Shown: piece by piece, positions 1-38,737 of the stretch | Position numbering within the stretch: position 1 is the stretch's first letter | Layout: every line of letters begins with the position of its first letter | Origin: Photorhabdus heterorhabditis | Lineage (GTDB): Bacteria > Pseudomonadota > Gammaproteobacteria > Enterobacterales > Enterobacteriaceae | NCBI RefSeq assembly: GCF_018448905.1 | Contig: NZ_RCWA01000040.1 | Location: forward strand, 1-38,737 | Direction: 5' to 3' | Length of the DNA: 38,737 nucleotides | Notes under the pieces: generated by a model | Told to the model about the DNA's origin: nothing | What the model saw: the letters and a program-made list of their open reading frames with translations, nothing else | The model's database searches: none | Position numbers and translations under genes: made by a program

Positions 1-2
1 GA

Positions 3-113
3 AATCATAGCTGTCAATTTATGTGGCAGTTGATTAATTATGTTGATGCCTTTTTGGCATCGTTTTCATCACAGCAAAAACCAGGAAGACAAAGAATGGG
101 TGTAGCACTATTA
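3..113 (+). pseudogene. C-terminal end of an IS630-like transposase (partial at window edge)
   Basis: The reading frame is open from the window start to a TGA at 111-113, giving 36 residues. It contains NHSCQFMWQL, which resembles the N-H-x-C-x-x-M-W-Q-L segment I remember near the C-terminus of IS630-family DDE transposases. The rest of the gene lies outside the window, so I cannot say whether it is intact or a remnant. No terminal inverted repeat is obvious before the next gene, whose 3' end lies only 8 bp away. A short hairpin (GATGCC, T-rich loop, GGCATC; about 45-61) lies inside this frame. The assignment rests on one short motif and is tentative. Confidence 0.4.
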
Positions 114-120
114 TGAAACC

Positions 121-645
121 TTATTTAGTTGCGCCATTTAGGTTTTTATATATTGTAAGTTGTACTTCACTACCAGGTTTAAAACCATTTGTATAAGTAA
201 AATTATCTTTTCCTTCAATATATTGAACAGTTTCTTGGCCACGGCTTCCTACTTTCATAATTGGTTTCCATACATTATAGGTAGTACTATATTGAAAGCC
301 AATATCTGATTCTACTTGACCAGAAAAACCAGAATATACATATAGTGTTCCACCTTCTGCTTTAAAGGAAGATCCTTCTTTAATCTCTGGTAGGGCTATT
401 TTTGTGATTAGAATAGATCCTGTATTATTAATAATTGCTCTTCCTCCGATACCATTGGTAATAGTGTTTTCATTAAGATGTGATATTTGTGAGAGTGATT
501 GTGCTTCAGTTGCTTTAACTTCATGGGCGTGAATTATCAAGAAGATATTAACTGCAATTATACTGGCTAATGCAATATTCGTGAATTTTCTACGAGTAAG
601 CACGATATTTTCTCCCACAGGCAACTTATTTTTAAATCTAATCAT
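121..645 (-). CDS. Exported protein of unknown function, 174 aa
   Basis: I do not recognise this protein family. The N-terminus is basic (MIRFKNK, then TRRK). It is followed by a hydrophobic segment at about residues 24-40 and a plausible signal-peptidase site after HEVKA, so the protein is probably secreted or periplasmic. The mature part (about 130 aa) is rich in Gly, Ser, Thr and Tyr and looks beta-rich, with no cysteine. The start is supported by a GAGGA ribosome-binding site just upstream of the ATG. It is monocistronic, AT-rich, and sits between a transposase tail and a gene-free AT-rich stretch, which suggests an accessory gene. A role as an enzyme, adhesin or toxin cannot be decided from the sequence. 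Confidence 0.6.
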   Translation of the reverse strand: MIRFKNKLPVGENIVLTRRKFTNIALASIIAVNIFLIIHAHEVKATEAQSLSQISHLNENTITNGIGGRAIINNTGSILITKIALPEIKEGSSFKAEGGTLYVYSGFSGQVESDIGFQYSTTYNVWKPIMKVGSRGQETVQYIEGKDNFTYTNGFKPGSEVQLTIYKNLNGATK

Positions 646-1243
646 GTTATTTTCCTCATTGATATGTATTTAAAGTTAGTCATAAATTCAAATCTTATTG
701 ATAAGATTGTTTTAATTTAATATGGTGATTTTCCATTGCGTAAGATATATTTTTAAATGGACTTTTGTTCATAAATAAAATACCACTAGAGCAGAATGAA
801 ATAAAAAACATTTTTATTTGTCTTTATGACAAAAAAACTTAGATATTATTTGTTAAACCAAGTTGTTTTTATAAGTGATATTTTAATTTTCTGGATTTGG
901 TTAATAAGTATATTTTTAATAAGAGGAGCAATGGTTATTATAATTCAGTATGTTGTGATCCAAAGAAAAATATATTATGAAGTATTATTTTATTTGTGAA
1001 GAATAATATCATATTTATATTTTAAAGGAAGAGGGTAAGATGATAAAAATCGCAAGTTAATAATTAATTATATTTAATTTAATTTAATTTAATTTAATTT
1101 AATTTGGAGTGAGAAATATAAAATTAATATATAAAGAAAATTTTTTCGTGCCATAAATATGATTGATTAATCAGGAATTATTTTCTTTTCCAGAAATCAA
1201 TTATATTTTTGCGAGTAGAACTAATCCAATAATTTAAATCCTC
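646..1243. other. AT-rich gene-free spacer
   Basis: About 600 bp of very AT-rich DNA with no reading frame I can support on either strand. It should contain the promoter of the minus-strand secreted-protein gene near its left end. It also carries the pentanucleotide repeat listed separately. I see no RNA gene or recognisable operator. Confidence 0.6.
1073..1105. repeat. TTTAA pentanucleotide tandem repeat, about 6.6 copies
   Basis: Six perfect TTTAA units followed by a partial TTT. A perfect 5-bp microsatellite of this length can change copy number by replication slippage. It lies about 150 bp upstream of the esterase fragment, so it is not inside a coding frame. Confidence 0.9.
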
Positions 1244-1258
1244 GTGAGAGGAAAACTG

Positions 1259-1588
1259 ATGAGAGATAAACAACTGCATTCTCCTGAAATAAACTGTCCT
1301 GCATGGGCACCTAATGATGCCCTGCTACTTATCATACTTGGGCAATCCAACAGTTATGGTCATGGAACGCAATTATCGTTAACTGAACAAATAACGCGAG
1401 GTTTAAAAAACGTGTTCACATTATCTTTGCCAGAAGTCTATAGCGTTGACTTTCCTGCAATTAACTGGACAGCGCTGACTAGCTTTGGTAATGCCAATAT
1501 TGGCTGCGTTCTCTTGCCGCCGCACTGCAAATTGAAATCTATTGGGTATATATTTCTCAAACTATACCAAATATTCAAAGTAAATTAG
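1259..1588 (+). pseudogene. Truncated SGNH/sialate-O-acetylesterase-like gene fragment
   Basis: The frame starts well: a GAGAGG ribosome-binding site precedes ATG 1259 (an in-frame GTG at 1244 is the alternative). It encodes LLLIILGQSNSYGHG at about residues 22-36. The GQSN block is the nucleophile motif (block I) of the SGNH-fold acetylesterases of the sialate O-acetylesterase/CE6 type. Family members run to several hundred residues, but this frame has only 109. Its last third (from about 1505) is translated ERIC repeat and junk sequence, and the catalytic Asp/His block is missing. I read it as the 5' remnant of an esterase gene broken at or by an ERIC element. An inverted repeat followed by T residues at 1594-1625 may terminate any transcript. 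Confidence 0.55.
1505..1550. repeat. Half ERIC element
   Basis: This segment matches one arm of the full ERIC copies in this window, from the GCGTTC..TTGCCGCCGC part to the terminal ATTGGGTATA. Its nearest match is the right half of the copy at 18381-18507. The other arm is absent. Its left boundary coincides with the loss of homology in the esterase fragment. Confidence 0.8.
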
Positions 1589-1593
1589 ATGAG

Positions 1594-1625
1594 AATTGCC
1601 GCTTATAATGCTGGCGGCAATTTTT
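1594..1625 (+). terminator. Rho-independent terminator-like hairpin
   Basis: A perfect 9-bp inverted repeat, AATTGCCGC (1594-1602) and GCGGCAATT (1614-1622), with an 11-nt loop and a T run directly after the stem in the plus direction. It lies just after the esterase fragment and 18 bp before the end of the minus-strand FlhE-like gene. Confidence 0.6.
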
Positions 1626-1642
1626 GGAGAACAATTGAAATA

Positions 1643-2059
1643 TTACTGCCAACTGACAATAATTTCTCCGGTTTGACCTGCCACTGGTACTGTTCCACCA
1701 CTTGCAACACTCATAGCATAAAAGAACTGTTGTGCTGGGCTTCTATTATTGAATGCAGTTGTCGACATTCTTCGAACGCGTGATATATCTATGCAATTGC
1801 TGGTACTTCCTTGGCAAAGATAAACAGACAATCCTTGAGGCCATCCAACGACGTTCCAAGTCCAAGATACATTGTTAATACTGCCCGCCGCGGGTGGAGA
1901 TCCGACAACAGGAAGATAAGCCGTTTCTGTGAAGTTTCTGGAATATATCGTTGGTAGGGTGACCGAAGATTGATAGCTTCCACTTGCCGCAAACCCAGTT
2001 TGCGAAAACATCATTAACAGTAATGCGCTGCCGATTCCAAAGATTCTTTTTAATTTCAT
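1643..2059 (-). CDS. FlhE-like periplasmic protein, 138 aa
   Basis: FlhE is a small periplasmic protein, normally the last gene of the flhBAE flagellar operon, where it affects the proton gating and assembly of the flagellar export machinery. Here residues 1-24 form a signal peptide ending GFAA. The mature part has the FlhE pattern: a Trp-rich strand (SWTWNV), then GLSVYLC with a second cysteine seven residues later (Cys82 and Cys89, probably a disulfide), then a C-terminal strand ending EIIVSW. The length fits the family (about 130 aa). No flhB or flhA is nearby, so this is an orphan paralogue and a flagellar role is doubtful. The upstream GGGGT is a modest ribosome-binding site. The assignment is from remembered motif similarity. 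Confidence 0.55.
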   Translation of the reverse strand: MKLKRIFGIGSALLLMMFSQTGFAASGSYQSSVTLPTIYSRNFTETAYLPVVGSPPAAGSINNVSWTWNVVGWPQGLSVYLCQGSTSNCIDISRVRRMSTTAFNNRSPAQQFFYAMSVASGGTVPVAGQTGEIIVSWQ

Positions 2060-2100
2060 AGCGATTACCCCAATATCTGATAATTTTCTATTGCGAGAAC

Positions 2101-2313
2101 TTAGAGATATATTTCGATCTCGCGCCCTTTTTCTCTTGAACTTTCATAAAAATATTCACTATATGCCAAAGGAGGCACGATTAATTTGGATGGGATAATC
2201 TTTAAATGCAACGGGAAATCTGATTTTTTGTTAAGTAAGTCTAATCTGTTTTTAATGTTTGCTGTTTTTATGCCATGCTCAGGCAGCAATCTTTTACAAG
2301 AGATTCGTCCCAT
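2101..2313 (-). CDS. Small hypothetical ORF, 70 aa, doubtful
   Basis: It has no signal peptide and no membrane segment. The stretch HGIKTANIKNRLDLLNK loosely recalls the 'NIK-NRL-LL' helix after the G box of LytS/DesK-type sensor kinases, so it could be a decayed remnant of one; this is speculative. The start has only a weak AGG upstream. It occupies the spacer between the FlhE-like gene and the exporter operon, where the operon promoter must also lie. It may not be a real gene. Confidence 0.2.
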   Translation of the reverse strand: MGRISCKRLLPEHGIKTANIKNRLDLLNKKSDFPLHLKIIPSKLIVPPLAYSEYFYESSREKGREIEIYL

Positions 2314-2375
2314 GATATAAACCTGATTAAACGATTAAATGGAGTCAGTGAAACATTTAATGGATGTGAAAAACG

Positions 2376-3113
2376 ATGAATAAATCAAACATGACAATCA
2401 CGACTTCCCAGTGTCTGGAATCTTTGATTTACATGGAAAATATTTGTCGATCCTATCGTATGGGTGAAAAGTATCACACCGTACTTGATAAAATATCATT
2501 TACTATAATGCGTGGGCAAAGTTGTGCTATTCTCGGCGCTTCCGGCTCGGGTAAAAGTACTTTGCTTAATATCCTTGGTTTGCTGGATCAGCCAACTTCT
2601 GGATGTTTTAAGTTTAATGATGTTAATGTAACAAAAGTGACTTCTGATGAGCGGGCGAAAATAAGAAACCAGGAAATAGGCTTCGTATTCCAGAGTTTTA
2701 ATTTACTTCCCAGAATGCAGGCATTGGATAATGTGGCGCTGCCATTGTTATATCGTGGATATTCACGTTCACTAGCCCGGAAGGAAGCGCAATACCAGCT
2801 TGAGTTGGTTGGCTTGGCTAATCGTATTCACCATCGTCCGGCAGATCTTTCTGGTGGGCAACGGCAGCGTGTTGCTATCGCCCGAGCCTTGGTCGGCAAG
2901 CCTTCTCTCATTTTGGCTGATGAACCAACAGGCAATCTCGATAGTGTCACGGCACGCGATATCATGACACTCCTTCTGTCATTAAACCGTGAGCAGGGTG
3001 CTACGCTCGTCATGGTTACACACGATGGGGAAATAGCTAAAAATATGCAGCGCTGTTTGTATGTCAAAGATGGGCGAATTTCCGAAACTGATCTGCCGAT
3101 ATTCGATGCTTAA
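2376..3113 (+). CDS. ABC exporter ATPase, MacB/LolD type
   Basis: This is the nucleotide-binding subunit of a tripartite efflux or secretion pump; it powers the permease encoded next. Walker A is GASGSGKST (residues 54-62), the Q-loop is FVFQSFNLLPRM (104-114), the ABC signature is LSGGQRQRVAIARAL (158-172) and Walker B is LILADEPTGNLD (178-189). The combination of FQSFNLLP and DEPTGNLD is typical of the MacB/LolD/YknY family. At 245 aa it is a free-standing ATPase, unlike E. coli MacB, where ATPase and permease are fused. It is first in a four-gene operon and its stop overlaps the next start by 8 nt. The ribosome-binding site is weak. The substrate is not shown by the sequence. Confidence 0.9.
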   Translation: MNKSNMTITTSQCLESLIYMENICRSYRMGEKYHTVLDKISFTIMRGQSCAILGASGSGKSTLLNILGLLDQPTSGCFKFNDVNVTKVTSDERAKIRNQEIGFVFQSFNLLPRMQALDNVALPLLYRGYSRSLARKEAQYQLELVGLANRIHHRPADLSGGQRQRVAIARALVGKPSLILADEPTGNLDSVTARDIMTLLLSLNREQGATLVMVTHDGEIAKNMQRCLYVKDGRISETDLPIFDA

Positions 3114-4308
3114 CATGAATTCTGGTCGTCACGGTCTTTCTCTCGCGCAAGCATTGCGTGAGTCGTTGGATAGTCTGCGTCTTCTGGGAAGGCGATCCTT
3201 ACTTGCTTTGCTTGGTATTGCTGTCGGATGTGCTTCAGTTATTGCACTTTTGAACATTGGTTACAACGCTGCTAATGAAGCTATTAGCACTTTTAAAAGT
3301 ATGGGAAGCAATATTCTGGTCGCTCATTTTAGTTTTATTCCCGGCGTCGATGCTAAACCCGCACCATCTACATTGGATATTCAAGCACTGACTCGTGTAT
3401 TACCGACTATCGTATATGCTGCGCCTATCACATTACATTCAACTCGTATTCGTTTTCAGGGGCAAGGGATCGATACGAATATTACGGGTACATCCTCCGA
3501 TCTGGCTGGGGTGCTTGATTTACAAATCGAGCAGGGACGTTTTTTATCGGACTATGATCGTCAGACGACTTATACCGTAATTGGTGCAGATATAGCGAAA
3601 CAGTCAAAGGTCCAGGTAGGCAGCCAACTACAAATTGGGGATTATCTGTTTGAGGTGATAGGCATTCTCGCTGTTCAGGGGGCGAACCCTTTACTTCCTG
3701 TCTCTGTTGATGATTCTGTGATACTGCCTATTGAGGGAATGAGACGGTTGCGGCCTGCTCCAGAAATTGGCAGCGTCATTGCCAAAACACGTGACACAAC
3801 AACAACGTTAAACAGTGACGCTGTATTATTGCGTAACTATCTTGTTTCATTATCAAAAGGTCGTAATGTCGAAGTTCAAATCCCGCAACAATTGCTTGAT
3901 GGATTGACGCGCCAGACTAAAACATTCTCTTATTTGCTTGCTGGTTTGGGAGGCATTTCGTTGTTGGTGGGCGGTGTGGGTGTCATGAATGTCATGCTGA
4001 TGAATGTTTCGGAACGCAGGCGTGAGATTGGTGTTCGTATGGCTCTGGGTGCCAGACCCATTGATATCGGTATACTTTTTATGCTGGAAGCTGCTACTTT
4101 GGCAATCGCCGGTGCAATAGTGGGTTCATTGTTGGGAGTGGCTGCTGGGTACCTGTTCGTAAAATTTTCTGGCTGGGTATTTACGTTATCCTTATTCTCT
4201 GTGCCTCTGGGTATTGCCAGTTCATTAGTGATTGGTCTGTTTTTTGGCATTAATCCGGCGTTGGCTGCTGCTAAGTTACAACCTATAGAGGCACTTCGTG
4301 ATGATTAG
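3106..4308 (+). CDS. MacB-type ABC exporter permease, 400 aa
   Basis: The membrane subunit of the exporter. One N-terminal transmembrane helix (about residues 30-52) is followed by a roughly 200-residue periplasmic MacB_PCD domain and three C-terminal helices of the FtsX domain. The latter contains the segment SERRREIGVRMALGAR, which is characteristic of MacB/FtsX permeases. Although the frame is open further upstream, ATG 3106 is preferred: it overlaps the ATPase stop in ATGCTTAA, matching the other two junctions of this operon, and the upstream extension is merely ATPase sequence in another frame. MacB-type pumps do not carry substrate through the membrane. They use ATP-driven movement to push periplasmic substrates (peptides, siderophores, macrolides) through the outer-membrane channel. 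Confidence 0.88.
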   Translation: MLNMNSGRHGLSLAQALRESLDSLRLLGRRSLLALLGIAVGCASVIALLNIGYNAANEAISTFKSMGSNILVAHFSFIPGVDAKPAPSTLDIQALTRVLPTIVYAAPITLHSTRIRFQGQGIDTNITGTSSDLAGVLDLQIEQGRFLSDYDRQTTYTVIGADIAKQSKVQVGSQLQIGDYLFEVIGILAVQGANPLLPVSVDDSVILPIEGMRRLRPAPEIGSVIAKTRDTTTTLNSDAVLLRNYLVSLSKGRNVEVQIPQQLLDGLTRQTKTFSYLLAGLGGISLLVGGVGVMNVMLMNVSERRREIGVRMALGARPIDIGILFMLEAATLAIAGAIVGSLLGVAAGYLFVKFSGWVFTLSLFSVPLGIASSLVIGLFFGINPALAAAKLQPIEALRDD

Positions 4309-5797
4309 CCAAATTTTCCTACGTATTATGGGGGCTGTCATTGGACTGGTAATAGCCTTGCCTGTGAAACCGCTCTTAGCGGAGCAGCTGGTTCCGTCAC
4401 AGGCAACTATATCTATAACAAGTACAATGTCTGCAACAAATACAATTTCTCTTAGCCAACAGACTATTGATATAACGCTTGGTGATGCGATCTATTTGGG
4501 ATTACGAAACAATCGTTCTATCCGCAGTGCTTATTTGGATCGCATTGCCCAGAAATTCGATTTGCGGGTTGCTGAGGATCGTTTTACGCCCAAGTTGTTG
4601 CTTAATAGTCGTTATGCTGTTGTCCGTAATCAAAGTGATCGTTACCGCCAGAGCGAGATTATGCCTACATCTACAATGCTTGGAGAATATGGTACCCAAT
4701 TTAGTTTGTCATGGACGAGCCGAACAACATGGGCAAACAATGCTGGTCGTAATCGTAATGATGGTGTTTCTTTTTCTGTCATTCAGCCTCTGTTGAAAGG
4801 TGCTGGCAAAGATGTGGCTACAGCACCTGTACGTCTTGCTCAAATGATGGAACAGATAAATCGCCTGAACCTGAAAGCGACAGTATCCCAGACTATCACA
4901 CAGGTTATTATGGCTTACCGTGAATTGCTGCGTGCGCAAGAACAATTGCAAATTGCGCGTGATGCTCTGGAACGGTCGCGCCAATTGCTGGAAGTGAACA
5001 AAGCCATGATTGCAGCGGGCAGAATGGCGGCCTTTGAAATTGTCCAGACTGAGGCTGAGGTTGCCATGCAAGAATTGGCTGCTGAGGAAGCAGCCAATCA
5101 ACTGGATACCAGTCGATTAGAGTTACTACGTTTACTTGCTTTGGACTTGCAAACCCAAGTAAAAGCAACTGACAAACTGGAGGCTAAACGCATAGATATC
5201 AATCTCCTCCAGGCGCAACATTTGGCACAAGAACATCAACCCTCATACCTCACTCAATTGATTACCGCAGAACAGGCGGCGATAAACCTGATAGTTGCTC
5301 GTAATGATCGCTTATGGGATGTCTCTTTGGTTGGCAGGACCAGTCAAGTCCGTGATCGAACAGGATCAAATAGTTCTCGTAATTGGGAAAATTACGCGGG
5401 TGTCCAAGTGGAGATACCTATAGGGGATTTGAGTCAGCGCCAGGCGGAAGTGCGGGCGCAGGTTGATGTGCAGAATCAGGATATCCGTCTTACTGAAGCA
5501 AAACAGTCACTGGAGCGTGATGTAGGTAATGCCGCACGTGATATTGGTACACGCTGGCGTCAATACGAGATAGCACAGCGTGCTTTGGACTTATCCCGGC
5601 GTAAGCTGGAAATTGAACGTGAAAAATTGACGGTAGGCCGCTCCAGCAACTTTCAGGTATTAAGCTTTGAAACTGATCTGCGCAACGCTGAGAATGTTCG
5701 TCTTAATGCATTGATTGCTTATCTAAATGCACAGGCGGAGTTGGATGAAACACTAGGTACTACTCTGGGGAGTTGGGATATTGCACTTAATGATTAA
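4301..5797 (+). CDS. TolC-like outer-membrane efflux channel, 498 aa
   Basis: The outer-membrane channel subunit of the pump. A signal peptide (residues 1 to about 28, ending PLLAE) is followed by a leader region rich in Ser and Thr. Two long helical repeats follow (about 140-270 and 380-490) with the heptad-like, Ala/Gln/Leu-rich composition of the TolC/OEP family. ALERSRQLLEVNKAMIAAGR and LDLSRRKLEIEREKLTVGR are the two related repeat segments. I see no lipobox cysteine, so it is probably anchored only by its barrel. The start is ATG 4301, overlapping the permease stop in ATGATTAG (a GTG lies one codon earlier). A dedicated channel encoded in the operon suggests a pump that does not rely on the housekeeping TolC. 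Confidence 0.87.
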   Translation: MISQIFLRIMGAVIGLVIALPVKPLLAEQLVPSQATISITSTMSATNTISLSQQTIDITLGDAIYLGLRNNRSIRSAYLDRIAQKFDLRVAEDRFTPKLLLNSRYAVVRNQSDRYRQSEIMPTSTMLGEYGTQFSLSWTSRTTWANNAGRNRNDGVSFSVIQPLLKGAGKDVATAPVRLAQMMEQINRLNLKATVSQTITQVIMAYRELLRAQEQLQIARDALERSRQLLEVNKAMIAAGRMAAFEIVQTEAEVAMQELAAEEAANQLDTSRLELLRLLALDLQTQVKATDKLEAKRIDINLLQAQHLAQEHQPSYLTQLITAEQAAINLIVARNDRLWDVSLVGRTSQVRDRTGSNSSRNWENYAGVQVEIPIGDLSQRQAEVRAQVDVQNQDIRLTEAKQSLERDVGNAARDIGTRWRQYEIAQRALDLSRRKLEIEREKLTVGRSSNFQVLSFETDLRNAENVRLNALIAYLNAQAELDETLGTTLGSWDIALND

Positions 5798-7064
5798 AAT
5801 CAGGGCACTTGCTCGTTTCAGATATAACATTCATTGGCTTGTGGTATTCGCTGTGATTCTAGTTACTGGGGCAACTATTGCCTATGTTTTTTTTCCCTCT
5901 CCAACTAATACATCATTACCGAAGCAATGGGTACGTGTTGAACCCCAACTGTTAGAAAACCATCTGGGTTTAGTTGGCCGCATCCAGGCCGCCACCAGTT
6001 TGACTATTACTGCGCCGTTCGACGGAATTATCGCCGAGGTGGTGGTGATAGAAGGTCAGAGAGTTAAGCGTGGACAACCATTATTGAGCCTTGATACTGC
6101 ACAACTGGATATTCAGTTGCGACAGGCACTTACAGAATTGCTGAAAGCCCAGCGAGCCGTACAGGATTTAGCGGATTGGAAGAACAGCCAGGATGTTGCC
6201 AGAGCACGTAGGGCTTTAACCAATGCTCAGCTAAGCCTGAATGATACTGAACGCAAACTGACTGATACTCGAGTTTTGTTTGAACGAGGCATCGTTGCCC
6301 GTATGGAGGTTGATACACTGGAGCAGCAGGTCAAAGTTCAACGGCTCGACCTTGCTGCGGCTAAGGTGGAACTACAAGCTACGCTGGACAAAGGCACCGG
6401 TGAGTATCGGCAGATTGCTGATATGGAATTAGCCAATGCTCAATCCCGTTATCAAGCACTTCAAGCTCAGAAAGCGCAACGGGAACTGGTTTCGTCTTTT
6501 GACGGAATTGTTGTCCGTCCTCTTGTTGCCGAGTCAGATAAAACGTTATCTATTCAAAAAGGGACACGGGTAACTCAGGGAACGCCGCTTTTTGGGATAA
6601 TCAATTTGGAGCAAGTTCAGGCGGTGGCTCGCATTGAAGAGGCAGATCTACATCAATTATATGAAGGAATGCCGGTTCAGATCACAGGAGAGGGTTTTGT
6701 TGGGTTGTCCTTGCAAGGGCAGATTAAGACAATTGGCGTACAGGGGAGTTCAACCGAATCTCAGGGGGCTGGTGTAACTTATGACGTGTTGGTCGCGATT
6801 GATCCATTAACACTTGAGCAACGACAGCGTATTCGTCTGAACATGAGTGCGAAACTGGCTATTGTCACGTATCGTAATGAACATGGCTTAGCGGTGCCAA
6901 CGGATGCATTACGTACAGGTCCTGACGGGCAGACTTTTGTCACCTATCGACGAGAATTACACGATCCAGTGCAACAGATTACGGTGACGCCAGGATATGC
7001 TGTTCCTCAGGGGGTAGAAGTAATCGGGCTGGAAGCAGGCTATGTCGAAATTCCTGTGCAATAA
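5790..7064 (+). CDS. Periplasmic adaptor (HlyD/MacA family), 424 aa
   Basis: The membrane-fusion subunit that joins the inner-membrane permease to the outer-membrane channel. A single transmembrane anchor (about residues 14-34) is followed by a first lipoyl half with SLTITAPFDGIIAEVVVIEGQ. A long alpha-hairpin of alternating Gln/Ala/Leu/Arg (about 110-220) follows, then the second lipoyl half with SSFDGIVVRPLVAESD, then beta-barrel and membrane-proximal domains. ATG 5790 overlaps the channel-gene stop in ATGATTAA. This is the last gene of the operon. No terminator is obvious in the roughly 290 bp before the ERIC at 7359. Confidence 0.88.
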   Translation: MIKIRALARFRYNIHWLVVFAVILVTGATIAYVFFPSPTNTSLPKQWVRVEPQLLENHLGLVGRIQAATSLTITAPFDGIIAEVVVIEGQRVKRGQPLLSLDTAQLDIQLRQALTELLKAQRAVQDLADWKNSQDVARARRALTNAQLSLNDTERKLTDTRVLFERGIVARMEVDTLEQQVKVQRLDLAAAKVELQATLDKGTGEYRQIADMELANAQSRYQALQAQKAQRELVSSFDGIVVRPLVAESDKTLSIQKGTRVTQGTPLFGIINLEQVQAVARIEEADLHQLYEGMPVQITGEGFVGLSLQGQIKTIGVQGSSTESQGAGVTYDVLVAIDPLTLEQRQRIRLNMSAKLAIVTYRNEHGLAVPTDALRTGPDGQTFVTYRRELHDPVQQITVTPGYAVPQGVEVIGLEAGYVEIPVQ

Positions 7065-7358
7065 TGATTGATTTGGCCTAATGGTGTATGGGTAATCCAG
7101 TTTTGGTACCATTGTTTATATTAAAACTGTTCGTTGCAACTAATTTACTTTGATATATTTACACTGCCAAAATTTAAATTCTGGATGTTGCTATAAGTAA
7201 ATATTAATATCCATTGGGAAGATTTAATTTTACCACGAAATAATTTCTACCTATTTATCTCTATATTCCTCAGGTAAAAGTATCTGTAGATTTTATAACT
7301 GAGAATATTTTACCTCTCTGAATAAATTCTGATGAACATGGTCTATATTATAAATATA

Positions 7359-7683
7359 TATACCCAATAGATTTCAAGATGTATCGCGACGGCCAGGGAG
7401 CGAATCCCCGGGAGCATAGAGAACTATGTCATAGAGAACTCTGCAGGGCGGGATTCTACTTTGCGTAAAAATTATACATTTCGCAGATATTGATAATTTC
7501 TCACATTCAATACGATTTTATTGATAGGTTTTGATATCTGGCATGAACATTTATTGAGCTAGTAGAGGGTTGTTTTTATCCACAATAACCATATAGAAAA
7601 TGTGAGATCCCGCCCTGAGAACTCTGTGACCGGGGTGAGTGAGTGCAGCCAACAAAGAGGCAACTTGAAAGATAACAGGTATA
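7359..7683. repeat. ERIC element interrupted by a 174-bp insertion
   Basis: The left part (7359-7443) and right part (7627-7683) together rebuild a complete 142-bp ERIC of the same long form as the copy at 34600-34741. That form carries an internal near-duplicate 15-mer (CATAGAGAACTATGT followed by CATAGAGAACTCTGT). The interruption lies inside the second 15-mer. Confidence 0.9.
7444..7617. mobile_element. 174-bp MITE-like element with 9-bp target duplication
   Basis: The ends are perfect 11-bp inverted repeats, CAGGGCGGGAT (7444-7454) and ATCCCGCCCTG (7607-7617), with imperfect similarity continuing inward (TCTACTTT against CTCACATTT). The element is flanked by the direct repeat AGAACTCTG at 7435-7443 and 7618-7626. 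Removing the element and one repeat copy restores an intact ERIC, so this is an insertion and not a chance inverted repeat. It is too short to encode a transposase and is presumably mobilised in trans. The 9-bp duplication is a size made by some IS families, such as IS1 and part of IS4. I could not identify the parent element. Confidence 0.85.
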
Positions 7684-7801
7684 AAGCGGAAATTAACTTT
7701 ATATGGTTGGTACATATATCGTGCTCTAAGTGATCTTGTAGAAAAAAAAGTTGTATCAAAATGCAGTAAGCCACTCTAAACAACATAAGGAAAATATCTA
7801 A

Positions 7802-8257
7802 ATGTTAGTACGTAAATCGTTGTTGGCCCTGTTTGCAACTGCTTCCTTAGCTGCTGCGGGTATTGCTCATGCAGGACCAGCCGTAACAGTTACATTTAAG
7901 CATCTCGGTGCGCCGGGTAGCGCTGATGCTGTTTATACCATCGTTACTAATAATGAAGTCAGTACACAGGTAAATGCATTATCCAAGCCCAAGGCTAGCG
8001 TAAGGCAAGGTGAGTCTGATCTTTATCGGGTTCAAAGCCCGATTTCACCTGATGGAAATTATGCGATTGTGCGATATAAAATTGGAAATAAGACTTGTGT
8101 TTTTTCGACTACTTTCATTAATACATATGTCAATGGTGTTAAATTGCCTAAGTGGAATAAGGGGGCAACTCCGAGCGGTGGTGCTATTTGCAATGCGACT
8201 ATCACCTCTATTAATTTTGCGACTTACGAATGGTTAGTTGAATTTACTATGAAGTAA
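7802..8257 (+). CDS. Small exported protein of unknown function, 151 aa
   Basis: A clear Sec signal peptide covers residues 1-24 (MLVRKSLLAL, an Ala-rich core, cleavage after IAHA). The mature protein of about 127 aa is predicted to be mostly beta strand and has two cysteines (Cys99 and Cys130) that could form a disulfide. The C-terminus is YEWLVEFTMK. An AAGGA ribosome-binding site lies about 10 nt before ATG 7802. I do not recognise the family. It lies downstream of the tripartite exporter in the same direction, but separated by about 740 bp containing an ERIC, so it probably has its own promoter. Secretion through the exporter is possible but unproven. A weak inverted repeat at 8266-8298 may terminate it. 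Confidence 0.75.
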   Translation: MLVRKSLLALFATASLAAAGIAHAGPAVTVTFKHLGAPGSADAVYTIVTNNEVSTQVNALSKPKASVRQGESDLYRVQSPISPDGNYAIVRYKIGNKTCVFSTTFINTYVNGVKLPKWNKGATPSGGAICNATITSINFATYEWLVEFTMK

Positions 8258-8722
8258 TAAATAATGAGTCAGATTATTTTATTAGAGATATCTGGCTCAT
8301 ATTGTTTCTATTATATTTATTTAAATATCAGCTGGTTATTTTTTAATTTTCGCTAATTATATAATTATTAGTGATTATCATTAGGAGGTTTTTTATTTAT
8401 TATAATGCTAGGTGTAAATAACAAAATATATGAGGTGTGTTAGCACTACGTTAAAAATAAAAAAACATAAAGTAATTTAATTTGTTGTTATAAATTAATG
8501 TTAAATGTTTATTTTTTTTAGTTTGATTTTCTTTGGTATTTTATTGACGAATTAATGGTTCTAAACTATTTTTAAAGTTGTAAAGTTTTTTTATTTTTTA
8601 TAAATTTATGGATTATGATGGTTTAATATGGATGTTGATAAATTAGTTGAGTTTTTTGGTGTAATATAAATTTCTATATTCGTAACTTGGTATGAACCTA
8701 ATTTTATAAGGAATAAGATATT
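8258..8722. other. AT-rich spacer between two small accessory genes
   Basis: No coding frame can be supported here. An imperfect hairpin (GAGTCAGAT at 8266-8274 and ATCTGGCTC at 8290-8298) lies 9 bp after the exported-protein gene and may be its terminator. The remainder is very AT-rich and holds nothing else recognisable apart from the probable promoter of the following gene. Confidence 0.5.
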
Positions 8723-9115
8723 ATGATTGATCAAAATAATTCTAATGACATAGTTGCCCCTAATGTGTCGATTTCTGATGTAACTGTGTCCTCCATTCAA
8801 ATTGCTCCGGAAATAGCCAGAAACAATGTTCATGTAGTCATTATTGATGACAAAGGTACTTCACGGGATTTTCTACTGGATAACTCTGACGGGGGTTATC
8901 AAGGAAATGGTAGTCTAATAACTTTGCTTCTTGCACACCTTAATTCCAAAAAGGTTACTCTTAGAACTACCGGATATGAATATAATAAACATGGATATAT
9001 CAATGGTGTATTAATTCAGAGTGATAAGGGAACTGGCGGCGGAACTGGCGGTGGAACTGGCGGTGGAACTGGCGGCGGAACTGGTGGTGGAACTGGTGGT
9101 GGAACTGGAGGATGA
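8723..9115 (+). CDS. Unknown protein with C-terminal (GTGG)7 repeat, 130 aa
   Basis: ATG 8723 has a good AAGGA ribosome-binding site. Residues 1-102 form a domain with no signal peptide and no cysteine. It has alternating hydrophobic strands (NVHVVIIDD, FLLDNSDGGYQ, LITLLLAHLNSKKVTLRTTG, HGYINGVLI), the pattern of a small all-beta fold. The layout 'LLDxSDxGY...LLLAHLxSKKVTL...GYINGV' vaguely recalls small OB-fold toxin-B-like proteins, a weak impression only. Residues 103-130 are exactly seven GTGG units that run to the stop codon, an unusual flexible tail with no following domain. It is accessory and AT-rich outside the repeat. It could be a truncated multidomain protein, a surface or exported protein, or a substrate of the nearby exporter. 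Confidence 0.7.
   Translation: MIDQNNSNDIVAPNVSISDVTVSSIQIAPEIARNNVHVVIIDDKGTSRDFLLDNSDGGYQGNGSLITLLLAHLNSKKVTLRTTGYEYNKHGYINGVLIQSDKGTGGGTGGGTGGGTGGGTGGGTGGGTGG
9029..9112 (+). repeat. 12-bp tandem repeat GGAACTGGYGGN x 7
   Basis: Seven contiguous 12-bp units encoding G-T-G-G, varying only at third codon positions: GGC/GGT/GGA, with AGGA in the last unit. The repeat is GC-rich inside an AT-rich neighbourhood. It carries many GG runs, so it could form two-tetrad G-quadruplexes and could expand or contract without breaking the frame. Confidence 0.95.
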
Positions 9116-9287
9116 TAAGGGCGGTAAAAATTAGGAATGATAGTAAGATATTACAGGAGTAAGAATTCCTATAGAAAATATTATTCGTTATTATTTGCGT
9201 TAAAGGCATTAAAGATCTATCTCATTATGTTATTTTATTTTCAATTTTAAACTTGGACAGTGTTCAGGTTTTCTGAAAAATAACGTC

Positions 9288-9403
9288 TATACCTAATAGA
9301 TTTCAAGATGGATCGCGACGGTAAGGGAGCGAATCTCCGGGAGCATAGATAACTATGTGACCGTGCAGCCAACAAAGAGGCAACTTGAAAGATAACAGGT
9401 ATA
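9288..9403. repeat. ERIC element, short form
   Basis: A 116-bp copy running from TATACCTAATAGATTTCAAG to CTTGAAAGATAACAGGTATA. Compared with the 127-bp copies, it lacks about 11 bp of the GGGGTGAGTGAGTG stretch in the right arm. Otherwise both arms are present. Confidence 0.9.
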
Positions 9404-9438
9404 TTGGGATAAATAGTAAATTGGAATTAATTCTAAAT

Positions 9439-9470
9439 AAAAACCCTGATGTTTAGTCTTCAGGGTTTTT
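9439..9470 (+). terminator. Strong Rho-independent terminator
   Basis: AAAAACCCTGA (9439-9449) and TCAGGGTTTTT (9460-9470) form a perfect 11-bp stem with a 10-nt loop. The U tract is part of the stem, so it could act on both strands. It is the first good terminator after the GTGG-repeat gene. Confidence 0.8.
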
Positions 9471-9678
9471 ACTTCTTTAATAACTGAAAATACATTGAAC
9501 TTTAGGAACAGTGTTTTAATATTTTTGATTGTTTATTATCTGCCTGCTGATAGTGAAAACGATCCTACTGATTGAATAAAAACACCATATATTATAGTTG
9601 TGAATTGTATGAAAATGTTTTTGTTTTTAAATTATATTAACCATCTTATTCATATCTTATTGGGGGCGTTAGTTCAGA

Positions 9679-9804
9679 TATACCAATAGATTTCAAATTG
9701 CAGCGCGGCGGCAAGTGAATGCATCCTCAAGAGCATAGATAACTATGTGACTGGGGTAAGTGAACGTAGCCAACAAAGCAGCAACTTGAAAGATGAGGGG
9801 TATA
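9679..9804. repeat. ERIC element, 126 bp
   Basis: A full-length copy from TATACCAATAGATTTCAAAT to TTGAAAGATGAGGGGTATA. The central part includes GTGACTGGGGTAAGTGAACG, which matches the classic ERIC core. Its sequence is closer to the copy at 18381 (reverse orientation) than to the other copies here. Confidence 0.92.
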
Positions 9805-9817
9805 GTATAAGAGAAGA

Positions 9818-9840
9818 ATGGTCAATGAACTATTGACCAT
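9818..9840 (-). terminator. Terminator of the AraC-type regulator gene
   Basis: ATGGTCAAT (9818-9826) and ATTGACCAT (9832-9840) form a perfect 9-bp stem with a 5-nt loop. In the minus direction it is followed by TCTTCTCTT. It lies 37 bp beyond the stop of the MarA-like gene. Confidence 0.6.
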
Positions 9841-9876
9841 TAGAGAATACTGCCAATAAAGTTATTAGGAAATCGA

Positions 9877-10242
9877 TTATCGCTCATAACCTAAGAAGTA
9901 CTTGAATTCAGGTAGGTTACCATTCTCTCTGAATTTGGCAGGTGTGGTATTAAAGTGCTTTTTGAAGATTCGGGTAAATGTTGCCTGAGAACTAAAACCA
10001 TACTGTAAGGCAATATCAAGGATCGGTAGGTTTCCTTCACGCAGAGATCTTGCTGCCTCATGTAAACGCCGTTTGCGAACGTATTCACCTAAAGTACAGC
10101 CTTGTACCTCTTTAAACACTCTTTGCAGGTGCCACTTTGAATAACCGCTTCTGTCGGCAATGGTATCTATTTTTATACCTTCATTACACTGAAGCTGAGT
10201 TTCAAGCCACCTGATAATATCGTTTACGACAATTTCTGACAT
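9877..10242 (-). CDS. MarA/SoxS-like AraC-family transcriptional regulator, 121 aa
   Basis: A single-domain AraC/XylS activator like MarA, SoxS and the Rob DNA-binding half. The first helix-turn-helix is at about residues 23-47 and includes ADRSGYSKWHLQRVFKE, with the WHLQR recognition helix nearly identical to MarA. The second is at about 70-97 and includes ILDIALQYGFSSQATFTRIFKK. It has no sensor domain, so activity is probably set by its own expression level. ATG 10242 is chosen because GGGAGG lies 5 nt upstream; an in-frame GTG two codons earlier overlaps that site. A Fur-box-like sequence lies in the divergent region shared with the next gene. In this position it may control the adjacent heme genes, an inference from context only. 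Confidence 0.85.
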   Translation of the reverse strand: MSEIVVNDIIRWLETQLQCNEGIKIDTIADRSGYSKWHLQRVFKEVQGCTLGEYVRKRRLHEAARSLREGNLPILDIALQYGFSSQATFTRIFKKHFNTTPAKFRENGNLPEFKYFLGYER

Positions 10243-10250
10243 TTTCACCT

Positions 10251-10264
10251 CCCACTAAGGTGGG
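10251..10264 (-). promoter_or_regulatory. Hairpin next to the ribosome-binding site of the AraC-type gene
   Basis: CCCAC (10251-10255) and GTGGG (10260-10264) can pair with a 4-nt loop. On the minus-strand mRNA the 3' arm GTGGG runs directly into the AGG that forms the GGGAGG Shine-Dalgarno site. The fold would therefore partly hide that site. It may be chance; the stem is short. Confidence 0.3.
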
Positions 10265-10382
10265 CTAGTTGCTAAAATATTAGAGTTTGTTAGTTATTTT
10301 CATGATGATAATAACTTAGGTTATTAATTGGTGTATTTTAAAATAATTTGAAAATATCGATAGGCAAAAAATGCTATTTATA

Positions 10383-10401
10383 ATTGATAATTATTATCAT
10401 T
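10383..10401. promoter_or_regulatory. Fur-box-like site between the AraC-type gene and the membrane protein gene
   Basis: TTGATAATTATTATCATTT contains the perfect palindrome TGATAATTATTATCA (10385-10399). It agrees well with the Fur consensus GATAATGATAATCATTATC. It is placed in the 262-bp divergent spacer, 103 bp upstream of the membrane protein start and about 140 bp from the regulator start. It suggests iron repression of one or both genes. Confidence 0.6.
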
Positions 10402-10504
10402 TATAAAAATTTTCTTCATTTTAATAATAAGTAGCATCAAATGCTCTCCATCAATTTATTTAAATTAGTATCATCGCTCGTCGTTCAATTTAAAGGAGGT
10501 TGTA

Positions 10505-11119
10505 ATGCAATCGGATTTGGCCTTTTTAGCTAAAAAATTGGTATTTTTCATCCTGTATGCTCTGATCTTGTCCATAGTAATAGGCTTACTTTTTATCGAT
10601 GTTATCTATTTGCAGAATGCAGTGAAGGAGAATTCATTAACTGAAATTTCTCAGGAGAGTATACTGTTTGTTATTTCTGCTGTATTTCTTCGGGAAGCAA
10701 GGAAGAATAGCAAATTACGTCCTGCCTTAATTTTGATATCTGGTTTTTTTGCCTGTTTGTTGATAAGAGAACTAGACTCCATATTTGATGAAATATTTCA
10801 TGGTGCTTGGGCGTGGATAGCCATTCCATTGGCGTTGATTTGTATTTTTTATGCTGTTCGCAGAGGTAAAGATACGTTAGTGGGGCTTGCTCATTTTGCT
10901 CGTCATCAAAGTTACGGCATGATGGCTGCGGGTATTTTGTGTGTGTTAGTTTTTTCCCGCCTGTTTGGCATGGGGGAATTATGGCAAGGTTTAATGCAGG
11001 AACATTTTGATCGCACTGCAAAAAATATGGTTGAAGAAGGGTGTGAGCTTTTGGGTTATTGCTTGTGCCTGATTTCAACTTTCTGGTATCTACCTGATGC
11101 AATAAAGCTTCGTAAATAG
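10505..11119 (+). CDS. Inner-membrane protein of unknown function, 204 aa
   Basis: About five hydrophobic segments: residues 12-34, 50-62, 72-88, 98-118 and 135-155, with a further one near 180-198. There is no signal peptide and no recognisable transporter or enzyme motif. It has a strong ribosome-binding site (AAAGGAGG, five nt before ATG 10505). It starts next to a Fur-box-like site and converges on the heme operon, from which a bidirectional terminator separates it. I do not recognise the family. Context suggests an iron-regulated membrane protein. Confidence 0.7.
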   Translation: MQSDLAFLAKKLVFFILYALILSIVIGLLFIDVIYLQNAVKENSLTEISQESILFVISAVFLREARKNSKLRPALILISGFFACLLIRELDSIFDEIFHGAWAWIAIPLALICIFYAVRRGKDTLVGLAHFARHQSYGMMAAGILCVLVFSRLFGMGELWQGLMQEHFDRTAKNMVEEGCELLGYCLCLISTFWYLPDAIKLRK

Positions 11120-11138
11120 AATAAGTGGAAAAATAAGG

Positions 11139-11175
11139 CAGGCAAATTACGGAAATAATTTGCCTGTTAGCTTTT
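11139..11175. terminator. Bidirectional terminator between convergent genes
   Basis: CAGGCAAATT (11139-11148) and AATTTGCCTG (11157-11166) form a 10-bp stem. It is followed by TTAGCTTTT in the plus direction and CCTTATTTTT in the minus direction. It serves the membrane protein gene and the end of the hmu operon. Confidence 0.75.
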
Positions 11176-11179
11176 GTCG

Positions 11180-11974
11180 TTATTGCCTCAGATAAATCTG
11201 AGGCTGCTGGGTTTCAGGATGGCGGGTGATACCCAGGTCGGCTTGATACCATTTCCTTAGAATCTTATCACTCAGCACATCTTCTGGTGTACCTGCTGCG
11301 ACCAGCTCCCCTTTATGTAGCAAAAATATTTTATCTGCGTAGAGAGCGGCGAGATTTAGATCATGTAGAACACAGCACATGACCATCGGTTGTTCCCGAG
11401 TCAGCCGGTAAAGCAGACGTAACGTATGCTGCTGGTGGTAGAGATCTAAAGCTGATGTCGGTTCATCAAGAAATAAGCAACATTCCGTTGGTGTTGGGTG
11501 CCAGAGTTGGGCAAGTACACGGGCCAATTGTACTCTTTGCTGTTCACCACCAGATAATTGCCGATAGTCGCGGTGGCGTAACTCCTGGCAATCTGTTTGC
11601 TCAATAACCGTATCAATTGCTATTTGTTTGTGATGAATACCATGAGGGGAGCGTCCCATAGCAATAACTTCTTCCACACTAAAGGGGAAGGAGAGTGAAT
11701 TATATTGACGCATGACAGCACGGGTTCGAGCTAACTGTTGAGCTGACCATTGCTCGATAGGCATTCCATGCAAATAACATTGCCCATATTCAGGCTTTAT
11801 GTATCCCGTTAATAGCCGCAATAATGTGGATTTCCCTGCTCCGTTTGGCCCGATAATGGCGACAACCTCACCTTTATTTACAGAGAGTGAAACGTTATCA
11901 ATTATTTTCTGATTGCCAATCGAATAACTGAGATTTTTCGCTTGCAGAAAAATATTATTCCTTATTGTATCCAT
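11180..11974 (-). CDS. hmuV: Hemin ABC importer ATPase HmuV
   Basis: The ATPase of the heme importer HmuTUV, class II ABC importers of the BtuCD type. Walker A is GPNGAGKST (residues 42-50). The signature [19 protein letters not shown] and Walker [18 protein letters not shown] follow, then the H-loop region [13 protein letters not shown]. The chosen start ATG 11974 overlaps the hmuU stop as TAATG, with GGGAG upstream, giving 264 aa, the usual size. A start 12 codons earlier (12010) is open but would lie deep in hmuU. Last gene of hmuRSTUV. Confidence 0.92.
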
Positions 11975-12975
11975 TATGTGCGGCTCCCTGGCTGTTTGAG
12001 TATCAGCCATAAAAAATATGGACCGCCGATTAAACCAGTGATTAGACCAACAGGCATTTCTGCCGGGGAAACCAATGTCCTTGCTAATGTATCTGCGGTA
12101 AGCAGAAGAGATGCTCCACCCAACGCAGCACCGGGAAGTAGCCAGTTATGATCGCCCCCAAACTGCATTCTGATCAGATGCGGGATAACCAACCCGATAA
12201 ACCCAATGACACCACTTAATGCAACGGCACTACCAATAAGTAGAGCGCTGAGTAGTAATAACTGGAATTTGGTGCGCTGGACATTAATACCAAGGTAATG
12301 GGCTTCTTCATCTCCTAGTTGCAGTAGATTTAGTTTACGTGCCTGACTGAAAGTGAGGATGGTGGCTGGAATAATCAAAGAAGCAGCAATTGCCAGAGTT
12401 GGCCATTCTATTTGGCTAAGTGATCCCATCATCCATAAAGAGAATTGCCGTAGTTGTTGATCGTCACTGACATAGCTTAGGACACCAATAGCAGACATAC
12501 AGAGTGCATTGATAGCAATCCCGGCTAACAATAAACGAGCCAGATTTCCATAGCTATATTTATTCAGTGAAAAAATCAGTAGTGAAATCAATATACTACC
12601 AATAAAGGCCGCAATAATATGCCCATATACAGCAATTGCAGATGGTAGGCTAAATGGCAGAACAATGACCACGGCAACCATCAATGCAGCACCGCTGCTG
12701 ATACCGAGTAAGCTAGGATCTGCTAATGGGTTACGAAATAGTCCTTGCATCACAGCACCGGAAGCCGCTAAAGCACAGCCAACGAGTATCGCTAATAATA
12801 CTCTTGGCAATCTGATGTTTAGCCAGATTTGCCACTGAGGATCGCTGATAGACGTTTCCCACAATGTCTTAAAAGATAGTGATAATGCGCCCATATTGGC
12901 AGAGCCAATAGCTAACCCAGATAGTAACAGACAAAGAAGCGCCACCCCCAATCCTGGAGATTTCATACGGCTCAT
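11974..12975 (-). CDS. hmuU: Hemin ABC importer permease HmuU
   Basis: A FecCD/BtuC-family permease of 333 aa with about ten transmembrane helices. Family segments include [24 protein letters not shown] near residue 50, the [18 protein letters not shown]-type loop near 85-105 (here [15 protein letters not shown]), and [15 protein letters not shown] near 265. Together with HmuV it moves heme from HmuT into the cytoplasm. The start ATG overlaps the hmuT stop by 4 nt (ATGA), which implies translational coupling. Confidence 0.93.
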
Positions 12976-13790
12976 TGAGCTTTCTCCGCCGCCTGTCTTA
13001 GCTGTTTCATCACGGTGGGGGTTTTGAGGCCAAAACCAAGCAGTCCCATATCATCTACAATTAAAACTTGTTGTTTCTGACCTGCTGGGGTGTGTTTCAA
13101 TCCGGGTAATTGCCAGATTTTATCTAAACCGCCCATTGACTTGATGCCATCCTCAGTCACCAGTAATAAATTTGGTGCGCTGGCAATAACACCTTCTTGA
13201 GAAAGTGGGCGGTAATTGTTGAAGCCTTGCATGGCATTGGTCGCGCCAATAGCACGGATCATCTTATCAGCTGCGGTTTTCTGCCCGGCAGCCATTGGCA
13301 TGATTCCTCCGTGACTCATAACAAATAGGATACGGGTTGATAATTTGGTTGTGGGTATTTTTGCCAGTTCTTTTTGATATTGCTGAATCAGTTGTTCACC
13401 ACGTTCATCTTGATTGACCGCCTTGGCGACGGTCTTAATTTTTTCAGGAATGGCTTCTAACGATGCTTTTCCGGTTATCTGAATAACTTCTACGCCAGAA
13501 TCTTGGATTTGCTTAAGAGCTAGTGAAGGCTTTGCCAGCTCGCTGGTCAGAACCAGTGTCGGATGCATAGAAAGAATGCCCTCAGGATTAAGCATCCTCA
13601 TGTAGCCGATATCCGGTAAAGAAAGCAACTCTGTTGGTTTCAGGCTGGTGCTGTCTCTGGCGACAACTTTTTCACCTTCACCAAGTGCAAAAACAATTTC
13701 AGATACATCGCCACCAATAGTAACGATTCGCTCAGTGGAAAAAGCACTGAACGATACCACAAGGACAAATGTTAGAAGCCATTGTTTCAT
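12972..13790 (-). CDS. hmuT: Periplasmic hemin-binding protein HmuT
   Basis: The substrate-binding protein of the heme importer, 272 aa. A signal peptide covers residues 1 to about 18 (MKQWLLTFVLVVSFSAFS). RIVTIGGDVSEIVFALG is the family's N-terminal motif. The segment LPDIGYMRML places Tyr63 where the heme-ligating tyrosine of ShuT/HmuT is known. It overlaps hmuS at ATGA and hmuU at ATGA, so S-T-U-V are all translationally coupled. It receives heme from HmuR in the periplasm. Confidence 0.92.
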   Translation of the reverse strand: MKQWLLTFVLVVSFSAFSTERIVTIGGDVSEIVFALGEGEKVVARDSTSLKPTELLSLPDIGYMRMLNPEGILSMHPTLVLTSELAKPSLALKQIQDSGVEVIQITGKASLEAIPEKIKTVAKAVNQDERGEQLIQQYQKELAKIPTTKLSTRILFVMSHGGIMPMAAGQKTAADKMIRAIGATNAMQGFNNYRPLSQEGVIASAPNLLLVTEDGIKSMGGLDKIWQLPGLKHTPAGQKQQVLIVDDMGLLGFGLKTPTVMKQLRQAAEKAQ

Positions 13791-14860
13791 GCTACACGCT
13801 CTTCCTGTACTGGTTGTAATTTTGGCAGAGCAGCCACTTGCTCACGCCACTTAGTTTGTTCAGGAGTGCCTTCGGTGCGCTGACCAAACAATTGAACAAT
13901 TTGATTGCCATTAGCATCAAATAATTCAAGGCTGGTGATGAAACCATCAGTCGTCGGTTTGCGAGTTACCCAACTCTCAGCAATAGCACTCTCTATTAAA
14001 TGTAGTGTGAAATTGCGGTTAAAGATATTAATCCATTTTTGATCTGAGTTTTCTTCCTGATATGGCATCAGGCGTTCCAGCTTGCCAGTGAAGATCTGTA
14101 CGCAACCACGGTTGCCGACAAAAATCATAATTTCGTTTTGATCGCTATGAGCGGCACTAATGATCTCACTCAGGGCAGAATTTCCCACTCTATAGGCCAG
14201 ATCGTCCTGTACGGCATTAAAAATTTGCTGACGGCTCAAGTTATGGTGTTTAAGCATAATGAAGAATTGATGAACATCAGTCATAGCACGCCATTCTTCA
14301 TCAAGCTGCGTTTTCAGTTCATTTGTTATAACTGAATGACCAGTTTCTTCTACAGGTTTGATAACCAGAGCTGGGTTTTCTTCTGTCTGGTATTTTTCGA
14401 TCAGTGCTTCCCAGGCTGCCATATCAGTATTACTTGTGGCATAAACTTTATGTAGAGCATCACCTTGATGATCAAAAAACTGGATGCTGTGGCGCATACC
14501 ATTTTTCGCTGGTTCAACCAGATAAAATACACTGCCCCAATGATTAAAAAATATCCGTAAATCGAGTTCACGAGGATTTAGGATTAGCCCGGCATGGCTG
14601 CTGAAACGTGTATTTTCATACCGGCCAATTTGTTCATGAACGGCAAAATCATTGCGGGTAATTGCTTTAGTTTCGCCAACAACAGCCAGCTCCTCCAGCA
14701 AAGTGGGGGCATCAATGTCAAGACGTTTGGCATCTACACCAACACGGCTGTGCAATAACTCACCTTCACTGACATTCAGATAAGCAGCCAGATCGCGGGC
14801 ATATTTGGCTTTGTTATCAGCTTTGGCTTGTAGGTAACGCTCATAAAGTGATGAATTCAC
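13787..14860 (-). CDS. hmuS: Cytoplasmic heme-handling/degrading protein HmuS (HemS family)
   Basis: 357 aa, the normal length for HemS/ShuS/HmuS, built from two repeats of the same fold. The motifs RYENTRFSSHAGLILNPRELDLRIFFNHWGSVFYLV (about 85-120) and the second-half counterpart GNRGCVQIFTGKLERL...LHLIESAIAESWVTRKPT (about 245-305) mark the two halves. Family members bind heme in the cytoplasm, protect against its toxicity and release its iron. Located between the receptor and transport genes of the operon, with a 32-bp gap to hmuR and a 4-nt overlap with hmuT. Confidence 0.92.
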   Translation of the reverse strand: MNSSLYERYLQAKADNKAKYARDLAAYLNVSEGELLHSRVGVDAKRLDIDAPTLLEELAVVGETKAITRNDFAVHEQIGRYENTRFSSHAGLILNPRELDLRIFFNHWGSVFYLVEPAKNGMRHSIQFFDHQGDALHKVYATSNTDMAAWEALIEKYQTEENPALVIKPVEETGHSVITNELKTQLDEEWRAMTDVHQFFIMLKHHNLSRQQIFNAVQDDLAYRVGNSALSEIISAAHSDQNEIMIFVGNRGCVQIFTGKLERLMPYQEENSDQKWINIFNRNFTLHLIESAIAESWVTRKPTTDGFITSLELFDANGNQIVQLFGQRTEGTPEQTKWREQVAALPKLQPVQEERVA

Positions 14861-14892
14861 AGTTTAACTCCTTAAAAATACAGTGCATTAAA

Positions 14893-16980
14893 TTACCACT
14901 GGTAACTGACCAATAGTTTGGCATTGCGGCCATCCTGCGGTATTCCCTGTGGTGAGTAGTATTCTTTATCAAAGGCGTTGCCTAGAACTGCCGTAGTGGT
15001 CACACCTTTTAACATTCCTTCGCCTTGATAACTGACATAAAAGTCATTAATCCCATAGCCGGCTTGTTGTTTGGGATCGTTACCTTTGTCGTCTTTGCCT
15101 TTGAAATCAGTATGATTTGTGAATTGACTTACCCAGCCTACAGAAAAACTGGTCTGTGCAATGGGGATATCCAATATGCTGGTAATAGTATCTGGGCTAA
15201 GGTTATTAAGAGAATAACCGCTCTTTTCATCTTTACCTTCAGTGCGGTTGTAAGCCAGTTCCCAGGAGAATAGATTGGATTCATAGTTCATAGAGATATC
15301 CCAACCCCAGATTTTGGCACTGGGTACATTAGTAGATGTTGTGTTCAGGTATATTGGATCACCTGATGGTAATTTAACTATCTCACCTGATTTTTTCTTA
15401 AGCGGGTTAATAAGCTCTAACTTAATATAATCTTTAGCTTTGGTATCAAAATAGCTGGCTTTGAATTTCAGTTCATCATTTTCTGCTAACAGGTTACCGA
15501 AACGTAGTCCAAAACCAGATTCCCATGTTGTGTTACTTTCTGGACGGAGATTAGGGTTAGGTATCCAGTCGTTATTCATTCCTGGACCCATTGGGTAGTG
15601 CCTAGAATCGTTATACATTTCTTTCATTGTCGGCGCTCGGAAAGCCTGAGCGTAAGAGGTAAATAGCATTGACCAATCAGTTGGTGTGATACTGATAGCA
15701 CCTTTGGAAGACCATTTATCTGCGCTAACATCCTTATATTTAGAATTGGTTCCTTTATAATTGTCGTAGCGAGTACCGGCGATAATAGATACTGGCAGGT
15801 CGCGTAAGGTTATTTCATCTTGTACCCAACCGGAATAAAAGCGGATATCGGCATCTGGGAAGCTATCTGTGTTGCCCCCAGGGGTTTGTTTCTGTTGGTA
15901 AGTTTCACCACCGTAAGTAAATTGATGCGCTAATGGGCTGTCTGTCCACAGGCGGGAGCGGTTTTCCAGTTTTACGCCATAGGTTTTCTGCTCGCGGCCT
16001 TCGAACCCTTTTTCTTTAGTGCGGACATCAATCGTGACATCTGAATAATAAAGATCAGCCTTGGCATTTAACCAGTCATATTCTGATGGATTTAACTGGT
16101 AGCTGAGTTGGGCATCACGCTGAGCTGTTGTTCGGTCAGCCCACGAGTTAGGCCGGTCATTTTTCCCGATGAGCGTTTGTGGATTTTTAGGTTGATTAGC
16201 TTCATTACGGTAATAGCGTAACTGGCTGCTTAGGGACTGGTTTTCATCAATTTTCCAACTACCTTTCGCTATTAGGTTACTGATAAATTCATCGTTATCA
16301 GCCGTCAAACCATTGCTATGGCGGATATTACCTGCATCACGCGTACTGAATGCAAATAAGCCATCCAGAGATTCTGTTTTGCCGAAAGTTGCACCGCCAA
16401 AACCCATGCTATGGTCACCGGTTGCACCGCGGGCAAAAACGCGGAATCCATGATCTTGACCTGTTTGCAGAAGATCTGCCGCATCTACAGTTTGATAAGC
16501 GATAACACCGCCTAAAGCACCACTGCCGTAGAGCAGAGCTGAAGGACCGCGTACAACTTCGACTTGTTTAATTAATGCTGGGTCCAGGAACGTACCATTA
16601 ATATGACCGGTATCTGTACCTTGACGGATACCATCAATCAATGTCAAAACGCCTTGTGGGCCATAACCACGCAGGCTAACATCTTGTCCGTTAGCACGGT
16701 TTGTACCAGCTATATTAATGCCGGGTATTTTTCTGATGAGATCGTTGGCATTACCAGCTGTCTGACTTTGTGCTGATTTATTATTTATCACTGTCACCAT
16801 CATGGGTGCTTCGAAACTATCCCTTTCATTACCCGTTGCATAAACCGTTATCACATCGTGGGATGATTTATCGCTTTCGGAATCGGGCGATTTTGTTGCT
16901 GCATAAACAGTCGGAATACTACTGATAATTGCCAGGCTTAGTACTGATAATTTAAGTGTTGATTTCGCAGATTGAGACAT
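14893..16980 (-). CDS. hmuR: TonB-dependent hemin receptor HmuR (HemR family)
   Basis: The outer-membrane heme receptor, 695 aa. The signal peptide covers residues 1-27 (ending TVYA) and a TonB box is at about 41-49 (HDVITVYAT). The plug domain includes ANDLIRKIPGINI, VSLRGYGPQGVLTLIDGIRQG and VEVVRGPSALLYGSGALGG. The 22-strand barrel carries the heme-receptor boxes FRAP (447-450) and NPNL (475-478), with His461 between them, the position of the essential heme-contacting histidine of Yersinia HemR; His126 in the plug matches its second histidine. The barrel ends in a typical aromatic residue (QW). First gene of hmuRSTUV, with a Fur-box-like site upstream. Confidence 0.95.
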   Translation of the reverse strand: MSQSAKSTLKLSVLSLAIISSIPTVYAATKSPDSESDKSSHDVITVYATGNERDSFEAPMMVTVINNKSAQSQTAGNANDLIRKIPGINIAGTNRANGQDVSLRGYGPQGVLTLIDGIRQGTDTGHINGTFLDPALIKQVEVVRGPSALLYGSGALGGVIAYQTVDAADLLQTGQDHGFRVFARGATGDHSMGFGGATFGKTESLDGLFAFSTRDAGNIRHSNGLTADNDEFISNLIAKGSWKIDENQSLSSQLRYYRNEANQPKNPQTLIGKNDRPNSWADRTTAQRDAQLSYQLNPSEYDWLNAKADLYYSDVTIDVRTKEKGFEGREQKTYGVKLENRSRLWTDSPLAHQFTYGGETYQQKQTPGGNTDSFPDADIRFYSGWVQDEITLRDLPVSIIAGTRYDNYKGTNSKYKDVSADKWSSKGAISITPTDWSMLFTSYAQAFRAPTMKEMYNDSRHYPMGPGMNNDWIPNPNLRPESNTTWESGFGLRFGNLLAENDELKFKASYFDTKAKDYIKLELINPLKKKSGEIVKLPSGDPIYLNTTSTNVPSAKIWGWDISMNYESNLFSWELAYNRTEGKDEKSGYSLNNLSPDTITSILDIPIAQTSFSVGWVSQFTNHTDFKGKDDKGNDPKQQAGYGINDFYVSYQGEGMLKGVTTTAVLGNAFDKEYYSPQGIPQDGRNAKLLVSYQW

Positions 16981-17160
16981 CAGACGAATCCCTATAATAA
17001 TATTTTGTGATTTATGGATATAGCTAGCTGCCCTGATACATGTTCTGGGGGCTGGCTGGGTTGTCTTTATATTTAGTTAATATTAGTTTATCGGTTTTAG
17101 TTTGGCGAAATTAGTGGAATTTTCAGTCATAGATCCGATTAGAGAATACTAACTATTATC

Positions 17161-17179
17161 ATATTGAGAATCATTATCG
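17161..17179 (-). promoter_or_regulatory. Fur-box-like site upstream of hmuR
   Basis: On the minus strand the site reads CGATAATGATTCTCAATAT, a good match to the Fur consensus GATAATGATAATCATTATC, with flanking GATAATAG nearby. It is 181 bp upstream of the hmuR start. Iron repression by Fur is the known mode for this operon in other enterics. Confidence 0.65.
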
Positions 17180-17258
17180 TTATATGGGGGGATGACTTCA
17201 AGTAATATTTTTAACGTTCAGGATCAATATATTAATGCAATTTATTAATGTATTGTCA

Positions 17259-17288
17259 GTTAGCCTTTTATAAATCAAAAAGGCTAAC
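17259..17288 (-). terminator. Hairpin at the 3' end of aroH
   Basis: GTTAGCCTTTT (17259-17269) and AAAAGGCTAAC (17278-17288) form a perfect 11-bp stem with an 8-nt loop, 13 bp after the aroH stop. The expected U tract is not outside the stem, so termination strength is uncertain. Confidence 0.55.
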
Positions 17289-17300
17289 TCAGGAAAAGAT

Positions 17301-18347
17301 TCAGAAGCGAGAATTCACTGCTTTGGCAAGAATTTCAATAAGTTGTTCTGTATCTTTCCAGCTCAGGCAAGGATCTGTGATAGATTGACCATAATTCAGT
17401 GGTTGTCCAGGAATGATTTTTTGAGAACCTTCAACCAGAAAGCTTTCAGCCATCACACCGACAATCGCCGTAGAGCCATTCTGGATCTGTTGACCTACCT
17501 CTTTTGCTACATCCAGTTGGCGTTTGTGTGTTTTTTGACAATTGCCATGGCTAAAATCGACGACTAAATGCTCCGGTAAATCAAATTCACGTAGTTGATC
17601 ACAAGTTGAGGCAATATCTCCGGCACTGTAATTGGGTTGTTTACCTCCACGCATAATGATATGACCGTGTGGATTGCCTTCGGTTTGATAGATAGTCATT
17701 TGACCATGCTTATCCGGTGATAAGAATGTATGACTGGCATTGGCTGCCCGGATGGCATCTATTGCGATACGAGTGTTACCATCAGTTCCGTTTTTAAAAC
17801 CAATCGGGCAGGAGAGTGCTGATGCCATTTCCCGGTGAATCTGACTTTCAGTTGTTCTGGCACCGATGGCTCCCCAGCTAATCAGATCAGCAATATATTG
17901 GCTGGTCACGATATCAAGAAATTCAGTTGCAGTGGGTAAACCCAACTCATTGACGTCAACCAATAATTTCCTGGCTAGGGTAATACCACGATTAACCTGA
18001 CAGGAGCCGTCGAGGTTTGGATCTGAAATAAGACCTTTCCAGCCCACGACTGTGCGTGGTTTCTCAAAATAAGTACGCATAACAATTTCTAGTCTATGCT
18101 GGTATTTTTCACGTAATGTATTCAGTCGATGAGCATAATCTAAAGCAGCATTAATATCATGAATAGAACAGGGACCGACGATAACCATAAGCCGTGGGTC
18201 ATTACCCGATAAAATGGCTTCAATACGTTTTCGTGACGTTGTCACATTATTGGCGATTTTTTCGGATACAGAAAATTGAATCGTAAGAGCTTGAGGTGTT
18301 ACCAGACTATCGACGTGATGAGTCCTTAAACCATCTGTTCTGGACAT
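17301..18347 (-). CDS. aroH: 3-deoxy-7-phosphoheptulonate synthase, Trp-type (AroH)
   Basis: The first enzyme of the shikimate pathway: PEP plus erythrose 4-phosphate gives DAHP. Starting at MSRTDGLRT (18347) gives 348 aa, the E. coli AroH length, with the same M-x-R-T-D N-terminus and a GAGAA ribosome-binding site. The frame is open 15 codons further up, to an ATG inside an ERIC repeat, which I regard as accidental. Conserved segments include VIVGPCSIHD, MRTYFEKPRTVVGWKGLI, GARTTESQIHREMASALS, GFKNGTDGN and HLVVDFSHGNCQK, containing the metal- and PEP-binding residues. AroH is the tryptophan-sensitive isozyme; I did not find a convincing TrpR operator. Linkage to ppsR/ppsA (PEP supply) is as in E. 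coli. Confidence 0.93.
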   Translation of the reverse strand: MSRTDGLRTHHVDSLVTPQALTIQFSVSEKIANNVTTSRKRIEAILSGNDPRLMVIVGPCSIHDINAALDYAHRLNTLREKYQHRLEIVMRTYFEKPRTVVGWKGLISDPNLDGSCQVNRGITLARKLLVDVNELGLPTATEFLDIVTSQYIADLISWGAIGARTTESQIHREMASALSCPIGFKNGTDGNTRIAIDAIRAANASHTFLSPDKHGQMTIYQTEGNPHGHIIMRGGKQPNYSAGDIASTCDQLREFDLPEHLVVDFSHGNCQKTHKRQLDVAKEVGQQIQNGSTAIVGVMAESFLVEGSQKIIPGQPLNYGQSITDPCLSWKDTEQLIEILAKAVNSRF

Positions 18348-18380
18348 ATATTTTCTCAATGTTTGTTTCACACTAGCGTT

Positions 18381-18507
18381 TATACTTTTCATCTTTCAAG
18401 CTGCTGCTTTGTTGGCTACGTTCACTTACCCCAGTCACATCGTTATCTATGCTCCTGAGGATGCGTTCATTTGCCGCCGCGCTGCAAATTGAAATCTATT
18501 GGGTATA
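18381..18507. repeat. ERIC element in the aroH leader
   Basis: A 127-bp copy in reverse orientation (CTTTCAAGCTGCTGCTTTG ... TTGAAATCTATTGGGTATA). It lies 34 bp upstream of the aroH start and must be transcribed in the aroH 5' leader if the promoter is upstream of it. Its left end supplies an in-frame ATG (18392) to aroH. Confidence 0.92.
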
Positions 18508-18538
18508 TATGGATAATTGAAATTACAATAAACGAAAA

Positions 18539-18570
18539 TGACTAAATCGAACAAACAATATAGTTAGTCA
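18539..18570. promoter_or_regulatory. Inverted repeat in the probable aroH promoter region
   Basis: TGACTAA (18539-18545) and TTAGTCA (18564-18570) flank an 18-nt spacer. On the minus strand a possible -35 TTGAAA and -10 TAACTA with 17-bp spacing overlap its upstream arm. It could be an operator or a leader hairpin. It does not match the TrpR consensus well. Confidence 0.35.
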
Positions 18571-18609
18571 TATGATAAGTTTTTTTCAATTATTCATATT
18601 GATATGTTC

Positions 18610-19473
18610 TTAAAACATTCGGCGTTTTAGCTTCATTATGTCAATTATTTTGGTCGAGATTTCTTCAACAGAATAATTGGTGGTATTAAGATAATTAATC
18701 TTATTCTTACGGAATAAAGCTTCAACTTCAGAAATTTCTATTCTACATTGCCTTAATGATGCATAACGGCTATTTTCTCGGCGTTCTTCCCTAATAGCGG
18801 CCAGTCGTTCAGGGCTTATAGTTAAACCGAATAACTTATGCTGAAATTGTTTTAATGTTGCAGGTAGTTGCAAATTATCCATATCGTCCGCAGTAAAAGG
18901 ATAATTTGCCGCCTGGATACCAAATTGCATGGCTAAATAGAGGCTGGTAGGGGTTTTTCCACAGCGAGATACGCCTAGTAGAATAACCTGCGCTTGGTCA
19001 AGATTGCGTAAAGAGATACCATCATCATGTGCCAGAGCATAATCAATAGCGGCTATGCGTGCATCATACTGGCTGAGATTCTGCTCCGTCAGACCATGGG
19101 TGCGGTTAAGTTCAGGTTTTGGTTCCAATCCGGTTTCTTTCTGTAATGGAGCGACTAGTGTTTGGACAATATCCTGACAAAATCCTTCACTACTGGTAAT
19201 AATATTTTTCACTCCAGAAGAGATAATAGAATAGAAAACTAAAGGTCTTATACGCGTATCTTGATATATTTGGTTTATTTGTTGCTTTATTTCTTTTGCG
19301 CGATCTTCACTTGCAACAAAAGGGAGCGTGTGTGAGGTTACTTTAATAGGAAATTGCGATAATACTGCATGACCCAATACTTCTGCGGTAATTGCTGTTC
19401 CATCGGAAATAAAGAAAACGGTGCGTTCAACATTGTTATTTTCTCCTGATATTTCTAGTCTGGATTTTGTCAT
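18610..19473 (-). CDS. ppsR: PEP synthase regulatory protein PpsR (kinase/pyrophosphorylase)
   Basis: A DUF299-family bifunctional enzyme that inactivates PEP synthase by ADP-dependent phosphorylation of the threonine next to its catalytic histidine, and reactivates it by phosphate-dependent dephosphorylation. It is 287 aa against 277 in E. coli, with nearly identical blocks: [23 protein letters not shown] (about 20-42), the P-loop-like GVSRCGKT (167-174), [15 protein letters not shown], and the C-terminal [22 protein letters not shown]. The extra residues are an N-terminal extension; a start at a later codon is possible but none has a clearly better site. Divergent from its target ppsA. Confidence 0.94.
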
Positions 19474-19574
19474 GATATTTATAGTGGCCTTTTGTCTTTG
19501 TAAATTGTTCAGTTAAGCGAAGCTGGATATCGGTTTTTTACAGATTATACCTGCAAAAAAATAATATTGTTTGG

Positions 19575-19586
19575 TTGATCGATTCA
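19575..19586. promoter_or_regulatory. Cra (FruR)-like operator in the ppsR/ppsA divergent region
   Basis: TTGATCGATTCA matches the core TGAATCGATTCA of the Cra site at 10 of 12 positions. It is 104 bp upstream of the ppsA start. Cra activates ppsA in E. coli, so a site here is expected; the match itself is from reading the sequence. Confidence 0.5.
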
Positions 19587-19689
19587 CCTTTCTATGTGTG
19601 TCAAAACATTGTGTTAGTCTATTTACGACTGCTAAGTGCAGTACCCATTTTCCAACTTGTACCCCATGAATGTTAAAAGGATTGTTTTA

Positions 19690-22068
19690 ATGCCCAATAA
19701 TGACCTCACCCCGTGTAATGTGCTTTGGTATAACCAATTAGGTATGCATGATGTTGACCGGGTGGGTGGTAAAAACGCCTCCCTGGGAGAAATGATCACG
19801 AATCTGTCAGAATTGGGGGTTTCTGTCCCGAATGGTTTTGCTACGACAGCACGGGCATTTAATGATTTTCTGGAACAAAGCGGCGTCAATCAGCGTATTT
19901 ATAATTTACTGGATGAAACCGATGTTGATGATGTAAATCAACTGGTTAAAGCGGGGGCACAAATTCGCCAATGGGTGATAGATACGCCATTTACTCCGCA
20001 GTTGGAAAAAGATATCCAAGATGCTTATCAACAATTGTCCGACGGGGAGCCAGAAGCCTCTTTTGCTGTACGTTCTTCTGCAACTGCTGAAGATATGCCA
20101 GATGCTTCTTTTGCTGGTCAGCAGGAAACTTTTTTGAACGTACAAGGTATTGATGCTGTGATGATTGCTATTAAGCATGTATTTGCTTCATTGTTTAATG
20201 ATCGTGCCATTTCCTATCGTGTCCATCAGGGCTATGACCATCGAGGGGTTGCTCTGTCAGCGGGTATACAACGTATGGTTCGTTCTGATCTCGCCTCGTC
20301 TGGTGTGATGTTCACTATTGATACTGAATCAGGATTTGATCAGGTTGTATTTATTACCTCGGCTTACGGCTTGGGTGAAATGGTTGTTCAGGGGGCAGTA
20401 AACCCGGATGAATTCTATGTTCATAAGCCAACGCTGAATAAAGGTAAGCCAGCAATTGTTCGCCGCAATCTTGGCTCTAAAAAGCTGCATATGATCTACG
20501 CTGATAATAAAGAGCATGGTAAGCAAGTACGTATCGAAGATGTGCCAGAATCACAACGCAATCGTTTCTCTTTAACTGATGAAGAAGTCGAAATGCTGGC
20601 TCGTCAGGCGTTGTTGATTGAAAAACATTATGGTCGTCCAATGGATATTGAATGGGCCAAAGATGGTCATAATGGCAAGTTATACATTGTTCAGGCTCGC
20701 CCTGAGACTGTCCGCTCAAACCAGCAGGTTATGGAACGTTACCAACTGAATGAACGAGGTCAGGTATTAGTGGAAGGACGTGCCATAGGTCATCGTATTG
20801 GTTCAGGTATAGTAAAAGTTATCCATAACTTAAATGAAATGGAGCGTATCCAACCGGGTGATGTTTTAGTCACTGATATGACTGATCCGGATTGGGAACC
20901 TATTATGAAAAAGGCGGCTGCAATTGTAACTAATCGTGGTGGCCGCACCTGCCACGCGGCAATTATTGCTCGCGAGTTGGGAATACCGGCAGTTGTTGGA
21001 TGTGGTGATGCAACAGAACGTTTGAAAGAAAATCAGCAGGTGACGGTTTCCTGTGCGGAAGGTGATACCGGTTTTGTTTATCAGAATCAATTGGATTTCA
21101 CGGTGCAAAGCTCTCAGGTAGATCAATTACCTGAGCTTGATGTGAAAATTATGTTGAACGTTGGTAACCCAGACCGTGCATTTGATTTTGCCCGTTTACC
21201 GAATGAAGGTGTAGGTCTTGCTCGTTTGGAGTTTATTATTAACCGGATGATTGGTGTTCATCCCCGCGCATTATTGGAATTTGATCAGCAAACCCCGGAA
21301 TTACAGCAAGAGATAAAATCTCTGATGGCGGGTTATGACAATCCGGTTGAATTTTATGTTGGGCGCCTGACTGAAGGGATCGCTACTCTGGCGGCTGCAT
21401 TTTGGCCGAAACGGGTTATTGTTCGTCTGTCTGACTTTAAATCCAATGAATATGCTAACTTGGTTGGTGGCGACATTTATGAACCTGATGAAGAGAATCC
21501 TATGCTGGGGTTCCGTGGCGCGGGACGTTATGTTTCTGACAATTTCCGTAATTGTTTTGCATTAGAATGTGAAGCGGTTAAACGTGTACGTAATGATATG
21601 GGGCTGACAAACGTTGAAATTATGATCCCATTTGTGCGTACTGTCGCTCAGGCTGAAGCTGTTGTTACTGAGCTGGCATTGCAAGGATTAAGGCGTGGTG
21701 AAAATGGATTGAAAGTCATTATGATGTGCGAGATCCCGTCCAACGCAATTCTGGCAGAACAGTTCCTTGAACACTTTGATGGTTTCTCTATTGGTTCTAA
21801 CGATATGACTCAACTTACTCTTGGCTTAGACCGGGATTCCGGTGTGGTATCTGAACTATTTGATGAACGTAATGATGCGGTTAAGGCTATGCTTTCGTTA
21901 GCTATTCAGGCGGCCAAGCGTCAAAACAAATATGTGGGAATTTGTGGTCAAGGGCCTTCAGACCATCAGGACTTTGCGCACTGGTTGATGAAAGAGGGGA
22001 TTGATAGCTTGTCATTAAATCCAGATACTGTTGTAAAAACTTGGTTAGGATTAGCTAAAGAGAGTTAA
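19690..22068 (+). CDS. ppsA: Phosphoenolpyruvate synthase PpsA
   Basis: Converts pyruvate, ATP and water to PEP, AMP and phosphate in gluconeogenesis. Starting at MPNNDL (19690, with AAAGGA upstream) gives 792 aa, the E. coli length; an 18-codon upstream extension is open but lacks a better site. The N-terminal ATP-grasp domain has [23 protein letters not shown] (about 125-147). The phosphohistidine domain has [20 protein letters not shown], with catalytic His422 and the PpsR-target Thr420. The C-terminal PEP/pyruvate TIM barrel has [33 protein letters not shown] and the CGQGPSDH catalytic-cysteine loop. Its regulator ppsR is divergent and adjacent. Confidence 0.96.
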
Positions 22069-22095
22069 CTGCGAATAATACACAGTTGAGTTTGG

Positions 22096-22125
22096 AAGCC
22101 CGTCAAAATAATGGCGGGTTTCTTT
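22096..22125 (+). terminator. ppsA terminator
   Basis: AAGCCCGTC (22096-22104) pairs with GGCGGGTTT (22113-22121), followed by CTTT, 28 bp after the ppsA stop. The stem contains a wobble pair. Confidence 0.75.
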
Positions 22126-22174
22126 AATGGTTAGAGCAACGGATGACATTATTTTGGCGAAGGACGAAAATAGT

Positions 22175-22280
22175 AAAAAAAAGCCTATCGTGGGCTCGAT
22201 AGGCAAAGACTACACACAGCAATATAAGCGTTCCTAATTACTAGAACCATCAAAAGGAGAAATAAACGTCTCGTTCATAG
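22175..22280 (-). ncRNA. rprA: RprA regulatory small RNA
   Basis: On the minus strand the segment TTGCTGTGTGTAGTCTTTGC followed by a terminator stem (GCCTATCG, loop, CGATAGGC, then a T8 run) matches the conserved 3' half of E. coli RprA almost base for base. The E. coli stem is GCCCATC/GATGGGC. The location also matches: in E. coli rprA is the neighbour of ydiK. RprA is an Hfq-dependent RNA of about 105 nt that activates rpoS translation and is induced by the Rcs envelope-stress system. The 5' end given is estimated from the E. coli length; the 5' half is diverged and I could not fix the start. Confidence 0.85.
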
Positions 22281-22456
22281 CCCGTCCATACTAATTTAAT
22301 TGAATAGTTTATTCATTAAGAATAGTCCTAATTTGCGTATTATTTATGGGAAAAAATGGCGTTATTTAACCTTTTTTTAACATTTATTTGACAATATTTA
22401 TGTTTAATAAACGCGTATTTCAGATGAATGATTAGATATATCTGTATAAAGCTATA

Positions 22457-22490
22457 ATTTAGCGAAAGCGTTAATCCTCTTTCGCTAAAT
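22457..22490 (-). terminator. Hairpin after ydiK
   Basis: ATTTAGCGAAAG (22457-22468) and CTTTCGCTAAAT (22479-22490) are a perfect 12-bp inverted repeat with a 10-nt loop, 25 bp beyond the ydiK stop. There is no long U tract. It separates ydiK from rprA. Confidence 0.6.
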
Positions 22491-22515
22491 GTGGCAAAAT
22501 TAATTGTCGGAAAAA

Positions 22516-23625
22516 TTATTCTGAGAATTTTTTTTCCAGATATTTTTCAGTTTCAGTCAAATCATTTTTAGGTTCTGGGATTTCATTCATCCATGCAATT
22601 AATAAACGATAGGCAACGGCCAACACAACGGGTCCGATAAATAGACCGATCATACCGAATGAGAGTATTCCGCCAATAACACCGGTTAATATCAGGGCCA
22701 TAGGCAAATCGGCGCCCAGACGGATTAAAAATGGACGAAGAAATCCATCCATTGTTGTGACTACACAGCTCCAGACCAATAGCGCGGTGCCCCAAGCTGT
22801 ATCACCTGTCCAGTAAAGCCAGGCAACAGCAGGAACTAAAATCAGCAATGGACCGATCTGGGCAACACAACAGACAAACATAAGTACTGTCAGCAATGTA
22901 GCATAAGGAATACCCGCAACAGCTAAGCCGATACCACCGATAATAGCTTGAACCAGAGCAGTAACGACCACACCAAGCGCTACAGCACGGATAGACTGTG
23001 CTGCCAACAAGATAGCGGCATCTCCACGTTTATCTGCCAGGCGAACGGCAAAATGGCGAATACTCATCGTTACTTGCTCACCTTTCAAATATAGCAGCAC
23101 ACTGAATAGCACCATTAAAGCAAGATGAAAAACGAAGCGTCCGGCATTTGCCGCTTGAGTAAAGAACCAGGTTGCAGCCTCTCCGACATAGGGCTGGACT
23201 CTGGCAATCAGAACATTTCCACCATCAGTAATCAGTGAGTTCCAGCCACTGTACAGCTTATCGCCAACTAAAGGGATGTTATTCAGCCAGGTCATGGCCG
23301 GCATTTGGAAATTAGCAGGGGATTTAGCCCACTGAATTAATGGTGCGCTGTTTTCCAACAAGCTACTGACCAGCAATGCGATAGGGATCACAAATAACAA
23401 GATTAGCAATAATGTCATAATGGTGACAGCAAGCCAGCGTTTACCCCATAAGCCATTTTGTAGTTTTTCCAGTAAAGGCCAAGTGGCGATAACAACCATT
23501 CCTGCCCAGACAAAACCAAGGATAAACGGTTTCATCACCCAGAAACTGGTAACGATTAAGAGTGAAAGAAAGATTAAGGTAAACAATAACTTTGGTAGAT
23601 CATAGTGCGATTGTGATTTGTCCAT
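22516..23625 (-). CDS. ydiK: AI-2E family inner-membrane protein YdiK
   Basis: 369 aa, with high similarity to E. coli YdiK (370 aa) throughout. Examples are PFILGFVWAGMVVIATWPLL (about 30-50), AAQSIRAVALGVVVTALVQAIIGGIGLAVAGIPYATLLTVLMF in the central conserved core, and GVIGGILSFGMIGLFIGPVVLAVAYRLL near the C-terminus. There are about eight membrane helices. The AI-2E/UPF0118 family comprises putative exporters and transporters of varied or unknown substrate; YdiK itself has no firm function. Flanked by rprA and divergent from ydiJ, as in E. coli. Confidence 0.93.
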   Translation of the reverse strand: MDKSQSHYDLPKLLFTLIFLSLLIVTSFWVMKPFILGFVWAGMVVIATWPLLEKLQNGLWGKRWLAVTIMTLLLILLFVIPIALLVSSLLENSAPLIQWAKSPANFQMPAMTWLNNIPLVGDKLYSGWNSLITDGGNVLIARVQPYVGEAATWFFTQAANAGRFVFHLALMVLFSVLLYLKGEQVTMSIRHFAVRLADKRGDAAILLAAQSIRAVALGVVVTALVQAIIGGIGLAVAGIPYATLLTVLMFVCCVAQIGPLLILVPAVAWLYWTGDTAWGTALLVWSCVVTTMDGFLRPFLIRLGADLPMALILTGVIGGILSFGMIGLFIGPVVLAVAYRLLIAWMNEIPEPKNDLTETEKYLEKKFSE

Positions 23626-23978
23626 AAGTTAATTTCTCTAAACGATTCAGTGGCGATAAAGATAATGAATAAATAAGATGTTATCTATACCTGTTATCTT
23701 TCAGGTTGCCTCTTTGTTGGCGGCACTCACTCACCCCAGTCACAAAGTTCGTTGTGCTTCCGGGGATTCGCTCCCTTGCCATCGCGATGCATCTTGAAAT
23801 CCATAGGGTATATAGGTTACTCAAAATAGGTGAATATTATGATAAGGTAAACGCTTGCCTTCTCAGATAAGTGAGTTAACTGTGATTAATCGTTAAGGCT
23901 GACTAAGGCATCGAACTCAAAGAAGGGTAGTATAAATAAAGCAATGTGGACACTCATTTTACAAGGATCAAAACGATA
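23626..23978. other. Divergent ydiK/ydiJ promoter region
   Basis: A 353-bp spacer with an ERIC at 23686-23812. The remainder (23813-23978) is presumed to carry the ydiJ promoter. I see no gene and no recognisable operator. Confidence 0.5.
23686..23812. repeat. ERIC element, 127 bp
   Basis: A full-length copy in reverse orientation, from TATACCTGTTATCTTTCAGG to CTTGAAATCCATAGGGTATA. It lies in the ydiK/ydiJ divergent spacer. Confidence 0.93.
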
Positions 23979-26900
23979 ATGATCCCACGCATATCACAAG
24001 CACCTCACGTCAGTGGGTTGGCACAGGAATTCTTGGATACATTAAAAGAACAAGGATTTACCGGAGATACTGCAAGCAGTTATGCAGATCGTCTGACAAT
24101 GGCGACAGATAACAGTATCTATCAACTATTACCACAGGCTGTTGTTTTCCCTCGATCCGGAGCAGATGTGGTTTTGCTGGCCCGTATCGCAGGTGAAAAA
24201 AAATATCATGATTTAACATTTACTCCGCGTGGAGGCGGGACAGGTACAAACGGCCAAGCTCTTAATAGTGGTATCGTGGTAGATATGTCCCGTTATATGA
24301 ATCGCATCCTTGAAATTAACCCAGAACAGGGCTGGGTTAGAGTAGAAGCCGGAGTGATTAAAGATCAGCTGAACCAATATTTGCGTCCATATGGTTATTT
24401 CTTTTCACCAGAACTTTCAACCAGTAACCGCGCGACATTGGGGGGAATGATTAATACTGATGCGTCCGGTCAGGGTTCGTTGGTATATGGTAAAACTTCT
24501 GATCATGTTCTTGGTTTACGGGCAGTTTTGTTGGGTGGAGAGCGACTTGATACTCGCTCTATGGACATAGCGCTGGCGGAATCGATTGCGCAAGAAGATT
24601 CTGTTACTGGCCGTATTTATGACACGGTGCTTAACCGTTGCCGTGAACAACGTGAACTTATCGTTGAAAAATTTCCTAAGCTTAATCGTTTTCTGACAGG
24701 TTATGATTTGCGCCATGTTTTCAGTGACGATATGCAGAAGTTTGATTTAGGCCGCATCCTGACCGGTTCAGAAGGAACTCTGGCTTTTATTACGGAAGCA
24801 GTTCTGGATATTACACCGTTGCCGAAAGTCAGGCGGTTGGTAAACGTAAAATATGATTCATTTGATTCTGCGTTGCGTAATGCGCCTTTTATGGTGAATG
24901 CAAAGGCTTTATCGGTTGAAACTGTAGATTCCAAGGTGTTGAATTTAGCGCGTGAGGATATCGTCTGGCATTCAGTAAAAGAGTTGATTACAGATGTGCC
25001 TGGCAAGGATATGCAGGGGTTGAATATTGTTGAATTCAGTGGTGATGACCAACAATTAATAGATCAGCAAGTCACAACCCTCTGCCAGCGTCTTGATGAA
25101 CTTATGAATGACAAGCAGGCGGGTGTCATTGGTTATCAAATTTGTCGGGAATTAGATGATATTGAGCGTATTTATGTGATGCGCAAGAAATCCGTTGGCT
25201 TGTTAGGTAACAGCAAAGGTGCTGCGAAACCGATCCCATTTGTGGAAGATACTTGTGTACCGCCACAGCATCTTGCTGATTATATTGCAGAATTCCGACA
25301 GCTATTGGATAGCCATCATCTTAATTATGGGATGTTTGGTCATGTAGATGCGGGTGTGTTGCATGTCCGTCCTGCTCTGGATATGTGTGATCCTCAGCAA
25401 GAGATACTAATGAAACAGATTTCTGATGAAATTGTCCGCCTCACGGCACGTTATGGTGGTTTGTTATGGGGGGAACATGGTAAAGGATTTCGTGCTGAAT
25501 ACAGCCCTGAATTTTTCGGTAGCACCCTGTATGAAGAATTGCGTCGTATTAAAGCTGCCTTTGACCCAGATAACCGTTTGAATCCGGGTAAAATTTGTTC
25601 ACCGATTGGCGTTGATGCGCCGATGATGAAAATCGACGCGGTCAAACGAGGAACTTATGACCGGGAAATTCCGATAAATATAAGAAATACATTCCGTGGC
25701 GCTATGGCGTGTAATGGTAATGGACTCTGTTTTAATTTCGATGTGAAAAGCCCGATGTGTCCATCAATGAAAATTAGCCAACAGCGCATCCACTCGCCGA
25801 AAGGACGGGCAACATTAGTGCGTGAATGGCTTCGTCTTTTAACTGAACAGGGCATGGACCTGAAATTGCTACAACAGGGATTGCAACAAAAACGACCAAG
25901 CCTGCGTGGGCTGATTGAAAAGACGCGTAATAGCTGGCAAGCATGGCGTGGAGAGTATGATTTTTCTCATGAAGTAAAAGAGGCAATGTCTGGTTGTCTG
26001 GCATGCAAAGCTTGTTCAACACAGTGTCCGATCAAAATTGATGTGCCATCATTTCGAGCACGTTTTCTTGAGTTATATCATGGTCGCTATTTCCGCCCTT
26101 TACGTGATCATATTGTGGCAGGTGCGGAAAGCAGTACGCCATTAATGGCTAAGGCACCGCGGGTATTTAATTTCTTCCTAAAACAACCGTGGGTGCAGGA
26201 ATTGAGCCGCCGTACCATCGGGATGGTGGATTTACCTTTATTATCCAGCCCGACATTACACCAGCAGCTTGCAGGCCATTATGCGCTTTCTACCACTTTA
26301 GAACAGCTTGAAAAAATGGATCAGATCCACCGTGATAAACATGTGTTGATTGTTCAGGACCCGTTTACTAGCTATTACGATGCTAAAGTTGTGGCTGACT
26401 TTGCCTATTTGGTAGAAAAATTGGGATATAAACCGATATTGTTGCCATTTTCTCCTAATGGTAAGGCTCAACATATCAAAGGATTTTTATCCCATTTTGC
26501 TAAAACGGCCAGAAGAACGTCAGATTTCCTTAATCGGGTATCTGAGCTGGGGATTCCTATGGTTGGTGTTGATCCCGCATTGGTATTGTGTTACCGGGAT
26601 GAATACAACGATATTCTTGGTGAACAGCGAGGCAAGTTTGAGGTTCAGCTTGTGCATGAATGGCTGATCAATGCTTTGCCAGAGAAAATAGGTAATAAAG
26701 AAGCGCCCAGAGATAAATGGTATCTGTTAGGACATTGCACGGAAGTGACTATGCTACCGGGCAGTAGTAAACAGTGGGAAAAAATTTTCCATCGGCTGGG
26801 TAGTAAGCTGGATAATATCAGTGTAGGCTGCTGTGGAATGGCTGGAACGTATGGTCATGAAAACAAAAACATAAAACACTCTATTGGTATCTATAAATTA

Positions 26901-27038
26901 TCCTGGCAACCTGCCTTGCAAAAACTACCATTGGAGCGTTGCCTGAGTTCTGGTTATTCCTGCCGTAGTCAGGTTAAGCGGATAGAAGGGCAAGTACTTA
27001 AGCATCCGTTGCAAGCTTTATTGGAGATAATCCCATGA
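23979..27038 (+). CDS. ydiJ: FAD-linked D-2-hydroxyglutarate dehydrogenase-type oxidoreductase YdiJ
   Basis: A large flavin and Fe-S oxidoreductase. Beginning at MIPRISQAP (23979) gives 1019 aa, against 1018 in E. coli, with AAGGA upstream. The N-terminal FAD-binding domain (FAD_binding_4) has FTPRGGGTGTNGQALN and ELSTSNRATLGGMINTDASGQGS. The FAD-oxidase C domain includes GMFGHVDAGVLHVRPALDM and GEHGKGFRAEYSPEFFG. A 4Fe-4S-type cluster motif CLACKACSTQCPIKID lies near residue 655, and CCG-type C-terminal repeats have HCTEVT and GCCGMAGTYGHE. E. coli YdiJ has been described as a D-2-hydroxyglutarate dehydrogenase feeding the respiratory chain. Its last codons overlap menI by 4 nt. Confidence 0.94.
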   Translation: MIPRISQAPHVSGLAQEFLDTLKEQGFTGDTASSYADRLTMATDNSIYQLLPQAVVFPRSGADVVLLARIAGEKKYHDLTFTPRGGGTGTNGQALNSGIVVDMSRYMNRILEINPEQGWVRVEAGVIKDQLNQYLRPYGYFFSPELSTSNRATLGGMINTDASGQGSLVYGKTSDHVLGLRAVLLGGERLDTRSMDIALAESIAQEDSVTGRIYDTVLNRCREQRELIVEKFPKLNRFLTGYDLRHVFSDDMQKFDLGRILTGSEGTLAFITEAVLDITPLPKVRRLVNVKYDSFDSALRNAPFMVNAKALSVETVDSKVLNLAREDIVWHSVKELITDVPGKDMQGLNIVEFSGDDQQLIDQQVTTLCQRLDELMNDKQAGVIGYQICRELDDIERIYVMRKKSVGLLGNSKGAAKPIPFVEDTCVPPQHLADYIAEFRQLLDSHHLNYGMFGHVDAGVLHVRPALDMCDPQQEILMKQISDEIVRLTARYGGLLWGEHGKGFRAEYSPEFFGSTLYEELRRIKAAFDPDNRLNPGKICSPIGVDAPMMKIDAVKRGTYDREIPINIRNTFRGAMACNGNGLCFNFDVKSPMCPSMKISQQRIHSPKGRATLVREWLRLLTEQGMDLKLLQQGLQQKRPSLRGLIEKTRNSWQAWRGEYDFSHEVKEAMSGCLACKACSTQCPIKIDVPSFRARFLELYHGRYFRPLRDHIVAGAESSTPLMAKAPRVFNFFLKQPWVQELSRRTIGMVDLPLLSSPTLHQQLAGHYALSTTLEQLEKMDQIHRDKHVLIVQDPFTSYYDAKVVADFAYLVEKLGYKPILLPFSPNGKAQHIKGFLSHFAKTARRTSDFLNRVSELGIPMVGVDPALVLCYRDEYNDILGEQRGKFEVQLVHEWLINALPEKIGNKEAPRDKWYLLGHCTEVTMLPGSSKQWEKIFHRLGSKLDNISVGCCGMAGTYGHENKNIKHSIGIYKLSWQPALQKLPLERCLSSGYSCRSQVKRIEGQVLKHPLQALLEIIP

Positions 27039-27451
27039 TTTGGAAACGTGATATTGAACTGGAGAGCCTGAATCAAGTGAGTAGCCAATGTATGATGGGC
27101 CATCTGGGCATAAAAATCACGCATATCGGTGATAACTTTATCGAAGGTACAATGCCGGTTGATTATCGTACCCAGCAACCATTTGGCTTATTACATGGTG
27201 GGGCGTCGGTTGTATTGGCAGAATCACTTGGTTCTTTGGCTGGGTATCTCTGTTCTGAAGGTGAGGAAAAAGTTGTCGGGCTGGAAATAAATGCTAACCA
27301 TATCCGTTCTGTTCGCAGTGGTGAGGTGAAAGGGGTGTGTAGACCTCTCCACCTTGGGCGTAATCATCAGGTATGGGAAATCGATATTTTTGATGATCGG
27401 CAACATCTATGTTGCACTTCCCGATTAACCACATCAGTTTTACCTGGATAA
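27035..27451 (+). CDS. menI: 1,4-dihydroxy-2-naphthoyl-CoA hydrolase MenI (YdiI)
   Basis: A hotdog-fold thioesterase of 138 aa that releases 1,4-dihydroxy-2-naphthoate from its CoA ester in menaquinone synthesis. The segment QPFGLLHGGASVVLAESLGS contains the catalytic Glu63. GLEINANHIRSVRSGEVKG and PLHLGRNHQVWEIDIFD follow as in E. coli YdiI. The start ATG overlaps the ydiJ stop (ATGA), so the two genes are coupled, as in E. coli. Confidence 0.94.
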   Translation: MIWKRDIELESLNQVSSQCMMGHLGIKITHIGDNFIEGTMPVDYRTQQPFGLLHGGASVVLAESLGSLAGYLCSEGEEKVVGLEINANHIRSVRSGEVKGVCRPLHLGRNHQVWEIDIFDDRQHLCCTSRLTTSVLPG

Positions 27452-27470
27452 AATATAAAACAAAAGTAAA

Positions 27471-27500
27471 AGTAGGTTATTGTATGGATGATAACCTACT
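27471..27500 (+). terminator. Hairpin after menI
   Basis: AGTAGGTTAT (27471-27480) and ATAACCTACT (27491-27500) form a 10-bp stem 19 bp after the menI stop. A second hairpin at 27553-27580 (ATCCAGGAAATA against TATTCCCTGGAT) is followed by a T-rich tail and may be a back-up terminator. Confidence 0.55.
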
Positions 27501-27785
27501 ATTTAACTGAAAAAGTTATCCTTCACGGTAATTAAATTTAATTGTGATAGCCATCCAGGAAATATATATATTCCCTGGATCTTGTTGATATTTTTATAAT
27601 GTTATGGATTATTTGATTTTCTTATATATATCCGATGAATTTAAATGTTGAATTATATTAAGTAAATTAATGCTGGAATAGATAAAAACCTAATTGCAAA
27701 TTTTTATTTAAGTCTGTAAACGCCGATATATCAATTAATGCTAAAATTTCACCGGTTTTAATTTATGTTTAATTCCACTTAAATA
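27501..27785. other. AT-rich spacer between menI and the hok locus
   Basis: Apart from the hairpin at 27553-27580, this stretch of about 285 bp shows no coding frame or recognisable RNA. Confidence 0.5.
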
Positions 27786-27789
27786 TGAA

Positions 27790-27801
27790 GGGTGCCTGAG
27801 A
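27790..27801 (-). promoter_or_regulatory. fbi-like 3' element of the hok mRNA
   Basis: On the minus strand this reads TCTCAGGCACCC, complementary (with one G-U pair) to the first 12 nt of the inferred hok mRNA, GGGTGCTTGAGA (28180-28169). In R1 hok such 3'-to-5' pairing (fold-back inhibition) keeps the full-length mRNA inert until its 3' end is trimmed. Confidence 0.6.
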
Positions 27802-27826
27802 TCCAAGCCATAACAACATCTAAAAG

Positions 27827-27849
27827 GGCGGGAGTAAAAACCTCCCGCC
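27827..27849 (-). terminator. GC-rich hairpin just after hok
   Basis: GGCGGGAG (27827-27834) and CTCCCGCC (27842-27849) form an 8-bp stem. In the minus direction it is followed by CTTTTAG, 10 bp past the hok stop. It may be a terminator or a stability element in the hok mRNA 3' region; the fbi-like element lies beyond it, so read-through would be needed for full-length mRNA. Confidence 0.55.
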
Positions 27850-27858
27850 AAGGCTGCC

Positions 27859-28017
27859 TTACCTGTTGCTGGATTCGTAAGCCATGATTGCCGCAACCTC
27901 TGTATTACCTTGTTTGATATGGAGCTTACAGAGTGAACCTCTTGTTATCCATGTGAATAAGAGTAACGTCACACAAATAACGATCAAACTAAATATTACG
28001 ATTTTTTGTGGCTTCAT
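27859..28017 (-). CDS. hok: Hok-family type I toxin, 52 aa
   Basis: The translation begins MKPQKIVIFSLIVICVTLLL and ends EVAAIMAYESSNR. It has every Hok/Gef hallmark: a short basic N-terminus, one membrane helix (about residues 6-23) with the VICVTLLLFT pattern, R-GSLC with the conserved cysteine at 30, and the diagnostic EVAAxMAYES C-terminus. Length is typical (50-52 aa). Hok inserts in the inner membrane and collapses the membrane potential. ATG 28017 has an AAGGAG ribosome-binding site and overlaps the stop of a short leader frame. A cognate antisense RNA is encoded opposite. No stop or frameshift disrupts it, so it looks intact. Confidence 0.93.
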   Translation of the reverse strand: MKPQKIVIFSLIVICVTLLLFTWITRGSLCKLHIKQGNTEVAAIMAYESSNR

Positions 28018-28073
28018 AGCCTTCTCTCCTTGCTTTTTATCAGGTAAGAGGCTAGCCTTATGTTGTTCAGCAT
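28014..28073 (-). CDS. mok: Mok-like leader peptide coupled to hok, 19 aa
   Basis: The frame MLNNIRLASYLIKSKERRL ends in a TGA that overlaps the hok ATG (ATGA). In the R1 system, hok translation depends on translation of the overlapping mok frame, whose start region is the target of Sok. Here mok is short and ends at the hok start, where R1 mok runs on through hok. The sequence around it (GCCTCTTACC...AAGGAG) closely follows the R1 leader as I remember it. Confidence 0.65.
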   Translation of the reverse strand: MLNNIRLASYLIKSKERRL

Positions 28074-28120
28074 TAGGAGTAGCCTCATTTCGATTTATAG
28101 TCGGATGGGGCTTTTCTCTT
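28065..28120 (+). ncRNA. sok: Sok-like antisense RNA
   Basis: The plus strand has a promoter with -35 TTGCTT (28030-28035), 17 bp, and -10 TAGCCT (28053-28058), the same positions as the R1 Sok promoter relative to the mok start. The transcript would begin near 28065 and cover the mok start region. It would end at a hairpin (AGCCTCATTT against GGATGGGGCT, 28081-28111) followed by TTTTCTCTTT. The predicted length of about 56 nt is close to that of R1 Sok (64 nt). Ends are inferred. Confidence 0.65.
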
Positions 28121-28153
28121 TCTGCCTAGAACGTAATTTTCCTGGAACATCAT

Positions 28154-28200
28154 GCTTAAGACAGAAAGTCTCAAGCACCCGGAGGCAGTATACGTTTATT
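28154..28200 (-). promoter_or_regulatory. hok promoter and 5' (tac-type) hairpin
   Basis: On the minus strand a -10 TATACT (28192-28187) has a -35 TTGCAT 16 bp upstream, placing the start at about G28180. The first transcribed bases include GCTTGAGAC (28176-28168), which pairs with GTCTTAAGC (28162-28154) as the metastable 5' hairpin known in hok mRNAs. With the fbi-like 3' element, the mRNA would be about 395 nt; R1 hok mRNA is 398 nt. Confidence 0.6.
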
Positions 28201-28764
28201 CGCATGAGATGCAAGGTCTTGCAAATGTTTATTATAGTCACGTAATACGTTTGAATTAAATTAGTGGCTAATAAAGTTATTAATAGAATAAAGGAAAGGA
28301 TATTGAGAGCAGAGTATATAGATAAGATTATTCCTGAATGAGTTTATACCTGTTATCTTTCAAGTTGCTTCTTTGTTGGCTGCACTCACTCACCCCGGTC
28401 ACAGAATTGTCTATGCTCCCGGGGATTCGCTCTCTTGCCGTCGCGATGCATCTTGAAATCTATTGGGTATAATTGAATTAATTAAATAGAAACTTTATTT
28501 GTATATATTATAATCATAATGATAACTCTTGCTCTGCATTTCCGGTATATCTGAAAGTTCACCTTAAATAGTATCCCTAATGAACCTTTTGTGCTTTTAT
28601 TATGTGCTATTGAGTAAAAAATAGCACAATTGATCAAACTAATAATTTATAGATAAAACAGTAAATTAAAGAGATACCTTTCGTATGGGATGAACATAAA
28701 TCACAGCATTTGAATAAAATTTAATCTATTTAATGTATATCCTCTTAAAACAAATGGTTGAAGT
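28201..28764. other. Spacer between hok and suf with an ERIC
   Basis: About 560 bp with no supportable gene. It holds an ERIC at 28345-28471. The AT-rich remainder (28472-28764) is presumed to contain the suf promoter. Confidence 0.5.
28345..28471. repeat. ERIC element, 127 bp
   Basis: A full-length copy in reverse orientation, TATACCTGTTATCTTTCAAG to CTTGAAATCTATTGGGTATA, between hok and suf. Confidence 0.93.
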
Positions 28765-28783
28765 GATAAGGGTTATCATTACC
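28765..28783. promoter_or_regulatory. Fur-box-like site upstream of sufA
   Basis: GATAAGGGTTATCATTACC agrees well with the Fur consensus. It lies 69 bp upstream of the sufA start. In E. coli the suf promoter is repressed by Fur and activated by apo-IscR and OxyR; I could not identify sites for the latter two by eye. Confidence 0.65.
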
Positions 28784-28851
28784 ATTATATGAGAGGAAAA
28801 GACTCTGATAACAGCGGCAGAAAATTGCCACAGAAAAATATGAGGCCAGCT

Positions 28852-29220
28852 ATGACAAATAGTGTTGAAACTTTCTCTCTGAATGAAACGATATGGCAAG
28901 GAATTACCATCACAGAGAGAGCCGCAGCACAGATCTTAAAATTGATGCAACAAAACCCACAAAGCAAAGGGTTATATCTGGGCGTTAAGCAGTCAGGATG
29001 TGCAGGCTTTGGCTATGTGTTTGAGATGGTTAATGATCCCGCACCTGATAATCTAAGGTATGAAAATGGAGGTGCATGTTTGTATGTTCCTCTGAAAGCA
29101 ATGCCATTTATTGATGGTACTGAAGTTGATTTTGTACGTGAAGGTTTAAATCAGATGTTTAAATTCAATAATCCAAAAGCTCAGCATGCCTGTGGGTGTG
29201 GTGAAAGCTTTGGTATATAA
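28852..29220 (+). CDS. sufA: Fe-S cluster carrier SufA
   Basis: An A-type carrier that accepts Fe-S clusters from SufBCD and delivers them to apo-proteins. Starting at MTNSVETF (28852, GAGG upstream) gives 122 aa, the E. coli length; an ATG at 28789 is in frame but lies at the Fur site and adds a non-conserved tail. The three cluster-binding cysteines are present: Cys50 in KQSGCAGFGY, and Cys114 and Cys116 in ACGCGESFGI. First gene of sufABCDSE, with the sufB frame following directly. Confidence 0.94.
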   Translation: MTNSVETFSLNETIWQGITITERAAAQILKLMQQNPQSKGLYLGVKQSGCAGFGYVFEMVNDPAPDNLRYENGGACLYVPLKAMPFIDGTEVDFVREGLNQMFKFNNPKAQHACGCGESFGI

Positions 29221-29232
29221 GTGTACCAATCT

Positions 29233-30732
29233 ATGTCTCAGAGCAATGTAGAAATCAGTGATGATGTGCAGACTTGGCTTAGCGATCATCGTTATAAAGA
29301 AGGTTTTTTCACTCAGGTAGCGACTGATGAGTTAGCTAAAGGTTTGAGTGAAGAGGTTGTACGAGCAATTTCCGCAAAACGCAATGAACCTGAATGGATG
29401 CTTGAGTTTCGGCTAGAGGCTTATCGTCATTGGCAAGGAATGGAAGAACCACATTGGTTAAAAGCGAATTACCCTAATCTTGATTACCAAGATTACAGTT
29501 ACTATTCAGCACCCTCATGTGGTACTTGTGATGATAGCTGTAATTCGCAATCCGGTACTGTCCAGGAGATAAGTACAGAGCAAACCAATAACTATTTGAC
29601 GGCAGAAATTGAAGAGGCATTTGACAAGCTGGGTGTTCCTGTACGAGAAGGGGAAGCTGTTGCGGTAGATGCTATTTTTGATTCAGTATCTGTTTCAACA
29701 ACGTATCGGGATAAGCTAGCGAAAGAAGGCATTATTTTTTGCTCATTCAGTGAAGCGATACAGGAATATCCTGAATTAGTTCAGAAATACCTCGGTAGTG
29801 TGGTTGCAAGCCATGATAATTTCTTTGCCGCGCTGAACTCAGCCGTTGCTTCTGATGGTACTTTTGTTTATGTACCCAAAGGGGTTCGTTGCCCGATGGA
29901 ACTATCCACCTATTTTCGTATCAACGCCGCTAAAACGGGGCAATTTGAGCGTACTATCCTGATTGCTGATGAAGGTAGTTATGTCAGCTATATAGAAGGA
30001 TGCTCCGCCCCTGTACGTGACAGTTATCAACTTCATGCCGCTGTTGTGGAAGTGATTATCCATAAAGATGCAGAAGTGAAATATTCCACAGTACAGAACT
30101 GGTTTTCAGGTGGTGGTGATAGTGCAGGAGGAATTCTCAACTTTGTAACTAAAAGAGCGTTGTGTGAAGGTGAAAATGCCAAGATGTCCTGGACCCAATC
30201 TGAAACGGGTTCAGCAATTACCTGGAAATATCCGAGCGTGATCCTGAAAGGGGATAACTCGATTGGGGAATTTTTCTCTGTTGCCCTGACTAATGGTACT
30301 CAACAGGCAGATACGGGCACCAAGATGATCCATATTGGCCGTAACACTAAATCGACCATCATTTCAAAAGGCATTTCTGCTGGCCGTAGCCAGAACAGTT
30401 ATCGTGGGCTGGTAAAAATACTGCCGGGAGCAGAAAACGCGCGTAACTATACCCAATGTGATTCCATGCTGATTGGAACCGAATGTGGCGCGCATACTTT
30501 CCCTTATGTAGAAGTACAGAACAATACCGCGCAACTTGAGCATGAAGCGACAACTTCCCGCATTGGTGAAGATCAATTGTTCTATTGTTTGCAACGCGGT
30601 ATCAGTGAAGATGATGCGATTTCTATGATTGTTAATGGTTTCTGTAAGGATGTGTTCTCTGAACTTCCCCTTGAGTTTGCCGTTGAAGCGCAAAAATTGT
30701 TGGCGATTAGTCTTGAGCACAGCGTTGGATAA
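29233..30732 (+). CDS. sufB: Fe-S cluster scaffold subunit SufB
   Basis: The core scaffold of the SufBC2D complex on which Fe-S clusters are built. Starting at MSQSNVEI gives 499 aa (495 in E. coli); a GTG four codons upstream is an alternative. Conserved blocks include [23 protein letters not shown] near the N-terminus, the CGTCDDSC cysteine cluster near 99-106, the beta-helix core, and [37 protein letters not shown], which contains the cysteine and glutamate region of the assembly site. A 57-bp gap follows before sufC. Confidence 0.95.
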
Positions 30733-30789
30733 GTTCTCCCGGTTTCCCTTTTTTATGACAGAACGTTAAGTCGTTCGAAGGCATGTAAT

Positions 30790-31536
30790 ATGTTAAGTGT
30801 TAAAAACTTACGAGTCAGTGTTGAAGGTAATGAAATCCTAAAAGGATTAAATCTTGAAGTTAAACCTGGTGAAGTCCATGCCATTATGGGGCCAAATGGG
30901 TCTGGCAAAAGTACGTTATCAGCAACATTAGCAGGCCGTGAAGAATATGAAATTGATGATGGTAGCATCACTTTTAAAGGAAAAGATTTACTTGAACTTG
31001 ATCCGGAAGAACGGGCTGGTGAAGGGATTTTTCTTGCTTTTCAATATCCGGTAGAAATTCCCGGGGTCAGCAATCAATTCTTCCTGCAAACGGCAGTAAA
31101 CGCTGTGCGTGAATATCGTCATCAGGAGCCTCTGGATCGCTTTGATTTTGCCGATTTTATCGAAGAAAAAATTGAATTGCTAAATATGCCACAAGACTTG
31201 TTGACACGTTCAGTCAATGTTGGTTTTTCCGGCGGTGAGAAAAAACGTAATGATATTCTGCAAATGGCCGCGCTGGAGCCAACGCTTTGTATTTTGGACG
31301 AAACAGATTCAGGATTGGATATTGATGCGCTGAAAATTGTGGCTAATGGCGTGAATTCCCTGCGTGATCCTAACCGTTCACTCATTATCGTTACCCATTA
31401 TCAACGTATTCTAGACTATGTGCAGCCTGATTTTGTTCATGTGCTTTATCAGGGGCAGATTATTAAATCCGGTGATTTCAGTCTGGCGAAAAAGTTGGAG
31501 GAACAAGGTTATGGCTGGCTTATTGACCAACAGTGA
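30790..31536 (+). CDS. sufC: Fe-S assembly ATPase SufC
   Basis: A soluble ABC-type ATPase, 248 aa, that drives conformational change of SufB-SufD. Walker A is MGPNGSGKST (about 35-44), the signature is FSGGEKKRNDILQMA, and Walker B is LCILDETDSGLDIDALK, with the D-E-T-D form typical of SufC where ABC transporters have D-E-P-T. It overlaps sufD by 26 nt. Confidence 0.96.
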   Translation: MLSVKNLRVSVEGNEILKGLNLEVKPGEVHAIMGPNGSGKSTLSATLAGREEYEIDDGSITFKGKDLLELDPEERAGEGIFLAFQYPVEIPGVSNQFFLQTAVNAVREYRHQEPLDRFDFADFIEEKIELLNMPQDLLTRSVNVGFSGGEKKRNDILQMAALEPTLCILDETDSGLDIDALKIVANGVNSLRDPNRSLIIVTHYQRILDYVQPDFVHVLYQGQIIKSGDFSLAKKLEEQGYGWLIDQQ

Positions 31537-32824
31537 AAGGACTGAGAAGACCCGCCAGGTTACAGAACGTAATCAGAAAGCATTAGAACGTTTTGCTGGT
31601 TTGTATCACTCTCGTCATGGTGATGATTCATTGCATGCCAGCATGCATTGGGAGAAAGCAACCACAACCAATTTTCCTCAATTCAGACATGAAGACTGGC
31701 GCTATACGCCGCTGGAACGACTGCTAAATCAGCAATACAGTATCAAAACTGGGGAATTGACAGCAGCACAGTGCGAACAGCTGGCTATTCCCGTAGATTG
31801 CTGGCGAGTTGTGCTGGTGGATGGTTGTTTTTCCCCTTTACTGAGTTCCCGTGAATTTGGGCCTTATCAGCTCAGCTTATTGGATAACAAAAGTAAGCTT
31901 CCGACACCGATACAGAGTGAAATTTTTCTACATCTAACAGAAAGTTTAGCGCAACAGCCTTTGGTGATCACATTAAAGGCTGGACAAATCGCAGCAAAGC
32001 CATTGTATCTGCTAAATATAACAAGTGGCTATTCTGGTGAAATATTGAATACTAGCCATTACCGCTACCACATTTCTGTGGGAGCTAATGCGAGTGCCAA
32101 AGTGATCGAACATTTCGTCAGTATTGATGAGCAGCAAGCCCATATGACCGGGAGTAGACTGACCACAAACGTAGGTGATAATGCCAGTTTAACTCATATA
32201 AAACTGGGCGTTGAAAACAGCGAAAGCTACCACTTTGCGCATAACGACATTGTGATTGGTCGAGATGCTCAGGTGAAAAGCACCAGCTTTTTGTTAGGGG
32301 CGGGGCTTGGCCGGCACAATACCAGTGTGCAGCTTAATAGTGAAGGGGCTAATTTATCACTGAATAGCCTGTTGTTGCCGCAAGGCAAAGAGGTCGCAGA
32401 TACTCGCACTTATCTGGAACATAACAACGGCTATTGTGAAAGTCGCCAGTTGCATAAAACAATTGTGATGGATCAGAGCAAAGCGGTGTTCAATGGCATG
32501 ATCAAAGTAGCACCTCATGCACTGAAAACCGATGGACAAATGACCAATAACAATTTGCTATTGGGCAAGCAGGCAGAAGTGGATACCAAACCACAATTGG
32601 AAATTTACGCTGATGATGTGAAATGCAGTCATGGTGCGACCGTTGGTCGGGTAGATGAAGAACAACTATTCTATTTGCAATCACGAGGTATCAACCGGCG
32701 TGAAGCACAGCATATGATTGTATTTGCTTTTGCTGCCGAACTTACCGACTCTATTGAAGATGAAGTCCTGAGATCCGTTGTCATGAAACACATTAAACAC
32801 CGTTTGGCGGGAGTGAAAAAATGA
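31511..32824 (+). CDS. sufD: Fe-S assembly subunit SufD
   Basis: A SufB paralogue and partner in the SufBC2D scaffold; needed for iron acquisition. The start MAGLLTNS (31511) overlaps sufC by 26 nt and follows a GGAGG site, just as E. coli SufD begins MAGL within sufC. The frame is open further upstream, but that sequence is sufC in another frame. It is 437 aa, slightly longer than E. coli (423). Conserved elements include [15 protein letters not shown], the central beta-helix, and [23 protein letters not shown] with the conserved histidine near the SufB interface. Confidence 0.94.
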
Positions 32825-34059
32825 CTTTTTCTGTAAAAAAAGTGCAACAGGATTTCCCGGTATTAGCTCAGCAGGTTAATGGACATCCGTTGATTTATCT
32901 TGATAGTGCTGCTAGTGCTCAGAAACCTGTCCAAGTTATTGAACGGGAAAGCGAATTTTGTTTGCATCAGTATGCGGCGGTTCATCGGGGAATTCATACC
33001 TTGAGTTCTGCGGCTACTCGCATGGTTGAAAACGTGCGCCACCAGATAGCACAATTTATTCATGCGCAAAGTGCTGAAGAGATTGTTTTCGTCAAAGGTA
33101 CGACAGAAGGGATTAATCTGGTTGCTAATAGTTATGGCCGCAAATTTATCAATGACGGCGATAATATTGTGATTACTGAGATGGAACATCATGCCAATAT
33201 CGTTCCGTGGTATATGCTGGCAGAACAGATTGGATGTGAAATCAGAATATGGACGTTGGATGAAAATGGTGAACTGGATCAATCGGTTTTATCATCCTTG
33301 ATTGATTCACGTACCAAATTACTTTCTTTTACTCATTTATCTAATGTGCTTGGCACAGTAAATCCTGTACGTGAAATTATAAAGCAGGCCAGAGAATTGG
33401 CTGATAAGCAGGGCGCCCAATTACATACTCTGGTTGATGGTGCTCAGGCTATTATGCATAAGAATGTTGATGTGCAGGCTCTGGATTGTGATTTCTATGT
33501 TTTCTCCGGCCATAAACTATATGGACCGACCGGAATCGGCGTGCTTTACGGGCGTAAATCCCTGTTGGATGCTATGCCACCCTGGGAAGGGGGTGGTGCA
33601 ATGATAAAACATGTCAGCTTGCAAACAGGGATAACCTATGCGCCACCACCGTGGCGGTTTGAAGCAGGAACGCCGAATACGGCGGGAATTATTGGGCTTG
33701 GTGGTGCTATTGATTATATTTCTTCGCTCGGGCTGGATGAAATTCAGCAATATGAACAGGGATTGATGGATTATGCCATTACACGACTTAAGGAAATTAG
33801 GTCACTGAAATTGTATGGCCCTGAGCTACGTCAGGGGGTTATTGCTTTCAACCTTGGTTGCCATCATGCTTATGATGTAGGAAGTTTCCTTGATCAATAT
33901 GGAATAGCTATTCGTACCGGGCATCATTGTGCACTTCCTCTAATGGAGCATTATCAGGTTCCCAGCATGTGCAGAGCTTCACTGGCGATTTATACAACGA
34001 AAGAAGATATTGATGCACTCGTTGCTGCATTGCTGCGGATCGAAAAACTGCTTGGTTGA
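32821..34059 (+). CDS. sufS: Cysteine desulfurase SufS
   Basis: A PLP enzyme that takes sulfur from L-cysteine (also acts on selenocysteine) and passes it to SufE. It is 412 aa. The PLP lysine is Lys232 in [11 protein letters not shown]. The catalytic cysteine is Cys370 in [11 protein letters not shown], matching the type II desulfurase pattern. [11 protein letters not shown] and the substrate-site HTLSSAATR segment are also conserved. The start overlaps the sufD stop by 4 nt. Confidence 0.96.
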
Positions 34060-34096
34060 GCTTGTTATAGATTAAAAAAATGATAAGGAAAAAGTC

Positions 34097-34513
34097 ATGG
34101 CAAGTTTGCCCGACCAAAATAAATTATTGCGTAATTTCTCCCGTTGTCAGAATTGGGAAGAGAGATATCTCTATATGATTGAACTGGGGGCGAGATTGCC
34201 CTCTCTTATTGATCAACAGCGCCAACCTGAGTATTTAATCTCAGGTTGTCAGAGCCAAGTGTGGATCTCACTGAAAAAAAATGACCAAGGCAAAATAGAG
34301 TTTGCTGGTGACAGTGATGCAGCGATTGTTAAAGGGCTGGTTGCGGTTGTCTTTATTCTCTTCCAGGGTAGGACGCCTCAGGAGATTTTGGATGTGGATG
34401 TGACAGAATATTTTGCAAGACTTTCTCTGGAACAACATTTGACACCATCACGAACACAGGGACTACATGCGATGATATGTGCTATTCGGAATACGGCAAG
34501 TAAAATGGTTTAA
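34097..34513 (+). CDS. sufE: Sulfur acceptor SufE
   Basis: Receives persulfide sulfur from SufS and passes it to SufB. It is 138 aa, the standard length, with acceptor Cys51 in [10 protein letters not shown]. It has an AAGGA ribosome-binding site and a 37-bp gap after sufS. Last gene of the suf operon. A T-less inverted repeat (TACCAGT/ACTGGTA, 34515-34547) follows the stop. Confidence 0.94.
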
Positions 34514-34599
34514 GTACCAGTCTTACACGTTTCTTTAGCCACTGGTAATATAACCGTGACAGGGGAATAAAATCTCAACCTTTAACGCTTAATTTATCC

Positions 34600-34741
34600 T
34601 ATACCCAATGGATTTCGAGATGGATCGCGATGGCAAGGGAGCGAATCCCCGGGAGCATAGATAACTATGTCATAGATGACTCTGTGACCGGGATGAGTGA
34701 GTGCAGCCAACCAAGAGGCAACTTGAAAGATAACGGGTATA
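34600..34741. repeat. ERIC element, 142-bp long form
   Basis: A full copy from TATACCCAATGGATTTCGAG to TTGAAAGATAACGGGTATA. It has an internal 15-bp near-duplication: CATAGATAACTATGT (34656-34670) followed by CATAGATGACTCTGT (34671-34685). It lies between sufE and the L,D-transpeptidase gene. The same long form is the one split by the MITE at 7359-7683. Confidence 0.93.
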
Positions 34742-34772
34742 TAACATTCAGAAGTAATTCCAGGAAGCAAGC

Positions 34773-35840
34773 ATGAAACAAGTTTTAACGCTTATCGGCA
34801 TGTTATTGTTAAGTGGGTTGATTAATACAGTCAGCGCTACAGAATATACCTTACCACCTGCCAATAGCCGTTTAATTGGCGAAAATACGATATTTGTTGT
34901 ACCCGGTGACGGGCGTTCTCTGGAGGCCATTGCCGCCGAATATAAAATTGGTTTACTGGCAATGCTGGAAGCTAACCCAGGTACTGATCCTTATTTGCCT
35001 GCTCCGGGTTCTGAATTGATTATTCCATCACAAATGTTGTTGCCTGATACACCAAGGCAGGGAATTGTGATTAACCTTGCAGAACTGAGACTCTACTATT
35101 TTCCTAAAGGAAAAAATAAAGTCATCATCTATCCGATTGGCATTGGGCAGCTTGGCCGTAATACGCCGGTGATGACAACGTCTGTCAGCCAATTAATCAA
35201 GGACCCAACTTGGACGCCGACTAAAAACATCCGCAAGCATTATGCCGAACAAGGGATTACCTTACCTGCGGTTGTACCTGCTGGTCCAGAAAACCCAATG
35301 GGATTGTTTGCATTGCGCTTAGCTGCCGGGCGCGGAGAATACCTGATCCACGGTACTAATGCTGATTTTGGTATTGGTATGCGCGTGAGTTCTGGTTGTA
35401 TCCGTTTGCGTCCTGATGATATTGAAGCGCTGTTTGACAGTGTCCCTCGTGGAACGAGAGTACAGATTATCAACGAAGCCGTTAAATATTCAGTCGAACC
35501 AGATGGTAGACGCTATGTGGAAGTACATCAGCCGTTATCTAAACAAGAGGATGATGATCCTCAGACGTTACAAATTGTCCGATCAATTAATCTGAATAAA
35601 TTCATTGATAATAGCGAGACGAATAAAAATATTGTTGAACAAGCTCTTGCACGCCGTTCTGGTATGCCGGTGTTGGTAAGTAAAGATACACAGTCTGAAA
35701 CACAACAGAACCTGAAAGAAGAGAATTTAACTTCAGTAGCAGACAATAAAGATGTGGAACAGGAAGTGAATGAAGACGCATTTGAATCGTTTAAATTACC
35801 ACCGTTATATCAACCTGGGCCAATCTATCAGAAAGATTAA
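34773..35840 (+). CDS. ldtE: L,D-transpeptidase, LdtE/YnhG type
   Basis: A periplasmic enzyme that makes 3-3 crosslinks in peptidoglycan (the E. coli LdtD/LdtE activity). The protein is 355 aa. It has a signal peptide (residues 1-22, ending VSA), a LysM-like segment FVVPGDGRSLEAIAAEYKIG (about 41-90), and a YkuD catalytic domain (about 98-235) with His193 in YLIHGTN and catalytic Cys209 in VSSGCIRLRPDD. The C-terminal extension is poorly conserved. Position between suf and lpp is the E. coli ynhG/ldtE position, which supports LdtE over the Braun-lipoprotein-attaching paralogues (LdtA/B/C); the sequence alone does not exclude those. Confidence 0.85.
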   Translation: MKQVLTLIGMLLLSGLINTVSATEYTLPPANSRLIGENTIFVVPGDGRSLEAIAAEYKIGLLAMLEANPGTDPYLPAPGSELIIPSQMLLPDTPRQGIVINLAELRLYYFPKGKNKVIIYPIGIGQLGRNTPVMTTSVSQLIKDPTWTPTKNIRKHYAEQGITLPAVVPAGPENPMGLFALRLAAGRGEYLIHGTNADFGIGMRVSSGCIRLRPDDIEALFDSVPRGTRVQIINEAVKYSVEPDGRRYVEVHQPLSKQEDDDPQTLQIVRSINLNKFIDNSETNKNIVEQALARRSGMPVLVSKDTQSETQQNLKEENLTSVADNKDVEQEVNEDAFESFKLPPLYQPGPIYQKD

Positions 35841-35897
35841 TGATTTTTTGTGGACTGGGAGGTCAGAAAATATTTATCTGACAGAAATTTTAATAAG

Positions 35898-35926
35898 AAA
35901 ATGGTGCACATCTGTGCACCATTTTT
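35898..35926. terminator. Bidirectional terminator between ldtE and lpp
   Basis: AAAATGGTGCACA (35898-35910) pairs with TGTGCACCATTTT (35913-35925) in a near-perfect 13-bp stem with a T tract at each end. It is 18 bp beyond the lpp stop on the minus strand and also follows ldtE. Confidence 0.85.
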
Positions 35927-35943
35927 ATACTTAATTACAAAAA

Positions 35944-36180
35944 TTATTTTTTGTAGGAACGAACTTGGTTATCCAGACGCTGATTTGCACGAGCAGCTTC
36001 ATCTTTAGCTGCTTGAATGTCAGTACGTACTGAGTTCACGTCGTTGCTCAGTTGATCAACTTTTGCATTCAGAGTCTGAATATCGGAAGACAATTGATCA
36101 ACCTTAGCAGTACTTGAACAACCAGCCAACATAGTAGAAGCCAGAACTACTGCACCCAGTACAATTTTAGTACGATTCAT
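35944..36180 (-). CDS. lpp: Major outer-membrane lipoprotein Lpp (Braun's lipoprotein)
   Basis: An abundant trimeric coiled-coil lipoprotein linking the outer membrane to peptidoglycan. Starting at MNRTKIVLG (36180, GAGGG site upstream) gives 78 aa, the exact E. coli length; the frame is open 11 codons further up, into the conserved untranslated leader. The lipobox LAGC puts the lipidated residue at Cys21. The mature heptad repeats ([22 protein letters not shown]) form the coiled coil. The C-terminal Lys78 is the peptidoglycan attachment site, with KK ending replacing the E. coli RK. Confidence 0.96.
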
Positions 36181-36210
36181 TGTAATACCCTCTAGATTTA
36201 AGTTAATCTC

Positions 36211-36231
36211 CAAGTAGCCACATAAGTATTA
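36211..36231 (-). promoter_or_regulatory. lpp promoter -10 and start region
   Basis: On the minus strand, TGTGTAATAC (extended -10, with TAATAC at 36231-36226) precedes GCTACTTGGAGATTAAC, nearly identical to the E. coli lpp promoter and leader. The transcription start is inferred at about 36218. The leader down to AGAGGGTATTA is also conserved. Confidence 0.7.
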
Positions 36232-36561
36232 CACAAAGTTTTTTAGAAAGAGAATAAATTTTTGTCATGAAAACCAATTATTTCAATTTTTCTCTTTAGA
36301 AAGCGGCCCATTTTCGTCTGAGTGTAAAAAAACAAAACCATTAAGTAACACTTTAATCAAAGAAATCCTATTCCATGAGGGAATGGTATTCTCCGAAATT
36401 ATTTTAGTTAAAAATTCTTATAAATAAAAAACACCACATCCAAGTCACTTTGCACCTATTGATCCATCGATATATATCTTAATGGAGGCGTTCTGCATAC
36501 ATAAATTTGGGGGTGCGCTTAAAACGAATTTGTTAAATGAAGCTTATTATAGACGAGCGGC
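36232..36561. other. Spacer upstream of lpp and the crotonase gene
   Basis: About 330 bp with no supportable gene. Its left end must hold upstream elements of the lpp promoter. The rest is unremarkable AT-rich sequence. Confidence 0.5.
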
Positions 36562-36590
36562 TTGACAATGCTAAGGCTGAATCCTAGTCT
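36562..36590 (+). promoter_or_regulatory. Possible promoter of the crotonase gene
   Basis: A consensus -35 TTGACA (36562-36567) is followed after 17 bp by a weak -10, TAGTCT (36585-36590). It lies 30 bp upstream of the coding start. Confidence 0.4.
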
Positions 36591-36619
36591 CATATTTAAA
36601 CTGGTAAGAGGAGTTTTCT

Positions 36620-37471
36620 ATGATAATTAATCAATCCAATGAGCATTTTATCATCACCGTTGATGATGGAGTCGCTCATTTACAACTAAGTCGCCCTGAA
36701 AAGGCAAACAGCTTGGCACTCGCGTTTTGGAAACTATTTCCTGAAACAATAGATCAACTCAGTCGTTCAGGTGAGGTGCGGGTAATGGTGATCTCTGCAC
36801 AAGGACGTGTATTTTGTGGGGGGCTTGACCTGCAAATCTTTGCTTCTAGTAAAGATGTCGATACAGCTAATCCTCATGAGCGGGAAGCAATGCAGTTTAG
36901 TTTATTACAAATGCAGGAAGCGATAACTGTATTGGAACGTGCACGCTTTCCTGTCATTGCTGCGGTACAAGGGGCCTGTCTTGGGGCTGGATTTGACTTA
37001 ATTACCGCATGTGACTTTTGCTTTGCCTCCGATGACGCGAAATTTCGTATAGAAGAAACTAATATCGGTATGATGGCTGACTTGGGGATTCTTCAACGTC
37101 TGCAACACCTTATTCCTGGCGGTATGGCCCGTTATCTTGCACTCACAGGTGATACATTGAGCGCTGCTCAGGCTCATGATTTAGGTCTTGTGGTAAAAAT
37201 TTTCTCTTCTACAGAAACATTGCTCGACGGGGCTTTAACGACCGCCCGGCGTATTGCTGATCGGCCTCCAGTTGCCATTAATGGGATTAAACGGGCAATG
37301 CTTTACAGCCGTGATCATGGTGTCTACGAATCATTGCAACAGACTGCGTTATTGCAGGCTTCGATTTTTAGTCGTCAGGACATCCTGAACTCGATTCAAG
37401 CTAAAGCAACTGGAACAGCAAGTGAGTTCCAGAATTTAAGTAAAGTAGGTAAAGCGTTCGATGTGCCGTGA
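36620..37471 (+). CDS. Crotonase-family protein, dienoyl-CoA isomerase-like
   Basis: A 283-aa enoyl-CoA hydratase/isomerase superfamily member. The oxyanion-hole segments are FCGGLDL (about 65-71) and QGACLGAGFDLI (117-128). The acidic residues Asp126, Glu146 and Asp154 keep the exact spacing (20 and 8) of the catalytic Asp, Glu and Asp of mammalian Delta(3,5)-Delta(2,4)-dienoyl-CoA isomerase (ECH1). The surroundings GFDLITACDFCFAS and EETNIGMMADLGILQRL also follow ECH1. This suggests isomerisation of dienoyl-CoA in breakdown of odd-position unsaturated fatty acids rather than simple hydration. The ribosome-binding site AAGAGGAG precedes ATG 36620. There are no fatty-acid genes nearby; it appears monocistronic. 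Confidence 0.8.
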   Translation: MIINQSNEHFIITVDDGVAHLQLSRPEKANSLALAFWKLFPETIDQLSRSGEVRVMVISAQGRVFCGGLDLQIFASSKDVDTANPHEREAMQFSLLQMQEAITVLERARFPVIAAVQGACLGAGFDLITACDFCFASDDAKFRIEETNIGMMADLGILQRLQHLIPGGMARYLALTGDTLSAAQAHDLGLVVKIFSSTETLLDGALTTARRIADRPPVAINGIKRAMLYSRDHGVYESLQQTALLQASIFSRQDILNSIQAKATGTASEFQNLSKVGKAFDVP

Positions 37472-37558
37472 TTGGGACAAACATGTCGATAACATACAAG
37501 GTAGATCTTCCGCAGATTATGTAATGCGGGGAAACTAAATAATGGGGCGTGGGTTTAA

Positions 37559-37590
37559 GCCATTTTCTGGCAGAGAAAACAGAAAATGGC
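37559..37590. repeat. Inverted repeat after the crotonase gene
   Basis: GCCATTTTCTG (37559-37569) and CAGAAAATGGC (37580-37590) are a perfect 11-bp inverted repeat with a 10-nt loop, 88 bp after the crotonase stop. There is no T tract, so it is a weak terminator candidate. Confidence 0.5.
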
Positions 37591-37743
37591 ATTATTATCA
37601 CATCTTGGGTATATCCTGCTAAAAAGCATATTTACTGAGTTAAATCCACCTTTTATATAAAGCTTTAATCTCTTTGTATTCGCGTTTTTAAATAGTCATG
37701 GTAACCTTAAATAAGCAAAGGATAACATTGCTGATAAATGGAT

Positions 37744-37772
37744 TAAACATGGCAGGGAATAGGCCATGTTTA
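37744..37772. repeat. Perfect 10-bp inverted repeat
   Basis: TAAACATGGC (37744-37753) and GCCATGTTTA (37763-37772) with a 9-nt loop, in the gene-free region. A T run occurs about 14 nt later (CCTTTTT). It may be a terminator or part of an RNA. Confidence 0.45.
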
Positions 37773-38539
37773 GCTACTCCGTACCTTTTTAAAATCTGGT
37801 ATTAATGGCGAGTTTTTTTAACACTTAGTTGACGAATAGCTGAATTAAACGTCGATAAAAGGGGGCTTTTCATGGGAGAAAAGGAAAATATAATTGAAAA
37901 AATAAACTATGCTAAAAAAAGATTAACCTGTAAAACAATTATCATTTCGCAGGATTTTTTATTGTTTAATTAAACATGAATCTAATAAATGATTTTCATT
38001 GAAAAACTTTTTAACCTAAGAGTATTACTGTTTTCAGACTCGTATTTAACTCGGCCATTTTCATTAAACGGGTTTTCTTATTCCCTTCCATTTTTCGAAA
38101 ACAAATGCAACTCTTTTTTTTAATAAATATCATATCGTTTAAGTTAGGTTTACATATTGTGTGTCTTTTATAGAATTCTTTGGTTTTTATATCCTATTTA
38201 TATTAAACAAAAAGTGCTTTATGGCAAAAAATAGCTTGATTTTATGTCAAACTGTTTAGAAAATTGCCTTGGTTAAGAAATGATTCATTTGGTCAATTTG
38301 AATATTTGTTTGAACACACCTTGTCGGTTTTCTCTTATTTTCTGCCCGGCTAATTTCTTGTTCGGAAATAGCGGGTTCCGGTTTTTCATTTCTGAAATTT
38401 GTTATGGCATGACCATCCTGTCTTGCGTTCTGTTTTATTATTGAGGAGTCTCATGTGGTAAACGAAATATCTCAAGTCCGTGTGAATATTAAATGGGATT
38501 TGCATACCGGTGGTGTGCAGAAAAAACGGAGAACCCGTC

Positions 38540-38737
38540 ATGAACTATGCAACTCCGGCAATGATCTTTGATCACAGCCGCTATAAATTAAAAGTCTGGG
38601 GCAACAAGGTACCGCTGGATGTGCTGGCGTTTACCGGACAGGAATATTTAAGCCAGCCTTTTTGCTACACCATTGAATTTACCAGCCCGGAGAAGGCGAT
38701 TGCGCCGGCGCAGATGCTGATGCAGGACGCCTCATTT
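38540..38737 (+). CDS. vgrG: VgrG (type VI secretion spike protein), 5' end only
   Basis: The frame from ATG 38540 runs off the window end after 66 codons. It begins MNYATPAMIFDHSRYKLKVW and includes LDVLAFTGQEYLSQPFCYTIEFTS. This is the standard N-terminus of VgrG/gp27-like proteins, in which F-x-G-x-E-x-L-S-x-P-F/Y-x-Y-x-I-x-F-x-S is the recognisable block. VgrG trimers tip the T6SS tube and carry effectors. A GGAG site is 7 nt upstream. The coding region is markedly richer in G and C than the spacer before it. Effector and immunity genes, if any, would lie beyond the window. Confidence 0.88.
   Translation, partial: MNYATPAMIFDHSRYKLKVWGNKVPLDVLAFTGQEYLSQPFCYTIEFTSPEKAIAPAQMLMQDASF

Follow-up and report, generated by a model that had tools for sequence, protein, structure and literature searches.

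A Hok/Sok-type module in Photorhabdus heterorhabditis

The stretch of DNA analysed here (the window) comprises 38,737 nucleotides of a P. heterorhabditis contig, and between positions 27790 and 28180 its minus strand almost certainly carries a chromosomal hok/mok/sok module, that is, a type I toxin-antitoxin system of the Hok/Sok family. For its expression, processing and toxicity, and for the action of Sok, we draw on what is known of the family. The features of the module are the following.

27859..28017, minus strand: hok, 52-aa toxin ORF (Pfam HOK_GEF, 74.5 bits; one match in its own genome)
28014..28073, minus strand: mok-like leader ORF, 19 aa (ATG at 28073 to TGA at 28014)
27790..28180, minus strand: predicted full-length hok mRNA, ~391 nt, with +1 at 28180 and the fbi end at 27790 (both ends predicted, from the RF01794 start, the 5'/3' pairing and the fold)
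28187..28192, minus strand: hok -10-like hexamer TATACT, 6 nt before the predicted +1 (read by eye)
28152..28178, minus strand: 5' tac-type hairpin of the 3'-trimmed RNA (predicted fold)
27827..27849, minus strand: GC-rich stem-loop with a T-rich tail, between the stop codon of hok and fbi; the trimmed RNA may end here
27790..27801, minus strand: fbi element, complementary to mRNA nt 1-12 (pairing and fold; some two-sided changes in relatives)
28030..28058, plus strand: Sok promoter-like hexamers TTGCTT and TAGCCT with a 17-nt spacer, 7 nt before the predicted start of Sok (read by eye)
28065..28123, plus strand: predicted Sok antisense RNA, ~59 nt (placed by K-12 sokC)
28065..28072, plus strand: predicted Sok recognition seed, nt 1-8

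The original prediction had described a 52-aa minus-strand protein with an EVAAIMAYES C-terminus and Cys30, and this protein is present at 28017-27859 (-). A homologue search with the 52-aa frame placed it in the Hok family (Pfam HOK_GEF, E 4.8e-21; 74.5 bits, cut-off 22 bits), and a search of its own genome returned this one Hok match. The HokA equivalog model of NCBIfam (NF007290) scored 74.3 bits, below its curated cut-off of 89, so the protein is to be called Hok and not the named HokA; the NCBIfam Hok subfamily model NF007279 likewise stayed below its curated cut-off (69.2 bits versus 73). The nearest named Hok relatives are from Photorhabdus, the closest matches being 98% identical. Together, the Pfam and Rfam matches, the reading frames, the pairing and the folds uphold the family, the architecture (hok, mok, antisense Sok position and fbi) and the intactness that had been claimed, and the module may be functional.

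Predicted hok mRNA and its folding

The leader of the module is matched by the Rfam model RF01794, named 'sok', at 28180-28012 (-) with 116.3 bits (gathering threshold 59). The Sok-family search that had been suggested as a check was thus positive, but the match lies on the hok strand and so marks the hok leader, not Sok. In E. coli K-12, too, RF01794 falls on the minus strand, over the leader of hokC, the annotated sokC being on the plus strand, and we therefore rejected the match as direct evidence of Sok. Because the model describes the hok-leader strand, an annotation copied from it would put 'sok' on the wrong strand.

The predicted mRNA is slightly shorter than the ~395 nt first proposed: the 12-nt complementarity between its ends stops at 27790, which puts the end at about 391-392. 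That complementarity had been claimed for the first 12 nt, and nt 1-12 indeed pair with nt 380-391 at 12/12 positions (11 Watson-Crick, 1 G-U), a result equalled in 2/200 shuffled 3' regions. Folding of 392 nt gave -146.2 kcal/mol (z -8.95), with the 5' end paired with the 3' end, in line with the expected interaction of fbi with the 5' end. When the last 35 nt were removed, the predicted fold left the 5' end free and contained a hairpin at mRNA positions 3-29, which agrees with the tac-type hairpin of the original prediction; the RNA would thus, by prediction, refold after 3' trimming. Both proposed promoters are hexamers read by eye, a consensus promoter scan having found none at the hok start or at the Sok start.

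Sok, mok and the proposed mechanism

Sok was positioned like K-12 sokC, a 59-nt RNA whose nt 1 lies opposite nt 9 of mok. With this placement, the antisense RNA claimed to lie opposite mok fits in position and in structure, the segment 28066-28125 being predicted to fold into a hairpin (-23.7 kcal/mol, z -5.4). Sok is said, in the title of a 1994 paper by Thisted that PMC8167048 cites, to contact hok mRNA via its 5' single-stranded end.

The short, overlapping mok frame had been claimed to stop exactly at the hok start, and it does so: it encodes 19 aa and ends in a TGA that, within the sequence ATGA, overlaps the start codon of hok. The relation of the two frames varies among modules, and the mok frame is not conserved. 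Among the 28 Photorhabdus modules scored, mok ends at the hok start in 11 and is in frame with hok in 15, with one out-of-frame overlap and one module having no mok. The 39 modules scored in other genera divide into 9 in frame (one of these stopping just before hok), 15 with an out-of-frame overlap, 10 whose start is GTG/TTG or lies nearer to hok, and 5 with none. For leaders L131-L133 and L136-L138 (G194b, G199, G120a, G074, G197 and G150), no mok frame beginning with ATG was scored in the 40-80 nt before hok; they have GTG/TTG, a start nearer to hok, or no mok at all, and may form a mok-less branch.

In the mechanism that we propose, hok mRNA would be made constitutively and be folded shut through the pairing of its 5' and 3' ends, until slow 3' trimming took off fbi and opened the mok start. 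While the module is transcribed, the short-lived Sok, encoded opposite the mok start, would pair via its 5' end with the trimmed mRNA and block mok and hence hok, whose translation would be coupled to mok here by the ATGA overlap. Once Sok transcription stopped, Sok would decay first, Hok would be made, and the cell's own inner membrane would be depolarised.

Conservation and genomic site in Photorhabdus

An RF01794 leader was found in 13/13 Photorhabdus genomes examined and a Hok match in 12/13. In G004 (L079), the sole genome of the 13 without a Hok-family match, there are two well-conserved hok leaders, and both toxins are truncated. The 5'/3' complementarity, which had been expected to persist in related strains, does so in most cases: among the 37 Photorhabdus leaders above the Rfam cut-off, 26 keep 12/12 pairs and 1 keeps 11. 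Of the other 10, 6 have a truncated toxin and 3 meet Ns or a scaffold join; in the last (G006, 654583) the toxin is full length but fbi is absent.

In Photorhabdus the hok site lies between a menI-like gene, next to ydiJ, and sufA. The gene next to ydiJ encodes a 1,4-dihydroxy-2-naphthoyl-CoA hydrolase and is called menI-like at 221.4 bits, against a cut-off of 226. Leaders stand beside menI and/or sufA in all 13 genomes, at 1-6 per genome; both flanks were seen in 11/13, one site is split between contigs and one stretch is without sufA. The site holds 33 leaders in total, 7 of them with truncated or broken toxins, including both copies of one genome. Two toxin subtypes, MKPQK and MKQQK, are common to it; they are about 50% identical, and the fourth 5'/3' pair changes between them from U-A to C-G. 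At a second site in G002 (L077) we found a hybrid, in which an MKQQK-type leader and a matching fbi surround an MKPQK-type toxin. An sRNA-Xcc1 match lies within the same stretch as L077. Outside Photorhabdus, with sufB located in 59/64 Hok-bearing genomes, no hok site between menI and sufA was found; among the Hok positions listed, compared by eye, only the Photorhabdus one is ≤20 kb from sufB.

Across many genera, 69 modules with a full-length Hok were compared, and at least 11/12 end pairs are present in 44 and fewer in 25. Two-sided changes among them affect pairs 4, 7 and 8 (U-A to C-G) and pair 9 (G-C to A-U). For the 17 distinct end pairs that reach this level, the mean number of pairs is 11.41 with true partners and 10.80 with swapped ones; the highest value among 5000 swaps was likewise 11.41, and the covariation signal is therefore modest.

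Some observations concern the surroundings of the window module. From the menI-like gene to the 3' end of hok (27452-27785), the window and G003 are identical over all 334 nt, even though their menI third codon positions differ at 14/139. The listed sufA ORF has ~21 extra N-terminal residues (28789-28851) ahead of the family match, and the true sufA start is probably near 28852. Positions 28344-28472 hold a 129-bp palindromic repeat with at least 48 matches in its own genome (40 of 517 candidates scored), of which at least 42, itself included, are full length at ≥94%; its matches to the Rfam families V_AS5 and Ysr49 were below thresholds. We take this repeat to resemble ERIC-type elements.

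It is very improbable that the window locus is a relic in decay, with a toxin or an antitoxin that has lost its function. Truncated or interrupted toxins do occur in those 7/33 same-site modules of relatives, and the window genome has a single copy, both of which would fit decay; but the ORF, mok, fbi and hairpins of the window are all intact, and, besides the 98% identity of the closest Hok matches, the window differs from G003 at 4 positions in the leader and 1 in the ORF.

Neighbouring copies in tandem arrays differ at the predicted Sok seed

When 22 leaders of the window's subtype were aligned, variation was concentrated in one block at the mok start, with almost no change on either side of it. 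After this Photorhabdus alignment, a fresh sample was taken, consisting of tandem arrays from other genera. The two copies of G082 have 3 differences over ~320 positions, all inside the variable block, and the leaders of the G021 triple array are identical except in this block. By seed we mean the 8 nt facing Sok nt 1-8. It differs in 39/40 neighbouring pairs (22 from other genera and 18 from Photorhabdus), and in the only pair with an identical seed, that of G006, the second toxin is broken. G120b, although not a close pair, is included in this count. Left out are G001, whose two subtypes are oppositely oriented, G011, which is divided over contigs, and one pair of G127 for which there was no anchor.

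The divergence is concentrated at the seed. In the other genera, 53/186 seed positions differ versus 169/3097 leader positions (Fisher P 1.6e-21), and in Photorhabdus 47/146 versus 215/2669 (P 1e-15). A scan without a preset window, over the 34 pairs that are ≥85% identical, had its maximum 8-nt window at the seed (0.294 versus a median of 0.040), tied with the window one base further upstream. Judging from predicted duplex energies, the 5' 12-mer of Sok would bind its own target at a mean of -17.5 kcal/mol and the targets of its neighbours at -8.0 kcal/mol, and each of the 120 non-cognate combinations whose seeds differ is predicted to be weaker by at least 3 kcal/mol. For duplexes of the whole 59-nt Sok, the gap (cognate -112 versus non-cognate -92 kcal/mol) is proportionally smaller than for the first 12 nt. 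The YUNR loop motif was not enriched in the seed target, being present in 20/54 distinct targets versus 18.4 by shuffling.

Selection, drift or mutation at the seed

We favour, with a probability of about 0.55, the reading that tandem hok/sok copies in Enterobacterales are held apart by selection on the Sok 5' end, so that the arrays are sets of orthogonal addiction modules. If this is true, a copy that keeps its parent's seed would be covered by the parent's Sok and be free to be lost or broken, a copy whose seed has changed by a few nt would be separately addictive and retained, and a small repertoire of seeds would recur across genomes and genera.

Seeds were compared with the upstream spacers of the same copies, and 110/312 seed positions differ versus 549/4712 spacer positions. 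The seed is shared in 1/39 usable pairs, where divergence at the rate of the spacers would predict 16.1 (P 2e-9); the pairs are not independent, 34 of the 39 being from Photorhabdus and 15 belonging to a single array, that of G012. When each array was represented by one pair, 0/11 share a seed versus 4.3 expected (P 0.001). The test dropped 23/62 pairs, in which the spacer was not homologous or there was no anchor; two of the dropped pairs share a seed, namely that of G006 (one toxin broken) and the first and third copies of G127.

Comparisons between genomes point to seeds that are kept as well as seeds that differ. In genus g10, four mutually best-matching copies in four genomes, their orthology resting on sequence and not on neighbouring genes, carry one seed, and further G209 copies differ. 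The triple arrays of G021 and G209 have identical sets of three seeds, each seed occurring once per array; outside the seed, 3 positions vary within mRNA nt 1-55 and none between nt 56 and the hok start. In the genera g10 and g57 plus the multi-copy genome G060 (51 loci, 45 of them in clusters at >88% identity, an 11-nt window around the seed being compared), co-resident copies of the same cluster share a seed in 0/19 pairs, versus 18/64 between genomes (permutation P 0.036; Fisher P 0.009 on pairs that are dependent).

A less probable, although serious, explanation is that the Sok seed is unconstrained and drifts neutrally while the rest of the module is under purifying selection. Because both strands change together, a changed seed still matches itself, so the site could drift freely, and several of our comparisons agree with this. 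At a leader divergence of <3% in Photorhabdus, seeds are shared in 3/14 between-genome and 2/10 within-genome pairs, which is no difference, and a permutation over 33 Photorhabdus modules found no deficit of sharing within genomes (3/40 pairs observed versus 1.05 expected); in one of these three sharing pairs there is an early-stop toxin and a scaffold join, in another a broken toxin, and the third (G012) is intact on both sides. In our first control set, only 2/13 between-genome pairs share a seed; two more pairs were without an anchor, three were unscored, G181 having given no leader, and the g10 pairs of this control set were rescored with more genomes in the comparison of g10, g57 and G060. 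Moreover, the window genome, G003 and G002, with one copy each at the site, have three seeds that are one base apart, and the G194 and G212 arrays have no seed in common. Neutral drift is opposed, however, by the faster divergence of seeds than of spacers, with 1 identical seed where 16.1 were expected, and by the absence of sharing within genomes (0/19) when 18/64 pairs share between them. It is unlikely that the pattern stems instead from a mutational mechanism acting locally where Sok transcription begins, for example transcription-associated mutation or template switching, which would make the seed hypermutable. The variable block does coincide with the predicted Sok start, and the changes often involve 2-3 adjacent bases, but such a process is at odds with the single seed kept by four matching copies in four congeneric genomes and with the same three seeds kept in the triple arrays of two genomes.

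Relation to known systems and significance

The hokC/mokC/sokC locus of E. coli K-12 (NC_000913) is like the window module in layout: RF01794 matches the hok strand, and Sok faces the mok start. The two also happen to agree in the first 9 nt of mok, which lie opposite the 5' end of Sok. They differ in that K-12 mokC is in frame with hokC and has a common stop with it, whereas the window mok ends where hok begins; the K-12 record also shows an IS186 directly downstream of hokC. The hok/sok system of plasmid R1 has the toxin type, the mok coupling and the 3' processing logic of the window module; R1 hok/sok is borne on a plasmid, whereas the window module is chromosomal, beside menI and sufA.

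A search of open-licence papers, through titles and abstract openings, returned no paper on seed divergence in hok arrays, a result that does not establish absence from print. One paper, cited in the zor/orz study PMC3919570, by its title reportedly addresses discrimination by Sib RNAs. According to a review, chromosomal hok/sok reaches up to 12 copies in some E. coli strains and its role is in doubt (PMC4147584). The closest parallel to the selection that we propose is the zor/orz tandem pair of E. coli O157:H7, in which a 3-nt block near the antitoxin 5' end was shown experimentally to decide which toxin mRNA is recognised (PMC3919570). The zor/orz pair is a published precedent for antitoxin specificities kept apart in tandem copies; like the hok arrays, it consists of tandem type I copies, but it differs in toxin family and layout, and specificity in hok arrays is inferred. 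The Hok-Sok system of Erwinia amylovora, chromosomal and outside E. coli, reportedly kills when over-expressed, and the available portion of its description reports no array, the words 'tandem' and 'copies' being absent from that text (PMC7821729).

Taken alone, the window module is ordinary, one further intact-looking chromosomal Hok/Sok in Photorhabdus; what merits further work is the array rule to which it led. That pattern is relevant to why near-identical chromosomal type I copies accumulate and persist, for which it offers a simple testable rule, namely that the seed changes or the copy is lost. In the arrays, nature also supplies groups of antisense RNAs a few nt apart, which could serve to measure how few bases set specificity.
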